A DNA stretch of 64,000 bases from Flavobacteriales bacterium (GTDB lineage: Bacteria > Bacteroidota > Bacteroidia > Flavobacteriales_E > Vicingaceae): positions 62,001-126,000 of the forward strand of contig JABTUP010000006.1 in the NCBI GenBank assembly GCA_015075325.1, written 5' to 3'. Position numbers and translations under genes: made by a program. Position 1 is the stretch's first letter. Each line of letters starts with the position of its first letter. Positions 1 to 64,000 of this stretch are shown in pieces. Below the pieces are notes generated by a model. That model did not search any database and was not told the origin of the DNA. It saw only the letters and a program-made list of their open reading frames with translations.

Positions 1-2
1 GG

Positions 3-521
3 GTATATTTTAATGTTCCAGAATCAGAATACTTGAATTACACCTATAATGCAACATTAAACACTTTACCTAAAGTAAGTCTTCAAATGGCAAATAAGAA
101 AATTTTTGAAAATCTAGGAATAATAGAAACTATTGAAGCTGACTTTAATAATGAAAATGGAAACATTGCGTTTCGAGCAACTTTTGAAAACCCAAGCGGA
201 ATATTAAGACATGGCGAAACTGGCAATATTTTAATGCCTATTAATCTTAAAAATGCTATTCTAGTTCCTCAAAAAGCAACATTTGAAATTTTAGATAAAA
301 AATATGTTTTTGTTGTTAGTAAAGATAACATTGCAGAATCAAAACAAATTACTATTAGTCATGAGATGCCGCATTTATATGCTGTTATAGATGGAATTAA
401 TGAAAACGATAAAATTTTAATCGAAGGCTTACGAAAAGTTAAAAACAAGCAGAAAATCAATTTTGATTTTATTCCAATTCATAAAATAGCATCCGAATTA
501 ACTCAGCTTCATGCTGAATAA
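3..521 (+). CDS. RND efflux periplasmic adaptor (membrane fusion protein), C-terminal part
   Basis: The frame is open from base 3 and continues to a stop at 521, so the gene begins outside the window. The visible part would be the distal beta-barrel and membrane-proximal region of an HlyD/AcrA-type adaptor: the phrase ILRHGETGNILMPI is the usual GM/GE-x-G turn of these proteins, followed by the short ILVPQKA strand found in MexA/AcrA homologues. The adaptor bridges the inner-membrane pump and the outer-membrane channel. It lies 24 bases upstream of an AcrB-like pump and in the same operon as a TolC-like lipoprotein, which fixes its role. A TTG at 33 is an internal codon, not a start. Confidence 0.88.
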   Translation, partial: VYFNVPESEYLNYTYNATLNTLPKVSLQMANKKIFENLGIIETIEADFNNENGNIAFRATFENPSGILRHGETGNILMPINLKNAILVPQKATFEILDKKYVFVVSKDNIAESKQITISHEMPHLYAVIDGINENDKILIEGLRKVKNKQKINFDFIPIHKIASELTQLHAE

Positions 522-545
522 TCTAAGAACCTAAAAATAAATAAG

Positions 546-3500
546 ATGTTTAGTAAATTTATTCAAAGACCGGTTCTTGCTATCACTATATCTATTGCTA
601 TTATTTTCTTGGGATTATTAGCAATTAATACAAGACCGGTATCTCAATTTCCAGAAATTGCACCACCAAGAGTTAATATATTTATTGCATACCCAGGATC
701 TAGTGCAGATGTGTTAGTAAACTCTACTCTAATTCCCTTAGAACGAGCTATTAATGGTGTACAAGGAATGCAATACATTATTTCTGATGCAACAAGTGCT
801 GGTGAAGCAACCATACAAATTGTGTTTGAGCCAGGAACAGACCCTAATGCTGCTGTAGTAAATGTAAAAACTAGAGTTGACCAAGTAATGAATAACTTAC
901 CTCCATTAGTACAACGTGAAGGTGTTATTATCAGTCCAATTCAGCCAAGTATGTTAATGTATGTAAACCTCTTCAGTACAGATAAAAATGCTGATGAAAA
1001 ATTTCTTTACAACTATGCAAATGTTCATATACTTCCTGAACTTCAGCGAATTAGCGGAATGGGTAGAGCTCAAATATTAGGAAGCCGTCAATATGCCATG
1101 CGAGTTTGGTTAAAACCAGATAGAATGAGAGCTTACAACATTTCTACAGAAGAAGTTTTAGAAGCTATTGACGAACAAAGTGTTATAGGAAGACCAGGTA
1201 GATTAGGACAAGCCTCTGGTAAAACAGCACAATCACTAGAATATGTGTTAACTTATAAAGGCAGATTTAATAAACCAGAGGAATATGAGGAAATTATTAT
1301 TAAAGCCAATCCTGAAGGTGAAATCCTTAAATTAAAAGATATTGCAGAGGTTGAACTTGGGAGTGAATTCTTTGATATTTATTCCAATAAAGATGGCTAC
1401 CCTGCTGCTTCAATTGTATTAAAACAAAATTTTGGAAGTAATGCTAGTAAGGTTATAGAAAATGTTAAAGAAAAACTTGAAGAAATGAAAATTGATTTCC
1501 CTCCTGGAATGGATTACGAAATTAATTATGATGTTTCAAAATTTGTTAATGCTTCTATAGATAAAGTTATACATACATTACTGGAAGCATTTATACTAGT
1601 TGCCTTAGTGGTTTTTCTTTTTTTGGGTGATTTGCGTTCTACACTTATTCCATTAATAGCAGTTCCAGTTTCTCTTATTGGTGCATTTTTCTTCATGCAA
1701 ATTTTTGGACTAACTATTAATTTAATAACCCTTTTTGCCTTAGTATTAGCTATTGGAATTGTGGTTGATGATGCTATTGTTGTAGTTGAGGCTGTTCATG
1801 CCAAAATGGAAGAAACTCATTTATCGCCATACAAAGCAGTAAAAGAAGTACTTGGTGAAATAAGCGGAGCAATTATCGCCATTACATTAGTTATGACAGC
1901 GGTTTTTGTACCTGTAGCATTTATGACTGGCCCTGTAGGTGTTTTTTATAGGCAATTTTCTATTACTATGGCAAGTGCAATAATTCTATCAGGCATAGTA
2001 GCTCTTACACTTACACCTGTTTTATGTGCTATAATTCTAAAAAACAATCATAATAACCAAAGAAAGAAAACTCCAATCAATCGGTTTATCGATTGGTTCA
2101 ACAATAAATTCGAAAAATTAACTGGAAGATATACCAAACTACTCGAATTAATTGTTAACCGAAAAGTAATCACTTATGGAATTTTTATTGCATTTGGCTT
2201 TGGAATTTTTGCGATAAACGAAATACTCCCAACAGGTTTTATCCCAAATGAAGACCAAGGTCAAATTTATGCTATTATTCAAACACCTCCTGGATCTACT
2301 TTAGAAAGAACCAATGATATTTCCATGAGATTACAAAAAATTGTTGAAAATGTTGATGGAATTCAATCTGTTTCGTCATTAGCTGGGTATGAAATTCTTA
2401 CAGAAGGTAGAGGTTCTAACGCTGGTACATGTTTAATTAACTTAAAAGATTGGTCAGAGAGACATCATTCTGTGAAAGAAATAATAGAGGAGCTGGAAGA
2501 AAAAACCAAGGATTTAGGTGCAATTATCGAATTTTTTGAACCACCAGCTGTTCCAGGGTATGGCTCTTCCGACGGTTTTTCTCTTAGAATGCTAGACAAA
2601 CACAGTACTGTCGATTATTTGGAGTTTGATAAAGTTAATACTATGTTTATGGAAGCTTTACATAAACGTCCAGAATTAACAGGCCTCTTTACCTTTTTTG
2701 CTGCAAATTATCCTCAATACGAATTAATAATAGATAATGAATTGGCTATGCAAAAAGGAGTATCGATAGGTAAAGCTATGAAAAACCTAGATATTTTAAT
2801 AGGTAGTACCTACGAACAAGGTTTTGTAAGGTTTAATACTTTTTTTAAAGTATACACTCAATCTGCACCTGAATACAGAAAATTACCAAAAGATATCATG
2901 AATTTATTTATAAAAAGTGAACATGGTGAAATGGTTCCTTATTCTGCATTTATGAAGATGGAAAAAAAACAAGGTCCTAATGAAATTACTCGATTTAATC
3001 TTTACACATCTTCATCTATAAAAGGAATTCCAGCACCAGGCTACACATCTGGCGATGCTATAAAAGCTATAGAAGAAGTAGCAAAAGAAACACTACCTAA
3101 TGGTTATGATATTGCTTGGGAAGGACTTTCTTACGATGAATCCAAAAGAGGCAATGAAGCTCTATACATTTTTATTGTGGTTTTAATTTTTGTTTACTTA
3201 GTATTAGCAGCCCAATATGAAAGTTTTATCATTCCGCTTGCTGTAGTTCTTTCTTTACCTACAGGTGTTTTTGGTTCTTTTTTGTTACTTAAAATAATGG
3301 GCTTAGCTAATGATATTTACGCTCAAATAGGGTTAATTATGTTGGTTGGATTACTCGGTAAAAATGCAATTTTAATTGTTGAGTTTGCGGCACAAAAACA
3401 TCAACAAGGATTTACCATTTTTGATGCTGCAATAGAAGGTGCAAAAGTTCGTTTTCGTCCAATTTTAATGACTTCATTTGCTTTTATCGCTGGTTTAATT

Positions 3501-3794
3501 CCATTAGTTATTGCAACAGGACCTGGAGCAATTGGTAACCGAACAATTGGATCATCTGCTTTAGGAGGCATGTTGTTTGGAACTATTTTCGGAGTAATTA
3601 TAATACCTGGGCTCTATTATATTTTTGGGAAACTAGCAGAGAAGAAAAATCTTATTCGTGACGAGGATACCAATCCACTTAGTGAAGATTTTGTTGAAAG
3701 CAGCATGTCCGAGTCTACTTTTATTAAAAAAATTAAAAATCTTAGATTACTACTTAAAATCGCAAACCGAAAAAAAAATGGAAATGAAAAATAA
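546..3794 (+). CDS. RND family (HAE1-type) multidrug efflux pump, inner-membrane subunit
   Basis: A 1082-residue AcrB/MexB-like proton antiporter that expels hydrophobic compounds through the periplasm. The N-terminus begins MFSKFIQRPVLAI as in AcrB homologues. The paired acidic residues of TM4 are seen as D408-D409 (GIVVDDAIVVVEA) and the TM10 lysine as K939 (LLGKNAILIVEFA), so the proton relay is complete. Two large periplasmic loops (about 40-335 and 565-870) separate the two six-helix membrane halves. Length agrees with the family. It is the middle gene of an adaptor-pump-channel operon, and its 3' end overlaps the next gene by 11 bases, implying coupled translation. The exact substrate cannot be read from the sequence. 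Confidence 0.95.
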   Translation: MFSKFIQRPVLAITISIAIIFLGLLAINTRPVSQFPEIAPPRVNIFIAYPGSSADVLVNSTLIPLERAINGVQGMQYIISDATSAGEATIQIVFEPGTDPNAAVVNVKTRVDQVMNNLPPLVQREGVIISPIQPSMLMYVNLFSTDKNADEKFLYNYANVHILPELQRISGMGRAQILGSRQYAMRVWLKPDRMRAYNISTEEVLEAIDEQSVIGRPGRLGQASGKTAQSLEYVLTYKGRFNKPEEYEEIIIKANPEGEILKLKDIAEVELGSEFFDIYSNKDGYPAASIVLKQNFGSNASKVIENVKEKLEEMKIDFPPGMDYEINYDVSKFVNASIDKVIHTLLEAFILVALVVFLFLGDLRSTLIPLIAVPVSLIGAFFFMQIFGLTINLITLFALVLAIGIVVDDAIVVVEAVHAKMEETHLSPYKAVKEVLGEISGAIIAITLVMTAVFVPVAFMTGPVGVFYRQFSITMASAIILSGIVALTLTPVLCAIILKNNHNNQRKKTPINRFIDWFNNKFEKLTGRYTKLLELIVNRKVITYGIFIAFGFGIFAINEILPTGFIPNEDQGQIYAIIQTPPGSTLERTNDISMRLQKIVENVDGIQSVSSLAGYEILTEGRGSNAGTCLINLKDWSERHHSVKEIIEELEEKTKDLGAIIEFFEPPAVPGYGSSDGFSLRMLDKHSTVDYLEFDKVNTMFMEALHKRPELTGLFTFFAANYPQYELIIDNELAMQKGVSIGKAMKNLDILIGSTYEQGFVRFNTFFKVYTQSAPEYRKLPKDIMNLFIKSEHGEMVPYSAFMKMEKKQGPNEITRFNLYTSSSIKGIPAPGYTSGDAIKAIEEVAKETLPNGYDIAWEGLSYDESKRGNEALYIFIVVLIFVYLVLAAQYESFIIPLAVVLSLPTGVFGSFLLLKIMGLANDIYAQIGLIMLVGLLGKNAILIVEFAAQKHQQGFTIFDAAIEGAKVRFRPILMTSFAFIAGLIPLVIATGPGAIGNRTIGSSALGGMLFGTIFGVIIIPGLYYIFGKLAEKKNLIRDEDTNPLSEDFVESSMSESTFIKKIKNLRLLLKIANRKKNGNEK

Positions 3795-5220
3795 AACAAT
3801 ACATCGATATACAACAATAGTAATTTTATTGTTAAGTTTTTCAGGATGTCAGGTTTTTAATTTACCAACAAAAACGGAAAACAAAAATACACCTGAAAAT
3901 TACAATAATACTTCTCTTTCAAACAGTCAAAATACAGCTCAAATTAATTGGAAAGAATATTTTACAGACCCCTATTTAATTGAACTTATTGATACTGCTC
4001 TTAAAAATAATCAAGAACTAAATATCATTTTACAAGAGATTGAAATTGCTAAAAATGAAGTAAGAGCGAAAAAAGGTGAGTATTTACCTTTTCTTGATTT
4101 AGGAGGTAGTGCAGGACTTGATAAAGTAGGTAGTTATACTAGAAATGGTGCTGTAGAAGAAAATCTTGAAGTTAAACATGGTGTTAATTTCCCGGAGCCT
4201 GTTCCTGATTTTATGTTTGGAACTTATGCTACTTGGGAATTAGATATATGGAATAAACTTAGAAATTCAAAAAAATCAGCTGTTTCTAGCTATCTAGCTA
4301 CAACAGAAGGTAAAAATTTTCTTATTACCAATATAGTTGCCGAAATTGCAGAGGCTTATTATGAACTGATGGCATTAGATAATTTACTTGAAATTGTTAA
4401 AAACAATATAGAGATACAAAAGAATGTGTTAGAAATTTTAAAACAACAAAAAGAGGCAGCAAGAGTATCTCAATTAGCTGTAAACAGATTTGAAGCTCAA
4501 TTACTCAATACCGAAAACTTGCAGTTTGATATATTACAAAAAACTGTGGAAACTGAAAATAGAATTAATTTATTAGTCGGAAGATATCCTCAATCAATAA
4601 AACGATTATCAACTAATTTTAAGAAATTAAAATTAGACACTATTCATGTAGGATTACCATCTCAACTTTTGGAAAACAGACCAGATATTCGGCAAGCAGA
4701 ACTACAGTTGGTAGCAGCAAAGCTAGATATTAAGGCTGCTAAAGCAAATTTTTATCCGTCATTTAAGCTCAAAGCAGGAATAGGTTTTCAGGCTTTTAGT
4801 CCTGAATTTTTACTAAATCCAGAATCCATACTTTATTCTTTAACAGGCGATATAATTGCACCATTAATAAATAGAAATGCTATTAAAGCTGTTTATTATA
4901 ATTCAAATGCTAAACAAATACAAGCTGTGTATAATTATGAACGCACTATTTTAAACGCATATTTAGATGTAGTAAATCAACTTTCAAAAATAGATAACTA
5001 TGATAAAAGTTTTAATATCAAATCTCTAGAAGTAGAGCTACTAGTTAATTCAATAAGTATTTCTAATAATCTTTTTAACTCGGCAAGAGCAGATTACACA
5101 GAAGTACTTCTCACTCAGAGAGAGGCTTTAGAATCGAATGTAGAACTTATTGAAATTAAGCTAAAACAAATGAATGCTAAAGTAAATATATATAGAGCTT
5201 TAGGTGGTGGATGGAAATAA
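3784..5220 (+). CDS. TolC/NodT-like outer-membrane efflux lipoprotein
   Basis: Outer-membrane channel of the RND tripartite pump. I place the start at ATG 3784 (an ATG at 3778 is equally readable) because a lipoprotein signal follows at once: MKNKTIHR, a hydrophobic run, then lipobox SFSGC with the lipidated Cys at residue 22. The mature 456 residues contain two outer-membrane efflux protein repeats; the family phrases LIDTALKNNQELNI, TWELDIWNKLRNSKKSA, LLENRPDIRQAELQLVAA and LDVVNQLS are all visible. The start lies inside the last codons of the pump gene. A longer in-frame opening back to 3658 would remove the signal peptide from the N-terminus and is rejected. Confidence 0.93.
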   Translation: MKNKTIHRYTTIVILLLSFSGCQVFNLPTKTENKNTPENYNNTSLSNSQNTAQINWKEYFTDPYLIELIDTALKNNQELNIILQEIEIAKNEVRAKKGEYLPFLDLGGSAGLDKVGSYTRNGAVEENLEVKHGVNFPEPVPDFMFGTYATWELDIWNKLRNSKKSAVSSYLATTEGKNFLITNIVAEIAEAYYELMALDNLLEIVKNNIEIQKNVLEILKQQKEAARVSQLAVNRFEAQLLNTENLQFDILQKTVETENRINLLVGRYPQSIKRLSTNFKKLKLDTIHVGLPSQLLENRPDIRQAELQLVAAKLDIKAAKANFYPSFKLKAGIGFQAFSPEFLLNPESILYSLTGDIIAPLINRNAIKAVYYNSNAKQIQAVYNYERTILNAYLDVVNQLSKIDNYDKSFNIKSLEVELLVNSISISNNLFNSARADYTEVLLTQREALESNVELIEIKLKQMNAKVNIYRALGGGWK

Positions 5221-5248
5221 TTTCAATTTTAGAAATATAGTAATTCTT

Positions 5249-5311
5249 ATTATTCTTCAACCCCTGATAATTTGTTTTGAATTATACAATTACTGGGTGT
5301 TGAAGAATAAT
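5249..5311. repeat. Imperfect inverted repeat downstream of the efflux operon
   Basis: Arms at 5249-5264 and 5295-5311 are complementary over about 16 bases with a single bulge, separated by 30 bases. It sits 28 bases after the stop of the TolC-like gene and could end transcription of the efflux operon, but the right arm is followed by AATTCAC rather than a T run, so intrinsic termination is uncertain. The rest of 5312-5452 holds a second small dyad (CAACCAAA at 5398-5405 with TTTGGTTG at 5431-5438) and no gene. Confidence 0.45.
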
Positions 5312-5452
5312 AATTCACAACATCTAAGGCAAGCTATAAAAATAATGTTTAAATATTCATTATAAACTGACATTAAAAAATCTACAAATTTCTCTTGCAA
5401 CCAAATACTCATTACTTTTTAAAACCATAGTTTGGTTGTCATTAAAACAAAC

Positions 5453-6079
5453 CTATTTCGAATCCACCAAAACTTTTCTGTTTTCCCATTTACCTTTCAG
5501 TTCTTCTAATGGAATAAGATTATTTTTTTCATCTAAAAAATTACCTTCAGCATCGGTTTTTATTATTTTACATTTACCCTCTTTTACTAAATTCAACACT
5601 TCATTTTTCAGTTCTTTTTCTTTATTCAATTTACCTAAATTTAAACCAACTTTGTTGTTATACAAATCCATTTCAGAGCTTATTTTATCAGGTAAAACAT
5701 CATCTTCTAATTTTCCTTTTTCAAACTGTTGGTAGTTGCCTTTTTCGTGAGCTTTACCTAATCGATTAGCTTTTCTCCAATGTATTTCTTGAGCCAATCG
5801 AGCCATCCAATAGGTATGTCTAAAAGCATCTATTTGGTCGCCATTCCCAGTTCCAACCAATAGCTTTTGTTGTTTAATTTCAGCTGTTATTTCCCTCGCT
5901 TCCAACGATACTTTTAGTGCTTTTTTAGCTACAAATGGATGAAAAATTACCCATCTTTTTTCAGGACAACTTAATTTTTTAAATTGCCCCAATGTTGTGT
6001 TCTGACCTATCAACAGATTTGAAAAAACAACCAAACATATTACTATTTTCAACAACTGATTTAACATCGATTTGAGCAA
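5453..6079 (-). CDS. Secreted DUF6973-like protein
   Basis: A 208-residue protein with an N-terminal hydrophobic signal (LLKIVICLVVFSNLLIGQ) and cleavage expected after Gln at about residue 26. The central motif DAFRHTYWMARLAQE, followed about 15 residues later by GKAHEKGNYQ, resembles the conserved Asp/His block of the DUF6973 family, whose function is not known to me; similar His/Asp clusters occur in metal-dependent hydrolases. A second Met 12 bases downstream could be the true start. It is divergent from the E2 gene and alone on its strand. Assignment to the family is from memory of the motif, so moderate. Confidence 0.6.
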   Translation of the reverse strand: MLKSMLNQLLKIVICLVVFSNLLIGQNTTLGQFKKLSCPEKRWVIFHPFVAKKALKVSLEAREITAEIKQQKLLVGTGNGDQIDAFRHTYWMARLAQEIHWRKANRLGKAHEKGNYQQFEKGKLEDDVLPDKISSEMDLYNNKVGLNLGKLNKEKELKNEVLNLVKEGKCKIIKTDAEGNFLDEKNNLIPLEELKGKWENRKVLVDSK

Positions 6080-6112
6080 GACATTTTTAACGAAAATACA
6101 CCTAATATTTAT

Positions 6113-6143
6113 TGAAAAATAGATTTTTTTACCCTATTTTTGT
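6113..6143 (+). promoter_or_regulatory. Bacteroidota-type promoter of the E2 gene
   Basis: TTG at 6113-6115 and TATTTTTG at 6136-6143 fit the Bacteroidota -33/-7 consensus (TTG, then TAnnTTTG) with a 20-base spacer. The -7 box is 42 bases upstream of the E2 start. Confidence 0.7.
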
Positions 6144-6185
6144 GACTTTCAGAAAAATTATAGATTATTTAACTCAAAAAAGAAT

Positions 6186-7547
6186 ATGGCTCAAGTAGAA
6201 TTAGTAATGCCTAAAATGGGCGAAAGTGTTGCTGAAGCGACAATTACAAGTTGGTTAAAAGAAGTTGGTGATACTATTGAAGCTGATGAAGCTGTTGTTG
6301 AAATTGCTACCGACAAAGTTGACTCTGAAGTACCTTCAACCGCTCAAGGTATATTAATTAAAAAATTATTTAACGAAGGTGATGTTGTTCAAGTTGGTCA
6401 AGCCATTGCCATTATTGGCTCTGAAGGCGACGTTACTGCTTCTACCCCTACTCCTGCAGCAGTTTCTACCCCTAATACTGTTGCTGCTCCTGTAGCTGAA
6501 ACCACATCAAATACTTTAGTTACTCTAGCAAGCGACGAAAAATTGACTAAAAATTCACCATCAGGTAAATTTTTATCCCCATTGGTTAGAAGTATTGCCG
6601 AAAAAGAAGGTATTTCTGGTAACGAATTAGATTCTATTAAAGGTACAGGAAGCGAAGGCAGAGTTACTAAGGCTGACATATTAAACTATCTTCCAAACAG
6701 AAACAAACAAGTTGCCACTCCTACTCCTGTAGCAGTAACAACTCCAACACCAACTCCACCTGTAGTAGCTACAACAGCAGCACCAGTAGAAAAATCAGTT
6801 ACTGCTCATGTAAAAAAACAAGCTATTCCATTAATGCCAGGCGACGAAATTATGGAAATGGATCGAATGCGTAAAATTATTGCAGAACACATGGTAATGT
6901 CGAAACACACTTCTCCACATGTTACTTCTTATGTAGAGGCAGATGTTACCAATATTGTAAACTGGAGAAACAAAGTTAAAGACAGCTTTAAAAAACGCGA
7001 AAACGAAAACATTACCTTCACTCCTATTTTTATTGAAGCAATTGTAAAAGCCATAAAAGATTTTCCGATGGTAAACATTTCTGTTGATGAAGATAAAATC
7101 ATTAAAAGAAAAAGCATCAATATTGGAATGGCAACCGCTTTACCTACAGGGAATTTAATTGTTCCTGTAATTAAAAATGCAGACCAATTAAACTTGGTTG
7201 GACTAACCAAAGCAGTTAACGATTTGGCTAACCGAGCTAGAAACAACAAATTAACACCAGACGATATTTCTGGAGGAACATATACACTAACTAACGTTGG
7301 TTCATTTGGAAACGTAATGGGAACTCCAATTATTAACCAACCTCAAGTAGCTATTATGGCTGTTGGAGCTATTAGAAAACTACCCGCTGTTATTGAAACT
7401 CCTGATGGAGATGCCATAGCAATTCGTCAAAAAATGTTTTTATCTCATGCTTACGACCACCGCGTAGTTGATGGTGCATTAGGTGGTATGTTTGTACGTA
7501 GAGTTGCTGATTATCTTGAAAATTTTGATGTTAATCGAGAATTTTAA
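6186..7547 (+). CDS. Dihydrolipoamide acyltransferase (E2) of a 2-oxoacid dehydrogenase complex
   Basis: A 453-residue E2 that moves the acyl group from lipoamide to CoA. An N-terminal lipoyl domain (about 1-77) carries the lipoylated Lys44 in EIATDKVDSEVP. An Ala/Pro/Thr-rich linker leads to the peripheral subunit-binding domain (about 128-168, FLSPLVRSIAEKEGI), a second Pro-rich linker, and the catalytic domain with the active-site HxxxDG motif at H425-D429 (YDHRVVDGA). It has a single lipoyl domain. E1 is not adjacent; the fused E1 alpha/beta gene at 48123-50114 is the likely partner. Whether the complex acts on pyruvate, branched-chain 2-oxoacids or both cannot be decided here; annotators usually call this pair branched-chain. 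Confidence 0.93.
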   Translation: MAQVELVMPKMGESVAEATITSWLKEVGDTIEADEAVVEIATDKVDSEVPSTAQGILIKKLFNEGDVVQVGQAIAIIGSEGDVTASTPTPAAVSTPNTVAAPVAETTSNTLVTLASDEKLTKNSPSGKFLSPLVRSIAEKEGISGNELDSIKGTGSEGRVTKADILNYLPNRNKQVATPTPVAVTTPTPTPPVVATTAAPVEKSVTAHVKKQAIPLMPGDEIMEMDRMRKIIAEHMVMSKHTSPHVTSYVEADVTNIVNWRNKVKDSFKKRENENITFTPIFIEAIVKAIKDFPMVNISVDEDKIIKRKSINIGMATALPTGNLIVPVIKNADQLNLVGLTKAVNDLANRARNNKLTPDDISGGTYTLTNVGSFGNVMGTPIINQPQVAIMAVGAIRKLPAVIETPDGDAIAIRQKMFLSHAYDHRVVDGALGGMFVRRVADYLENFDVNREF

Positions 7548-7597
7548 CTCATTAGTAGAAAGATAATTAAAACTAATATTTGTCAAATGAGTTAAAA
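7542..7597. repeat. 12-bp inverted repeat overlapping the promoter of the PorE-like cluster
   Basis: TTTTAACTCATT (7542-7553) and AATGAGTTAAAA (7586-7597) are perfect inverted arms separated by 32 bases. The left arm includes the E2 stop codon; the right arm lies between the -33 and -7 boxes of the next gene. It may be an operator or a transcript-end hairpin for E2. Confidence 0.5.
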
Positions 7598-7609
7598 AAA
7601 ATATATTTG
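7580..7609 (+). promoter_or_regulatory. Bacteroidota-type promoter of the PorE-like gene cluster
   Basis: TTG at 7580-7582 and TATATTTG at 7602-7609, spacer 19 bases, 22 bases before the ATG at 7632. Both boxes match the Bacteroidota consensus exactly. Confidence 0.75.
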
Positions 7610-7631
7610 TACATTACATTAAAATAAAATA

Positions 7632-10043
7632 ATGAAAAAATTTACCCTTTTACTAACCGTACTTCTTGTTCAACTATACAGCTACGCACAGGATTCATTT
7701 AACCAAAAATTCTTAGAGGCAAACACGCTTATGGAAGAATCAATGTTTAACATTGCATTACCTATTTGGTTAGATTTATCAACACAACAACCTGATAATC
7801 ATAATGTAAATTACAAAATTGGCGTTTGTTACTTAAATTCTGGTAATGAAAAAAAGAAAGCATTAGATTATTTAAAAAAAGCTGCTGAAAACACAACTGC
7901 CAATTACGACCCATTTTCATCATCAGAAAAAAAAGCACCTAACGAGACTCAATTTTTCTTAGCTAGAGCTTATCACATCAACTACAACCTTGATTTAGCA
8001 GCAGAAAATTACACCAAATTCAAGGAGAAAATTTCTAAAAAACATTACCTTTTTAATGAAGTAGATCATTACATTAAACAATGTGAAAATGCAAAATTAG
8101 CTATTGCTAAACCTGTAAACATTGATGTAATCAACTTAGGAAAGTCAATCAATACTGAATTTGCTGATTATAGCCCAGTAATGTCTCTTGATGAATCAAC
8201 AATTTATTTTACTTCGAGAAGATTACGAAAAGATAGTTCTAATTATTTCATTAAAGATGTTAATGATGGCATGCACTATGAAGACATTTATGTTTCTCAT
8301 AACTACGATGGGGCTTGGTCTGAACCAGAATTATTATCAATAAATACAGAAGGTCATGAGGCAACAATTAATGTATCAGTTGATGGACAAACCTTATTTA
8401 TTTACAAAGATGATAACGGAAACGGAAATTTATATTATAGTTCAATAAACAACGAAGAATGGACTACTCCTACTTTGCTGGGTTCTGACATTAATTCTGA
8501 TGCTCATGAATCACATGTATCCATATCTCCAGATGAAAACATCTTGTATTTTGTAAGCGACAGAAAAGGTGGACTTGGCGGACAGGATATTTATTTCTGT
8601 AACAAATTACCAAATGGAGAGTGGGCAAAAGCTCAAAATATAGGTTCTGTAATTAACACACCATATGATGAAGACGGCGTATTCATTCACCCAGATGGGA
8701 AAACAATTTATTTCAGTTCTCACGGTCATTCAAGTATTGGTGGATACGATATCTTTTATAGCATAAAAAATGAAGAAGATGGCACTTGGTCAACCCCTAT
8801 TAACTTAGGATATCCTGTTAATTCAACTGATGATGATGTATTTTTTGTAACATCAGCTGATGGTAAACGTGGATATTATTCATCTATTCAGGAGAAAGGA
8901 TTTGGCGAGAAAGATATTTATCAAATATCAATGACAGATGCAGCAGAAAAACCATTAACTCTTCTAACTGGTCATTTAAAAGTTATAGGTGAAACAGAAA
9001 CTCCTGCTGATGCACAAATAGTTATAACAAACAATTTAGACGGTAGTTTAATCGGTATTTTTAAACCGCGTAAAAAAGATGGTAAATTCAGTATTATATT
9101 AGAACCAAATATCGACTACCATATCGAGTATTTAGCAATGGGATTCAAAAAAACTGAAGACCTTTTTGTTCCACCTGTTTCTGCTTTTACAGAAATTAAC
9201 AGAGGAATTGAACTTCAAGATGTTATTTTTGGTGATGATAAAAATGCTTTGACCTACTTAAAAGGTATGGTTGAATACAAAAAGTTGTTGGCTTCAGGCA
9301 CAAAAATTAGTTTATTAGATGAAAACGACAAAGTAATTGAAAGCACAAAAACAGATGAAAAAGGTCAATTTACATTTAAAAACCTAAAACCTGAAGAATA
9401 TTACTTAGTAAGATTAGATGAGGTAAATAACGATTTTGCTGATAATGCAAAAGTTTATGTATTGAATGATAAAGGCGAAAAAGTAATGCTAGCTGTTAAA
9501 AAATCAAAAAACAGAAGATTGTTTAAAGCAATGCCAAATTCAGAAATTAATAAACTTCCATTAATTGAAGAAAAAGATACAGAAACCATAACAAAAACAG
9601 ACGAAAAAGAACCAAAAGAGCCAAAAGAAACTAAAGAAGTAAAAGACAAAGGAACTTCGTCTAATACCACTTTAATTGCATCTTATCAAGAGTTCTTTAA
9701 CTACAACATTAAAGAAATAAATACTTCTGATGCCAAGTTGATTGAGTTGGTTGAAAAAGCTAAAATTCAATTTAACGACTCTAAAAAGATTGTTATCGAA
9801 ATTGAAGCGAGTGCATCAAAAGTTCCAACCAAAACTTTTGGTTCAAATGAAGAATTAGCGAAATATAGAGGCGAAGAGGCTAAAAAATTATTATTAAAAT
9901 TATTCACTGACAAAGGCATAACTTCAGAGTCGGTAACCTTTAAAAAGATAAAATCTTTGGTTCAAGGACCTAAATACAAAGGTGACCCAGAAAACAAAGA
10001 AACGTATGAAAAATATCAATACGTTAAAATAAATTTAAAATAA
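7632..10043 (+). CDS. PorE-like periplasmic protein: TPR, PD40 propeller, CRD domains, degenerate OmpA-like C-terminus
   Basis: An 803-residue exported protein with a signal peptide (residues 1-19, ending SYAQ, no lipobox Cys). Order: TPR region about 27-160; PD40/WD40-like beta-propeller about 165-430, with repeats such as VSISPDENILYFVSDRKGG and GGQDIYFC; two carboxypeptidase-regulatory-like (CRD) beta domains about 444-530 and 535-600; a Lys/Glu/Pro-rich linker near 650-675; and a C-terminal 120 residues shaped like an OmpA domain but lacking the usual HTD and NxxLSxxRA motifs. The layout is that of PorE, a T9SS-associated peptidoglycan-binding protein. First of three such genes in a row; spacing to the next is 23 bases. 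Function by architecture only. Confidence 0.8.
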   Translation: MKKFTLLLTVLLVQLYSYAQDSFNQKFLEANTLMEESMFNIALPIWLDLSTQQPDNHNVNYKIGVCYLNSGNEKKKALDYLKKAAENTTANYDPFSSSEKKAPNETQFFLARAYHINYNLDLAAENYTKFKEKISKKHYLFNEVDHYIKQCENAKLAIAKPVNIDVINLGKSINTEFADYSPVMSLDESTIYFTSRRLRKDSSNYFIKDVNDGMHYEDIYVSHNYDGAWSEPELLSINTEGHEATINVSVDGQTLFIYKDDNGNGNLYYSSINNEEWTTPTLLGSDINSDAHESHVSISPDENILYFVSDRKGGLGGQDIYFCNKLPNGEWAKAQNIGSVINTPYDEDGVFIHPDGKTIYFSSHGHSSIGGYDIFYSIKNEEDGTWSTPINLGYPVNSTDDDVFFVTSADGKRGYYSSIQEKGFGEKDIYQISMTDAAEKPLTLLTGHLKVIGETETPADAQIVITNNLDGSLIGIFKPRKKDGKFSIILEPNIDYHIEYLAMGFKKTEDLFVPPVSAFTEINRGIELQDVIFGDDKNALTYLKGMVEYKKLLASGTKISLLDENDKVIESTKTDEKGQFTFKNLKPEEYYLVRLDEVNNDFADNAKVYVLNDKGEKVMLAVKKSKNRRLFKAMPNSEINKLPLIEEKDTETITKTDEKEPKEPKETKEVKDKGTSSNTTLIASYQEFFNYNIKEINTSDAKLIELVEKAKIQFNDSKKIVIEIEASASKVPTKTFGSNEELAKYRGEEAKKLLLKLFTDKGITSESVTFKKIKSLVQGPKYKGDPENKETYEKYQYVKINLK

Positions 10044-10066
10044 TTCAACATCTATATTAATATATA

Positions 10067-12382
10067 ATGAAGAACATTTTTAATCTTTTCACAAAAAGTC
10101 TTTATCTAAAGACTTTTTGCTTTTTAATAACTACCATTTTTATATTTACTTCTTTTGCTCAAGAGGTTAATAAAAATAAAACATTACGCCAAGCAAGAAA
10201 AGCACTTTATAAAGAAAAGTACACTGAAGCACAATTACTTTACAATAAACTTGTTAACGCAGAACCAACCAATGATGTGTATAATTTTGAAGCAGGTTTA
10301 AGTTATCTTTTTTCTACCTTTCAACAAAATAAGTCCATTCCATTTTTTGAAGCAGCACTTCAACATTCGAGTACCGATACTATTACAGAGCTTTATTATT
10401 ATTTAGGCAAAGCATATCAATTAAATAGCGAATTTGAAAAAGCCAATCAATCTTTTGAAAAGTTTGATAAATTTATCGACCACCAAACCAAAAGCGGTAA
10501 AATATTAAAGTCTGATGTGCTTAAAGAAATTAACTATAACACAAATGGTGTAAAATATCTTTCGGAGAAAGTAAACAATATATTTATTGAAAATATGGGC
10601 ACACAGGTAAACTCCATAGATAGAGAATATGCTCCTGTTATACATCAATCAGGCGAAGTAATTTTATTTACCTCAAGAAGAAAATACAAAGGAAATAAAT
10701 TAGACAAAGGCGATTTAATGCCTTATGAAGATATATATGCAGCAAAAAAAACTGAAAAAGGTTGGGCTTTATTAACCGATAAAGCTGAATTAAAAAAATA
10801 TTTACCAGAAAATGTAAATACAAAAAAACACGACGCTAGTATTACCTATTCTTCTGATGGAAACACCATTTACACCTATAAAAAAGATGCAATTTGGCAA
10901 TCATCGTTTGACAATGGCAGTTGGGGATTATTGAAAAAATTAGATGAAACAGTAAATGCCAGTAAATTTAACGTGCCAAGTGTTACAATTTCGGCAGATG
11001 GAAACAGCTTGTTTTTTGTTGCAACAAGAAAAGATGGAATTGGAGGAAAAGATATTTATAAATCAATTAAAAACTCAAATGGAAAATGGGACACCCCTAT
11101 TCTTTTAAGTTCAAACATCAATACCAAAGATGATGAAGATGCTCCTTATTTAACAACAGATGGTAATACATTATACTTCTCTTCAACAGGACATTCTTCC
11201 ATTGGTGGTTATGATATTTTTAAATCAGAATTAATTAATGGAGAATGGTCTCCAGCTCAAAGTTTAGGAATACCTTTCAACTCACCTGCAGATGATATTT
11301 TTTATGTTGTTGATAAAACGAATAAAAATGGATTCTTCTCATCTTCTCGTGTTGAAGGTAATGGAGCATTTGATCTTTACAGCTTCTCATCTGAATGTAA
11401 AAACCTAGACAATACTGAAATTAGAGGTATTGTTTACGATAATCTTAATAAAAAACCTTTAAAAAGCAATTTAATATTAACAAATAATAATGCTGATACA
11501 GATGTAATAAGTACAACAAGTCTTCCTTCCAATGGTAAATTCTTACTGGTTGCAAAACCCGAAAATAGTTACATGTTAACCATTGAAGCAGATGGTTTTT
11601 CGACACAACAAATAGGAATAATTACACCCAAACAATGTGAATATTATCAATTATTTTCTGAAATTAGTTTAGAGAAAATAACCTTAAACAATAAAGATTA
11701 TCAAGTTGCAACACTAAGAAATTCTTTCTTTAATAGAACCGAATTAGAAGCGACTTCAAATATCGACACAGCAGTAAATGTTCCTGATTTTAAAGACGAA
11801 ACAGACAACTACTATCATGACGACATTTCTTTTATGGCAAAATCAAGAAGTTTTAATCCCGAAAACAATCCAAATTTTACCTTAATTAAAGACACCATCG
11901 AGTTCAAATCGGCTGATGTAATTGCTGCTGACAACAAAAAACCTCAATTTGGTCCAATCTATTTCGATTTCGACAAATCAGCTTTAACTAAAGAAGCAAG
12001 AATAGAATTAGATAAAATCGCTACCTACCTTAAATCAGAAGAAGGTAAAAATTTAGTTCTTGACATTACTGGGCATACCGACGGAAAAAGAGATATGGAA
12101 TTGAACAAAAAGATTTTTGCTAAAAAAAGAATCGAATTTACAACTGAAGCATCTGAACAAAGAAGTAAAAACTACAATAAAGAACTTTCTAAAAACAGAG
12201 CAATTAGTGTTGTTAAATACTTAAAACAAAAAGGTATTAAAGATTCGCAAACAGCCATTAATTACGTAGGTGAAGATGAGCCTGTAGTTCCTAACATAAA
12301 TAACGATGGAAGCAATAATTTAGAAAACCAAAAATTAAATAGAAGAGTTGAGTTTAAGTTTAATGAACAAAAACCCTTATAA
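10067..12382 (+). CDS. PorE-like protein with canonical OmpA peptidoglycan-binding domain
   Basis: A 771-residue exported protein: signal peptide about 1-32 (FIFTSFAQ), TPRs about 36-150, PD40 propeller about 165-440 (VTISADGNSLFFVATRKDG, GGYDIFKSE), CRD domain about 455-535, and a C-terminal OmpA domain from about residue 624 (PIYFDFDKSALTKEA). In the OmpA domain the DITGHTD strand is followed by an insert of about 30 residues before LSKNRAISVVKYL, longer than usual. It probably anchors an outer-membrane-associated complex to peptidoglycan. Same operon and orientation as its two neighbours, with 23 and 65 bases between them. It is not a lipoprotein, unlike characterised PorE, so orthology is not claimed. 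Confidence 0.83.
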   Translation: MKNIFNLFTKSLYLKTFCFLITTIFIFTSFAQEVNKNKTLRQARKALYKEKYTEAQLLYNKLVNAEPTNDVYNFEAGLSYLFSTFQQNKSIPFFEAALQHSSTDTITELYYYLGKAYQLNSEFEKANQSFEKFDKFIDHQTKSGKILKSDVLKEINYNTNGVKYLSEKVNNIFIENMGTQVNSIDREYAPVIHQSGEVILFTSRRKYKGNKLDKGDLMPYEDIYAAKKTEKGWALLTDKAELKKYLPENVNTKKHDASITYSSDGNTIYTYKKDAIWQSSFDNGSWGLLKKLDETVNASKFNVPSVTISADGNSLFFVATRKDGIGGKDIYKSIKNSNGKWDTPILLSSNINTKDDEDAPYLTTDGNTLYFSSTGHSSIGGYDIFKSELINGEWSPAQSLGIPFNSPADDIFYVVDKTNKNGFFSSSRVEGNGAFDLYSFSSECKNLDNTEIRGIVYDNLNKKPLKSNLILTNNNADTDVISTTSLPSNGKFLLVAKPENSYMLTIEADGFSTQQIGIITPKQCEYYQLFSEISLEKITLNNKDYQVATLRNSFFNRTELEATSNIDTAVNVPDFKDETDNYYHDDISFMAKSRSFNPENNPNFTLIKDTIEFKSADVIAADNKKPQFGPIYFDFDKSALTKEARIELDKIATYLKSEEGKNLVLDITGHTDGKRDMELNKKIFAKKRIEFTTEASEQRSKNYNKELSKNRAISVVKYLKQKGIKDSQTAINYVGEDEPVVPNINNDGSNNLENQKLNRRVEFKFNEQKPL

Positions 12383-12447
12383 TTAAGTAATAAAATTATA
12401 CATTTATGTTTTGGTATTGATTTTGTAAGTTATTGTAAAAAACTGTT

Positions 12448-13992
12448 GTGAAAAAAGTAAGGTATTACATATTAACAATTTTGACTTTCTGCATTGCATT
12501 TAGTGGTTTTGCTCAAAAAGCCGACCCTCTTGATGCTGAAGAGCATTTTAAATTTCAGAATTATATTGATGCTTTAATTGTTTACAAAAAACTAATCGAA
12601 AAAGACCCGAAAAACGCTGACTACCCTTACAAAGCTGGATTCTGTATATTACATACCGATAGAGATAAAAGTGAAGCTGTTAAATATTTAGAATTAGCTT
12701 CAGAAAGAAAATCAAACCCCGACGTAGATTTTTATTTAGCAAGAGCTTATCATTTAAATATGAAATTAGAAGAGGCTTTGGAAACCTACGAAAAATACAA
12801 AAAATCTGGCGTTGGAACAAAACAAGCAGAAGTTGACCGTCAGGTGCAAATGGTAAAAAATGCTATGGAATTAGCAAACAATCCTATTGATATTACTTTT
12901 GAAAATTTAGGCGATAAAATAAACACCATTTATCCTGATTATTACCCATTAGTTACACCAGACGAATCTTTTTTGGTTTTCACTTCAAGAAGAAAAGGTG
13001 TTGTGGGTGGTGCAAGAGAATTTGATGGATATTATTCATCTGATGTTTTTTTTACAAAAGTTGATAGTGGTGAATTTATTCCTGCGAAAGGAGCTGGAAC
13101 AATGGTAAACAGCACTTTTGATGAACAAGCTGTTGGATTATCGTATAATGCTGACAGGCTTTTTGTTTACATGGATAACATCAAAGAATTTGGTGATATT
13201 TATGAATCAAAAATTTCTAATTTTAAATTTAAAAAAATTGAAAAAATGGGTGAAGCCATCAATTCAAAAGGTTTCGAAAGTTCAGCAACAATATCGGCAG
13301 ATGAGAACACCTTGTTTTTTGCCAGCAGAAGAGACGGTGGATTTGGAGAAAAAGACATTTACATGACCAAAAAACTTCCTACTGGAGAATGGGCTGAGCC
13401 ACAAAATTTAGGAAATGTAATTAATACTCCTTATGATGAAGATTTTCCGAATTTATTTTATGATGGAAAAACACTTTATTTCTCTTCAAAAGGACATAAC
13501 AGTATGGGTGGATTTGATTATTTTAAATCAACATTAAACGAAGAAACTGGAGAATGGTCAAAACCAGAAAATCTAGGATACCCCTTAAATACACCTGAAG
13601 ACAACTTGTGCATATCTTTTACTGAAGACCAAAGCAATGCCTATATTTCTGCATGGCGAAAAGATAGCAAAGGTGAACAAGATATTTATAGAGTAACATT
13701 TAATGAAACCGACATTCGTCAAACCATTATTAAGGCTAGAGTTTTAGCACAAGGAACAACTGAAGCAATTAAAGATGCTTTAGTAAATGTTATCGATTTA
13801 AAAACACAAGAAGAAGTTGGGAACTACTCTCCTAACCCAAAAAATGGACACTTTTCTATTATTTTAAAACCTGGTAAGTATCAAATATTAATTGATGCAC
13901 CTGGATTTACTCCAAAAACAGAAAACATAGTAATTATAGGAAAAAGCGATTTTGTTCCATACCTCGAAAAGGATTTTACAGTTACGCCTTAA
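12448..13992 (+). CDS. PorE-like protein lacking the OmpA domain (TPR, PD40, CRD)
   Basis: A 514-residue exported protein starting at GTG 12448 with signal peptide MKKVRYYILTILTFCIAF..FAQ. TPR region about 25-140, PD40 propeller about 150-420 (ATISADENTLFFASRRDGG, GEKDIYMTKKLPTGEW), and one CRD domain about 430-510 with NPKNGHFSIILKPGKYQI. It stops where its neighbours continue into an OmpA-like region, so it has no obvious peptidoglycan anchor. Third in the row; the following DnaQ-like gene begins 27 bases later. Because the propeller and CRD are intact, this is a naturally short form rather than a decayed gene. Confidence 0.82.
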   Translation: MKKVRYYILTILTFCIAFSGFAQKADPLDAEEHFKFQNYIDALIVYKKLIEKDPKNADYPYKAGFCILHTDRDKSEAVKYLELASERKSNPDVDFYLARAYHLNMKLEEALETYEKYKKSGVGTKQAEVDRQVQMVKNAMELANNPIDITFENLGDKINTIYPDYYPLVTPDESFLVFTSRRKGVVGGAREFDGYYSSDVFFTKVDSGEFIPAKGAGTMVNSTFDEQAVGLSYNADRLFVYMDNIKEFGDIYESKISNFKFKKIEKMGEAINSKGFESSATISADENTLFFASRRDGGFGEKDIYMTKKLPTGEWAEPQNLGNVINTPYDEDFPNLFYDGKTLYFSSKGHNSMGGFDYFKSTLNEETGEWSKPENLGYPLNTPEDNLCISFTEDQSNAYISAWRKDSKGEQDIYRVTFNETDIRQTIIKARVLAQGTTEAIKDALVNVIDLKTQEEVGNYSPNPKNGHFSIILKPGKYQILIDAPGFTPKTENIVIIGKSDFVPYLEKDFTVTP

Positions 13993-14019
13993 ATTAAAAA
14001 TACCACAGAAAACAATTAC

Positions 14020-14787
14020 ATGAATTTAAAATTAAGCAAACCAATTGCTTTCTTCGACTTAGAAACAACTGGCGTAAATGTTTCAACAGATAGAATTGTT
14101 GAAATATCTATTTACAAAATAATGCCCAACGGCGATAAAGAAATCAAAACAAAAAAAATTAACCCAACCATACCTATTCCAATAGAAGCATCGGCAGTAC
14201 ATGGAATTACAGATGCTGATGTGGCTGATGCTCCAACATTTGCAGCAGTAGCAAAAGATTTGGCAAAGTTTATTGAAGGCTGCGATTTAGCTGGATACAA
14301 TTCTAATAAATTTGATGTTCCGCTTTTAGCTGAAGAATTTTTAAGAGCAGATGTAGATTTTGATATTTCCAAAAGAAACTTGGTTGATGTACAAAATATT
14401 TTTCATAAAATGGAGCAAAGAACATTAGCTGCTGCTTATCAATTTTATTGTAAAAAAGATTTAACAAATGCTCATAGTGCTGAGGCAGATACCATTGCCA
14501 CATTTGAAATTTTAGAGGCTCAACTCGACAAATACACAGATTTACAAAATGATATGAAATTTTTAGCAGATTTTTCTCAACGTTCAATAAATGCCGATTT
14601 AATTGGAAGAATAATTTTTGATGAACACGGTGTAGAAGTATTTAATTTTGGAAAACACAAAGGAAAATCTGTTGAAAAAGTCTTAGAAATTGAACCAGGA
14701 TATTACAGTTGGATGATGAATGGAGATTTTCCTTTGTACACAAAAAAAGTATTAACAAACATAAGATTACGAGCTTTAAAAAAATAA
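14020..14787 (+). CDS. DnaQ-like 3'-5' exonuclease with C-terminal DUF3820-like domain
   Basis: A 255-residue DEDDh-type exonuclease. The ExoI motif is D13-x-E15 (FFDLETTG), ExoII includes D99 (GYNSNKFDVPLL) and ExoIII is H152..D157 (HSAEADTIATFEIL). The last 55 residues (VFNFGKHKGKSVEKVLEIEP, then YYSWMMNGDFP) match the small DUF3820 module often joined to such exonucleases in Bacteroidota. Likely a proofreading or repair exonuclease, or an epsilon-like subunit. It follows the PorE-like genes by 27 bases and may be co-transcribed, though there is no functional link. Confidence 0.9.
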   Translation: MNLKLSKPIAFFDLETTGVNVSTDRIVEISIYKIMPNGDKEIKTKKINPTIPIPIEASAVHGITDADVADAPTFAAVAKDLAKFIEGCDLAGYNSNKFDVPLLAEEFLRADVDFDISKRNLVDVQNIFHKMEQRTLAAAYQFYCKKDLTNAHSAEADTIATFEILEAQLDKYTDLQNDMKFLADFSQRSINADLIGRIIFDEHGVEVFNFGKHKGKSVEKVLEIEPGYYSWMMNGDFPLYTKKVLTNIRLRALKK

Positions 14788-14865
14788 TTTAGAAGATGGA
14801 AGTCAGAAAACCGAAGACCGAAGTATAATGACTAACGATTATTGACTAATTTCTAACTTAAAAAA

Positions 14866-15477
14866 ATGAAAATAATTTGTATTGGTCGTAACTACGTTGA
14901 CCACGCTAAAGAGTTAAACAACCCTATTCCAAAAGAACCTGTTTTTTTTATGAAGCCCGATACCGCTTTAATACAAAGTAGAAATCCTTTTATTTACCCA
15001 AGTTTTTCAAACGACATACACCACGAAGTAGAAATTGTTGTTAAAATAAACAAAATAGGCAAACACATTGAAGAACGATTTGCTCATAAATACTATGAGG
15101 AAATAACTGTTGGAGTTGACTTTACTGCTCGTGATGTACAGCAACAATGCAAAGAGAAAGGCTTGCCTTGGGAAAAAGCTAAAGCATTTGATGGCTCCGC
15201 TCCTACTGGTAAATTTGTTAATATTTCCGAGTTCAACGACATCAACAACCTTATTTTTAGCTTACAAATAAACGGTGAAACTAAACAACAAGGCAACACC
15301 AAAGACATGTTGTTTAACATTAATCAAATTATTGCTTATGTTTCACAATTTGTTACACTAAAAATTGGCGATTATATTTTTACAGGAACGCCTGCTGGTG
15401 TTGGAGCGGTTAAAATCGGCGACAAAATCGAATGTTTTATTGAAGATAAAAAATTATTGAGTTTCAACGTGAAGTAA
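14866..15477 (+). CDS. Fumarylacetoacetate hydrolase (FAH) family protein
   Basis: A 203-residue single-domain FAH-fold enzyme, the short type that acts as an acylpyruvase or oxaloacetate decarboxylase/tautomerase. Metal ligands are in place: E54 and E56 in HHEVEIVV and D85 in GVDFTARDVQ; the C-terminal FTGTPAGVGAVKIGD loop is the family signature. The start at ATG 14866 gives the standard N-terminus MKIICIGRNYVDHAKEL. The preceding 78-base gap contains low-complexity text (GACTAACGATTATTGACTAA) typical of Bacteroidota intergenic repeats. The substrate is unknown. Confidence 0.9.
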   Translation: MKIICIGRNYVDHAKELNNPIPKEPVFFMKPDTALIQSRNPFIYPSFSNDIHHEVEIVVKINKIGKHIEERFAHKYYEEITVGVDFTARDVQQQCKEKGLPWEKAKAFDGSAPTGKFVNISEFNDINNLIFSLQINGETKQQGNTKDMLFNINQIIAYVSQFVTLKIGDYIFTGTPAGVGAVKIGDKIECFIEDKKLLSFNVK

Positions 15478-15480
15478 AGA

Positions 15481-15700
15481 TTAAAAATCTTTTAACCTCT
15501 TTATGTTTCGCTCAATATAACTCATTGGAGTAATTAAAGCATCTGTATTCTTTTAGAATATCTAATACTCTCTAATACCTCTGCTTTTCCTCAATAATAT
15601 GTTTTTGTTGTTCAATTAATAAATTCTGTTTTTGAATAACCTTAAACCTATTGTATATAAATATATCAAGGCTTTTTTTTACATTTACCTCTTCAATAAA
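15481..15700 (-). pseudogene. Decayed C-terminal piece of a TPR/coiled-coil signalling protein (SpoIIE or kinase linker)
   Basis: On the minus strand three short stretches in different frames read as the linker that follows the membrane helix in Bacteroidota TPR-SpoIIE or TPR-kinase regulators: IYNRFKVIQKQNLLIEQQK then HIIEEKQR (15700 to about 15575), ESIRYSKRIQM (about 15570 to 15540), and LITPMSYIERNIKRLKDF (15538 to 15481). IRYSKRIQ is very close to the SIxYAKRIQ signature of those proteins. The stretches are separated by frameshifts and a stop, and the catalytic domain is absent. A matching N-terminal TPR piece on the same strand lies at 19768-20197, on the far side of the peptide-export genes. 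Confidence 0.6.
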
Positions 15701-15759
15701 TAATTATAGACTATAAACATTGTTAAGATAACTAATTTCTTTAATAATTTTTTTGATTA

Positions 15760-17946
15760 ATGCCAAAATTTCCAATTTCTAGACAACCAGGAGCTATGGA
15801 TTGTGGGGCAACATGCCTTAAGATGATTTCTGAATTCTATGGCAAGAAATTTTCAATTAATTTTTTAAAAAAAAAGACTCACGTTTCAAAAGAAGGTGTT
15901 TCATTTGCCAATATTATTGAGGCAGCAGAAACGATAGGATTAAGGAGTACTGCTGCAAAATTAGATTTAGACGCAATAGAAGTGCATAATTTTATGCCTT
16001 GTATTATCCATTGGAAACAAAATCACTTCATTATTTTATATAAAATAAGCGGAAATAAAGTGTATGTGGCTGACCCTGGTGCAGGGTTAATTAAGTATTC
16101 AAAAACTGAATTTGAAACTAATTGGAAAGGAAAAAGTGATGTCGGTGTCGCATTAAATTTTAAGCCAAGTTCAGAATTCTATCAGCTAGATTTATCGGAT
16201 GATGAAAAAGAAAAAACACAAGGGCTTAGTTATTTAATAAACTATTTAAAGGGGTACAATAAGTATTATGTTCAACTTTTTCTTGGTTTTTTTGTTGGGA
16301 GTTTTATTCTATTATTAACACCCTTTCTTAGTCAAGCAATTATAGATAAAGGGATAAATAATTTAGATTTAAATTTTGTTTATTTAATATTAATAGCTCA
16401 AGCACTTTTGTATGTCGGAAGAGTACTTATCGATATATTTAGACGTTGGATATTGTTGCATATTGGAACTCGTATTTCAATCTCTTTAGTTTCAGATTTT
16501 TTGTTTAAACTCTTAAAGTTACCTATATCTTTCTTCGAAAACCATTTAATCGGAGATTTACTTCAACGAATCGAAGAGCATGATAGAATAAAACAATTAC
16601 TTACTGTAAATTCATTAGCAGCACTATTTTCTGTGATTAATTTGGTGGTTTTTGGTACGGTACTCCTTATTTATGATTTCACCATTTTTTTTATTTTCTT
16701 TACAGGAACAGCATTAAGCTTATTATGGATTTTAATGTCATTGAAAGCACGAAAAAAGCACGATATTGCACGATTTGGTATTTTAGCAAAAAATAAAGAA
16801 AAGACTATTGAACTAATTAAAGGAATTAATGAAATAAAATTAAACAACAACGAAAAACAAAAACGATGGGAATGGGAAGAAATTCAAGCAAAGTTGTTTT
16901 TAACCAATTTAAAGTGGGAATCTGTACAAATGACCCAAAATGTTGGAGTTACTATCATTGAAGAGGCTAAAAACATAATTATTTCCTTTGTTTCTGCTAA
17001 AGCTGTTATAGAAGGAGATATTACTTTAGGAGCAATGTTCTCTATCAATATGATTGTAGGTCAGCTATTTGCCCCAGTTGCTTCAATTATTCAATTTATT
17101 ATGAATTATGCTGATGCTAAAATATCGGTAAACAGAATTGAAGAAGTTAGAAACGAAACAGATGAAATTGATAATAAAAAACATTTTATTGAAGAGATTA
17201 AGGAAGATAATGAAATGCAATTTGATGACGTTTCGTTTAGTTACATGGGTACTAGAACAGATTTAGTATTAAAAAAGATTAATTTAACAGTACTAAAAGG
17301 TAAACAAACTGCCATTGTAGGTAAGAGTGGAAGTGGAAAATCGACCTTAATGAAATTAATGCTAAAATTCCATGAACCTACTGATGGGATGATTCAGATA
17401 GGAAATTTTAATTTCACTAATGTTAATCCTACAGCTTGGAGAAAAAATATTGGAGTGGTTTTACAAGATGGGTATATTTTCTCTGATACTATTTTTAATA
17501 ATGTAGCCATGGGAAAAGAAGATGCAACTATCGAAGAAGTGATTAATGCTTCAAAAATTGCATGTATTCATGATTTTATTTCAGAAAATTTACCATTAGG
17601 TTATCAGACCATTATTGGGTCAGAAGGAATTAGTTTAAGTAAAGGGCAACATCAACGCTTGCTTATTGCTAGAGCGGTAATAAAAAACCCTAAATATATT
17701 TTTATGGATGAATCCACATCCGCTTTAGATACTTCTACTGAAAAAAAATTAATGGATAATTTAAACAAATATTTTACGAATAGAACAGTTGTTGTAATTG
17801 CACACCGATTAAGTACAATAAAAAATTCTGATCAAATATTAGTAATAGATCAAGGAAAAATAACCGAAAAAGGAACGCATGATGAATTAGTAAATCAAAA
17901 AGGATATTATTTTCAGTTAGTTAAAGACCAAATAGAATTAGATTAA
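15760..17946 (+). CDS. Peptidase-containing ABC exporter (C39 type, double-glycine leader processing)
   Basis: A 728-residue ABC transporter that cleaves a GG leader and exports the peptide. The N-terminal C39 peptidase domain has Gln9 (oxyanion hole), Cys15 in DCGATC, His89 (WKQNHFIILY) and Asp105 (ADPG), so the protease looks active. Six-helix membrane domain about 165-445; ATPase domain with Walker A GKSGSGKST (about 520-530), signature LSKGQHQR (about 624) instead of LSGGQ, and Walker B YIFMDESTSALD. Followed after 3 bases by an HlyD-like adaptor and, 1.6 kb on, by a GG-leader peptide gene, which makes a peptide exporter role nearly certain. No strong -7 box is evident upstream. Confidence 0.94.
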   Translation: MPKFPISRQPGAMDCGATCLKMISEFYGKKFSINFLKKKTHVSKEGVSFANIIEAAETIGLRSTAAKLDLDAIEVHNFMPCIIHWKQNHFIILYKISGNKVYVADPGAGLIKYSKTEFETNWKGKSDVGVALNFKPSSEFYQLDLSDDEKEKTQGLSYLINYLKGYNKYYVQLFLGFFVGSFILLLTPFLSQAIIDKGINNLDLNFVYLILIAQALLYVGRVLIDIFRRWILLHIGTRISISLVSDFLFKLLKLPISFFENHLIGDLLQRIEEHDRIKQLLTVNSLAALFSVINLVVFGTVLLIYDFTIFFIFFTGTALSLLWILMSLKARKKHDIARFGILAKNKEKTIELIKGINEIKLNNNEKQKRWEWEEIQAKLFLTNLKWESVQMTQNVGVTIIEEAKNIIISFVSAKAVIEGDITLGAMFSINMIVGQLFAPVASIIQFIMNYADAKISVNRIEEVRNETDEIDNKKHFIEEIKEDNEMQFDDVSFSYMGTRTDLVLKKINLTVLKGKQTAIVGKSGSGKSTLMKLMLKFHEPTDGMIQIGNFNFTNVNPTAWRKNIGVVLQDGYIFSDTIFNNVAMGKEDATIEEVINASKIACIHDFISENLPLGYQTIIGSEGISLSKGQHQRLLIARAVIKNPKYIFMDESTSALDTSTEKKLMDNLNKYFTNRTVVVIAHRLSTIKNSDQILVIDQGKITEKGTHDELVNQKGYYFQLVKDQIELD

Positions 17947-17949
17947 TCT

Positions 17950-19245
17950 ATGCCAACAGAAGAAAAAAAATATCAAGTTGATGAAATTGTAGGAGCACCA
18001 CCTCAAGGAATTATTTTTTGGGGGTCAACCATGATTTTTTCATTATTTGTATTAATATTTATTCTTTCTTTTTTTATTAAGTATCCTGATACCATCATCA
18101 ATGAAATTACCATAACATCAGAAAACCCTCCATTAGAAATTATATCTAAAAAAAGTGGAGAAATCAGTTTGTTTGTAAAAGACCAATCCATAGTGAAAAA
18201 AGGTGAGGTTTTAGCTATTATAGAAAATTCGGTAAATTATGACGATTTAATACTTTTAAAGGAAAAACTAATAGCATTTAAAATAGACAGTTTAAAAGAA
18301 AATGAATTGTTTTATCAAAATGTTTTGAAAATTGATACTTTACTTAATTACTCATTTAAAATAGGAGAATTAGAAGCATCATTTTCAGAATTTAATAAAA
18401 GTCTTAAAGAATTTATTTTTTTTCATGATATTGGTTATCACTCTAAAAAAAGTGGAGTTGTACAACAAAAAATTGATAAATATTATAAATTAAAGGAGAA
18501 TTTAAAACATCAGATTTTAAATAAACAAAAAGAGTTTGATTTGGTAAAAAAAAACTACGAAAGACAAACTAAATTATTAGCCTCTGGAGCTATTTCAGTT
18601 GTTGAAGAAGAAAAGTTTCAAATTGAATTGTTGGATAAACAAAATGAGATGGAGAACTTAAAATCTAATTTAATAAATACAGATATTCAAATTTATGAAT
18701 TAAAAAGTTTAGTACTTGAAAATGAGTTCGATTCTCAAGGGAATACCGAAAAATTTAAAGTTTCACTAATAAAATCGTATAATACTTTAATAAGTAATAT
18801 TGATGTGTGGGAAGAAATCTATGTATTAAAATCGCCAATGAATGGAAAAGTTTCGTTTTTTGAATATAGAAACAACAAACAATATGTTGAAGAAGGTAAA
18901 ATTGTAATGACCATTTTACCATCTGAAATTAGCAGATTAATTGGACAGATGAAGATACCTTCTTCTAAATCGGGGAAAGTTAAAATTGGACAAAAAATTA
19001 TTATTCAATTAGCCAATTATCCACACGATGAATTTGGTAAAATTTTTGGTAAAATTTCAAAAATATCATTAATACCGCAAGATAAACTATATTATGTAGA
19101 AGTTGATTTACCAAATGGATTAACTACCAGTTACAATATTAAACTAGAATTTAAACAAAAATTAATTGGTAATGGAGAAATAGTAACCGAAGATTTAAGT
19201 TTATTCCAACGTATATTTAATCAATTTAGGAAGCTAAATGATTAA
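17950..19245 (+). CDS. HlyD family secretion adaptor of the peptide exporter
   Basis: A 431-residue type I secretion adaptor that would connect the C39 exporter to an outer-membrane channel. A single membrane helix lies at about 22-45 (MIFSLFVLIFILSFFI), followed by a half-lipoyl segment (ISKKSGEISLFVKDQSIVKK), long coiled-coil arms about 85-260 (KKNYERQTKLLASGAISVVE), the second lipoyl half (LKSPMNGKVSFFEYRNN) and a beta domain with IGQKIIIQLANYPHDEFG. This is the usual bacteriocin-export adaptor of Bacteroidota. Start ATG is 3 bases after the exporter stop, so the two are translationally linked. No outer-membrane channel gene is present locally, so a shared TolC is probable. Confidence 0.92.
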   Translation: MPTEEKKYQVDEIVGAPPQGIIFWGSTMIFSLFVLIFILSFFIKYPDTIINEITITSENPPLEIISKKSGEISLFVKDQSIVKKGEVLAIIENSVNYDDLILLKEKLIAFKIDSLKENELFYQNVLKIDTLLNYSFKIGELEASFSEFNKSLKEFIFFHDIGYHSKKSGVVQQKIDKYYKLKENLKHQILNKQKEFDLVKKNYERQTKLLASGAISVVEEEKFQIELLDKQNEMENLKSNLINTDIQIYELKSLVLENEFDSQGNTEKFKVSLIKSYNTLISNIDVWEEIYVLKSPMNGKVSFFEYRNNKQYVEEGKIVMTILPSEISRLIGQMKIPSSKSGKVKIGQKIIIQLANYPHDEFGKIFGKISKISLIPQDKLYYVEVDLPNGLTTSYNIKLEFKQKLIGNGEIVTEDLSLFQRIFNQFRKLND

Positions 19246-19482
19246 ATAAGGTGGATTCATAGTCCAATTTATTTAATAATGAGTTTAGCAACTTACTCTT
19301 GTACTTTGTAAATCATCTTGATTACACAATAATCCATTACTCCTAAAATTGTTTTTCCAATAACATTTTTAACTATTTTTTTAACATGGAATTTAATAAA
19401 TGATGTATATAGTTTAATAGCTAAAAAATAACGATTAATGACAGTATTTTTATGATTAATTTATTTTATCTAACTATTTATT

Positions 19483-19490
19483 TATATTTG
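19483..19490 (+). promoter_or_regulatory. -7 box of the precursor peptide gene
   Basis: TATATTTG, an exact match to the Bacteroidota -7 consensus, 43 bases before the ATG at 19534. No TTG was seen at the expected -33 distance. The 288 bases between the adaptor stop and this peptide start hold no other gene that I can see. The box suggests the peptide has its own transcript separate from the exporter genes. Confidence 0.6.
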
Positions 19491-19533
19491 TGTGACATTA
19501 ATATTTTTAATCAAATTTAAAAAATTCAAATTT

Positions 19534-19695
19534 ATGAAACTGAAAAATTTATTTAAAAAAACTGAAAAATCAGTTGCAAAGTCAAAATTTCAAGAGTTAG
19601 ACAAAAATCAAGTTAAAAAAGTTATTGGTGGCTTGGATTTAACAAAACCGCAACATGATCAGGCAAAGACTTGTCCTCAAAATATAAGAGGATAA
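19534..19695 (+). CDS. Double-glycine leader precursor peptide (bacteriocin- or pheromone-like)
   Basis: A 53-residue peptide, start ATG 19534 (an in-frame GTG at 19492 would add an unrelated N-terminus). The leader MKLKNLF..FQELDKNQVKKVIGG follows the Bacteroidota GG-leader pattern (KLKNL, then ELxKxxxKxIxGG) with cleavage predicted after residue 33. The predicted core is 20 residues, LDLTKPQHDQAKTCPQNIRG, with one Cys and a net positive charge of about one. It lies directly downstream of the C39 exporter and adaptor, which are expected to process and secrete it. No modification enzyme (LanM, radical SAM, YcaO) and no recognisable immunity gene are nearby. The activity of the core is unknown. 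Confidence 0.85.
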   Translation: MKLKNLFKKTEKSVAKSKFQELDKNQVKKVIGGLDLTKPQHDQAKTCPQNIRG

Positions 19696-19710
19696 ATTGA
19701 ATACCTAACA

Positions 19711-19762
19711 ATTATGCTAATAAGTTTTTCTGATAATTATCAGAAAAACTTATTAGCATAAT
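19711..19762. terminator. 52-nt perfect palindrome after the precursor peptide gene
   Basis: Left arm 19711-19734 (ATTATGCTAATAAGTTTTTC, then TGAT), centre AATT, and a fully complementary right arm 19739-19762. The 24-bp stem has no mismatch and starts 15 bases after the peptide stop. It can act as a terminator for the peptide transcript and, read from the other strand, for the TPR remnant at 19768. It marks the boundary between the export island and that remnant. Confidence 0.75.
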
Positions 19763-19767
19763 TTTAA

Positions 19768-20197
19768 TTAACGATGGCTAGCTAAAGCATAGTTTTTTTT
19801 TGGCTATTATATACATTCCCTAAATTGATATAAACACTGCAATATTTCTTATACTGTCCTTCGGTTTTATCAAGTTCCCTTAATCCAGTATTAAACGAAT
19901 TAATTACCAAATCAAACTCGCTTTGATAGCGATAGATGTTACCGGAGACATTATATGCATCAACCAATTGAATAACATTATTCGTTGTTTTTGCATATTT
20001 TAAAGCCTGATTTGCATAAATTAAAGCAGAATCAACATTGTTTTCTAAATACTCCCATGCAATTTCAGTACAAAGATATGCTTTAATGGAATCTTGTTTA
20101 GGTTGTTTTTTAATTCATTTAATAATGAATTTAAGCTTTGAGAATAGCCATTACTCAAAGAAATAAAAACAATCAAGGCTGTTATTAACTTGTTCAT
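19768..20197 (-). pseudogene. Frameshifted N-terminal fragment of an exported TPR protein
   Basis: Starts at ATG 20197 with a signal peptide (MNKLITALIVFISLSNGYSQ). The first frame stops early after KIPLKHIF.., but one frame over the sequence continues sensibly as DSIKAYLCTEIAWEYLENN, DSALIYANQALKYAKTTNN, then SGNIYRYQSEFDLVINSF, i.e. TPR motifs. A second shift at a run of nine A (19796-19804 region) is needed after NVYNSQKK to read NYALASHR and the last stop near 19768. The protein then ends abruptly inside a TPR, next to the palindrome. So this is a broken, truncated regulator such as a TPR-SpoIIE or TPR-kinase protein. The 200 bases from 20198 to 20397 hold nothing I recognise. Confidence 0.75.
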
Positions 20198-20397
20198 CAC
20201 AAACAAATTTGCATAAATATTATCAGCTAATGTACCCATTTTTCTAAAATTTGAACTGAAATTAATGCGTAATAAAAAAATAAACACTGTCATTATTACA
20301 GTATTAACAGCTTTTTTAGTGACATTTTTTCCGATAAAACACTGCATTTTAACAATGGATTGTAATTTGACAAGTTCAAACAAAAATCTTATTTGTT

Positions 20398-23007
20398 ATG
20401 AATTTTAATAATTACACCATCAAATCTCAAGAAGCAATTCAACAAGCTCAGCAAGTTGCATTGTCGCATCAACATCAAAGCATAGAAACAGGACACATCC
20501 TAAAAGGTATTTTGGAAGTTGATGAAAACGTTACTCCATTTATTCTAAAAAAATTAGGAGTTAACATTTCCATTTTTAAACAAGCATTAGACAAAATTGT
20601 TGAGTCCTATCCAAAAGTATCGGGCGGAAGCCAATACCTTACCCAACATTCTAGCAATGCTTTAAATAAAGCGAATAGTTACCTCAAAGAATTTGGCGAC
20701 GAATATGTTGCCATCGAACACCTTTTACTTGGATTGTTGAGTGGCTCCGACACCATTGCTCAGTTGCTAAAAGATAACGGAGTAAAAGAAAAAGAACTTA
20801 AAGCAGCTATTCAGGAATTGCGAAAAGGCGAAAAAGTAACCTCACAAAGTCAAGAAGAACAATACAATTCATTAAAAAAATATGCTAAAAACTTAAACGA
20901 ATTAGCAAAGCTAAACAAACTCGACCCAGTTATTGGTCGCGACGAAGAAATTCGACGAGTTTTACAAATTTTATCAAGAAGAACCAAAAACAATCCTATT
21001 TTAATAGGAGAACCTGGTGTAGGTAAAACAGCCATTGCCGAAGGTTTAGCTCACCGTATTATTCAAGGCGACGTGCCAGAAAACTTAAAAGACAAACAAA
21101 TTTTCTCGCTAGACATGGGAGCTTTGGTTGCTGGTGCAAAATACAAGGGCGAATTTGAAGAACGATTAAAAGCAGTAGTAAAAGAAGTTATTAATGCTGA
21201 AGGAGACATTGTATTGTTTATTGATGAAATACATACTCTTGTGGGTGCTGGTGGCGGAGAAGGAGCTATGGATGCTGCCAACATTTTAAAGCCTGCTCTT
21301 GCTCGTGGCGAACTGAAAGCTATTGGTGCAACCACGCTAAACGAATATCAAAAATATTTTGAAAAAGACAAAGCTCTTGAACGTCGTTTCCAAAAAGTAA
21401 TGATTGACGAGCCTTCTACCGAAGATGCTATTTCAATTTTAAGAGGAATAAAAGAAAAGTATGAATCGCATCATAAAGTTCAAATTAAAGACTCTGCAAT
21501 TATTGCTGCAGTAGAACTTTCTCAACGATACATTTCCGACCGTTTTTTACCAGATAAAGCCATCGACTTAGTGGATGAAGCAGCTTCTAAATTACGTATG
21601 GAAATAAACTCTAAACCTGAAGCATTAGACGAAATTGAACGTAAAATAATGCAATTGGAAATTGAGCGAGAAGCTATAAAAAGAGAAAAAGACGATAAAA
21701 AACTAGATTTAATAAAAGCTGAACTAGCAAACTTAACCGACGAAAAAAACAACCTTACCGCAAAATGGCAAGCCGAAAAAGATGTTGTTGATGGTATTCA
21801 AAAAACCAAAGACTTAATTGAACAATTGAAATACGAAGCAGAACAAGCCGAACGAAACAGTGATTTTGGAAAAGTTGCCGAAATACGATATGGAAAAATT
21901 AAAGAAGCTGAAGATAAGTTAACTAACTTTAAAAGTCAGCTTTCCGAACTTCAAGCAAATTCAAAAATGATTAAGGAAGAGGTTACTCCAGAAGAAATTG
22001 CAGAAGTGGTTTCTAAATGGACGGGAATACCTGTAACTAAAATGTTGGAAAGCGACAGAATGAAATTATTAAAACTCGAAGACGAATTGCACAAACGTGT
22101 TGTTGGACAAGAAGAGGCAATTGCTGCTGTTGCTGATGCAGTAAGACGAAGCCGTGCAGGATTACAAGATGAAAAACGCCCTATTGGTTCATTCATCTTT
22201 TTAGGTACTACTGGAGTTGGTAAAACAGAGCTAGCAAAAGCCCTAAGCGAATACCTATTTAACGACGAAAACGCCATGACCAGGATCGACATGAGTGAAT
22301 ACCAAGAAAAACATTCTGTATCGCGTTTAATTGGTGCTCCTCCAGGATATGTTGGTTACGATGAAGGCGGACAATTAACCGAAGCGGTAAGAAGAAAACC
22401 TTATTCAGTTGTATTGTTAGATGAAATTGAAAAAGCTCATCCCGATGTGTTTAACATACTATTACAAGTGTTAGATGACGGACGATTAACCGATAACAAA
22501 GGACGAGTGGTGAATTTTAAAAACACCATCATCATCATGACGTCGAACATTGGCTCACATTTAATTCAAGAAAACTTTGAAAACTTAGGTGATGTGGATA
22601 GAGATAACGTAATTGAGCGTACAAAAATTGAACTTTTTGGCTTACTAAAACAAACCATCAGACCAGAATTTTTAAACCGTATCGACGAAACAATTATGTT
22701 TACACCTCTCACAAAACATGATGTGCTAAACATTGTAAAACTACAACTCAAAGGCTTAGCCAAGTTGTTAGCAAAAAACAACATTGAGTTAACTTTTACA
22801 GATGATGCTATTGAACACATTGCAAAGCTAGGTTACGACCCACAATTTGGAGCAAGACCAATTAAACGAGTATTGCAAAGAAATGTACTAAACGAACTCT
22901 CTAAACAACTCCTTGAAGGAAAAGTACAACCAGAAAGTGCAATAGTACTCGATCAATTTGAAGGTCAGTTTGTTTTTAGAAATAAAGTTGCTGAAAAAGT
23001 AAAATAA
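20398..23007 (+). CDS. clpB: ATP-dependent disaggregase ClpB
   Basis: An 869-residue Hsp100 chaperone that works with DnaK to pull apart aggregates. Double Clp-N domain about 1-145; first AAA+ module with Walker [10 protein letters not shown] at 204-212 and Walker [11 protein letters not shown]; the coiled-coil M domain (about 405-525, rich in Lys/Glu, with KWQAEKD) that separates ClpB from ClpA/C; second AAA+ module with Walker [10 protein letters not shown] at 603-611 and [17 protein letters not shown]-terminal D2 small domain ending near [19 protein letters not shown]. Length is standard. No ClpP-binding IGF loop is seen, as expected. It is transcribed alone and ends in a strong terminator. 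Confidence 0.98.
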
Positions 23008-23023
23008 ATAGAATCTTTACAAA

Positions 23024-23069
23024 CAAAAGAAAAGGGGTTTTGCTAAATAGCAAAACCCCTTTTCTTTTG
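23024..23069. terminator. Bidirectional intrinsic terminator between clpB and the minus-strand gene cluster
   Basis: Perfect 21-bp arms (23024-23044 and 23049-23069) with loop AAAT; the stem centre is GGGGTTTTGCT/AGCAAAACCCC. A and T runs within the outer arms supply a U tract for either strand. It ends clpB (17 bases after its stop) and the small secreted-protein gene on the other strand. Confidence 0.9.
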
Positions 23070-23083
23070 GCTTTTAACAGAAA

Positions 23084-23539
23084 TTATTCTGCAGTTTGTG
23101 TTTTAATTTGTTCTATTTGTGCTGGCAATGCATCTTTTGTAGCATTCAATGCTTTTGTAGCTTGAGAAACAGCCTTAACTGCCTTCATCGAGTTTGTTTT
23201 AGGAGTAATTGTTTTAGCGTCTTTTAACACATCATCAGACTTTTGTAACAATGTAGTTACATCTATTTGCTGAGCTTCTAAATCTGCTTTTATAGATTTT
23301 ACTTCTCCAGCATGATTTTTAATATCTCCCAATTTTTTGGTTAATTCTTGATTTTTTTCATAAACATCAAAAGCCGAATCTACAAACGAATCGGTTGTTG
23401 AATGTCCAACAGTTGCAGGTCGTTCAATCTGCTTCTCCTCTTTTTTTTCTTCTTTTTTATCTTGTGCAAATCCAACTGCAGTAAATGAAATCATTACTGA
23501 GGTTAAAATAATCTTTGTAAAGTTGTTTACGTTTTTCAT
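23084..23539 (-). CDS. Small secreted helical protein of unknown function
   Basis: A 151-residue protein with a signal peptide (KIILTSVMISFTAVGFAQ) followed by a Lys/Glu-rich stretch (DKKEEKKEEKQIER) and then amphipathic helices: KNQELTKKLGDIKNHAGEVK and LQKSDDVLKDAKTI. It has no Cys and no catalytic motif that I recognise; a periplasmic coiled-coil is likely. A -7 box (TAGATTTG on the minus strand, 23564-23571) lies 25 bases upstream, so it is probably transcribed separately from the bat operon that ends 46 bases before it. Confidence 0.75.
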   Translation of the reverse strand: MKNVNNFTKIILTSVMISFTAVGFAQDKKEEKKEEKQIERPATVGHSTTDSFVDSAFDVYEKNQELTKKLGDIKNHAGEVKSIKADLEAQQIDVTTLLQKSDDVLKDAKTITPKTNSMKAVKAVSQATKALNATKDALPAQIEQIKTQTAE

Positions 23540-23563
23540 GTTTTAATTTTTAAATATTTAAAA

Positions 23564-23571
23564 CAAATCTA
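23564..23571 (-). promoter_or_regulatory. -7 box of the small secreted protein gene
   Basis: Minus-strand TAGATTTG (plus-strand CAAATCTA) matches TAnnTTTG and is 25 bases from the start codon. No -33 TTG at normal spacing. Confidence 0.45.
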
Positions 23572-23585
23572 ACCTTTTTTTTAAA

Positions 23586-24380
23586 TTATATTACTTCCAA
23601 ATCTTTTTTAGTTATCCAACCCACATTACCATTTGGAATTTTTATTTTAGCCCAATTCTCATGAAAATCAAGCACATTAACCTTTGTGCCTTCATGTAAA
23701 GTAAACAACTTTAATGAACTTTCGTTTGGTTCGCTTTTCACTGTAATTGATTTTGCAAAAATAATTGCCTCTGTTGACTGGTTGATTATTTTTTGATTTT
23801 CGCTAGCCATAAACCAACAAAACAAACCAAACAAAAGAAACAACAAACCTCCATAAAAACCTGATTTTTTGATTAATACATTGCCCGATAAAAGATAACT
23901 AATTAATAAAAGTAATGCAATAAAAATTAAACCAATTGTGTAGAATGCCCAGCTTTCTACTGTTCTTGAACGAACGAAGTTTTTATAAGCACTATCAATA
24001 AACAATTCGGGCAAATGATCAATTTTATCGATGGTTTTTTGGTTGGCTAACTTTAAATTAAAAATGGCATCTTCAAAATCTGGTTTCAACTTTAATGCCT
24101 TCTCATAATTTAGAATTGCTGCGGCAATCTCGTCTAATTTATAATTGGCGTTTCCTAAATTATAATAAATTTCAGCAGATAAATGATCTGATTTAATCAA
24201 TTCATTGTAAACTTCAATTGCCTCGCGATACTTAGCTTCGGCATACAATTTATTGGCTTCCGTAAATTTTATGTTGGGGTCGGCAACCGAAGTAGCAAAT
24301 GCCATCGTGCCAACAAATAAATAAGTAATTACTATTAAAGCTTTGAACTTAGAAATTGGAAATGTAAACTGATAACTCAT
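23586..24380 (-). CDS. batE: BatE: TPR protein with C-terminal SH3-like domain
   Basis: A 264-residue membrane protein, last gene of the Bat operon. Signal/anchor at about 10-30, TPR repeats about 38-115 (EIYYNLGNANYKLDEIAAAI), two adjacent membrane helices about 145-205, and a C-terminal SH3-like domain (about 210-264) ending in GNVGWITKKDLEVI. TPR plus SH3 is typical of BatE, thought to mediate protein contacts within the Bat complex. Its ATG overlaps the batD stop by 4 bases, showing coupled translation. Confidence 0.85.
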   Translation of the reverse strand: MSYQFTFPISKFKALIVITYLFVGTMAFATSVADPNIKFTEANKLYAEAKYREAIEVYNELIKSDHLSAEIYYNLGNANYKLDEIAAAILNYEKALKLKPDFEDAIFNLKLANQKTIDKIDHLPELFIDSAYKNFVRSRTVESWAFYTIGLIFIALLLLISYLLSGNVLIKKSGFYGGLLFLLFGLFCWFMASENQKIINQSTEAIIFAKSITVKSEPNESSLKLFTLHEGTKVNVLDFHENWAKIKIPNGNVGWITKKDLEVI

Positions 24381-26188
24381 AACCTTACCTCCTTTTCTAA
24401 TTGATTGATAATGGTTTCTGTTTTACTATAAATCTCTTGTTCGGAAACTGTAACTGGTGCAAATCGAGCCATTTCACATAATTCTAGTGTTGCTATTAAA
24501 TTATCAATAGTTGAAGCTGTTACATTTACCTCACTTAGTTTTTGAGCAATGTTTTCTTTATTTAACTCAGATAACGGAATTTTAAGTTTATCACTGGTAT
24601 ATCCAAATAATGCTTTTGAAATGTCTTCATAAAACTGTTTTTGCTGATGAGCTGCCAAACTTTTCTTCGCTGAAGCCAAATGTTTATTTGCCATTTTACT
24701 AGCCTTTTTGCTTCTCATTCCAACAATATCACTTTGGGCCTCTCTTATTTTGTTTCTAAAAATTAAAACTAGTGCAAAAATTATTGGCATCAAAACTAAA
24801 GCTAAATAAAACAACCAACTGTTGTAAAACGATGTTTCGGTATGAGAAACTAAAATGTTACCAACATAAATATATCGAATATCTTCTCCTAATAGCTGAA
24901 CATCTTCTTTATTTGCACCAGTATAAGTAACATTTGCATCGCCTCCTTCTCCTTTTTCTACTTCAAGAGTAAAGGCAGGTGTAGTTATTGTTTTAAATTT
25001 TTTGGTTGTTGGGTCGAAATACGAAAATTCTATTGGGTCGATAGTAAATGTTCCTGCATGACGAGGAATAATTAAGTAATCAAACTCTTTATAACCAGAA
25101 ACGCCATTTGCTGAAGTTTTGTAATTATCAACTACTTTTGGGTCGTAAGTTTCAAAGTCTTTTGGAAAATCAATTGTTAATTTATCTACCAATGGCAAAT
25201 TACCTTTACCTGTAACTCTATATTTAAGATTTACTGCTTCATTTGCCTTAACCTTTGTGGTGCTAATATTCGAAGTAAAATCAAATTGTCCTACTGCTCC
25301 GTTAAAACTTTGTGGTTTATTATCGGGATGAGGAAGCACCGTTATTTTAATTGGTTCACTTTTTAAATTGTATTCAACATTTTCTACACGACCAAAAAAT
25401 TGGTCAAAAACAGAATTTCCTCCTCCTGTTGCACGACGTTGAATAACAAATTTCATCTCTAACGGGTCGATAGTTAATGTGCCCGAACGCTGAGGAAACA
25501 ATACTATTTTTCGAATGGTTGCAACATTCCAACGATAGCCACCAATTACTTCTTGACTCCATTGTGCTTGCCCTAAATCTATTTCCTGACTCCAAAAGCC
25601 ATTTAAATCGGCATTTTTAACCAATTCGTTAGCAACAATATTTACTTTGGTAAACAACTGGTATGTTGCAACTAAATATTCACCTTGATAAACTTTTGAT
25701 TTGCTTACACTTGATTTAATAAATAAGTCTTTTGAAACATCTGCTTTACTTACATTTATAGTTTCATCTGTCTTATTTTGTTGTTGCTGTTGTTGTTGAA
25801 CATTTACTCCTTTTCCAACAGTAATGGTTAGCGAATTTGTTTTGTATGCTTCACCATTTAAGGCTGCTATTGCTGGTTTTATGGTAAAAGTTCCTTCTTT
25901 TACCGCCATTAATACATAACTGTATGATATTGAATGAGTCATGTTGCCATTTACCCACGACATGCTGGTTGATTGATTGGGACCCGACAAAACTCTAAAA
26001 TCAGATAAGTCTGGAGCTTTGAAGTTGGTTATGTTTGCATTTGCAGAAAATTGAATTTGAAAGCGGTCGCCAGTCAACACTTCGGTATGACTAGCTTGAG
26101 CAACAAATTTCAAATCTTGTGCAGATATAAAACTTGAAAACACCAAGCTTAGAACAACCAACAAATATGTTTTTATTTTGTTTTTCAT
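24377..26188 (-). CDS. batD: BatD (oxygen tolerance protein)
   Basis: A 603-residue exported protein of the BatD family: signal peptide ending SFISAQ, tandem beta-sandwich domains in the periplasm (family phrases FKAPDLSDFRVLSGPNQS, EYLVATYQLFTKV and NLKYRVTGKGNLPL), a polyglutamine run near residue 130, a membrane helix at about 455-478 and a cytoplasmic helical tail. In Bacteroides the bat genes are linked to aerotolerance and in other bacteria to envelope stress; the biochemical role is unsettled. It sits between batC (85 bases upstream) and batE (4-base overlap). Confidence 0.92.
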   Translation of the reverse strand: MKNKIKTYLLVVLSLVFSSFISAQDLKFVAQASHTEVLTGDRFQIQFSANANITNFKAPDLSDFRVLSGPNQSTSMSWVNGNMTHSISYSYVLMAVKEGTFTIKPAIAALNGEAYKTNSLTITVGKGVNVQQQQQQQNKTDETINVSKADVSKDLFIKSSVSKSKVYQGEYLVATYQLFTKVNIVANELVKNADLNGFWSQEIDLGQAQWSQEVIGGYRWNVATIRKIVLFPQRSGTLTIDPLEMKFVIQRRATGGGNSVFDQFFGRVENVEYNLKSEPIKITVLPHPDNKPQSFNGAVGQFDFTSNISTTKVKANEAVNLKYRVTGKGNLPLVDKLTIDFPKDFETYDPKVVDNYKTSANGVSGYKEFDYLIIPRHAGTFTIDPIEFSYFDPTTKKFKTITTPAFTLEVEKGEGGDANVTYTGANKEDVQLLGEDIRYIYVGNILVSHTETSFYNSWLFYLALVLMPIIFALVLIFRNKIREAQSDIVGMRSKKASKMANKHLASAKKSLAAHQQKQFYEDISKALFGYTSDKLKIPLSELNKENIAQKLSEVNVTASTIDNLIATLELCEMARFAPVTVSEQEIYSKTETIINQLEKEVRL

Positions 26189-26272
26189 ACCTTATAAACC
26201 CTATCTTTCATTTTATTGTTTTCAGAATAGCCGTAAAATTAAACCATTTTAAATTCTTTAATTATAAAAAAA

Positions 26273-26995
26273 CTACCAGTCCTTTTCTATGTTTTGTTTC
26301 TCTCCTTCTTTTTTCTTTTTAAGCTTAGCTTGAACTTTTTTCTCTTGATTATTCAAAGCGTCGAGCATTTGCTGAGCTTGTTGTTTTGAAAGTTGATTTG
26401 GTTGCGGCTGTTCTTTTTGCTCTCCATCATCTTTTTTTTCATCCGACTTATCGTCTTTCTTCTCTTCGCTTTTATCTTTCTTTTCGTCTTTTTTATCTTT
26501 ATTCTCTTTATCGTCCTTTTTCTCTTCGTCTTTCTTGTCGTCGTTTTTGTCTTTGTTCTCTTGGTTTTGTTGTTCTTGTAATTTCTTCTTTGCGTAAGCT
26601 AAGTTATAACGAGTTTCGTCGTCTTTCGGATTAATTTTTAAAGCTTGCTTATATGCATTTATGCTTTCTTGGTATTTTGAAGCTTGTAATAGCGAATTTC
26701 CTAAGTTGTGGTAAGCATTTGCTTTTGTTGTATTATCGGTACTTTTTTCTGCAACTTTTTGAAATTGCTGAGCCGATTCAGCAAATTTATTTTGCTTATA
26801 AAGTGCATTACCTAAATTGTATTCAGCTTTAGTAGATTGGTTGTTAATTTCCAACGCACGCAAATAGCTTTGCTCTGCTTCTGCATAGTTTTCTTTTTCG
26901 TAGAGTTTATTTCCTTTACGAATGTGTGTTCTATCCTCCTGACCAAAGCCACTTAAACAGAACAAGAGAGTTGATATGATAAAAATACTTCTCAT
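26273..26995 (-). CDS. batC: BatC: TPR protein with charged tail
   Basis: A 240-residue exported TPR protein: signal peptide (IISTLLFCLSGFGQ), about three TPRs (residues 25-135, NLGNALYKQNKFAESAQQFQ and YHNLGNSLLQASKYQESI), then an extreme Lys/Glu/Asp-rich segment (about 140-195, repeats of DKKDEEKKDDKEN type), and a short Gln-rich C-terminus. Such a TPR plus charged linker is usual for BatC. Its start overlaps the batB stop by 4 bases. Long openings on the opposite strand here result only from the biased Lys/Glu codons. Confidence 0.88.
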   Translation of the reverse strand: MRSIFIISTLLFCLSGFGQEDRTHIRKGNKLYEKENYAEAEQSYLRALEINNQSTKAEYNLGNALYKQNKFAESAQQFQKVAEKSTDNTTKANAYHNLGNSLLQASKYQESINAYKQALKINPKDDETRYNLAYAKKKLQEQQNQENKDKNDDKKDEEKKDDKENKDKKDEKKDKSEEKKDDKSDEKKDDGEQKEQPQPNQLSKQQAQQMLDALNNQEKKVQAKLKKKKEGEKQNIEKDW

Positions 26996-28050
26996 TTCTT
27001 TTTTACTTCAAACAGATTGATTTTATCCAACTTGGTATTTCTTCTGGTAGAAATTAAAAACTCAATAATTAACAATCCAAAAGCAATAAATAAAAATGGC
27101 TGAAAACGACTTTCGTAGTTTTTATACACCTTGCTATCGAATTCGGTTTTCTCCATTTTACCAATTTCAGTCATAATTATTCCTAAACCAGCATTCGCAT
27201 TGGTTGCTCTAACATACGTTCCATTTCCAGCTGTTGCAATTTTCTTTAACATGGTTTCATCGAGTTTTGAAACAACCGTGTTGCCAGTATTATCTGTTCT
27301 AAATCCAACTTGTCTACCACCTTGGTAAATTGGCAAAGGAGCACCTTGTTCCGACCCCATTCCAATAGTATGAACTGCTACACCATTTTCAACAGCATTT
27401 TCGGCAGCAGAAATTGCGTCATCTTCATGATTTTCACCATCAGTAATAACTATTATTGCTTTACTTGTTGGAGTTTCAAAATTGAATGATTGCATAGCCA
27501 AATCAATTGCAGAACCAATTGCCGTTCCTTGTGTTGGAATAATATCTGTACCTATGGTTTCCAAGAATAATTTTGCTGAGGAATAATCTGTGGTAATAGG
27601 CAGTTGAACGTACGATTCTCCTGCAAACACTACAATTCCCAAACGGTCGTTTTGAAGTTTTTCTAACAATTGATAGATAGCTCTTTTTGCTCGTTCTAAT
27701 CGATTCGGTGATAAATCTTCTGCCAACATACTGTTACTTACGTCCAAAGCAATCATAAGGTCTACACCTTCTTTCTTAGCTTCTTCCATTTTTGTTCCAT
27801 ATTGTAAATTAGCTAAGCCTAGAAACAAGAATATAACAGCCAAAGAAAACAATACAAATTTAAAAATAGGAGAAACAAAAGATACGTTGGGCATTAAACG
27901 CTTAATAACTTGTTTTCCAGCAAATTGCTTAAGTTGTTTCTTTTTCCAAAATTGTATAAAAACAAATACCACAACCATTGCTGGAATAACTCCCAACAAA
28001 GTCCACAAGAAAATGCTATGTTCAAATCTAAATAACACTTTTAAATACAA
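26992..28050 (-). CDS. batB: BatB: membrane-anchored von Willebrand factor A protein
   Basis: A 352-residue protein with membrane helices at the N-terminus (two, about 13-32 and 60-80) and C-terminus (about 312-330) and a vWA domain between. The metal-binding MIDAS motif is intact as DVSNS in LMIALDVSNSMLAEDL, with the Thr in the loop PITTDYSSA and the distal Asp in VITDGENHEDDA. vWA pairs BatA/BatB probably bind each other and the MoxR ATPase. The start overlaps the batA stop by 23 bases. Confidence 0.93.
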   Translation of the reverse strand: MYLKVLFRFEHSIFLWTLLGVIPAMVVVFVFIQFWKKKQLKQFAGKQVIKRLMPNVSFVSPIFKFVLFSLAVIFLFLGLANLQYGTKMEEAKKEGVDLMIALDVSNSMLAEDLSPNRLERAKRAIYQLLEKLQNDRLGIVVFAGESYVQLPITTDYSSAKLFLETIGTDIIPTQGTAIGSAIDLAMQSFNFETPTSKAIIVITDGENHEDDAISAAENAVENGVAVHTIGMGSEQGAPLPIYQGGRQVGFRTDNTGNTVVSKLDETMLKKIATAGNGTYVRATNANAGLGIIMTEIGKMEKTEFDSKVYKNYESRFQPFLFIAFGLLIIEFLISTRRNTKLDKINLFEVKKK

Positions 28051-29026
28051 TGTTTTTTAATAAAAATTCAACAATCAAAAATGCAGCAGCAGCTAAAGCA
28101 AATGGCCAAAAATGCTCTGATTTTTTTCGATAATCAGTTACATTTATTTTTGATTTTTCCATTTGATCAATTTCTTTATAAATGGATTCTAATTTATTTT
28201 TATTTGTAGCCCTAAAATATTTACCGTCAGTAATTTCCGATATCTCACTTAAAGTTTTTTCATCAATACGAACAGGTACATCTTGGTAAACTGTTCTACC
28301 AAATTGATCTTGATATGGCGTTGGAGCTGTTCCGTTGCTACCTACTCCAACAGTATAAACCCTAATACCAAATTCGCGTGCAATTTCGGCAGCTGTAATA
28401 GGTGGAATTGAACCCGAATTGTTTACTCCATCAGTTAATAAAATAACGACTTTACTTTTGGCATCGCTATCTTTTAAACGGTTGACAGCTGTTGCTAATC
28501 CCATACCAATAGCTGTTCCATCTTCAATTATTCCATTTTCAATATCTTTAAATAGGTTTAAAAGCACATCGTGGTCGGTTGTTAGCGGACATTGAGTAAA
28601 GCTTTCTCCTGCATAAATTACTAATCCTATTCTATCGTATGGTCGCTCAGAAATAAACTTCATGGCAACATCTTTTGATGCTTCCAAACGGTTGGGTTTA
28701 AAATCTTCAGCCAACATACTTCCTGAAATATCCATAGAAATAACAATATCAATTCCTTCAGTTGTAACATCTTGCCAACTCAACGAACTTTGTGGTCGAG
28801 CAATGGCAAAAATTAAAGCTGCTAACCCCAACATTCTAAACAAAATAACCGAATGGCGAAAATGCGGAAACTTGGTTTTTGCCAGACTTGTTGAAGTAGA
28901 AATTTTTACTGTTCCTTGTAATTTTCGGTTTCTAAAAATATACCAAGCCAACATAACTGGAAGAACAGCTAACAGCCAAAAATATGCTGGATTTGCAAAT
29001 GATATGTTGTTCCAATAGTTTAACAT
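28028..29026 (-). CDS. batA: BatA: membrane-anchored von Willebrand factor A protein
   Basis: A 332-residue homologue of BatB: N-terminal membrane helices at about 12-30 and 58-78, vWA domain about 88-290 with MIDAS motif DISGS (IVISMDISGSMLAEDF), Thr in PLTTDHDVLL and Asp in LLTDGVNNSG, and a final helix about 308-328. It overlaps the preceding gene by one base and the following batB by 23 bases, so the set is one tightly coupled transcript. Confidence 0.94.
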   Translation of the reverse strand: MLNYWNNISFANPAYFWLLAVLPVMLAWYIFRNRKLQGTVKISTSTSLAKTKFPHFRHSVILFRMLGLAALIFAIARPQSSLSWQDVTTEGIDIVISMDISGSMLAEDFKPNRLEASKDVAMKFISERPYDRIGLVIYAGESFTQCPLTTDHDVLLNLFKDIENGIIEDGTAIGMGLATAVNRLKDSDAKSKVVILLTDGVNNSGSIPPITAAEIAREFGIRVYTVGVGSNGTAPTPYQDQFGRTVYQDVPVRIDEKTLSEISEITDGKYFRATNKNKLESIYKEIDQMEKSKINVTDYRKKSEHFWPFALAAAAFLIVEFLLKNIVFKSVI

Positions 29027-29967
29027 TAGTTGGTTACTTCAGTGTTAATTTTTGTTGATTCTATAAAAGCAATAGCAAAGGTTAAACTTTGTTCGTTTTC
29101 TAACGGAAGTGGCTGTTCTTTAGCAAATTTAACCAAGTCAGCTAAAGTTAAAGTTTGAGTTAATTTATTCATTTGTTCAGCCGAAATCAATTGCAAACGA
29201 AGTCCGTAAACAATTTCAGCCGTAGTTTCTTCTAATGCATTAATTTGATAACGATTTTCAATGTATTCTCTTAAAATTTCAGAAATGTGAGAATGATACA
29301 ATTTCACTTTTCCATTTTGCCACAATTGCTCTTGCTTTAATTTTTCTAGTTTTTCTAAAGCTATTACATGATAAGGAATTACAGGAATTACAACCTCTTC
29401 CTGAACTTTTGGCTTACGATTTTTTAGGTAACGAATCAATACATACACAGCAATTGCTAAAACTAAAATTGCCACCATCCACCACCAGTTTTCTTTTAGC
29501 CAATCAATTAAAGAAAATGGTTCAGAAATGGGAGCTTTTATATCAAAAATACCTTGTGTTGTATCCACTTCCATGGTATTTACTTCCAATAGAAACGCAT
29601 CGGTCTCCACCGTATCGTTGTTGATTACAAACTGAAAAGGAGGCACCACATAATAACCCGAATCAAAAGATGTCAGCACAATATTTTGCTCTTGATAGAA
29701 CCGATAAGGGTCATTTTTATCGGGTATAACGGTATCAATTGCAGATTTACTAACTATCTCTACAAATTCGTTAATGGTGTCGTACAAAGCAGGAAAAACA
29801 ACATTTACAGCCCCATTATCTACTCGATAAGTTACTCTTAAATTAACTTTTACCTGTTCGCCAATCATCAATTTATTGGTATCAGGCGTTGCTTCAACCG
29901 AAAACGATTGAGCTTGCACTTGAATACCAGCAACTAACAAAAGTAATATGTAAAGTATTTTCTTCAT
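29026..29967 (-). CDS. Bat-operon membrane protein of unknown function
   Basis: A 313-residue protein; I use ATG 29967 since it starts a clean signal peptide (MKKILYILLLLVAGIQVQAQ), whereas the in-frame ATG at 30036 adds a charged non-signal extension. The periplasmic part is a beta-rich domain (TPDTNKLMIGEQVKVNLRV) resembling the first domain of BatD, then a membrane helix at about 163-182 (WWWMVAILVLAIAVYVLI) and a cytoplasmic helical tail with REYIENRYQINALEETTAEI. It lies between DUF58 and batA, the place where Bacteroides bat operons carry an unnamed orf. A 205-base gap separates it from the DUF58 gene. Role inferred from context only. Confidence 0.8.
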   Translation of the reverse strand: MKKILYILLLLVAGIQVQAQSFSVEATPDTNKLMIGEQVKVNLRVTYRVDNGAVNVVFPALYDTINEFVEIVSKSAIDTVIPDKNDPYRFYQEQNIVLTSFDSGYYVVPPFQFVINNDTVETDAFLLEVNTMEVDTTQGIFDIKAPISEPFSLIDWLKENWWWMVAILVLAIAVYVLIRYLKNRKPKVQEEVVIPVIPYHVIALEKLEKLKQEQLWQNGKVKLYHSHISEILREYIENRYQINALEETTAEIVYGLRLQLISAEQMNKLTQTLTLADLVKFAKEQPLPLENEQSLTFAIAFIESTKINTEVTN

Positions 29968-30172
29968 TGTTAATTCAATGGAACGCTGATGACGCTGATT
30001 TTTTTTTAATATAATAATTTCATTTTTTTTTAACACATAGACACATAGTTTTCTTTTATTTTTCCATCAGCTTAAGGAAAGTTTCATAGACCATCTTTGA
30101 TGGATAAACATTAGCTAAGCATTTTACATGTCTTTTTTCATTTTCAAATTTTCAAATTGAGCCATTTTTAAA

Positions 30173-31057
30173 TTATTTTGTTCCTCTTCGTTTAAACAAA
30201 TTCATTAATGGTTTTACGTAATTCCCATCAGTAGGAATTTCGGTATTATCAACTCCCGATTTCTGAAACATTGTTTTTAACCTATCTTTTCGTTTTAAAG
30301 CTTCTATTTTATAATTCTTTCTAACATCAGCATTTGAAGAATTTACCCATCTCACCTCATTTGTTTCTGCATCTAAAAACGGTATCAACCCTAAATTTGG
30401 CAAGTCTTCTTCTGCCTTGTCGTAGATGTGAAGTGCAATTAAATCGTGTTTTTTATTGGCAATTTTAAGTGCATCTTCAAAGTTTTTTTCGTCAACAAAA
30501 TCAGAAATTAAAAACGAGGTACTTCGTTTCTTAATTACATTGGTAAAATACTTTAAAGCCAACCCAATATCGGTTCCTTTACTGGTTGGTTCTATCTCCA
30601 ACAAATCCCTGATAATCATTAAAATATGGCTTTTTCCTTTTTTTGGTGGAATAAACTTTTCTATTTTATCTGAAAAGAAAATTACCCCTACTTTATCGTT
30701 ATTTTGAATAGCCGAAAATGCCAATACGGCACAAATTTCGGTAGCCAGTTCCTGTTTGCTTTTTACTTGTGTTCCAAATTCTTTCGATCCGCTCACATCA
30801 ACCAACAACATTACAGTCATTTCACGTTCTTCTTCAAAAACTTTCACGTAAGGATGATTAAATCGGGCTGTTACATTCCAGTCAATGGTTCTAATTTCAT
30901 CGCCATGTTGGTATTCACGAACTTCACTAAATGCCATACCTCTTCCCTTAAAAGCAGAATGATATTCACCAGAGAAAATTTGATTACTCAAGCCCCTGGT
31001 TTTAATCTCAATCTTTCGTACTTTTTTTAAAAGTTCTGAAGTGGTATTCGCTGACAT
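30173..31057 (-). CDS. DUF58 domain protein (vWA-like, MoxR partner)
   Basis: A 294-residue soluble protein of the DUF58 family that normally pairs with MoxR ATPases. The signature FKGRGMAFSEVREYQHGDEI followed by RTIDWNVTAR is complete. A vWA-like core contains LLVDVSGSKEFGT (MIDAS DxSxS). It contains no membrane helix. It follows moxR after a 95-base gap filled by a small tandem repeat, and precedes the rest of the Bat operon. Confidence 0.92.
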   Translation of the reverse strand: MSANTTSELLKKVRKIEIKTRGLSNQIFSGEYHSAFKGRGMAFSEVREYQHGDEIRTIDWNVTARFNHPYVKVFEEEREMTVMLLVDVSGSKEFGTQVKSKQELATEICAVLAFSAIQNNDKVGVIFFSDKIEKFIPPKKGKSHILMIIRDLLEIEPTSKGTDIGLALKYFTNVIKKRSTSFLISDFVDEKNFEDALKIANKKHDLIALHIYDKAEEDLPNLGLIPFLDAETNEVRWVNSSNADVRKNYKIEALKRKDRLKTMFQKSGVDNTEIPTDGNYVKPLMNLFKRRGTK

Positions 31058-31059
31058 AA

Positions 31060-31104
31060 TTAGATTTTAAGAGGTTAGATTTTAAGATATTAGACTTTAA
31101 AAAC
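31060..31104. repeat. Three 15-bp tandem repeats between moxR and the DUF58 gene
   Basis: Units TTAGATTTTAAGAGG (31060-31074), TTAGATTTTAAGATA (31075-31089) and TTAGACTTTAAAAAC (31090-31104). They lie in the leader of the DUF58 gene on the minus strand, directly against its start codon. They look like low-complexity intergenic filler rather than binding sites, but spacing is exact. Confidence 0.7.
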
Positions 31105-31152
31105 TAAAAAAATATAGTCCTAGGTCTTTCCATCTTTAAGTCTTACTTCTGC

Positions 31153-32193
31153 CTATGGTATTTCAACGTTATTTAATATTCCATTGATAATTTGCTCTGA
31201 GGTAATATTTTCAGCTTCTGCTTCGTAGCTTAAACCAATTCTATGACGAAGCACATCGTGGCAAACTGCACGAACATCTTCTGGAATTACATAACCTCTT
31301 CGTTTAATAAAAGCATAAGCTTTTGCTGCTAAAGCCAAGTTAATACTTGCTCTTGGTGATCCGCCAAAGCTAATGAGGTTTTTATATTCAGCTAGTTTAT
31401 AGTCTTCAGGGTTTCTGGTTGCATCAACAATATCAACAATGTATTGCTCAATTTTTTCATCCATGTAAACCTCTTTCACCACATTTCTGGCTCTTAAAAT
31501 ATCCTCAGGTTTTAAAACACAATTTACCGAAGGAAAACCTGATTTAGAAATGTTGTTTCGAATAATTAATTTTTCTTCTTCTTTTTTAGGATAATCTAAC
31601 ACCACTTTTAACATAAAACGGTCAACTTGAGCTTCTGGTAATGGATAAGTACCTTCTTGCTCCACAGGGTTTTGTGTTGCTAAAACCAAAAAGGGTTCTG
31701 GAAGTTTAAAAGTTTCTTCACCAATGGTTATTTGACGTTCTTGCATGGCTTCTAATAATGCACTTTGAACCTTTGCTGGAGCACGATTAATCTCATCTGC
31801 TAAAACAAAGTTGGCGAAAATTGGTCCTTTTTTTACTGTAAAAGCTTCTTGTTTTTGGTTATAAATCATGGTACCAATAACGTCGGCAGGCAACAAATCG
31901 GGGGTAAACTGAACACGACTAAATTTTGCATCAACAGTTTTTGCCAATGTATTAATTGCCAAAGTCTTTGCTAAACCTGGCACACCTTCTAATAAAATAT
32001 GTCCGTTTGATAAAAGACCAATTAACAACCTTTCGGTCATGTGTTTCTGACCAATAATTACCTTATCCATTTCCATGGTAAGTAATTCTACAAACGAACT
32101 TTCTTGTTGAATTTTCTCGTTTAATGCCCTAATATCAACATTTGACGATTGATTTTGAACAGTTGTTGGGTTGTTTAAATTTGTTTCTTCCAT
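31153..32193 (-). CDS. MoxR family AAA+ ATPase
   Basis: A 346-residue MoxR ATPase that heads the Bat operon and is thought to remodel proteins together with the vWA partners. Walker A ILLEGVPGLAKT, Walker B VLADEINRAPAKVQSALLEA (VLADEINR is the MoxR hallmark), sensor 1 VLATQNPVEQEGTYPLPEAQ and the arginine-finger region DRFMLKV are all visible, followed by the small lid domain with SFGGSPRASINLALAAKAYA. Length and N-terminal helical extension are usual. A -7 box lies 21 bases upstream. Confidence 0.96.
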   Translation of the reverse strand: MEETNLNNPTTVQNQSSNVDIRALNEKIQQESSFVELLTMEMDKVIIGQKHMTERLLIGLLSNGHILLEGVPGLAKTLAINTLAKTVDAKFSRVQFTPDLLPADVIGTMIYNQKQEAFTVKKGPIFANFVLADEINRAPAKVQSALLEAMQERQITIGEETFKLPEPFLVLATQNPVEQEGTYPLPEAQVDRFMLKVVLDYPKKEEEKLIIRNNISKSGFPSVNCVLKPEDILRARNVVKEVYMDEKIEQYIVDIVDATRNPEDYKLAEYKNLISFGGSPRASINLALAAKAYAFIKRRGYVIPEDVRAVCHDVLRHRIGLSYEAEAENITSEQIINGILNNVEIP

Positions 32194-32213
32194 TGTTATC
32201 TATTTTAGCAGTT

Positions 32214-32221
32214 CAAAATTA
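32214..32221 (-). promoter_or_regulatory. -7 box of the Bat operon
   Basis: Minus-strand TAATTTTG (plus CAAAATTA), 21 bases before the moxR start. No -33 TTG at normal spacing, so medium support. Confidence 0.5.
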
Positions 32222-32288
32222 ACCGAACCTTTTAATTATCCTACTATATAGCTGATTTTGTTTGTTAAAATTTGTTAACGATTTTTAT

Positions 32289-32350
32289 GTAGAGACGCAC
32301 AATTTTTCATCTATAGAAATACAAGGAGACGCACAATTGTGCGTCTCTAC
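32289..32350. repeat. Compound palindromic intergenic repeat (GAGACGCACAATT family)
   Basis: A half copy GTAGAGACGCACAATT at 32289-32304 is followed by a full 22-nt palindrome at 32326-32347 (GAGACGCACAA plus its complement) ending CTCTAC. The outer half can pair perfectly over 16 bases with 32335-32350, competing with the inner hairpin. It lies between moxR and the TIGR02757 gene. Another full copy is at 35621-35642. Confidence 0.85.
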
Positions 32351-32360
32351 GGTGATGAAT

Positions 32361-33125
32361 TTAAAATCGTTCAAAAACACCTAATCCGAATAAACTAAAA
32401 TCGTATTTAATGGGGTCGTTGATGTCGTATTTTCTTAAATTTGTTGTTAATTCTTCAACTGCTTTCCAGTCGTTTTGTGTACGATTTAGCAAACCTAATT
32501 TTCGAGCCACATTTCCCGAATGAACATCTAACGGACACATCAAATGTTTGGGATTAATTTTTTTCCACAACCCAAAATCCACTCCCCTGTTATCGTTTCT
32601 TACCATCCAACGTAAATACATGTTGATGCGTTTTGCGGCAGAATTGTTCATACTATCCGACACATGCTTAGTGGTTCTTTGTGGATGTTCCAACTCAAAA
32701 AATTGATTTCTAAAATGATGGATACTTTGCTGCATATTGGTTGGATATTGAGCAAAAACATTTTCTAAGCTATGGTGTGCTTGGTAAATATTTTTTAAAG
32801 AGGAAATAAAAAAGGTTAAATCGATGCCATTAAATGTTCGGTGTTTAAATTTTTCTAATCTTTTTAAATCGGCAGGAACATGATGCATCACAAAATCATG
32901 GGGAGCTAAATCCATTAATTGCATCAGTTGATTTGCATTTTTAATAATGGTAACGCGTTGCCCCCAAGCAATGGTTGACGCTAAAAAACCTGCAATTTCG
33001 ATATCTTGTGTTTTAGAAAACAAGTGTGGTATAGAAATTGGGTCGGATTCGATAAAAGAAACGCGATTAAATTTATCGTGTTTTTCTTCTAGTAATTCAA
33101 AAATTTCTTGATAGTTTAAAGCCAT
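32361..33125 (-). CDS. TIGR02757 family protein (possible DNA glycosylase-like fold)
   Basis: A 254-residue conserved Bacteroidota protein. Start chosen at ATG 33125 (MALNYQEIFELLEEKHDKFN); an upstream opening at 33167 adds an unconserved tail. Family phrases seen: FLASTIAWGQRVTIIKNANQ, RINMYLRWMVRNDNRGVDFG, LMCPLDVHSGNVARKLGLL, and the C-terminal DPIKYDFSLFGLGVFE. The LxCPLDxHxGxVAR segment resembles the helix-hairpin region of Ogg/HhH glycosylases, but no enzymatic function is established to my knowledge. Confidence 0.88.
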   Translation of the reverse strand: MALNYQEIFELLEEKHDKFNRVSFIESDPISIPHLFSKTQDIEIAGFLASTIAWGQRVTIIKNANQLMQLMDLAPHDFVMHHVPADLKRLEKFKHRTFNGIDLTFFISSLKNIYQAHHSLENVFAQYPTNMQQSIHHFRNQFFELEHPQRTTKHVSDSMNNSAAKRINMYLRWMVRNDNRGVDFGLWKKINPKHLMCPLDVHSGNVARKLGLLNRTQNDWKAVEELTTNLRKYDINDPIKYDFSLFGLGVFERF

Positions 33126-33216
33126 TTTGATAATTATTGATTGTAAAGGTCTAATTTTATACCGCAATCAAATAGCTTTTCTGTAAAAAAGTTGGCATTT
33201 TAGTTGCGGCATAACT

Positions 33217-33258
33217 CCAACTAACCAATTCCGCAAAACTACGGAACTGATAAGTTGG
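33217..33258. repeat. Nested inverted repeat over the DUF4294 start region
   Basis: CCAACT (33217-33222) pairs with AGTTGG (33253-33258), and inside it TTCCG (33229-33233) pairs with CGGAA (33242-33246) around a CAAAACTA loop. The outer arm covers the TTG at 33255 which is the farthest start for the next gene. Confidence 0.45.
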
Positions 33259-33932
33259 AATATATTTCCAAAATAACCGATTTGAGATTTTTTGTTTTCA
33301 TATTCATATTGTTTGCTGCTAAGGGGTTTGCTCAGGTAAAGGTTGATTCGGTTGTTAACTCAACCAATAATGATTCTTCTGCTTTTCAAATCCTTATGCA
33401 AAAATTTCCGAACGGCAAAGTAATGCAAATGCTTGTAATTGATGGAGATACCAATTACTTATACAATTTACCTACGGTTCGAATTGTTGGCGAAAAATTG
33501 TATGGCGACGCCGAAAAAGACAAGCAGTTTAGACGATTGCGTTATCATGTTACCAAAGTTTATCCTTACGCTAAATTGGCATCAAAAAAATTAAAAGAAT
33601 ACAACGAAGAATTAATTAATGTTGGCTCAAATAGAAAGCGTCGATTGCTTTTAAAACAACGTGAACAAGAATTAAAAGAAGAATTTACTGATGTAATAAA
33701 AACCATGACTGTTACTCAGGGGCGTGTATTGGTTAAATTGATTGATAGAGAAACAGGCGAATCGACCTACGATATCATTAAAGAAATGCGAGGTGGATTT
33801 AAAGCCTTTATTTACCAGGGAATTGCAAAGTTTTACGATGGCAATTTAAAAGAGCGATACAATCCAAAAGAAAACGAGGAAGATGAAATGATTGAACGTA
33901 TTGTTTTAATGATTGAAGAAGGCAAACTTTAA
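33255..33932 (+). CDS. DUF4294 family secreted protein
   Basis: Up to 225 residues. The first possible codon is TTG 33255; a TTG at 33285 gives a tighter signal peptide (LRFFVFIFILFAAKGFAQ) and may be the real start. The mature region holds the DUF4294 core: LPTVRIVGEKLYGDAEKDKQ, LRYHVTKVYPYAKLASKKLK, and TVTQGRVLVKLIDRETGEST followed by IYQGIAKFYDGNLKERYNP. Function unknown; widespread in Bacteroidota as an exported protein. It is flanked by a convergent START-like gene whose stop overlaps its stop by 4 bases. Confidence 0.85.
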   Translation: MEYISKITDLRFFVFIFILFAAKGFAQVKVDSVVNSTNNDSSAFQILMQKFPNGKVMQMLVIDGDTNYLYNLPTVRIVGEKLYGDAEKDKQFRRLRYHVTKVYPYAKLASKKLKEYNEELINVGSNRKRRLLLKQREQELKEEFTDVIKTMTVTQGRVLVKLIDRETGESTYDIIKEMRGGFKAFIYQGIAKFYDGNLKERYNPKENEEDEMIERIVLMIEEGKL

Positions 33933-34309
33933 CCAATAATGGAATGTAATTTTGTTAATTGAGCTTCCCACAATAACTTTGCTTCCTCAACTTCATCTTC
34001 ATCAGCAAAATCGGTTATAATTAGTGCTAAATCTTGAGTTAAATCGTCGATTTGAAGTCTCATTTCAAAATAAGTATCTTCCTCATCATCTTCATTCCAT
34101 TTAAATTTTACCGATTGATTGGTTTTTTTTGCCAATAATTTGGCTTCTTCTTCGGCATTTTCCCATATAAAAGTAAATTCTTCACCTCTCGATTTCACAT
34201 TATCTGCAAACCATTGTTCTAAACCACTTGGTGTAGAAATATAGCTATATAAAAGGGCTGGAGATGCCTTTACCACAAACTCTAATTGAAACTTCGCTTT
34301 AGATGTCAT
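33929..34309 (-). CDS. START-like (SRPBCC/AHSA1-type) domain protein
   Basis: A 126-residue single-domain protein. Start at ATG 34309 (MTSKAKFQLEFVVKASPALL) matches the family; a longer opening to 34411 would read through the tRNA promoter and is rejected. The helix-grip core shows YSYISTPSGLEQWFADNV and FTFIWENAEEEA, features of the Bacteroidota START-like group, which probably binds a hydrophobic ligand. It is convergent with DUF4294 (4-base overlap) and divergent from the tRNA gene. Confidence 0.87.
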   Translation of the reverse strand: MTSKAKFQLEFVVKASPALLYSYISTPSGLEQWFADNVKSRGEEFTFIWENAEEEAKLLAKKTNQSVKFKWNEDDEEDTYFEMRLQIDDLTQDLALIITDFADEDEVEEAKLLWEAQLTKLHSIIG

Positions 34310-34396
34310 ACTGTTACTTTTTATTAATTCTCGCGACTGCAAGATAGGAAAAAAAATGTTTTTAAAATTTATCTGAAAAAAAAATGCATTAAACTG

Positions 34397-34425
34397 TTGA
34401 TAAAATAACAAAACTACTATATTTG
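34397..34425 (+). promoter_or_regulatory. Promoter of the tRNA-Met gene
   Basis: TTG at 34397-34399 and TATATTTG at 34418-34425, spacer 18 bases; the -7 box is 11 bases upstream of the tRNA. Full match to the Bacteroidota consensus. Confidence 0.75.
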
Positions 34426-34436
34426 CAACCCGTTTT

Positions 34437-34510
34437 GGCGAGGTAGCTCAGTTGGTTAGAGCGTCGGATTCATAACCCGAAGGTCACGAGTTCAACTCTC
34501 GTCCTCGCTA
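34437..34510 (+). tRNA. tRNA-Met (anticodon CAT)
   Basis: A 74-nt cloverleaf: acceptor GGCGAGG/CCTCGCT (one G-U pair), D arm GCTCAGTTGGTTAGAGC, anticodon loop TTCATAA with CAT at 34471-34473, T arm ACGAG-TTCAACT-CTCGT and discriminator A. CCA is not encoded. The last anticodon stem pair is an A-C mismatch. The lack of a 1-72 mismatch argues against the initiator; it could be elongator Met or the Ile2 species whose C34 is modified to lysidine. Confidence 0.95.
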
Positions 34511-34511
34511 C

Positions 34512-34548
34512 AAAAAAAAAGCTTCATGAAAATGAAGCTTTTTTTTTT
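34512..34548. terminator. Bidirectional terminator after tRNA-Met
   Basis: GCTTCAT and ATGAAGC around a GAAA tetraloop, flanked by nine A and ten T residues that lengthen the stem and give U tracts in both directions. It serves the tRNA and the convergent purC. Confidence 0.92.
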
Positions 34549-34568
34549 ATTTATGTGTTTTAAAATGA

Positions 34569-35522
34569 CTAAACCAACTGCGAAATTGCTTTAGTGACAT
34601 TTGCCTCAACTCTTTTTAACACATCACTCACGTCAGATTTAACAAACTTTTCGCCAGTGATATTTTCATAAAGTTCAATGTATCGGTTCGAAACTTGATC
34701 GATAAATTCATCGGTCATTTCAGGGACTTGTTGACCATCTTTACCTTGAAAACCATTCGCAATTAACCATTCGCGAACAAATTCTTTTGACAATTGTTTT
34801 TGTTTTTCGCCTTTTGCTTGTCGCTCTTCGTAGCCTTCTTTGTAAAAATAACGCGATGAATCGGGTGTATGAATTTCGTCAATTAAATAAATTTGGTCAC
34901 CCACTTTTCCAAATTCGTATTTCGTGTCAACCAAAATCAATCCCATTTTTGCAGCTATTTCAGTACCTCTTTGGAATATTTTACGGGTATAATCTTCTAA
35001 TTTAATGTAATCTGCTTCCGACACCAAGCCTTGTTTTAGAATTTCTTCACGAGAAATATCTTCATCGTGTCCTACACTGGCTTTGGTGGTTGGTGTAATA
35101 ATAGGCTCAGGAAATTTATCGTTTTCTTTCATTCCGTCGGGCATAGGCACTCCGCACAACATTCTTTTTCCTGCACTGTATTCTCTCCAAGCATGGCCCG
35201 AAAGATAGCCACGAATAACCATTTCAACTTTAAATGGTTCGCATTTTCTGCCAATAGTAACGCTAGGGTCGGCAACATCAATTACCCAATTTGGCACAAT
35301 GTCTTCGGTTGCTTTTAAAAATTTGGCAGCAATTTGGTTTAACACTTGACCTTTAAACGGAATGGCTTTAGGTAAAACCACATCAAAAGCCGAAATACGG
35401 TCGGAAACTACCATAACCAACAACTCGTCGTTAATGTTGTAAACGTCTCTAACTTTACCTTTGTAAAGGCTTTTTTGTCCTGGAAAATTAAACTTCGTTT
35501 CTTTTATTGCGTTAGCTTGCAT
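34569..35522 (-). CDS. purC: Phosphoribosylaminoimidazole-succinocarboxamide synthase
   Basis: A 317-residue SAICAR synthetase: joins CAIR and aspartate with ATP in purine biosynthesis. Start at ATG 35522 ([20 protein letters not shown]), 25 bases from a -7 box. Family motifs: [74 protein letters not shown] and [14 protein letters not shown]. The length corresponds to the larger yeast-like PurC form common in Bacteroidota. It is a single-gene transcript ending at the tRNA terminator. Confidence 0.97.
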
Positions 35523-35546
35523 AAACAGTATTTTTTTAGGTTGGTA

Positions 35547-35575
35547 CAAAATTAAACACCGAAACCCGTTAACAA
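35547..35575 (-). promoter_or_regulatory. Promoter of purC
   Basis: On the minus strand TTG (plus CAA 35573-35575) and TAATTTTG (plus CAAAATTA 35547-35554) with an 18-base spacer, 25 bases before the chosen start. This fits the Bacteroidota consensus and supports ATG 35522 over 35549. Confidence 0.7.
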
Positions 35576-35620
35576 AAATGGTTAACTAAAAAGTATTGAC
35601 AACTTTTCAACAAAAATGTA

Positions 35621-35642
35621 GAGACGCACAATTGTGCGTCTC
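35621..35642. repeat. 22-nt perfect palindrome, GAGACGCACAATT family
   Basis: Identical to the palindrome at 32326-32347 (half site GAGACGCACAA). It lies between divergent purC and the DEAD-box gene. Confidence 0.85.
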
Positions 35643-35673
35643 ATGATTAATAATCACATTTTTTCTTGTTTTC

Positions 35674-35693
35674 AGACGGACAATCGTCCGTCT
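35674..35693. repeat. Diverged hairpin copy, AGACGGAC..GTCCGTCT
   Basis: AGACGGAC pairs with GTCCGTCT around loop AATC. Compared with the canonical repeat, one arm base changed C to G and its partner changed G to C, so the stem is kept. It is 31 bases from the canonical copy. Confidence 0.7.
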
Positions 35694-35719
35694 CCACGAA
35701 GATTGACACATAATTTCCC

Positions 35720-35727
35720 TACCTTTG
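35720..35727 (+). promoter_or_regulatory. -7 box of the DEAD-box helicase gene
   Basis: TACCTTTG, followed by CA, one of the commonest Bacteroidota -7 forms, 23 bases before the GTG start. The nearest TTG (35703) gives only a 14-base spacer, so the -33 is uncertain. Confidence 0.6.
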
Positions 35728-35750
35728 CAGCCAATTAACAAACTACCAAA

Positions 35751-36863
35751 GTGGAAAATTTCAAACAACTGGGCATACACCCCGATTTTATTAAAGGATT
35801 AAACGAACTAGGCATTACCACCCCCACTCCCATTCAGGCAGAAGCCATTCCGTTGCTACTCAACAACAAAACTGATTTAGTTGCTCAGGCACAAACCGGA
35901 ACAGGAAAAACTGCTGCTTACGGCTTACCTCTATTACAAAGTATTGATGCCAAACAAAAAGATATTCAAGGGCTTATTTTATGTCCGACACGAGAATTGG
36001 GACAGCAAATTGCCAAACAACTGTTTAAGTTTACCAAATACTCTGATAAAATTTTTACCGAAGCGGTTTATGGTGGTCAGCCCATCGACATACAAATTGG
36101 AGCATTAAAACGCCCTACTCATATTGTGGTGGCTACCCCTGGCAGGTTAATTGAACTCGTTAAACGAAAAGCAGTTGATTTACGAAAAGTAAAAACCATT
36201 ATTTTAGACGAAGCCGACGAAATGCTGAGCATGGGTTTTAAAAAAGAGTTGGACGAAATACTTGGTTTTTTGCACAGTGCCGAACAAAAATGGTTGTTTT
36301 CGGCAACCATGCCTTTGGGTATAAAACAAATTGTTGACGACCACCTCAACGAAGATGCTCACCGAATAGAAGTAAGCGGCAGCAACACGGTTAACAAAAA
36401 CATCGACCATCAATATGTTATTTGTGATGAAAAAGAAAAGTTGCAAATGCTGCTTCAGTTTTTGAAAACACAACACAAAAACCGAGGCATCGTATTTTGT
36501 AAAACCAAAGTAGCTGCTCAAACCTTGGTAAAACAATTGATTGCAAAAAACATTGCAGCCGATGCCATACATGGCGATTTGTTGCAAAAAGAACGCGACA
36601 AAGCCATGCGTGCCTTTAAAAATGAAACCGTTCAGTTGTTGGTGGCTACCGATATTGCTGCTCGTGGAATTGATGTTGAAGGTTTGTCGTACGTGGTGCA
36701 TTATCAATTGCCCGACCAAATTGAATATTACACACACCGAAGCGGACGAACTGCTAGAGCAGGAAAAAGAGGTTTATCATTGAGTATTGTTACTTCTTAC
36801 GAAATGAAACAAATTCGATACTTGGAAAAAAACCTGAACATCAGTTTTAGTCAGGCAAGGTAA
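35751..36863 (+). CDS. DEAD-box ATP-dependent RNA helicase
   Basis: A 370-residue two-domain RNA helicase starting at GTG 35751. Motifs: Q (TTPTPIQAEAIP), I (AQTGTGKT), Ia (CPTRELGQQI), Ib (TPGR), II (DEADEM), III (SAT), IV-V (IVFCKTK, ATDIAARGIDVEGL) and VI (HRSGRTARAG). It lacks the long C-terminal RNA-binding extension of CsdA/DeaD and ends shortly after motif VI, so it is a short RhlE-like core. Likely a role in RNA structure remodelling at low temperature or in ribosome assembly. Its leader lies next to the palindromic repeats at 35621-35693. Confidence 0.95.
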   Translation: MENFKQLGIHPDFIKGLNELGITTPTPIQAEAIPLLLNNKTDLVAQAQTGTGKTAAYGLPLLQSIDAKQKDIQGLILCPTRELGQQIAKQLFKFTKYSDKIFTEAVYGGQPIDIQIGALKRPTHIVVATPGRLIELVKRKAVDLRKVKTIILDEADEMLSMGFKKELDEILGFLHSAEQKWLFSATMPLGIKQIVDDHLNEDAHRIEVSGSNTVNKNIDHQYVICDEKEKLQMLLQFLKTQHKNRGIVFCKTKVAAQTLVKQLIAKNIAADAIHGDLLQKERDKAMRAFKNETVQLLVATDIAARGIDVEGLSYVVHYQLPDQIEYYTHRSGRTARAGKRGLSLSIVTSYEMKQIRYLEKNLNISFSQAR

Positions 36864-37340
36864 TTAAAAACTACTGGTAAGTTTCCCGCTATAATTTAAG
36901 TAAACATTGTTGTTGTTAGCTCCAACAAGATAAACACGATATTTTAAACTATCGCTAGTAAAAACGCCATTTATAACACCGTTAATAAAAACACCTGTTC
37001 CAGCATTTAAGTTATAAAAAGTGGTAGTAGGAACTTCAACATTAATTTCGCTTTTTACTTCACCTTTTAATGCAGAACCATCAAAATTGGTAGATAACAC
37101 ATAATTTGGATTGTTTCCAATCATTTTTGAAGCTACAGTATATACCGTATAGTTTGTTACTGGATTACCTAACGAATCGTACTTTTCAACAAACATATTT
37201 CCAGAAAAAATAAAATTGGTATGAGCAGCAGGAGGATTACCCGTATTTAAAGGAATTGGTGGTGTTGGTTCTAATTTTTTTTCTTTATAACAAGAAGTTA
37301 GTACTAGAGCCATAGATAAAATAAGGAATATGTTTTTCAT
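36864..37340 (-). CDS. Small lipoprotein of unknown function
   Basis: A 158-residue lipoprotein; start ATG 37340 gives MKNIFLILSMALVLTSC with lipidated Cys at residue 17. The mature part starts with a Lys/Pro-rich linker (YKEKKLEPTPPIPLNTGNPP) and then a beta-rich domain of about 120 residues with no recognised family. A -7 box (TACATTTG, 37365-37372 minus strand) lies 25 bases upstream. Its stop is directly adjacent to the stop of the convergent DEAD-box gene (36863/36864). Confidence 0.8.
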   Translation of the reverse strand: MKNIFLILSMALVLTSCYKEKKLEPTPPIPLNTGNPPAAHTNFIFSGNMFVEKYDSLGNPVTNYTVYTVASKMIGNNPNYVLSTNFDGSALKGEVKSEINVEVPTTTFYNLNAGTGVFINGVINGVFTSDSLKYRVYLVGANNNNVYLNYSGKLTSSF

Positions 37341-37364
37341 AAACTCAGCCTTTGTTTTGTTTAA

Positions 37365-37372
37365 CAAATGTA
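37365..37372 (-). promoter_or_regulatory. -7 box of the small lipoprotein gene
   Basis: Minus-strand TACATTTG, with a TTG (plus CAA 37396-37398) 23 bases further upstream, a long spacer. Confidence 0.45.
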
Positions 37373-37391
37373 AGCATCTTTTGGTTTGATT

Positions 37392-38180
37392 TTACCAACT
37401 CCCTCCAGCTCCACCGCCGCCAAAACTTCCTCCACCGAAGCCACTAAAACCTCCTCCTCCAAAACTTCCGCCACCAGAGGTAAAATTACCCCAAGAACCA
37501 CCGTGTCTTTTTCCAGAATTGTTCATCAGCATAAATGCTGTCCAAAAAGGAATATCATGACCAATAGAATAATCTTTTGCTTTTTTGGCTGTAGAAATAA
37601 ATACCAATAAGAATACCACTATAATAAAGGCAAATGGTATTAATATTTTGGTCCAATCTGCTTTTGCATATTCATCGGCAGTATATTCGCCCGAAGTAAT
37701 TTCCATCAACACATTTACTGCTTGATGAATGCCAAAATAATATTCCTTCGATTTAAAGTAAGGAATCATTTCGTTTTCAACAATTCGTTTGGCAATAGCA
37801 TCTGGCACAACGCCTTCTAAACCATAACCTGGTGCAATAAACGCATCACCTCTTCCATCTAGCTCTTTTGGTTTAACCATGATAACAATACCATTGTTTT
37901 TACCTTTTTGTCCTACTTTCCAGTTTTCACCAAGGGTATAAGTAAAACTTGCTTTGTCGTAACCACACAAATCAGTAACTGTAACTACCAAAATTTGTGT
38001 TGAAGTGGTGTCGTTAAATGCTTGTAGTTTTTGTCTTAAAAATTGTTCTTCTTCATCGCTAATGATGTTGGCGTAATCTTGCACCAAATCTTGTTTTGCA
38101 GGTTGGTCGAGCAAACAATCTTGGGCTTTTAAATTATTAAAAGTTAGAATTGCAATTAGAAGTATAAAGAGTTGTTTCAT
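37392..38180 (-). CDS. TPM domain membrane protein with Gly-rich tail
   Basis: A 262-residue YgcG/TPM_phosphatase protein: signal peptide (LFILLIAILTFNNLKAQ), TPM domain about 25-165 (VQDYANIISDEEEQFLRQKL, VVTVTDLCGYDKASFTYTLG), a membrane helix about 183-205 (IPFAFIIVVFLLVFIS), and a Gly/Ser/Phe-rich C-terminus (GGGSFGGGGFSGFGGG). TPM proteins are implicated in photosystem repair in plants; in bacteria the LemA-TPM pairing is frequent but poorly defined. It is the third gene of a lemA-TPM-TPM set; the 43-base gap before it contains GCAGATTACACAGATTAACG, a common Bacteroidota intergenic text. Confidence 0.9.
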   Translation of the reverse strand: MKQLFILLIAILTFNNLKAQDCLLDQPAKQDLVQDYANIISDEEEQFLRQKLQAFNDTTSTQILVVTVTDLCGYDKASFTYTLGENWKVGQKGKNNGIVIMVKPKELDGRGDAFIAPGYGLEGVVPDAIAKRIVENEMIPYFKSKEYYFGIHQAVNVLMEITSGEYTADEYAKADWTKILIPFAFIIVVFLLVFISTAKKAKDYSIGHDIPFWTAFMLMNNSGKRHGGSWGNFTSGGGSFGGGGFSGFGGGSFGGGGAGGSW

Positions 38181-38223
38181 ATTTTAGTTCTCGCAGATTA
38201 CACAGATTAACGCAGCGTTATTT

Positions 38224-38658
38224 TTATTTCCCGAAAGAGATTTCATCGGTTAATTCGTTTTTATCGTCTTTTTGATGAGGAAAATGTTTTTTGAGTTGTT
38301 CGCCAGCCAACAAAATTCCTTTGGATAAACCTTCGGCATAATTGCCTTGTTTAAAGTGGCTAATCATTAAATCCTTTGTGCTTTCCCAAAAATCGACTGG
38401 TACTTTTTGGTTGATACCTGCATCGCCTAAAATGGCCAATTGACGGTCTTCGTAAGCTAAATAAATTAACACCCCGTTGCGTTGCTTTGTATTTTGCATG
38501 TTTAGTGCATCAAACATAAAGGCAGCGTGGTCGAGCACATCTTCGTTGCATTTTTTTTCAATATGCACACGTATTTCACCCGAAGTATTATTCTCGGCTT
38601 CTTTTATGGCTGCAACTATTTGTTGCTTTTGGTCGGTTGTAAATATATCTTTTGACAT
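38224..38658 (-). CDS. TPM domain protein, soluble form
   Basis: A 144-residue protein consisting only of a TPM domain: no signal peptide and no membrane helix. Family phrases: IVAAIKEAENNTSGEIRVHI, QNTKQRNGVLIYLAYEDRQL, LGDAGINQKVPVDFWES and YAEGLSKGILLAGEQLKKHF. It lies between lemA and the membrane-bound TPM gene, the standard order for this cluster in Bacteroidota. Confidence 0.9.
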   Translation of the reverse strand: MSKDIFTTDQKQQIVAAIKEAENNTSGEIRVHIEKKCNEDVLDHAAFMFDALNMQNTKQRNGVLIYLAYEDRQLAILGDAGINQKVPVDFWESTKDLMISHFKQGNYAEGLSKGILLAGEQLKKHFPHQKDDKNELTDEISFGK

Positions 38659-38676
38659 AAATTAGTTAAAAGTGAA

Positions 38677-38719
38677 AAGTTGAAAGTAGAAAGTGAGAAA
38701 CACCAACTACTTTCAACTT
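38677..38719. repeat. 13-bp inverted repeat between lemA and the TPM genes
   Basis: AAGTTGAAAGTAG (38677-38689) and CTACTTTCAACTT (38707-38719) with a 17-base loop. It lies in the 80-base intercistronic gap and could act as a partial terminator or RNA-stability hairpin in the lemA-TPM-TPM transcript. Confidence 0.65.
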
Positions 38720-38738
38720 AAAAAATAAATTGTTTTTT

Positions 38739-39329
38739 TTAGAATTGAACTGTTGGAGCAACTTCAGCACCTGCTGTAGCTTCAAAATAATCTTTTTTCT
38801 CAAACCCAAACATACCAGCCCAAATGTTTCGTGGGAAAGTTCTGATGTAGGTATTGAAATCTTTAGCAGCTTCGTTGAATTTCTGACGTTCAACCGTAAT
38901 TCTGTTTTCAGTACCTTCCAATTGAGCCTGTAACTCTAAAAAGTTTTGGTTAGCTTTTAAATCAGGATAACGCTCTACAACAACCATTAATTTTGATAAA
39001 GCTGAGCTTAAACCATCTTGTGCAGCAGCAAATTGTTTAATTGATTCTGCATTTAATTTTGATGGGTCGATAGTAGTGCTGGTAGCTTTTGCTCTAGCAT
39101 TTACAACACCCTCTAAGGTTTCTCTTTCGTGAGAAGCATAACCTTTCACTGTGTTTACTAAGTTTGGAATAAGGTCGGCTCTACGTTGGTAAACGTTTTC
39201 AACTTGCGACCATTGTCCTGATACTGCTTCATCTTTGGTTACCATACTATTGTAAGAACCAACTAGTGAGAACACCATAAAAAGGAAAAGTAAACCTACT
39301 ACTCCTATTATTATCCATGATTTTTTCAT
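38739..39329 (-). CDS. LemA family protein
   Basis: A 196-residue LemA protein: N-terminal membrane helix (IIGVVGLLFLFMVFSLVGSY), short linker, then a long helical bundle with the family phrases VSGQWSQVENVYQRRADLIP, LVNTVKGYASHE, RYPDLKANQNFLELQAQLEG and TENRITVERQKFNEAAKDFN. First gene of the lemA-TPM-TPM set. Biochemical function unknown. Confidence 0.96.
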   Translation of the reverse strand: MKKSWIIIGVVGLLFLFMVFSLVGSYNSMVTKDEAVSGQWSQVENVYQRRADLIPNLVNTVKGYASHERETLEGVVNARAKATSTTIDPSKLNAESIKQFAAAQDGLSSALSKLMVVVERYPDLKANQNFLELQAQLEGTENRITVERQKFNEAAKDFNTYIRTFPRNIWAGMFGFEKKDYFEATAGAEVAPTVQF

Positions 39330-39391
39330 TTTCTTTTTTTTGTTTTTTAGTTATTAAAATTCCTTCTTTCGAGGGAATGAAGTTACAATTT

Positions 39392-41278
39392 TTAAATTAA
39401 CTCGATACTACGTTTGATAAATTTGGTCAACTCCTCGCCTTTTAGCATGTTTTGCGACAGCAATGCTAAATCGGCAGTTTGTTTAGCAATTTCTTTTTGT
39501 TTGTTGTTGTCTTTTTCCTTTAATAGTTTTGAAATTAACGGATGATTAACATTTACCACCAAGTTATAGCTTTCAGGAAAAGCACCAAACATTCCGCCTC
39601 CACCCATTTTGCTCATTTCTTTCATTCTTCTAATAAACTCAGGCTGAACAATGGTCATAGGCTGGTCGGTTTCGTTCATACTTTCAAATTGCACCGTGAA
39701 TTTTTCTTTCGAAATTACTTCTTCAATAACTGGTTTTAATTCCTCTTTTTCTTTATCGGATAATTTTGAAGGAATTTCTTCATTTTTATTGATTAACTTC
39801 TCAATAGTATCAGCATCTACACGAGTAAAAGTTGATTTTTCTACCTGCTGTTCTAAACGACCAACCAAATGAGAAGACAATGGTGAATCTAAAATAATTA
39901 CCTCATAACCTTTATCTTTAGCCGATTGAATATAAGCGTGTTGTGTTTCAACATCACTGGTATAAAGCACTACTAATTTATCGTCTTTATCGGTTTGTAA
40001 TGGTTTAATTTTTTCGGTTAGTTCGTCTAATGTAAGGTATTTGCCATCAGTAGTTTTGTACAAAGCAAATTTTTGAGCTCTTTCATTAAATTTCTCGTCC
40101 GACAACATACCATATTCGATAAAAATTTTGATGTCATCCCATTTTTTCTCGAAATCTTCGCGGTCTTTTTTAAACAGTTCTTCTAATTTGTCGGCAACCT
40201 TTTTGGTAATGTGACTCGATATTTTCTTCACATTTCCATCGCTTTGTAAGTACGAACGCGAAACATTCAACGGAATATCGGGTGAATCAATTACACCGTG
40301 TAAAAGCGTCAAGAAATCAGGCACAATACCTTCAACCGAATCGGTAATAAACACTTGGCGAGAGTACAATTGAATTTTATCTTTTTGTACTTCCATGTTC
40401 GGTTTAATTTTAGGGAAGTATAAAATTCCTGTTAAATTAAACGGATAATCTACATTTAAATGGATGTGAAACAACGATTCTTCGAAGTTAAAAGGATACA
40501 ATTCTCTGTAGAAATTCTTGTAATCATCATCAGTTAAGGTTGATGGAGCTTTTGTCCATGCTGGAGTTGGGTTATTGATGATATTATCTACCTGAACTGC
40601 TTCTTTCTCAATATTGCCGTCTTTATCTTTTTTACCAGCAGCATTGTCAATATATTCGGTTTTTGTACCAAACTTAATAGCCACAGGCATAAACTTACAG
40701 TACTTCTCTAATAAGGTTTTGATTCTGCTTTCTTCTAAAAATTCGGTTGAATCTTCAGCAATGTGTAAAATAATATCGGTTCCTCGTTCGTTTTTTTCTG
40801 CTTCTTTTAACGAATACTCAGGACTTCCATCGCACTCCCAATGAGCAGCAGGTTCATCTTTATAGTTTTTTGAAAGTATTTCAACTCGCTCAGCAACCAT
40901 AAAAGAAGAGTAAAAACCTAAACCAAACTTACCTATAATGTTTCCTGTATCGGTTTTATCTTTAAACTTATTTACAAACTCCTCAGCACCAGAAAAAGCA
41001 ATTTGGTTGATGTATTTTTTTATTTCTTCTTCGCTCATACCAATACCTTTATCTCTAACAGTAAGGGTTTTGGCACTTTTATCTAAAATTATTTCGATGG
41101 TATCGTTGCCAATTTCGCCTTTAAATTCACCCAACGACGATAAAGCATGTAATTTTTTTGTTGCATCGGTAGCATTAGCAATAAGCTCTCTTAAAAAGAT
41201 TTCATGATCGGAATACAAAAATTTTTTAATGATGGGAAAGATGTTTTCCGTTTGAACTTTAATTTTTCCTTTTGCCAT
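39392..41278 (-). CDS. htpG: Chaperone protein HtpG (Hsp90)
   Basis: A 628-residue Hsp90. The GHKL ATPase domain has the catalytic Glu and Mg-binding Asn in RELIANATDATKKL, the nucleotide-binding DKGIGMSEEE and the lid GKFGLGFYSSFMVAERVE. The middle domain includes YFPKIKPNMEVQKDKIQLYS and the client/ATP Arg region LNVSRSYLQSDGNVKKIS. A C-terminal dimerisation domain follows, with no MEEVD tail, as in bacteria. Monocistronic. A dyad TGGCA..TGCCA lies 43-67 bases upstream. Confidence 0.97.
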   Translation of the reverse strand: MAKGKIKVQTENIFPIIKKFLYSDHEIFLRELIANATDATKKLHALSSLGEFKGEIGNDTIEIILDKSAKTLTVRDKGIGMSEEEIKKYINQIAFSGAEEFVNKFKDKTDTGNIIGKFGLGFYSSFMVAERVEILSKNYKDEPAAHWECDGSPEYSLKEAEKNERGTDIILHIAEDSTEFLEESRIKTLLEKYCKFMPVAIKFGTKTEYIDNAAGKKDKDGNIEKEAVQVDNIINNPTPAWTKAPSTLTDDDYKNFYRELYPFNFEESLFHIHLNVDYPFNLTGILYFPKIKPNMEVQKDKIQLYSRQVFITDSVEGIVPDFLTLLHGVIDSPDIPLNVSRSYLQSDGNVKKISSHITKKVADKLEELFKKDREDFEKKWDDIKIFIEYGMLSDEKFNERAQKFALYKTTDGKYLTLDELTEKIKPLQTDKDDKLVVLYTSDVETQHAYIQSAKDKGYEVIILDSPLSSHLVGRLEQQVEKSTFTRVDADTIEKLINKNEEIPSKLSDKEKEELKPVIEEVISKEKFTVQFESMNETDQPMTIVQPEFIRRMKEMSKMGGGGMFGAFPESYNLVVNVNHPLISKLLKEKDNNKQKEIAKQTADLALLSQNMLKGEELTKFIKRSIELI

Positions 41279-41418
41279 GGTTCTCTAAAATTTTAACTGT
41301 TAATACTATTTTAAAACAGGTTGGCATTAGTCAAAGCATGTGCCATCATAAAAAAAATGACATTTTGACTGAAAATAACATAAATTAAGTACAAAAACGG
41401 CAAAGTTGGTTTAAAAAA

Positions 41419-41429
41419 ATTAGGTAAAA
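41419..41429 (+). promoter_or_regulatory. Shared upstream 11-mer ATTAGGTAAAA, copy 1
   Basis: ATTAGGTAAAA lies 77-67 bases before the first secreted paralogue; an identical copy at 42129-42139 lies 81-71 bases before the second. It may be a retained regulatory site or simply a leftover of duplication. Confidence 0.35.
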
Positions 41430-41495
41430 AACCTATTTGGAATAATCATTTGTAATAGCTATATTCGTTGTATAGTTATAGATTAACTGCAAAAA

Positions 41496-42068
41496 ATGAT
41501 TAGGTTCGTGTTGTATATAATTTCAATTATAATTTTTGCTACAACAAAGTTGTCGGCTCAAATTGAAGCAGTTTATATACAAGATAGAGTTGAAATTACA
41601 TGGACTTATACCGAATGTAACCAACTGAGCCACTTTATTATCGAAAAATCGAAAAACGGAACAGCTTTTCGTGAATTTTTAAAAGTTAAAAATGGCGGGA
41701 TGTGCAATGTTAATCTTGAAACCGACCACACTCCATACAATGGAACTTCGTATTACAGAATAAGGTATGTTAATAAAAACGGAACTTATTTTTACAGTGA
41801 AACCATAACGGTAAAAAAATCTGACAACAATTATCAATTCAACAGTAAATTAAAAGGATTTAATGCATTAAACATTTTGGTTGTGTTAAAGGAAAAATCA
41901 AATGGTGAATTTTTTGCTAAACTTAATATTCAAGAAGTTGGTGGTAAACTAATAAGTGAAACACTAAACGAAAACATAAAAGATGGCGAGTATATTATCA
42001 TTGCTTCTGAAAACGACTCTTTAGTTGGAAATGTTTTAACCGTATTCAATCAAAATCCAGATAAATAG
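41496..42068 (+). CDS. Secreted fibronectin-like/T9SS-related small protein, paralogue 1
   Basis: A 190-residue exported protein: signal peptide (VLYIISIIIFATTKLSAQ), then a fibronectin-III-like strand pattern (IEAVYIQDRVEITWTY, HFIIEKSKNGTAFREF, SYYRIRYVNKNGTYFYSETI) of the type that usually precedes T9SS sorting domains, and a C-terminal 70-residue beta domain (NILVVLKEKSNGEFFAKLNI, GEYIIIASEN). The C-terminal part resembles a sorting domain in length but lacks its usual NPxxxxL start. Function unknown. The neighbour at 42210 is a clear paralogue. Confidence 0.75.
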   Translation: MIRFVLYIISIIIFATTKLSAQIEAVYIQDRVEITWTYTECNQLSHFIIEKSKNGTAFREFLKVKNGGMCNVNLETDHTPYNGTSYYRIRYVNKNGTYFYSETITVKKSDNNYQFNSKLKGFNALNILVVLKEKSNGEFFAKLNIQEVGGKLISETLNENIKDGEYIIIASENDSLVGNVLTVFNQNPDK

Positions 42069-42209
42069 AGCCTTTCAACTTTTTACTTTATTTAACTAAG
42101 TAAAAATTACGGCTTAATTACTAAACAGATTAGGTAAAACAACTGTATTATTTAGCTGCTTTGCTGTGGAAATTTGTATCATTCATTTAACTATTAAATT
42201 TTAAAAACG

Positions 42210-42812
42210 ATGTTACGAATTTTAATTATTGTGATTAGCCTTTTATACATTTCGAAAAATGCAAACGCTAATATTGAAGCTATTTATGTTGAAAATAGTG
42301 TCCAAATCAAATGGACTTGTATTGAACAAAATAATGTCAGTTACTTTATTATTGAAAAATCTAAAAATGGCAAACATTTTAAAAAATTATCTATGGTAAC
42401 TACAGGAAAAGGTTATCATTCATTTATTGAAACAGACCCGACTCCTTTTCATGGTATTTCATTTTACAGAATTTGTTATGTAAATACAGATGGAACAATG
42501 TACTATAGTGAAATTGTATCCATTAGAAAATTGAATGAATTAAAGCAATTGCCGTCGAAATTAAAAAATACTTCTACGCTTAACACTTTAGTCATTTTAA
42601 AAGACAAATCAAACAATGAGTTTTATGCAAAACTGAACATTAAGGAAACCAAAGGTGTTTTGATTTGTGAAACATTAAATGAAGAAATAAAAACTGGTGA
42701 ATTTGTTATTGTCGCTTCCGAAAGTGATGAATTGGTTGGTAATAAAATCGTTATTTTCAATAGAAATCCTATTGGTTTTTCTGACGGTAAGCAGAACACA
42801 ATATCCCAGTAG
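42210..42812 (+). CDS. Secreted fibronectin-like/T9SS-related small protein, paralogue 2
   Basis: A 200-residue exported paralogue of the preceding gene: IEAIYVENSVQIKWTC, YFIIEKSKNGKHFKKL, DPTPFHGISFYRICYVNTDG and a C-terminal NTLVILKDKSNNEFYAKLNI domain align along the full length. It has a 12-residue longer tail (ending GFSDGKQNTISQ) that runs 44 bases into the 3' end of the convergent methyltransferase gene, so the last residues are constrained by the other gene. Confidence 0.75.
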   Translation: MLRILIIVISLLYISKNANANIEAIYVENSVQIKWTCIEQNNVSYFIIEKSKNGKHFKKLSMVTTGKGYHSFIETDPTPFHGISFYRICYVNTDGTMYYSEIVSIRKLNELKQLPSKLKNTSTLNTLVILKDKSNNEFYAKLNIKETKGVLICETLNEEIKTGEFVIVASESDELVGNKIVIFNRNPIGFSDGKQNTISQ

Positions 42813-43494
42813 CCACAGCTACATTTAACGATTCGGCACCTCCAAATTTTGGAATCATTACTTTATTTGTAATAAAAGGAGTTAATTCTTTAGAAATACC
42901 AAACGATTCGCTACCCATTAGCAAAAATGCTTTTTTATCTTGTATTGGTTTTTCATAAATATTTTCTCCTTCTAACATTGCTCCATAAACAGGAATAGCG
43001 TTGTTTTGCTGGAAAAATTCAAGTAAATTGACATACGTTACATTGGCTCTAAAAATTGAACCCATTGTTGCTTGCACCACTTTTGGATTGTACACATCAA
43101 CACATTCATTAGAACACACAATGGCATGTATACCAAACCAGTCGGCAGTTCTAATAATGGTTCCTAAATTACCTGGGTCTTTAACATTATCTAAAACCAA
43201 TACAAAATTTGATTTAGACAAATCTGCCTGTTGTTTCTTTTGTTTGGCTACAGCCAAAAAATTACTTGGAGTTGATAAAGCAGAAATGGACTTCATTTCT
43301 TTTTCATTGATTTCAATAGCTTCAAAACCTTTTACTCGATTGCCTTTAACCACAAAAACAAATTCAATTTCAAAATCCGATTGAATAAGTTCTTCAACCA
43401 TTTTTTCGCCTTCAACCAAAAAAGTTCCGTGTTGTGCACGGAACTTTTTTTGTTGTAATGAGTTAATGTATTTTTTTTGATTGATGCTTAACAC
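42769..43494 (-). CDS. TrmH/SpoU family RNA 2'-O-methyltransferase
   Basis: A 241-residue SPOUT methyltransferase. An N-terminal substrate-binding domain (FRAQHGTFLVEGEKMVEELI) precedes the knotted catalytic domain with motif 1 VLDNVKDPGNLGTIIRTADW, motif 2 LLMGSESFGISKEL and motif 3 IPKFGGAESLNVAVATGIL. Target (23S rRNA or tRNA) cannot be told; annotators usually write RNA methyltransferase. It is convergent with the second secreted paralogue, sharing 44 bases. Confidence 0.93.
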   Translation of the reverse strand: MLSINQKKYINSLQQKKFRAQHGTFLVEGEKMVEELIQSDFEIEFVFVVKGNRVKGFEAIEINEKEMKSISALSTPSNFLAVAKQKKQQADLSKSNFVLVLDNVKDPGNLGTIIRTADWFGIHAIVCSNECVDVYNPKVVQATMGSIFRANVTYVNLLEFFQQNNAIPVYGAMLEGENIYEKPIQDKKAFLLMGSESFGISKELTPFITNKVMIPKFGGAESLNVAVATGILCSAYRQKNQ

Positions 43495-43530
43495 AATGGT
43501 TTCTGGTTTCTAGTTTCTGGTTTTTCGCAA

Positions 43531-43548
43531 TCCCGAAAGCTTTCGGGA
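43531..43548. repeat. 18-nt perfect palindrome TCCCGAAAGCTTTCGGGA
   Basis: A perfect inverted repeat in the gap between the methyltransferase gene and the PorE-like gene, preceded by TTTCTGGTTTCTAGTTTCTG, a simple repeat. It resembles common Bacteroidota intergenic hairpins. Confidence 0.75.
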
Positions 43549-43602
43549 GCTAAGTTTGCTAAGTTATTTTCTTTTGACTTCGGTTTTCGTTCCTCTACGA
43601 AG

Positions 43603-43619
43603 CCCCTCCTTCGGAGGGG
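43603..43619. terminator. GC-rich hairpin CCCCTCC-TTC-GGAGGGG
   Basis: A 7-bp perfect GC-rich stem with TTC loop followed by TTGGGGAGG. It lies 19 bases downstream of the PorE-like gene at 43639 on the minus strand and may end its transcript, although no T run follows; the motif is a frequent intergenic repeat in Bacteroidota. Confidence 0.5.
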
Positions 43620-43638
43620 TTGGGGAGGCTTCTTCCAA

Positions 43639-45741
43639 CTAATTCCCTAACACTTTAAACTCTGTTCTTCTGTTTTTTTGGTGGCAATCGCAATCGTCGT
43701 TTCTTGTTTCTCCACATTCTGTGTATTTCGAACAATCGTCAATTGGTTTGGTTTCTCCGTATCCAACCGATTTAAATCGTTCTTTTTTAATACCTTTTGT
43801 AACTAAATAATTAACCACCGCATTTGCTCTTTTTTGAGAAAGATTTTTGTTGTAAACATCGCTACCTCTAGTATCGGTATGGCTCGAAATTTCTACTTTA
43901 ATGGTTGTATTTTCTTTTAATATTTGAACCAGATTATCTAATTCTTTAGTTGATTCAGCTCTTAATGTAGCTTTATCCCAATCGTAATAAATATTGTTTA
44001 AAACAAAAGAGCGACCTGGTTCTAAAGGTTTTAAATCTTTTGGTTTACCAGCATTTGCTGTAAATAAAGTGTCGATGGTTTTTAATTCGCCGCTTAATGT
44101 GCGATTTAACACTTCTTGTAATCCAATATTGTTTTTTGCAATAAGATCTTTATCGCTGTATATTCTAAAATCTTTGTACAATTCAATGTATTCTGTAATT
44201 TCTTCTAGGTTAATCGAATCACGTGCAATTTCTCCATTCTCAAGCTCTACTTCAATCTCATATCTTCCTGGAGTTAATGCCATCACATATTTTCCTGTTT
44301 CATCATTCGATTTAAATGTTCCTTCTAATTCGCCTTCGGTTGCTTTAAACAGGCTCATCATTGAACCTATCGGAGCATCGTTAAAATATACATTTCCTAA
44401 TAAAAGAGCAAGAACTGGTTTACCAACTTTACCTGCTAAAATTCTAAAAATATCTTGTTCTCCTATACTTTTTTCACCAGCACCTGAGTAATATCCTGTT
44501 TTTCCATCAGCAGCTAACACAAAATACCTATCATCATTAATGGTATTTATTGGATATCCCATGTTTTGAGGGTCGCCAAAAGAATTGTACTCATCTAATT
44601 TACTGTAGAAAATATCGTATCCTCCAATACTGGTATGTCCTTCTGAGCTAAAGTAAAATGTTTGGTTATCTGGATGTATAAAAGGAGCATCATCATTATA
44701 AGTTGTGTTGATTTTTGCTCCTAAATTTTGAACATTTCCCCAACTTCCATCTTCTTGTAATTCTGCTTTATAGATATCTCTACCTCCATTACCTCCAACT
44801 CTATCGCTAGCAAAATACAATGTTTTTCCGTTTGCCGACAAACTCGCACTACCTTCCCAACTGTCTTTTTTGTTTACATCGCCTTTCAAAGGTTCTGGTT
44901 TCGACCAATCTTTACCTTTTAATTTACTTACATAAATATCACCGTTGTTGTTGTTTTCACTTTTGTAGATAAACAAGGTTTGTCCATCAACAGAAAGAGC
45001 TATTGCAGCATCATGTCCATCGGTATTAATGTTATCGCCAATGCTAACTGGTTCAGTCCATTCTCCGTTTTTGTTGTAAGAAATAAATACATCTTCAGTA
45101 TAACTTTCGGAGTTCATTGAAACAGGTAGTTTGTCAGCACCTTTACTTTTTATCCCTCTGTAGGTATAAATCATTACCGATTCATCAGCAGAAATAACCG
45201 GTACATATTCGGAATATTGAGAGTTTACTGGAGCTTGAACATTTTCAATGATGTTTTCTTGAATGGTATCGCTTAAAATTTCTATGGCATTTTTACAATT
45301 TTGAATCATTTTTTGTGCTGAGGCTTGTTCTTCAGCTTCTTCAGGAGTGCTTCTGGTTAAGTACATGTTAAACAATTCTAAAGCTTTATCAAATTGATAA
45401 TTAACTGCATAAGCTCTTGCTAAATAGAAATTAACTAAATTGTATTCAGGATTGGTTGTTTTAACTTGCTCAATTATTTCTATTGATTTGGTTTTTTCGT
45501 TGGGAGAATAGCTATAGCAAATACCCATCATTAATTTGTAATACAAGTCGGATGGTTTGTACTCGTACAATTGCTTATACTTATCTAACGCATCAATATA
45601 TTTACCATCTTCAAAATCTAAATCAGCCCTATCTAATAATTCTTTGGCAGTTTTATTGTTAAGAGAAGTTGCTTCTTGTGAAAATAGTTGAACGGAAAAA
45701 ACAAAGAAAAGAATAGTTAATAAACAAGTTATTTTTTTCAT
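43639..45741 (-). CDS. PorE-like protein with OmpA domain (fourth copy in window)
   Basis: A 700-residue exported protein: signal peptide (LLTILFFVFSVQLFSQ), TPRs about 30-155, PD40 propeller about 165-430 (ASLSANGKTLYFASDRVGGN, HTSIGGYDIFYSKLDE), CRD domain about 445-520, and a canonical OmpA domain from about residue 580 (NIYYDWDKATLRAESTKELD, ISSHTDTRGSDVYNKNLSQK). Near the end is the Cys-rich insert (IDDCSKYTECGETRNDDCDC) found in many Bacteroidota OmpA-type proteins. It is transcribed alone, divergent from the TamL-like gene. Confidence 0.86.
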   Translation of the reverse strand: MKKITCLLTILFFVFSVQLFSQEATSLNNKTAKELLDRADLDFEDGKYIDALDKYKQLYEYKPSDLYYKLMMGICYSYSPNEKTKSIEIIEQVKTTNPEYNLVNFYLARAYAVNYQFDKALELFNMYLTRSTPEEAEEQASAQKMIQNCKNAIEILSDTIQENIIENVQAPVNSQYSEYVPVISADESVMIYTYRGIKSKGADKLPVSMNSESYTEDVFISYNKNGEWTEPVSIGDNINTDGHDAAIALSVDGQTLFIYKSENNNNGDIYVSKLKGKDWSKPEPLKGDVNKKDSWEGSASLSANGKTLYFASDRVGGNGGRDIYKAELQEDGSWGNVQNLGAKINTTYNDDAPFIHPDNQTFYFSSEGHTSIGGYDIFYSKLDEYNSFGDPQNMGYPINTINDDRYFVLAADGKTGYYSGAGEKSIGEQDIFRILAGKVGKPVLALLLGNVYFNDAPIGSMMSLFKATEGELEGTFKSNDETGKYVMALTPGRYEIEVELENGEIARDSINLEEITEYIELYKDFRIYSDKDLIAKNNIGLQEVLNRTLSGELKTIDTLFTANAGKPKDLKPLEPGRSFVLNNIYYDWDKATLRAESTKELDNLVQILKENTTIKVEISSHTDTRGSDVYNKNLSQKRANAVVNYLVTKGIKKERFKSVGYGETKPIDDCSKYTECGETRNDDCDCHQKNRRTEFKVLGN

Positions 45742-45787
45742 ATTGGTATAGTTAATAATAGTTATTTTGCATTTTGTTTAATTAATG

Positions 45788-45795
45788 CAAACATA
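45788..45795 (-). promoter_or_regulatory. -7 box of the fourth PorE-like gene
   Basis: Minus-strand TATGTTTG, 46 bases before the start; no proper -33 element found. Confidence 0.4.
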
Positions 45796-45818
45796 ATCAA
45801 TTCTATAGAATATAAAAA

Positions 45819-48122
45819 TTGATTTTAAAAACTAGTAAAATATTATCTACGCAACGTGTTTCAATTTTATTAATTGGAACAATTTTATTTTTATTTAGTT
45901 GTAACCCAACAAAAACATTAAAAGAAAACGAAATTTTTTTAAAAAAAAATAAAATAACTGTTGACAACAGCAAAATTGATAAAGATGAACTAGAAGAAAT
46001 AATTAAACAACATCCCAATAAAAAGATTTTAGGTGTTTTTCGTTTTCATCTTGGTGTTTATAACCTTTACAGCAAAAAACAAAACAGTAAGATTAAAGAA
46101 AATATTGGCGAACCTCCTGTAATATTTGATTCGCTTCAAACCGAAAGAAGCGTTAAGCAACTTGGTCTCTATTTAAACAACAAAGGTTATTTTAAAAACC
46201 GTGTTACAACAGAAAATGTTATTAAAAAACAAAAACTAACTCAAACCTACAAAATTGAATCTGGTCCTTCTTATTACATCAATAATATTAAACATCAAAT
46301 TGAAGATAAAGAAATAGAATCTTATATTTTATCTAAAAACCAGTTTTCGCTATTAAAAATTGGAGAAAATTTTGACATTGATATTTTAGAAAAAGAACGT
46401 GAGCGTATTAACAACCTTTTAAAAGACAATGGTTATTTTAATTTTTCTACCAATTATATAAAATATAAAGTAGATACCACTATGGGCAACAATAAAGTAA
46501 ATTTAATTGTTGAAGTGCTTCCAAAAAAAGAATTTATAAATGATAGTACAGCATTAAAAACCCAACATGAAAAATACGCACTTAATGAAACCACTATTTT
46601 TATTGGGAGCAAATCAAAAATTGAGCAAACTTCAAATTTCGACACCATTTATCACAACAATACATCTATCGTTTACACCGACAAGCTCAAATTTAAACCC
46701 AAAGTTTTAACCAACACTTTAGATTACAAACCAAAAGATACCTATTCGCTTCAAGAACAAAACTATACCTATAAACAATTATCTGAGCTCCGGCTTTTTA
46801 AAAACATTTCATTTATTTATGAAGAAATTGATTCGAATCGTTTAAATGTTAACATTTATTTGAATCCGCTCATTCTAAAATCGTTTACTTTAGAAGGTGT
46901 TGGAACAAATACAGGTGGCGACTTAGGAGTTGAGGGAAATGTTATTTATCAAAACAAAAACATTTTTAGAGGTGCAGAATTTTTAAGCGTAAAACTTAAA
47001 GGAGGATTAGAAATTCAGCGAGTAATAGGTGTTTCGACTGGTGGTGATAACGAAATTTTAGGAACTCCCTTTAACACCTTAGAATTTGGACCTGAAATAA
47101 GCTTAGAAATTCCTCGCTTTTTGGTTCCATTCAATACCCGAAGAATTTCTAAAAGGGCAAATCCTAAAACCATTATTGCTACTTCGTTAAATTGGCAGCA
47201 ACGACCTGAATACTCAAGAAATTTAATTCAAGGAAGCTTTGGTTATGCCTGGAGTGAAAATCAATACAAAAAACATTTTTTAACTCCGTTTAACATCTCA
47301 TTTGTTAAACTTGATTTAACTACCGAGTTTAGAGATAACATTATTGCTGAAAACAATCCGTTTTTATTAAATTCCTATACCGACCATTTTATTAGTGCAA
47401 TACAATACAGTTTTATATTTAACAATCAAGACTTTATACACAAAAACAATTACCAGTACTTTAGGTTTAATGCCGAAACTTCGGGTAATTTATTATCAAA
47501 CTATTATCGCTTGACCGATACTCCAAAAGATGAAGTAACCAAAAGTTATTCCTTTGCGGGAATTAGGTATGCAGAATATGTAAAATCGGATGTTGATTTA
47601 AGGTTATATCAAACATTTGATGCTGCTTCATTGGTTGAACGATTTTATGCTGGTGTTGGTGTTCCTTACGGCAATCTTGATGTGCTTCCTTTCGAAAAAA
47701 GTTTTTTTGGTGGTGGTTCAAACGGCATTAGAGCTTGGCCTGCCAGAAGATTGGGGCCTGGTTCATTATCCGATTCGCTTATTAATAACGTAAATCAAAT
47801 TGGAGAACTTAAAATTGAAGCCAACATTGAGTATCGTTTTGATATTACCAAACTTTTTGAGGGTGCATTTTTTATTGATGCAGGAAATATTTGGATTTTA
47901 AAAGAAGACCCAAAGCGTCCGAATGCCGAAATAAAGCTAAATAGATTATATAGAGATTTAGCTATAGGTGGTGGTTTTGGTTTACGTCTCGATTTTAGTT
48001 TTTTTATTTTCCGATTTGATATTGCTACACCTTTTAAAGACCCATCGAAAAACAATCCTGAAAAATACCAAGTAGAATTAAAGAAAACTACCCTTAACTT
48101 AGGTATTGGATATCCATTCTAA
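45819..48122 (+). CDS. TamL-like BamA/TamA family outer-membrane lipoprotein
   Basis: A 767-residue lipoprotein starting at TTG 45819 with a signal ending in lipobox LFLFSC (Cys28). After it come POTRA-like domains (about 40-350: TKTLKENEIFLKKNKITVDN, SVKQLGLYLNNKGYFKNRVT) and a C-terminal 16-strand barrel with the Omp85 lid signature SFFGGGSNGIRAWPARRLGP (VRGF/Y-equivalent) and the final strand NLGIGYPF. A lipidated TamA-like protein is characteristic of Bacteroidota (TamL). It should insert or shape outer-membrane components. Its stop directly abuts the stop of the convergent E1 gene. Confidence 0.88.
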   Translation: MILKTSKILSTQRVSILLIGTILFLFSCNPTKTLKENEIFLKKNKITVDNSKIDKDELEEIIKQHPNKKILGVFRFHLGVYNLYSKKQNSKIKENIGEPPVIFDSLQTERSVKQLGLYLNNKGYFKNRVTTENVIKKQKLTQTYKIESGPSYYINNIKHQIEDKEIESYILSKNQFSLLKIGENFDIDILEKERERINNLLKDNGYFNFSTNYIKYKVDTTMGNNKVNLIVEVLPKKEFINDSTALKTQHEKYALNETTIFIGSKSKIEQTSNFDTIYHNNTSIVYTDKLKFKPKVLTNTLDYKPKDTYSLQEQNYTYKQLSELRLFKNISFIYEEIDSNRLNVNIYLNPLILKSFTLEGVGTNTGGDLGVEGNVIYQNKNIFRGAEFLSVKLKGGLEIQRVIGVSTGGDNEILGTPFNTLEFGPEISLEIPRFLVPFNTRRISKRANPKTIIATSLNWQQRPEYSRNLIQGSFGYAWSENQYKKHFLTPFNISFVKLDLTTEFRDNIIAENNPFLLNSYTDHFISAIQYSFIFNNQDFIHKNNYQYFRFNAETSGNLLSNYYRLTDTPKDEVTKSYSFAGIRYAEYVKSDVDLRLYQTFDAASLVERFYAGVGVPYGNLDVLPFEKSFFGGGSNGIRAWPARRLGPGSLSDSLINNVNQIGELKIEANIEYRFDITKLFEGAFFIDAGNIWILKEDPKRPNAEIKLNRLYRDLAIGGGFGLRLDFSFFIFRFDIATPFKDPSKNNPEKYQVELKKTTLNLGIGYPF

Positions 48123-50114
48123 CTAAAAATCGAGCAACGATAACAATTCTTTTTCAAATCTGTTTTTTGGTAAAAATTGTTGTTCTAACTGATTAATAAA
48201 AGGAACTGGAGTTTCGATACTGGCAACACGTTTGATTGGTGCATCTAAAAATTCGAAACAATTTTCAGTAATTAAAGCACTTAGCTCGCCTCCTATTCCA
48301 TTAAACAAGGTTGCTTCGTGCAAAATAATTACTCTACCCGTTTTTTTAACCGATTGATAAATGGTTTCAGTATCTAAAGGAACTAATGTTCTTAAATCAA
48401 TTAAATCGGCAGCTATATTCGAATTATTTTTTAGTGTTTCTAACGCCCAATGAACTCCCATTCCATAAGTAACAATGGTTACATCGTTACCCTCGGTTAT
48501 CAATTGAGCTTTACCAAACGGAAGAGTATAATAATCATCAGGAATTTCCTGAGTTATGCTTCGGTACATTGCTTTATGCTCAAAAAATATTACTGGATTA
48601 GGGTCTTCAAAAGCGGTGTTTAACAACCCTTTAGCATCGTATGGAAATGCAGGAAAAACAACCTTTAAACCTGGTACTTGAGTAAACCAACTTTCGTTGC
48701 TTTGCGAATGAAACGGACCTGCTGCGGTTCCTCCACCTGTGGGCATTCTAACCACCACATCGGCAGCTTGTCCCCAACGGTAATGCGTTTTTGCTAAGTT
48801 GTTACAAATTTGTGTCATTGCTTCGCTAACAAAATCGGCAAACTGCATTTCTACCATTGATTTTTGTCCGTTTATAGCTAACCCTAAACCTGCACCAACT
48901 ATTGCCGATTCGCACAATGGGGTATTTCTTACCCGTTCTTTACCAAATTTTGCAACAAATCCATCGGTAACTTTAAATGCTCCTCCGTATTCAGCAATAT
49001 CTTGTCCCATTAAAACAAGCTCTGGATATTTTTCCATGCTTTGTTTCATGGCATCAGAAATGGCATCAATAAATCGTTTTTCGGTTTTTGCTGTGGTTTT
49101 AGGAGTGGTTTCGATGAAATTAAACGGAGCATAAACATCGTTTAATTCTTGTTCTAACGATGCTGTAATGGGTTCTTCGCCATAAGCCTTGTCTAAATGT
49201 TCGTTTATTTCAGCTTTTATTTCAGCTTTTATGGTTTCAATTAGTTTTTCGTCGAGTACTTTTTCTTCTAATAAAAATTGCTCAAAATTAACGGTGGGGT
49301 CTTTTTTCTGCCATTCGTCCATTAATTCCTGAGGAACGTATTTTGTACCCGAAGCTTCTTCGTGTCCTCTCATTCTAAAGGTTAAACATTCAACCAAAAC
49401 TGGACGAGGTTTTTTACGAATAGATTCAGCAATTTGACTTATTTTATGGTAAACATCTAATATATCGTTTCCTTCAACTAGTTCGGTTTCCATGCCATAT
49501 CCAATGCCTTTATCAATAAAGTTTTTGCATTTAAATTGTTCGCTCGAAGGAGTTGAAAGTCCGTAACCATTATTTTCTACAACAAAAATTACAGGCAATT
49601 GCCAAACGGCAGCAGTATTAACTGCTTCATGAAAATCGCCTTCACTGGCACCGCCATCGCCAGTAAAAACCAAGGTTGCTTTTGGTTTATTTTTTATAAC
49701 ATCGGCCAATGCAATACCATCTGCCACGCCCATTTGAGGCCCAAGATGAGAAATCATTCCAACAATTTTATAATCTTGAGTGCCAAAATGAAACGAACGA
49801 TCTCTACCCTTAGTAAATCCGCTCATTTTTCCCTGAAATTGAGCAAACAAACGATACAACGGAATATTTCGAGCAGTAAAAACGCCTAAATTACGGTGCA
49901 TGGGTAAAATATATTCATCTTCTTTCATGGCTAAAGCAGCACCTACAGAAACTGCCTCTTGCCCAATACCAGAGAACCATTTTGATATTTTACCCTGACG
50001 AAGCAAAACCAACATTTTTTCTTCGATTAAACGTGGTTTAATCAATGCTTTATACAATGATAAAAGTTCACTATCGGTATATTTTCTACGATTATATTTT
50101 ATGGCGGTCATCAT
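48123..50114 (-). CDS. Fused alpha/beta E1 component of a 2-oxoacid dehydrogenase
   Basis: A 663-residue thiamine-diphosphate enzyme. The N-terminal half is E1 alpha (TPP motif GDGGASEGDFHEAVNTAAVW..NN, and the FRMRGHEEASG loop), the C-terminal half (from about 335) is E1 beta (MGQDIAEYGGAFKVTDGFVA, RNTPLCESAIVGAGLGLAIN, VVRMPTGGGTAAGPFHSQSN). Natural alpha-beta fusion is usual in Bacteroidota for the branched-chain or pyruvate-like complex. Together with the E2 at 6186 it would decarboxylate a 2-oxoacid; E3 is not in the window. A -7 box (50131-50138) is close upstream. Confidence 0.93.
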   Translation of the reverse strand: MMTAIKYNRRKYTDSELLSLYKALIKPRLIEEKMLVLLRQGKISKWFSGIGQEAVSVGAALAMKEDEYILPMHRNLGVFTARNIPLYRLFAQFQGKMSGFTKGRDRSFHFGTQDYKIVGMISHLGPQMGVADGIALADVIKNKPKATLVFTGDGGASEGDFHEAVNTAAVWQLPVIFVVENNGYGLSTPSSEQFKCKNFIDKGIGYGMETELVEGNDILDVYHKISQIAESIRKKPRPVLVECLTFRMRGHEEASGTKYVPQELMDEWQKKDPTVNFEQFLLEEKVLDEKLIETIKAEIKAEINEHLDKAYGEEPITASLEQELNDVYAPFNFIETTPKTTAKTEKRFIDAISDAMKQSMEKYPELVLMGQDIAEYGGAFKVTDGFVAKFGKERVRNTPLCESAIVGAGLGLAINGQKSMVEMQFADFVSEAMTQICNNLAKTHYRWGQAADVVVRMPTGGGTAAGPFHSQSNESWFTQVPGLKVVFPAFPYDAKGLLNTAFEDPNPVIFFEHKAMYRSITQEIPDDYYTLPFGKAQLITEGNDVTIVTYGMGVHWALETLKNNSNIAADLIDLRTLVPLDTETIYQSVKKTGRVIILHEATLFNGIGGELSALITENCFEFLDAPIKRVASIETPVPFINQLEQQFLPKNRFEKELLSLLDF

Positions 50115-50130
50115 GTTTTTTTTTAAGCAC

Positions 50131-50138
50131 CAAAGTTA
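50131..50138 (-). promoter_or_regulatory. -7 box of the E1 gene
   Basis: Minus-strand TAACTTTG, 16 bases upstream of the start codon. No -33 at normal distance. The rest of the 286-base gap 50115-50400 holds no gene or strong hairpin that I can see. Confidence 0.5.
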
Positions 50139-50400
50139 TAGCAATTCTTAATAAAAATGTGTTTGATTTTAAACAAAATTAACTCGCATTGTTAGCTTCT
50201 TTACAAAACTATTTTTACTAGCCTTTGCAAACCATAAATTGATTGAAAAATTTTATAATTAAAAACCACAAAATATGTCATGTCAGCTTACGCTTTAACT
50301 TAAGAAATTCCACAATAACAGGTTGGTTTTGTTCTTAATTGAAAAAGTGTGAGTAGTTAGTTTTTGAGTTACTTCGTAAAAAAATCCTACTCATTACTTT

Positions 50401-51723
50401 TTAAGGAAAAGTAACTCCTCTATAATTGCCCACAATAGCCGGACGAATGTTTGAGCCAAAATTGGCATTAATTACACGAATAAACTCGTTTGCAATTAAA
50501 GCATTTCCTCGGCTGTTGGTATGTAAACCATCTAACGAAAAAGCTCCTCCTTCAATAAACACTGCTGTTAAAGCAACGCCATCATAGGTTACTCCTGCAT
50601 TCAGTTTTTCCATAAAAGCAGACATATCTACCACAGGAAACCCGTAAGCTGCTGCTGATGCATATATTTGTGCATTTAGTTGGTTAATGTGGTTTCGAGC
50701 AATAATTACTTCGTCTTTATCTAAAACTTGTTGGTGAGGAAGTGGGTCGGAAGGTATTAAACCTATTCCTTTTGCAATTAAACTCGATGCAGATAATAAA
50801 ATTAAGTCTTCTGGCACTGCTTTTCTAATAATAGTGGTATCTGCACCTTCTTTAATCCAGATGTCTTTTTTTACTTTTTCTAGTGTAACGGTAGTAAATA
50901 AAGGACTTTTGGTTACATCGTGTATGGTAGCACAAACACCTTTAGCACCCATTGCTTTAAATACAGCTAAAACAGTGTCGTATTTTTCTCTAAATTCTAA
51001 AGGGTTGGTTTGTTCTGATGAACCACTAACTGCATCGCCACCACTTTTTGCCCAGCTCATGGCATCATTTACTCCTAGCCAGTTGGTAAAAAATGTGGCA
51101 TTGCTTCGTTTAATGTGTTCAATATATTCTATTCGGTTGGTAATAGTTCCAAAGTTTAAAAATCTACCATAAGAATTAATGGGTTGACCACCTACTCCGT
51201 TCCATGCTAATACTCCTTGTGAAGGATGAGTTGTTCCTAAATAAATGTGATATTCTAAAGCTTGTGTTATGTTTTTAGAAACCACATTACGAACATTTAG
51301 TCCACCAATTGCGAGGTTATTGTATTTTTTAGTAGTATCCGACCAGTAGTTGTATGAATTATCGTAATTGATTGCCTCTGGGTCGTTATCTGAAATATCA
51401 GGATTATAGGCTTTTATAACTTCAATTTTTCCGTTTCGGTATGCCAAGTGCATGTATCCCGAACCTGTTCCAGAAACCAATGGTTGCACAAAAGGAGTAC
51501 CTATTTGTTTAGCAATAATAGAAGGAAACGAGTTTTCTTGTTGACCAAATTCGTTATGCAAACCACCATCTTGTAAACCTTGCGTGTATGAATCTCCAAC
51601 CGAAACAAAATTGGAAAAATTAGCATCTCCATAAATGGTTTCGTATTCATCAAACTCGGTTTTGTTACACGAATTGAAAAGAAGTACAACGGCAAAAACA
51701 GAAAGGTATTTAATGGCTTGCAT
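50401..51723 (-). CDS. SGNH/GDSL-like hydrolase lipoprotein, copy 1
   Basis: A 440-residue lipoprotein: signal ending in lipobox LLFNSC (Cys19), acidic spacer (TEFDEYE), then block I of SGNH esterases FVSVGDSYTQG with nucleophile Ser45, block III-like TNWLGVNDAMSW and the C-terminal Asp-His pair in LDGLHTNSRGNALIANEFI. The family is common in Bacteroidota outer membranes, probably as an esterase of unknown substrate. It follows the FadL-like gene by 10 bases and is a paralogue of the protein at 53938. Confidence 0.87.
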   Translation of the reverse strand: MQAIKYLSVFAVVLLFNSCNKTEFDEYETIYGDANFSNFVSVGDSYTQGLQDGGLHNEFGQQENSFPSIIAKQIGTPFVQPLVSGTGSGYMHLAYRNGKIEVIKAYNPDISDNDPEAINYDNSYNYWSDTTKKYNNLAIGGLNVRNVVSKNITQALEYHIYLGTTHPSQGVLAWNGVGGQPINSYGRFLNFGTITNRIEYIEHIKRSNATFFTNWLGVNDAMSWAKSGGDAVSGSSEQTNPLEFREKYDTVLAVFKAMGAKGVCATIHDVTKSPLFTTVTLEKVKKDIWIKEGADTTIIRKAVPEDLILLSASSLIAKGIGLIPSDPLPHQQVLDKDEVIIARNHINQLNAQIYASAAAYGFPVVDMSAFMEKLNAGVTYDGVALTAVFIEGGAFSLDGLHTNSRGNALIANEFIRVINANFGSNIRPAIVGNYRGVTFP

Positions 51724-51733
51724 AGTTTATAGA

Positions 51734-53014
51734 TTAGTTTATTGAAGGGGTTGTTTCTTTAGCCTTACAGCTAAAATTATAATTTAAGCCTATTCCAAAA
51801 ACATTAACAATTCGGTTGTATTTGGCTGTAAAACCAGCACTTTCTAATGACGATTCACGACGAGCACTTTGACGGATGTATGATAAATCGATAGAAAATT
51901 TATCGTTTACTTTATAACCCAATCCAGCTGTATAAGCTAGTTGGGTAGCATCTGGCAATTCAGGACTAACAAAACCATCTTTTATTGGAGTTTTATCGTA
52001 ATAAGCCCCTACTCTAACACTGTATTTTTGTTTGTAAGTAAAATCTAATCCAAAACGATGAGTCATTGCATTTTGCCAATCTTTAGTAGTTTTTGAATCG
52101 GGGGTATCGTTGTTTGCAAAATTAAAAGCTAAGGTATCGTATGATGACCATGCCGTATAATTTAAATCGTAAGCAAATTCAAGAGAGTAGTTCTCTTTCG
52201 AATGCTTTACACTAAACCCAACAGTAAACACAGATGGCAGTGTAATTTTTGAAACGAAGGTTGTTTTTGCAGGAAATTTGTTTTGTAACGAAACTGGTAT
52301 GTTGGTAAATTCTACTTCTCCATCTGGTAAATCGATAGGCATTGACGAACGATAGCTTACTCCCAATCTAAAATCGGTTGTTGAAATTTCTTTTTTTAAT
52401 GAATAAATGTTTGAAAAAAGACCAATGTTGTAGCCAACACCATCACCACTTCCACTTAATGATGCCTTTCCTTCTGTTGTTGTAGCAGAAGCCACAGGAA
52501 CAGCTTTTTCGGTTGTAAAACTTCCTCTTGTATAAACAAATCCTCCACCAACAAACAACTTATCGTGTATTTTATACGACATGGTTGGTTGAAACATAAA
52601 TGTTTTAAGTGCAATGTTTTGAATAATGTAACGTCCTTGCCAATTGTCTTCAAAAGAAGAGGTAGAACCAAATTGATTGTTTACTAAAAAACCAAACTTC
52701 ATGCGGTCGTTTAACTGACCCGAATAATAAAAATGAAAAGGAGTAGCATTTGGTGATGTTTGATTAATGTTTGCAGTTTCGGGAGTTTGTAACGATACTT
52801 TAGGCATTACATAATTAAACCCAGCTGTAAAATGATGACCAGATAAGTTGTTCATTCCTGCTGGATTAAAAAACACGGTGCTAGCATCAGAACCCAAACC
52901 TGTAAATGCACCACCCATTCCAACTCCTTTAATTCCCTGAAGATTTAATTGAAAACCTCCTGCAAATAAAAAATACGGAGTTAATGCTAGAGCTGTTAAA
53001 ACTATTTTTTTCAT
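51734..53014 (-). CDS. OmpP1/FadL family outer-membrane transporter
   Basis: A 426-residue beta-barrel. Start ATG 53014 gives a good signal peptide (MKKIVLTALALTPYFLFAGG). The N-terminal plug motif FQLNLQGIKGVGMGGAFTGL and SDASTVFFNPAGMNNLSGHH are the FadL hallmarks; the rest has alternating amphipathic strands and ends in GIGLNYNFSCKAKETTPSIN. FadL channels take up hydrophobic compounds such as fatty acids. Co-transcribed with the SGNH lipoprotein downstream, which could act on lipids passing this route (inference). Confidence 0.93.
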   Translation of the reverse strand: MKKIVLTALALTPYFLFAGGFQLNLQGIKGVGMGGAFTGLGSDASTVFFNPAGMNNLSGHHFTAGFNYVMPKVSLQTPETANINQTSPNATPFHFYYSGQLNDRMKFGFLVNNQFGSTSSFEDNWQGRYIIQNIALKTFMFQPTMSYKIHDKLFVGGGFVYTRGSFTTEKAVPVASATTTEGKASLSGSGDGVGYNIGLFSNIYSLKKEISTTDFRLGVSYRSSMPIDLPDGEVEFTNIPVSLQNKFPAKTTFVSKITLPSVFTVGFSVKHSKENYSLEFAYDLNYTAWSSYDTLAFNFANNDTPDSKTTKDWQNAMTHRFGLDFTYKQKYSVRVGAYYDKTPIKDGFVSPELPDATQLAYTAGLGYKVNDKFSIDLSYIRQSARRESSLESAGFTAKYNRIVNVFGIGLNYNFSCKAKETTPSIN

Positions 53015-53032
53015 TAATATTATTTTGATGGT

Positions 53033-53065
53033 AAAAAAAACCTCCAATAACTAAGTTATCGGAGG
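53033..53065 (-). terminator. Minus-strand terminator after the T9SS protein gene
   Basis: CCTCCAATAACT and AGTTATCGGAGG form a 12-bp stem with one mismatch and a tiny loop (53041-53065); on the minus strand it is followed by eight T (53033-53040). It lies 12 bases after the stop of the 53077 gene and separates it from the FadL-like gene. Confidence 0.8.
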
Positions 53066-53076
53066 TGTAATTTTTA

Positions 53077-53841
53077 TTATTTATTTACGATAAATCTTTT
53101 GGTTACTATGTTGTTGTTGTAATTAATTTGAAAGAAATAAACGCCATTAGAAAAATTTGAAGCATTTAATTGATGTTTGTTAACACCTTGATTTGCATTA
53201 CTGCTTTCAGAATAAACCAATTCACCTAAAACATTTCTAACATCGATAGAAACTTTTCCAGCTGTTGGCAAATAATACTCAAAAGTAGAATTTGTACTAA
53301 AAGGGTTTGGTGAATTTTGTTTTACTGAAAATGTTGTCGTTGACAATTCTTCAACACCAGTAGCAGCCATAATAACTAACGAGTAATAATCTACATTAAA
53401 AGGTTGTGAAGTTGGAACCCCAAAAACAGTTGCCCATGACAATCCAGATACAGATATAGGATAAGTCCCTTCCTGCCCAGCTGTTGCCGTTCCTGTAATT
53501 CTCATACAACTAGTAGAACCACCTGGGAAAACAAAATTTAAATTGTTTTCGTTTAATGAAACTACATTAAAACCTGTTGGCAATCCTGAGAAATTATCAA
53601 TTACAACACTATCGATAGGAATAACAGTGCATGGAGGAAAAATTAATACGATACAAGTATCTACTGGAGTTATAGTTGTAATGGTTTCATCATAAGGCAC
53701 ACCAACATAAGCAGGAGCTAATCCTGTTGCACTATCAGGATATACACCTGGTGTGGTATAAAATGGATCAGGTGTACAATTTTGAGCAAATGCAAAGCTT
53801 GCAAAAGCAATTGCAACTAAAGAAAGTAAGGTTTTTTTCAT
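53077..53841 (-). CDS. T9SS type A sorting-domain protein (short, secreted)
   Basis: A 254-residue exported protein: signal peptide (LLSLVAIAFASFAFAQ), an N-terminal region with six Cys residues (NCTPDPFYTTPG, DTCIVLIFPPCTVIPI, STSCMRITGTATAG) and a beta-rich stretch that ends about residue 165, then a classic sorting domain (SPNPFSTNSTFEYYLPTAGK, VRNVLGELVYSESSN, NGVYFFQINYNNNIVTKRFI). It would cross the outer membrane through T9SS and be anchored or released. The N-terminal domain resembles putative Ig-like cell-surface domains but is not assigned. It lies between the SGNH and FadL genes. Confidence 0.9.
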   Translation of the reverse strand: MKKTLLSLVAIAFASFAFAQNCTPDPFYTTPGVYPDSATGLAPAYVGVPYDETITTITPVDTCIVLIFPPCTVIPIDSVVIDNFSGLPTGFNVVSLNENNLNFVFPGGSTSCMRITGTATAGQEGTYPISVSGLSWATVFGVPTSQPFNVDYYSLVIMAATGVEELSTTTFSVKQNSPNPFSTNSTFEYYLPTAGKVSIDVRNVLGELVYSESSNANQGVNKHQLNASNFSNGVYFFQINYNNNIVTKRFIVNK

Positions 53842-53937
53842 AAGAATTAAGTTTAGGTTTATTAATTTATTTAAGTTGTTGAGTTTCTTTTCAATTAAAT
53901 CGTTTTTTTATTCAATCTTCTTGATGTAATAATTAAT

Positions 53938-55269
53938 TTATGGAAATGTAATTCCTCTATAATTACTCACAATAACCTGTTGTAATTTAGAGCCATAATG
54001 ATTATTAATTACTCGAATAAATTCATTCGCAATAATAGCATACCCTCTTCCATTAGGATGAACTCCATCTAAGGAAAATACTCCTCCTTCGATGAATTTT
54101 GGAGTGAACTCAACTCCATCATAAGTTAATCCTGTATTGGTTAATGTTTTCATAAACTGATTCATATCTGCTAATGCAAACCCATAGGAGTTGGTAAGTG
54201 TTCTAATGGCATCATTTATTTCGTTGGTTCTGTTTCGAACAATTGTAATTTCATTTTCATCTAAGACAAAGGTGTGTCGCAATGGATTTGACTGTGTCAA
54301 ACCTTTTCCTTCGGCTAGTTGATCAGAAGCTGTGAGTAACAACAAATCTCTGGCAGTGGCTTTTCTGACAATTGTTGTATCGGCACCTTCCTTAATCCAA
54401 ATATCTTTGCCAAGAGCTTCTAAAGTAACCGTATTAAAGTAAGGAATGGAAGTTACATCAGGCAGAGTTGCACAAACCCCTTTCGCTCCCATGTTTTTAA
54501 AAGCAGCTAATATAGAATCGTATTTAAATCTAAATTCGTCAAGATCTGACAATTGAGATAAAAACAGACCCGGTACAGAAATCCCGTTTTCATTCATAAC
54601 TGGTTCATCATCACCACCAGCAGTTGACCAACCCAATACATCATTATTTCCCAACCAATTGGTGAAAAAAGTAGCTTTACTTGCTTTCACATGATCCAAA
54701 TAAGATATTGGGGCGGCATCAGTACCAAAATCTAAAAATCGCCCATAAGGATTGAGTGAATTTTGTAATAAATTAAAATTTAAATCGGTGTTTCTACCTC
54801 CTGAAACGCAATTCACCAACTTAATTCCAGAAACTCCAAGATTATTGTATTTTTTAGTTTTATCGCCCCAATTTTCCCATGCTGCATCATTACGAATAGC
54901 TTCTGGGTCATTGTCAGTAATGTCTTCATTATAAGCTTTAATTACTTTAATTTCTCCATTTCTATAAGCCAAATGTATATAAGCTGCTCCTTGTCCTATG
55001 ATGGTCGGTTGGATAAAATTTAAACTTGGATTAGCTTGTTTCATTTGTCCTGCAATAATTGCTGGGTAAGAATTGTCTTGTTGACCACGCTCATTATGCA
55101 ACCCTCCATCTTGATAACCCTGAGTTAAAGAATTACCAACAGCAACATAATTACTAAAATCTGCACTTCCTTGAGAAAACTCAAATTCATCAAACTCTGT
55201 TTTCTGACAAGAACTAACAACAAGAGCTAATATAGAAAGTTTTAATACAGGTGTTTTTAACGACTTCAT
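53938..55269 (-). CDS. SGNH/GDSL-like hydrolase lipoprotein, copy 2
   Basis: A 443-residue lipoprotein: lipobox ALVVSSC (Cys21), then TEFDEFEFSQGSADF, block I YVAVGNSLTQG (Ser47), TNWLGNNDVLGWS, and C-terminal LDGVHPNGRGYAIIANEFI. It aligns with the copy at 50401 throughout, with an insert of about 20 residues near position 225 (GISVPGLFLSQLSDLDE). Divergence is broad, so the duplication is not recent. It is separated by 96 bases from the T9SS protein downstream. Confidence 0.87.
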   Translation of the reverse strand: MKSLKTPVLKLSILALVVSSCQKTEFDEFEFSQGSADFSNYVAVGNSLTQGYQDGGLHNERGQQDNSYPAIIAGQMKQANPSLNFIQPTIIGQGAAYIHLAYRNGEIKVIKAYNEDITDNDPEAIRNDAAWENWGDKTKKYNNLGVSGIKLVNCVSGGRNTDLNFNLLQNSLNPYGRFLDFGTDAAPISYLDHVKASKATFFTNWLGNNDVLGWSTAGGDDEPVMNENGISVPGLFLSQLSDLDEFRFKYDSILAAFKNMGAKGVCATLPDVTSIPYFNTVTLEALGKDIWIKEGADTTIVRKATARDLLLLTASDQLAEGKGLTQSNPLRHTFVLDENEITIVRNRTNEINDAIRTLTNSYGFALADMNQFMKTLTNTGLTYDGVEFTPKFIEGGVFSLDGVHPNGRGYAIIANEFIRVINNHYGSKLQQVIVSNYRGITFP

Positions 55270-55329
55270 AAGTGCAATTCAAAATAAAAATTTAAAATTA
55301 ACCTTTTATTCCAAATATTTAATTTTTTG

Positions 55330-56193
55330 TTAAATTATTTCAATCCTCTCTTTCTCGTTGGGCTGAATACTCAGCACAGGAATGTCTGAGTTATTAATAA
55401 CCTCACGAGCATTTGAACCAATAAAAAAGGCCTTAATATCGGTTTCTTGTTGAGTCATAATCATAATTAAATCAGCTTCAATTTTTTGTCCGTATTCTAT
55501 TACAGCATTGCTCAACTTATCTTCAGTTTTTAAAATTTTAACCAATTCGGCAGTACATTTTACTTGTTTTTTTTCAATGTATTGTTTTACTAAAATTAGT
55601 TGGTCTTTTAATTTGTTTACCACCTCTTCTCTGCCTGTTAACAGAATAGAAACTGCATAAATTTCTGCCTTAAATACTTTGGCAACAGCAATGGCTTTGT
55701 TTACTTTGTCGCTGGTTTCTTTGGTTAAATCTAATGGCAATAAAATTTTATCACACCCTTTTTTGTGTTTTTTTCCTTTTATGGTAATTACAGGGCAAGG
55801 AGCTGTTTTAACTACTTTTAGTGCATTTGAACCAATAAATTTAGAGTTTTCAGCTCCTTTTGTTCCCATCACAATAAAAGTTGCTTTAATAAGCGTAGCA
55901 ACTTCAGCAATTTTGGAGTAAATTTTACCCTCAGCTACTATACTAGAAATTTCGAGTCCTGTTTCTTTTCTTTTTTCTTCGGCCAAATTTTTCAAATTCG
56001 ATTCAACAGCATCTCTTATTTCGTCCAAACCTTTGATAAACATTTTTACCATAGGGTTTACTTCTTCAATTACATAAAGTAAAATAACTTCGGCTCTAAT
56101 TTCTTTTGCCAAATTATACGATTGAGATAATGCAATTAATGATTGCTCTGAAAAGTCGATAGGAACTAATATTTTATTATTATTGCGTAACAT
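55330..56193 (-). CDS. Tandem-domain universal stress protein
   Basis: A 287-residue protein with two UspA domains. Start ATG 56193 (MLRNNNKILVPIDFSEQSLI) matches the usual N-terminus; an upstream opening to 56220 crosses a -7 box. Domain 1 ends with the ATP-binding G-2x-G-9x-G(S/N) like region MGTKGAENSKFIGSNALKVV; domain 2 begins CDKILLPLDLTKETSDKVNK and ends GSNAREVINNSDIPVLSIQP. Its second domain motif is partly degenerate (MTQQETDIKAFFIGSNA). It is divergent from the nucleoside phosphorylase gene. Confidence 0.92.
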   Translation of the reverse strand: MLRNNNKILVPIDFSEQSLIALSQSYNLAKEIRAEVILLYVIEEVNPMVKMFIKGLDEIRDAVESNLKNLAEEKRKETGLEISSIVAEGKIYSKIAEVATLIKATFIVMGTKGAENSKFIGSNALKVVKTAPCPVITIKGKKHKKGCDKILLPLDLTKETSDKVNKAIAVAKVFKAEIYAVSILLTGREEVVNKLKDQLILVKQYIEKKQVKCTAELVKILKTEDKLSNAVIEYGQKIEADLIMIMTQQETDIKAFFIGSNAREVINNSDIPVLSIQPNEKERIEII

Positions 56194-56217
56194 TTGATTA
56201 AATTTGAAAAGGACATC

Positions 56218-56225
56218 CAAAAGTA
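56218..56225 (-). promoter_or_regulatory. -7 box of the universal stress protein gene
   Basis: Minus-strand TACTTTTG, 25 bases before ATG 56193; supports this start. No -33 box found. Confidence 0.5.
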
Positions 56226-56234
56226 CATAATAGT

Positions 56235-57113
56235 ATGAATAAAATAGCCGAGTCGGAACTAATTTTAAATAGCGATAACAGTATTTATCACTTAAATCTA
56301 CAGCCTCATCAAATAGCCAATGATGTTATTGTGGTGGGCGACCCCAATAGAGTTAAGGCTATTTCATCAAAATTTGAAAAAATTGAACACAAGGTTGAAA
56401 ACCGCGAATTTATTACGCACACTGGCTTTTATAACGGAAAACGCCTTTCGGTAATTGGAACTGGTATTGGAACCGACAACATTGATATTGTGCTGAATGA
56501 GCTAGATGCTTTAGTAAATATTGATTTTAAAACCAGAACAATAAAACCAAACCTTACTTCGCTTAATATTGTGCGAATTGGAACTTGCGGTGCACTTCAA
56601 GCCCACATCAACTCCAACGATTTTGTGGTTTCAGAATATGCATTAGGTTTAGACGGTTTGCTAAATCATTATCGAATTGAATATACCAAAGAAGAGCAAG
56701 AACTTACATCAGCATTTAATAAGCAAACCAACTATTCGAAAGCAGTTAGCCCTGCCTACATGGTTAAAGGCTCCGAAAAACTACATCAGTTGTTTGTAAA
56801 CGATTGTCATTCGGGTATTACCGCTACTGCTTCGGGTTTTTATGGTCCGCAAGGCAGAATTTTACGATTAGCATTAAATCAACCCGATTTAAATGACAAA
56901 CTTCATCATTTCAATTATAACGGATTAAAAGTTAATAATTTTGAAATGGAAACTTCTGCTATTTATGGTTTAGCAAAAATAATGGGACACCAAGCATGTA
57001 CCGTTTGTGTAGTGGTAGCCAACCGATACGTCAAAACTACTACCAAAGATTATCATCCAGCAATGGATAAATTAATTAATTTGGTGTTACAAAAGTTAAC
57101 ACAACAGCGTTAA
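56235..57113 (+). CDS. Nucleoside phosphorylase (uridine-phosphorylase-like)
   Basis: A 292-residue enzyme of the purine/uridine phosphorylase superfamily. Seen are the phosphate-binding IVVGDPNRVKAI, GFYNGKRLSVIGTGIGTDN, the RIGTCGALQ motif, and the nucleoside-binding FEMETSAIYGLAKIMGH. The short -GxFYGPQGR- region (TASGFYGPQGRILR) is typical of the Bacteroidota uridine-phosphorylase-like group. It cleaves a nucleoside to base and ribose-1-phosphate in salvage. Substrate specificity not decided by sequence. Confidence 0.9.
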   Translation: MNKIAESELILNSDNSIYHLNLQPHQIANDVIVVGDPNRVKAISSKFEKIEHKVENREFITHTGFYNGKRLSVIGTGIGTDNIDIVLNELDALVNIDFKTRTIKPNLTSLNIVRIGTCGALQAHINSNDFVVSEYALGLDGLLNHYRIEYTKEEQELTSAFNKQTNYSKAVSPAYMVKGSEKLHQLFVNDCHSGITATASGFYGPQGRILRLALNQPDLNDKLHHFNYNGLKVNNFEMETSAIYGLAKIMGHQACTVCVVVANRYVKTTTKDYHPAMDKLINLVLQKLTQQR

Positions 57114-57154
57114 TAACTACCCATTTTTGGTGTAACTACAATTTATTGTTGTGG

Positions 57155-57162
57155 TATATTTG
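57155..57162 (+). promoter_or_regulatory. -7-like box almost touching the SirB1-like start codon
   Basis: TATATTTG ends 3 bases before ATG 57166. If used, the transcript would begin at or near the start codon. The nearest TTG upstream (57127) gives a 25-base spacer, so use is uncertain. Confidence 0.3.
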
Positions 57163-57165
57163 GGT

Positions 57166-58002
57166 ATGATTGAAAAAGAACTAAAAGCACTAATTAGTTT
57201 ACTCGACGACCCTGATGATAACATTTACAACGAAGTAAAAAGTAAATTAATTTCGTATGGCGATGATGTTATTCCGCATTTAGAAAATGCGTGGGAAACC
57301 TCTTTCAACCAATTATTACAAGAACGAATTGAAAACATCATCCACTTTTTACAATTCAATTCCATTAAAAAAGCATTAGAAAACTGGAAAAACACACCCA
57401 ATAAAAAACTACTCGACGGTGCTATAATTATTGCCAAATATCAATATCCCGATTTAAACGAAAACCTGATTAACGAGTACATTAGCAGACTAACACAAGA
57501 AACCTGGCTAGAACTAAACGACAACCTTACTGCTTTAGAAAAAGTAAAGGTTTTGAATAAAATTATTTTCGAGATACACGATTTTACAGGCAACACTAAA
57601 AGCATTAACTCTCCTCAAAATTCTTACATCAATAATGTAATAGAAACCAAAAAAGGAAATCCAATTACTCTTGGTATCATTTACCTTTCGGTTTGCGAAA
57701 AATTAGGAATACCCGTTTACGGTGTAAATGTTCCTGCCCACTTTATATTAGCTTTTTCAGAAAAACCAAACGATGTGTTGTTTTACCTCAATGTGTTTAA
57801 CAAAGGTTCGGTATTTTTTAAGCCCGATATTGATAAATTTTTAGAACAATTAAAAACCGAACCTAAAAAAGAATTTTACATTCCTTGTTCTACCAACACC
57901 ATTATTAAACGATTAATTCAACACCTTATTTATACCTACGACAACCTTGGGTATCTTGATAAAAAAGAAGAATTAACGGAGTTGTTGAATATTCTTGAAT
58001 AA
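57166..58002 (+). CDS. SirB1/transglutaminase-like domain protein
   Basis: A 278-residue protein; ATG 57166 chosen over the GTG at 57151, which lies in a -7 box. An N-terminal helical repeat region (about 1-95, DDPDDNIYNEVKSKLISYGD as in HEAT-like repeats) precedes the SirB1-N transglutaminase-like domain: QNSYINNVIETKKGNPITLG, IYLSVCEKLGIPVYGVNVPA with the putative Cys, and HFILAFSE with the His. Proteins of this family in other bacteria carry C-terminal TPRs; a short helical end (IKRLIQHLIYTYDNLGYLDK) is the counterpart. Catalytic activity not demonstrated. Confidence 0.87.
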   Translation: MIEKELKALISLLDDPDDNIYNEVKSKLISYGDDVIPHLENAWETSFNQLLQERIENIIHFLQFNSIKKALENWKNTPNKKLLDGAIIIAKYQYPDLNENLINEYISRLTQETWLELNDNLTALEKVKVLNKIIFEIHDFTGNTKSINSPQNSYINNVIETKKGNPITLGIIYLSVCEKLGIPVYGVNVPAHFILAFSEKPNDVLFYLNVFNKGSVFFKPDIDKFLEQLKTEPKKEFYIPCSTNTIIKRLIQHLIYTYDNLGYLDKKEELTELLNILE

Positions 58003-58047
58003 TAATCGTTACTTTTATTCGTCATTAATTTCTCTAATTTATTAATC

Positions 58048-58779
58048 ATGAAAAGTATCGCAAGCACTTCCATTATTGGTTTATCCATTATTATTACTGC
58101 CCTTTTATTTTCGGGAGCCTATAAAAATAGAAACGAAAAAAACAACACCATTAGCGTAACTGGTTTAGGAGAAAAAGATTTTGTTTCCGACCTCATTGTT
58201 TGGAGCGGATGGTTTAGTAAAAAGAATTTGGTAATGAAAGATGCTTATGCCGAATTGGATAAAGATCGTGAAAGCATTAAAAACTACCTTATTTCGAAAG
58301 GAATTAAAGACAATCAAATTATTTTTTCGGCTGTTGACATCAATAAAGAATTTGACTATTCGTACGACAACAACGGCAATCAACGAAGCTCAGTTTTTAC
58401 AGGCTACCGATTAACCCAAAACGTGCAAATTGAATCGAACGAAGTAAATAAAATTGAAGATATTTCCAGACAAGTAACAGAACTAATCAACTCTGGTATT
58501 GAGTTTTATTCAAACCAACCACAATATTACTACACCAAACTTTCAAAACTTAAAATTGAAATGATTGCCGAAGCCACCAAAGATGCTTTAACCAGAGCTA
58601 AGAGCATTGCTGAAAATGGTAACGGCAATTTGGGTAAGCTAAAAAATGCCAACATGGGTGTTTTTCAAATTGTAGCTCAAAACTCATCAGAAGAATACTC
58701 ATGGGGAGGTTCGTTTAATACCACCTCAAAACGAAAAACTGCCAGTATTACTGTTAAGTTAGATTACGAAGTAGAGTAG
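58048..58779 (+). CDS. SIMPL domain (DUF541) protein
   Basis: A 243-residue exported protein: N-terminal hydrophobic signal (TSIIGLSIIITALLFSGAYK), then the SIMPL fold: ISVTGLGEKDFVSDLIVWSG, the DRESIKNYLISKGIKDNQII helix-strand, and the C-terminal strand TSKRKTASITVKLDYEVE. SIMPL/DUF541 proteins are periplasmic with an oxidative-stress link in a few bacteria. It follows the SirB1-like gene by 45 bases and may share its transcript. Confidence 0.9.
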   Translation: MKSIASTSIIGLSIIITALLFSGAYKNRNEKNNTISVTGLGEKDFVSDLIVWSGWFSKKNLVMKDAYAELDKDRESIKNYLISKGIKDNQIIFSAVDINKEFDYSYDNNGNQRSSVFTGYRLTQNVQIESNEVNKIEDISRQVTELINSGIEFYSNQPQYYYTKLSKLKIEMIAEATKDALTRAKSIAENGNGNLGKLKNANMGVFQIVAQNSSEEYSWGGSFNTTSKRKTASITVKLDYEVE

Positions 58780-58851
58780 ATGGTTGTTTATAAATCACAA
58801 CTAAAACACACCTTTTTCGTTAACTTTATAAACAGAAATAATAAAAATTGA

Positions 58852-59616
58852 ATGAAAAATAAATATGTAAACTTCATTTCAGACGACCATTTATTAGAAT
58901 GCATTGGAAATCTGCATAATGCTTATTTGAAAGCAAAAAACAATATTTCAAAAAAGAATTTTTATTCAAATAAGGTTGATACAATAAAATTGACGTTTGA
59001 TGCACAGTTCAACGATATAGATGAAGAAAAACTTATCCAATCGGAAATTTTAAGACAAATTGATAAATCTATAAATAATTCCATTGGAACATTTCATGAA
59101 CAAATTTTAGGCGGGATAAAAGGATATGAAGCTGGAAACTTGAGTGGCTATGATATCAAAGCCAATGATGACACTTTATTTGCAGACATCAAGAACAAAC
59201 ACAATACAATGAACAGTAGTGCAGCCGAAGCACTATTTCAAAAATTGGCACGTTATGCAAACGACTATAAAAAGGCAAAATGTTATTGGGTTCAAATTTT
59301 AGCAAAAGGTAGTTTCTGCGAATTATGGAGTGGTGACATCAATGGTAAAGAATACAGCCATAGCAGAGTTTATAAAATTTCAGGAGACCAATTTTACGCC
59401 TTACTTTCAGGTCAAGACAATGCAATGTTTCAACTATATCAAGCATTACCTAAAGCTATAAAAGACTACTTAAAATCATCAAAACACAATAAGGAAATTA
59501 TTGAGAACTCTGCATTAGAAGAAATTAAATCAAAAACCAAAACAAGTAAACGCAGTGTTTTAGATCAAATTACTTTTGAAAATTACAGTTATTACCTTGG
59601 TTTTGACAAGTTGTAG
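58852..59616 (+). CDS. Type II restriction endonuclease, Eco47II-like
   Basis: A 254-residue nuclease of the Eco47II family (family prototypes cut GGNCC). PD-(D/E)xK residues: D101 in SGYDIKAND and D112-I-K114 in FADIKNKHN, with E84 in the helix FHEQILGGIKGYE. The conserved run NKHNTMNSS follows. A -7-like box TAACTTTA lies about 27 bases upstream. It is convergent with a C5-cytosine methyltransferase, with the two 3' ends overlapping 25 bases, giving a two-gene restriction-modification system. Exact specificity should be tested; family membership is by motif memory. Confidence 0.85.
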   Translation: MKNKYVNFISDDHLLECIGNLHNAYLKAKNNISKKNFYSNKVDTIKLTFDAQFNDIDEEKLIQSEILRQIDKSINNSIGTFHEQILGGIKGYEAGNLSGYDIKANDDTLFADIKNKHNTMNSSAAEALFQKLARYANDYKKAKCYWVQILAKGSFCELWSGDINGKEYSHSRVYKISGDQFYALLSGQDNAMFQLYQALPKAIKDYLKSSKHNKEIIENSALEEIKSKTKTSKRSVLDQITFENYSYYLGFDKL

Positions 59617-60830
59617 TATTGATTCAAAAACTTTACGATAGAATAACCAACTTCTGTTCCTAAATTAACTGGAACTGCATTTCCAATCTGTTTATATTGT
59701 TGAGCCAGTGAACCCTCAAATGCCCAATCATCAGGAAAGGTTTGTATTCGAGCATATTCTCGAACAGTAAAAGGACGAGTTTCTTCGGGATGGCATCTTT
59801 CTGTTTGTTTTTGAGCAGGACTACAAGTAAGAGTTAAACAAGGTTCATCCCACCCTATTCGTCTTGCAATCCCAGTTTTTCCACCTCCTAAATAAAAACT
59901 TCCTCCCATAAATTCTTTTTGAATTTCAAGTGGTAAATCACGCCAATATCCTTTTTGTGGAACTAAATCTAAAACAGCTTTTTTACTATCTGGATATGAT
60001 GCTCCTTTCGATTTTGGGACATTAGAATCAAAAAGTTCTCCTTTTTTCAAAGCATCTTTTAAATTGTATATTTTCTTGTGTGGTTTTGGATATTCATATT
60101 GCAAATCAATATCCTTTCTAATTCCTACTAAAATTAATCGCTCTCTTTTTTGTGGAACTCTAAAATTTATGGCTTTAAGAACTTGAATAGGAACTACATT
60201 ATAACCAATTTCATCTAATATTGAAATCATTCCTTGTAATGTTTTTCCATTTTCGTGACTAAGTAAACCACGAACATTTTCACCAATACATATTGGTGGA
60301 TTTACTTCCTTTACAACTCTTGCGAACTCATAGAACAAAGTTCCTCTTGCATCAGCAAATCCCAATTTTTTTCCTGCATAACTAAATGCTTGACAAGGGA
60401 AACCTCCTGTAACAACATCTACTTTATTATGGTATTCAGAAAAATCAAATGATTTTATATCTCCTTCCAATACTTTCCAATTAGGTCGGTTTTTACGTAA
60501 AGTTTGGCAAGCCCATTTATCAATTTCATTCAAAGCAACACATTTTAAACCTGCTTTTTCTAAACCTACTGCTAAACCACCTGCCCCAGCAAACAACTCC
60601 AATACAGAATACTCATGATGTGGCTCAACATAGTTTGTTATAGTGTCTTCAATATCATGACTAAAGAAATTAGCAAATAAAGATTCTACTTGTTCTCGCT
60701 TGTAAACACGGTAGTTACTCATAGGTTCTCGAACAGCTGACAACTTACCTTCTCTATCCCAACGTCTGAGAGTTTCTTTACTCTTTCCAATAAGTTCTGA
60801 TGCTTCTGATAGTGACAAATATTCTTTCAT
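59592..60830 (-). CDS. DNA (cytosine-5) methyltransferase with N-terminal HTH domain
   Basis: A 412-residue m5C methyltransferase protecting the restriction site. Start ATG 60830 (a TTG at 60836 is less likely). Residues about 1-52 form a MerR/excisionase-type helix-turn-helix (YLSLSEASELIGKSKETLRR, WDREGKLSAV, YRVYKREQVESLF). The methylase part (from about 76) has motif I ELFAGAGGLAVGLE, the catalytic PCQ loop with Cys146 in GGFPCQAFS, ENV at 184-186, QKRERLILVGIR (VIII) and QIGNAVPV (X). A TAACC-N9-GGTTA dyad lies 13 bases upstream of the ATG, suggesting self-control. Fusion of HTH to methylase is known for SsoII/EcoRII-type enzymes with a different HTH. Confidence 0.93.
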   Translation of the reverse strand: MKEYLSLSEASELIGKSKETLRRWDREGKLSAVREPMSNYRVYKREQVESLFANFFSHDIEDTITNYVEPHHEYSVLELFAGAGGLAVGLEKAGLKCVALNEIDKWACQTLRKNRPNWKVLEGDIKSFDFSEYHNKVDVVTGGFPCQAFSYAGKKLGFADARGTLFYEFARVVKEVNPPICIGENVRGLLSHENGKTLQGMISILDEIGYNVVPIQVLKAINFRVPQKRERLILVGIRKDIDLQYEYPKPHKKIYNLKDALKKGELFDSNVPKSKGASYPDSKKAVLDLVPQKGYWRDLPLEIQKEFMGGSFYLGGGKTGIARRIGWDEPCLTLTCSPAQKQTERCHPEETRPFTVREYARIQTFPDDWAFEGSLAQQYKQIGNAVPVNLGTEVGYSIVKFLNQYYNLSKPR

Positions 60831-60842
60831 AACCAAGTTGTT

Positions 60843-60861
60843 TAACCTTATACAATGGTTA
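60843..60861. promoter_or_regulatory. TAACC-N9-GGTTA dyad next to the methyltransferase start
   Basis: TAACC (60843-60847) and GGTTA (60857-60861) are perfect inverted halves spaced by 9 bases, 13 bases upstream of the methyltransferase ATG. The total length of 19 is common for operators of dimeric HTH proteins of the MerR type. No equal copy is seen upstream of the endonuclease gene. Confidence 0.45.
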
Positions 60862-60948
60862 TAAAATTACTAGATAAAATGAATTTGACAATAATTTTTC
60901 AAAAAAAGCTTTAAAAATATTTCCCCAAGAATAACTTTAAAAAATAAA

Positions 60949-60976
60949 TTGATGGAACAAGTTTTCATTAACTTTG
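60949..60976 (+). promoter_or_regulatory. Promoter of the M28 peptidase gene
   Basis: TTG at 60949-60951 and TAACTTTG at 60969-60976, spacer 17 bases, 19 bases before ATG 60995. Confidence 0.65.
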
Positions 60977-60994
60977 AATTTCAATTTGTTAGCC

Positions 60995-62354
60995 ATGAAA
61001 AACATCTTATTTACCCTACTTTTCCTCACTACCACATTTGCTTATAGTCAAAACGACTCTCTTTTTATCAGGCAAATTTACAATGAAGCATTAGAAAACG
61101 GGCAAGCTTACCAAAATCTTAAAGTACTTTGCAAATCGATTGGAGCAAGAATTAGTGGCTCAAAACAAGCTGAAGATGCCGTAAGGTGGGGAAGACATTT
61201 GTTAAAATCATATCATTTTGATACGGTTTATTTGCAAGAAATTAAAGTGCCTCAATGGGTTAGAGGAACAAAAGAGGAAGCTTGGATAGAAAATGAAAAA
61301 GGAGATAAATTAAGATTAAATGTGTTGGCTTTAGGTGGCTCTGTTGCTACAAATGGTGTTTTAACCTCCGAAATTATTGAAGTAAAAAACATTGATGAGC
61401 TAAAACAATTAACCCAAAATGAAGTTGCCGGAAAAATAGTTTTCCTAAACGAAGCTTTCGACCAAAAACACATCAATACTTTTTCTGCTTATGGATATTG
61501 CTACCCTATTCGTGGCGATGGTCCAAATGAAGCCTCAAAACTTGGTGCAAAAGCTGTTATTATTCGTTCGCTTGCAACTCCAATCGACCATTTTCCTCAC
61601 ACAGGAGTAACCAGTTTTGATAAAGATGTTAAAGCCATTCCTGCTGCTGCAATAAGCACACAACACGCCAATGATTTAACCACTTGGTTGAAAAACGGAA
61701 AAGTTAAACTCCATTTAGAACTGAGTTGCAAAACCTTACCAGATGCTATATCGCACAATGTTATTGCTGAAATAAAAGGAAAAGATGATAAAATTATTAC
61801 CATTGGTGGACACTTAGATTCATGGGATGTTGGCGAAGGTGCTCACGATGATGGTGCTGGAATTATGCACTGTATTGAGGCTTTTCGTTTGCTAAAAAAA
61901 ATTAGATTTTAAACCGCAACACACCATTCGTTGTGTACTTTTTATGAATGAAGAGAACGGTAATTTTGGAGGAAAAACCTACGCCGAAATGGCAAAGAAA
62001 AATAACGAAGAACACATTTTAGCCATAGAAAGCGATCGTGGTGGTTTTTTACCGATGGGTTTTGATGTGTTAGGAACCGATGAACATTTAGAAATGGTTA
62101 AACAATACCAGAAACTGCTTTTTCCTTATGATTTATTGAAGTTTAAAAAAGGATATAGTGGGGTTGATATTACTCCATTAAAAGATGTTTATCCTGATAT
62201 GATGCAAATGGGATTAGCCATTAATTCGCAGTTGTATTTTAACTACCACCACTCTGCTGCCGATGTTTTTGAAACCGTTAACCAACGTGAATTAGAATTG
62301 GGTGCTGCTGCTATGGCTAGTATTGTTTATTTAATGGATAAAACTTTGAAATAA
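60995..62354 (+). pseudogene. M28 family aminopeptidase, interrupted by a frameshift in a run of eight A
   Basis: Start ATG 60995 gives signal peptide MKNILFTLLFLTTTFAYSQ. The first frame carries a PA-like insert domain and the first zinc ligands (GGHLDSWDVGEGAHDDGAG) and then stops at 61912 just after LLKKIRF. One base earlier within AAAAAAAA (61894-61901) the frame can shift so that it continues LDFKPQHTIRCVLFMNEENG, giving the catalytic Glu-Glu, and later HHSAADVFETVNQRELELGA with the last His ligand, to the stop at 62354. The combined length (about 450 residues) suits the family. It may be a true pseudogene, a sequencing error in the homopolymer, or a slippage site. Confidence 0.85.
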
Positions 62355-62503
62355 ACTAGTTTCAATAGTTTAACGTGAGTTCTATTTAAGGATTTAAGGT
62401 CATATTGTAATAGAAATGCCATACTTTCTATAAACAGATAAAACACTCTTTAACATCATTCCTCGCTCGACAAGGAATCTTAATAATGGTGAAAAATTTA
62501 GAT

Positions 62504-62539
62504 AAAAAAAATCCCGATTTGAAATCGGGATTTTTTTTT
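62504..62539. terminator. Bidirectional terminator between peptidase and T9SS genes
   Basis: ATCCCGATTT and AAATCGGGAT around one G, flanked by eight A and nine T. It ends both convergent genes. Upstream, 62355-62503 has no gene, only a small dyad ATTCCT..AGGAAT around 62459-62478. Confidence 0.92.
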
Positions 62540-62555
62540 ATTTTCAGAACCAAAT

Positions 62556-64000
62556 TTATTGTTTAACAATTTTCTGGTATTTAATTACCTCATCATTTTC
62601 ATTAATCAATTGAACAAAATAAATACCCGATTTTAATTGTTTGAATTCAGCAAGTTGATAAGTATTATTTCCTTCGGCAACAACTAATTTTTCTTGAACT
62701 GTTGCTCCCAACACATTTACGTATCTAATAGTATATACTGCTTCTTCTTTAGTATTTATCTCTAAAAACAATACCTCTTTAGCAGGATTAGGATAAATGT
62801 TTGCTTCGCCTTCGAAATTACTTTTTACAGCGACAATTTTAGAATAGTTTATTGAACCATCAAAGTCAACTTGTCTTAATCTGTAATACGTTACTTTGCC
62901 AAATGGATTACCATCAACATATTGATACATTAAAGTATTATTTGAATTACCAGCTCCTTTAATAGTTGAAAGAGCATTAAAGTTTACCATATCACTTGAT
63001 GATTCTACAACAAAATAATCATTATTGATTTCTGTTTCTGTAACCCATTCAACCAAATTTTTATTTTTTAAAGGTTTAGCAGTAAAAGAAGCTAGCTCTA
63101 CTGGTAAAACTGTTGTACATGCTAAAGAACAATTTGAGGTAAATCGATAAGCAGTATTTGTTTCTGACCAGTTAGTTGGATAATTATGACCAGCAGGAAC
63201 AACTGCAGACGTTCCGTTATAATTGTGTAGTCCTAGCAAAGCATAACCACCATTAAAAGTGGTACAAGTAGTTTTTTCTTTTATATGAATTTCAATATTA
63301 TTTGTTGTTTCATACAGCATAATTTGACCACTAAATTTAAGAGTAGTACAGTCATACATAGGAATATCATCATATTTAACAATAAAAATTCTATTAGGAG
63401 ATGTTCCTGTTGTTTGATATCTTACATTACCACCAATACCAGGATGAATATCCTGCCAAGGACCTAAAATTGCATTTCGTGGAGCATCACTTGTATTTGG
63501 CATTGCAGGGCCTTCAATACTATAAGGTGAATATCCTCCTGCTGTAACAGATGTTTCTGTTGGTGCTGCTGAATAACAACTTGGGAAAATCAAATATCCA
63601 TTTGAAGAAATCAACACATCGCTATACATAATACCATCAAAACAGAAATTAAACCCTAATGCAGTATATGAGTTAGCAAATCTATCGTCAGTAAATGTAA
63701 CTGAAGTACCAGTATTATATGCCACTGGAGCGTGAGTTATTGTTGATAAAGAGTAGTTTAAATTACAATCTGGTGGAGTTGCACAATTTGGTTGTGATGT
63801 TATGCATATATTAAAAGTAGTTGTTTGATTTGATGTTGATGTATATGTATAAACACGAACATAATATGTTGCACCAACGGTTAATCCTGTAACTGAACTG
63901 GTGTTTGGATCACTACAAACCAAAGGAGTTCCTAGAGAGCCACATGTACCACTATATACAGAATGATATAAATCGGTTGTTGAGCCAGCTACATTTGATA
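62556..64000 (-). CDS. T9SS type A sorting-domain surface protein, N-terminus beyond window
   Basis: The frame stays open through 64000 on the minus strand, so the gene starts outside. The visible 480 residues include part of a pre-peptidase-like beta domain (GTCGSLGTPLVCSD, VGATYYVRVYTYTS), a lectin/GEVED-like region about 85-270 with repeated Cys (CNLNYSLSTITHAP, GFNFCFDGIMYSDVLISSNG), a fibronectin-like strand set (LPVELASFTAKPLKNKNLVE, YQYVDGNPFGKVTYYRLRQV) and the C-terminal sorting domain (IYPNPAKEVLFLEINTKEEA, LKSGIYFVQLINENDEVIKY). LPVELxxFxA before the sorting domain is a classic Bacteroidota feature. Exported by T9SS; adhesin or enzyme role unknown because the N-terminus is missing. 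Confidence 0.92.
   Translation of the reverse strand, partial: SNVAGSTTDLYHSVYSGTCGSLGTPLVCSDPNTSSVTGLTVGATYYVRVYTYTSTSNQTTTFNICITSQPNCATPPDCNLNYSLSTITHAPVAYNTGTSVTFTDDRFANSYTALGFNFCFDGIMYSDVLISSNGYLIFPSCYSAAPTETSVTAGGYSPYSIEGPAMPNTSDAPRNAILGPWQDIHPGIGGNVRYQTTGTSPNRIFIVKYDDIPMYDCTTLKFSGQIMLYETTNNIEIHIKEKTTCTTFNGGYALLGLHNYNGTSAVVPAGHNYPTNWSETNTAYRFTSNCSLACTTVLPVELASFTAKPLKNKNLVEWVTETEINNDYFVVESSSDMVNFNALSTIKGAGNSNNTLMYQYVDGNPFGKVTYYRLRQVDFDGSINYSKIVAVKSNFEGEANIYPNPAKEVLFLEINTKEEAVYTIRYVNVLGATVQEKLVVAEGNNTYQLAEFKQLKSGIYFVQLINENDEVIKYQKIVKQ

Follow-up and report, generated by a model that had tools for sequence, protein, structure and literature searches.

Export unit between FAH and clpB

The window analysed here is a stretch of 64,000 nucleotides (G000:C56:62001-126000) that lies on a 148-kb contig of genome G000. 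Two plus-strand genes anchor the locus: a gene of the FAH family on the left (14866-15477; Pfam FAA_hydrolase, 2.9e-52), which shows 78-87% identity to genes at the same position in same-genus genomes, and clpB on the right (20398-23007; assigned by Pfam), with 89-93% identity in same-genus genomes. In several further genomes of the family, FAH and clpB likewise lie close together. In the window, the space between them holds a 4.1-kb unit composed of a C39 exporter, an HlyD-like adaptor, a GG-leader peptide and a palindrome, flanked on each side by minus-strand fragments. The initial annotation had listed the same plus-strand exporter, adaptor, peptide and perfect palindrome, all of which were recovered by Pfam, translation and an inverted-repeat scan, and its description of the island genes and the flanking fragments was accurate according to open reading frame translations and Pfam, apart from small coordinate shifts.

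The exporter (15760-17946, plus strand, 728 amino acid residues) contains, according to Pfam, a C39 domain (7.3e-33), an ABC membrane domain and an ABC ATPase domain, and its motifs are intact (Cys box DCGATC, HWKQNHF, DPGAG, Walker A/B and LSKGQ). It belongs to the PCAT type: its C39 peptidase, with Cys-His-Asp, is N-terminal, and the ABC membrane domain and the ATPase domain follow, the Walker A, Walker B and signature motifs being present. PCAT versions of Gram-negative bacteria come with an HlyD-like adaptor, and the following gene (17950-19245, plus strand, 431 amino acid residues) encodes an HlyD-like periplasmic adaptor (Pfam HlyD_3, 8.5e-10; TIGR01843 below cut-off). Like the PCATs of known structure, 'ABC-type bacteriocin transporter' (PDB 4ry2) and ComA (PDB 8hf4), the exporter carries its C39, membrane and ATPase domains on a single chain, with a full-length match (3.5e-101 for 4ry2), and has a GG-leader peptide nearby, 290 bp downstream of the adaptor; it differs from them in being paired with an HlyD-like adaptor. 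The island also resembles the Bacteroidota loci for the export of bacteroidetocins and RiPPs, which combine a PCAT exporter with a GG-leader precursor (PMC10352776), but differs from them in lacking a modification enzyme or a recognisable immunity gene; neither of these, nor an outer-membrane channel, is present among the island open reading frames. Several exporter loci in genomes of the same taxonomic family carry genes that, read by eye rather than confirmed by profile, are of lanthipeptide or grasp-with-spasm type.

The peptide gene (19534-19695, plus strand, ATG start) encodes 53 amino acid residues, with a predicted leader of 33 residues ending in IGG and a product of 20 residues, LDLTKPQHDQAKTCPQNIRG, with one cysteine. 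It matched no family of known substrates in Pfam or NCBIfam, whose coverage of short precursors such as those of bacteroidetocins is poor. Membership of the ComC family was considered for the island peptide and was not reached; only a second peptide of the same genome scores against it, below cut-off. This second peptide (G000:C12:216818; L216:4819-4977) has a similar leader (55% identity, E 8e-4), also followed by 20 residues after the GG, and no exporter was seen within about 5 kb of it, so that one exporter may serve both peptides. A candidate Bacteroidota-type -7 promoter element, TATATTTG, is located 5' of the peptide gene (19483-19490, plus strand), as a match to the motif TAnnTTTG.

The palindrome (19710-19763) is a perfect one of 54 bp, the longest in the window; it begins 15 bp past the stop codon of the peptide, abuts the right junction and can fold on either strand (-33 to -35 kcal/mol). 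A second strong perfect inverted repeat, with arms of 22 bp and a loop of 2 bases, follows clpB (23024-23069) and is likely to be a terminator of the same type. Folding on both strands and the similar repeat after clpB fit a role as two-way terminator, which we consider likely for the palindrome.

The export unit looks functional. In the model that we infer, the C39 domain would cleave the precursor directly behind IGG, and the ABC domains, together with the adaptor and a TolC-type outer-membrane channel encoded elsewhere, would export the 20-residue product, with the palindrome as terminator; cleavage after GG and secretion of the 20-residue product are the most likely fate of the peptide.

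Two minus-strand remnants and the intact gene of a relative

The right fragment (19764-20197, minus strand) comprises a signal peptide and the first TPRs, with one frame change near 20110; its translation starts at 20197, uses two frames and reaches the edge of the palindrome. The left fragment (15481-15673, minus strand) comprises a coiled coil, the KRIQ linker and the native C-terminus, read in three successive frames (two frame changes). KRIQ fragments had been placed at 15700-15481 by the initial annotation; they are indeed there, but the homology fades at ~15650-15673 and does not extend to 15700. The segment between the left fragment and the exporter (15674-15759), which contains the left junction and presumably serves as the exporter's upstream region, has no detectable homology to the gene described below.

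It had been proposed that the two fragments come from one gene, and that this could be checked by searching with both and by finding a relative with an intact gene between FAH and clpB and no export island. Genome G003, which together with G001 belongs to the genus of the window, is such a relative: its FAH-clpB gap (~1,780 bp, vs ~4,920 bp in the window) contains one intact minus-strand TPR gene of 523 codons and no export island. Both fragments match this single gene, in the same order and orientation. The right fragment covers the first ~142 residues of the G003 protein (58% identity to residues 29-142, E 7e-44; 41% over residues 1-46, with the signal peptide matched in another frame), and the left one covers the last ~59 residues (58-85% identity, in pieces, to residues 464-522). 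BLOSUM62 scores against the intact protein were 351 and 104 for the N-terminal and C-terminal fragments, respectively, while 300 shuffles of each, made in blocks of two bases, never exceeded 50.

Reverse searches led to the same locus. For the N-terminal fragment, the G003 gene is the best match in 46 genomes of the family outside the fragment's own genome (E 2e-39), and the next one (1e-9) is weaker by ~30 orders of magnitude in E-value. For the C-terminal fragment, the best same-genus matches are the genes at the same locus in G001 and G003; one gene of G057 outscores them slightly, as expected for a conserved linker of 31 residues. At the nucleotide level, the alignment is unbroken from FAH into the C-terminal fragment (15412-15649 vs L087 629-871, 75%), where it stops, and from the clpB side through the N-terminal fragment to the palindrome edge at ~19763 (19711-20450 vs L087 1787-2524, 67%, the first ~50 bases being palindrome). 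Between these two points, ~1 kb of the centre of the TPR gene is absent from the window and 4.1 kb of new sequence stand in its place.

The matches at both ends, the colinearity, the reverse searches and the shuffles support a common origin, and we estimate a probability of about 0.9 that the two fragments are what is left of a single orthologous gene whose centre was replaced by the export unit. The FAH-clpB gap would thus once have held a single minus-strand gene with TPRs, a membrane helix and a coiled coil, still intact in G003; in the window lineage the central part would have been lost, the export unit now occupying its place and the gene ends being left as frameshifted remnants. The frameshifts in both remnants indicate that the TPR gene is dead in this lineage. 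No close second copy of it was found in G000, where the best full-length match has 27% identity.

A short TPR form without output domain

Signal peptide, TPRs, membrane helix, coiled coil and KRIQ linker are shared by the G003 gene with TPR-SpoIIE proteins and FimS-type TPR histidine kinases, and the interrupted gene had been taken for one of these two types. This identity was not borne out: the intact G003 gene differs from both in having no SpoIIE or kinase domain. In the G003 protein, Pfam detects TPR-type repeats and nothing else, while a hydrophobic segment followed by a coiled coil can be recognised by eye and the C-terminus comes directly past the KRIQ motif; the match of its TPR region to FimS is partial (NF053520, 5e-22, far below the cut-off of this model). 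A SpoIIE or kinase domain is equally absent from the G001 gene, and the C-terminus in the window lies at the same position beside FAH. Since only TPRs are detected and the protein stops right after KRIQ, the interrupted gene is, by its domain content, a short TPR form without output domain and not a TPR-SpoIIE or TPR-kinase gene. A search for literature on TPR-SpoIIE proteins in Bacteroidetes returned nothing useful.

Similar short forms occur elsewhere in both genomes. At G000:C21:22500-32000 (L218) and G003:C41:19000-29500 (L219) we observed tandem genes with TPRs, membrane helix and coiled coil that end in KRIQ...YIERxxxRLK and have no output domain, and among them, at both places, one stand-alone SpoIIE-type gene (Pfam SpoIIE, 1.2e-21, at G000:C21; its G003:C41 counterpart assigned by similarity only). 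The arrangement looks as if tandem sensor halves shared one phosphatase. Because a SpoIIE-type gene accompanies these arrays, a signalling role of the short TPR forms is a reasonable guess.

Arrival of the unit and history of the gap

The relatives of the exporter are mostly from Bacteroidota, the nearest ones (Fulvivirga, Draconibacterium and genomes of the same family) having only ~50-51% identity, and in the tree the exporter sits on a long branch of unresolved placement. Its GC content is 29%, vs 31-36% in the neighbouring genes. Horizontal arrival of the export unit is plausible, and no donor was found among the exporter relatives searched. We considered a mobile element and rejected it, since there is no transposase or integrase, nor room for one, among the island open reading frames, the palindrome has a single copy in the genome, and the junction regions share no run longer than 8 bases, the shared ones being AT runs. 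Neither a flanking duplication nor convincing direct repeats were found at the junctions. Nor is there support for a transfer in which KRIQ genes on either side of the unit recombined, as a motif scan, whose strict pattern could miss variants, gave no instance of a KRIQ gene next to an exporter at other loci.

The gap differs among relatives. In five genomes, G002 and four of another genus (G055, G050, G051 and G024), a gene named SPFH from its translation lies between FAH and clpB (L088-L092), and no such gene was found in G000, G001 and G003 in a search with the G002 protein. In G001, the closest relative of the window by FAH and clpB, the TPR gene at this locus (L086/L221, on G001:C1) has 32% identity to that of G003 in the aligned part, and its first ~110 residues are unaligned. 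This different N-terminal half implies at least one change in the history of the locus beyond the simple account, and suggests swapping between KRIQ paralogs. Taken together, the gene contents indicate that the FAH-clpB gap has changed its content on more than one occasion.

The initial annotation had the centre replaced by the island and the gene decaying afterwards. Replacement agrees with our comparison, while insertion first is one of two possible orders. In the other one, which differs only in the sequence of events, the gene was already dead and had lost its centre by deletion when the export unit arrived; we regard this order as possible, if somewhat less probable than not, in view of the several separate frameshifts in both remnants and of the earlier rebuilding of the gap, from which the SPFH gene has gone in G000, G001 and G003 and which therefore tolerates change. 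The differences between the N-terminal remnant and the G003 gene, 26, 23 and 48 at the three codon positions, bear on its age. With this excess at third positions and a dN/dS of ~0.18 (vs 0.03-0.09 in neighbouring genes where computable, ratios that are rough as synonymous sites are near saturation), the remnant was under constraint for much of its divergence from G003, which makes a very old death unlikely, without fixing the order.

A broader account would make the gap a site of repeated replacement in this family, at which whole genes change places between constant flanks (SPFH, then TPR, then the export unit), with the 54-bp palindrome helping to define the exchanged unit; we consider it unlikely. 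We find it very unlikely that the remnants derive from two neighbouring KRIQ-type TPR genes, each leaving one end: tandem copies of such genes do occur at G000:C21, G000:C34 and G003:C41, but in G003 and G001 a single gene is present at this locus, with the same C-terminal stop beside FAH, and the single gene of G003 is matched by each of the two remnants, with colinear DNA on both sides. An assembly error joining unrelated pieces is hardly credible, as both junctions lie within one 148-kb contig and remnants of one gene in the right order are not expected from a chance misjoin.

The replacement of the centre of one TPR gene by the export unit, the reading that we favour, is an ordinary gene replacement, unusually well preserved, and a new example of a known process rather than a new kind of system. 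G003 and the window form a clean before-and-after pair for the way in which small-peptide export units settle in Bacteroidota chromosomes, and the cost of the arrival of this unit would have been the loss of a sensor-like gene. The unit also presents a 20-residue peptide, without a match in the family libraries searched, that sits beside its own exporter and is directly testable.
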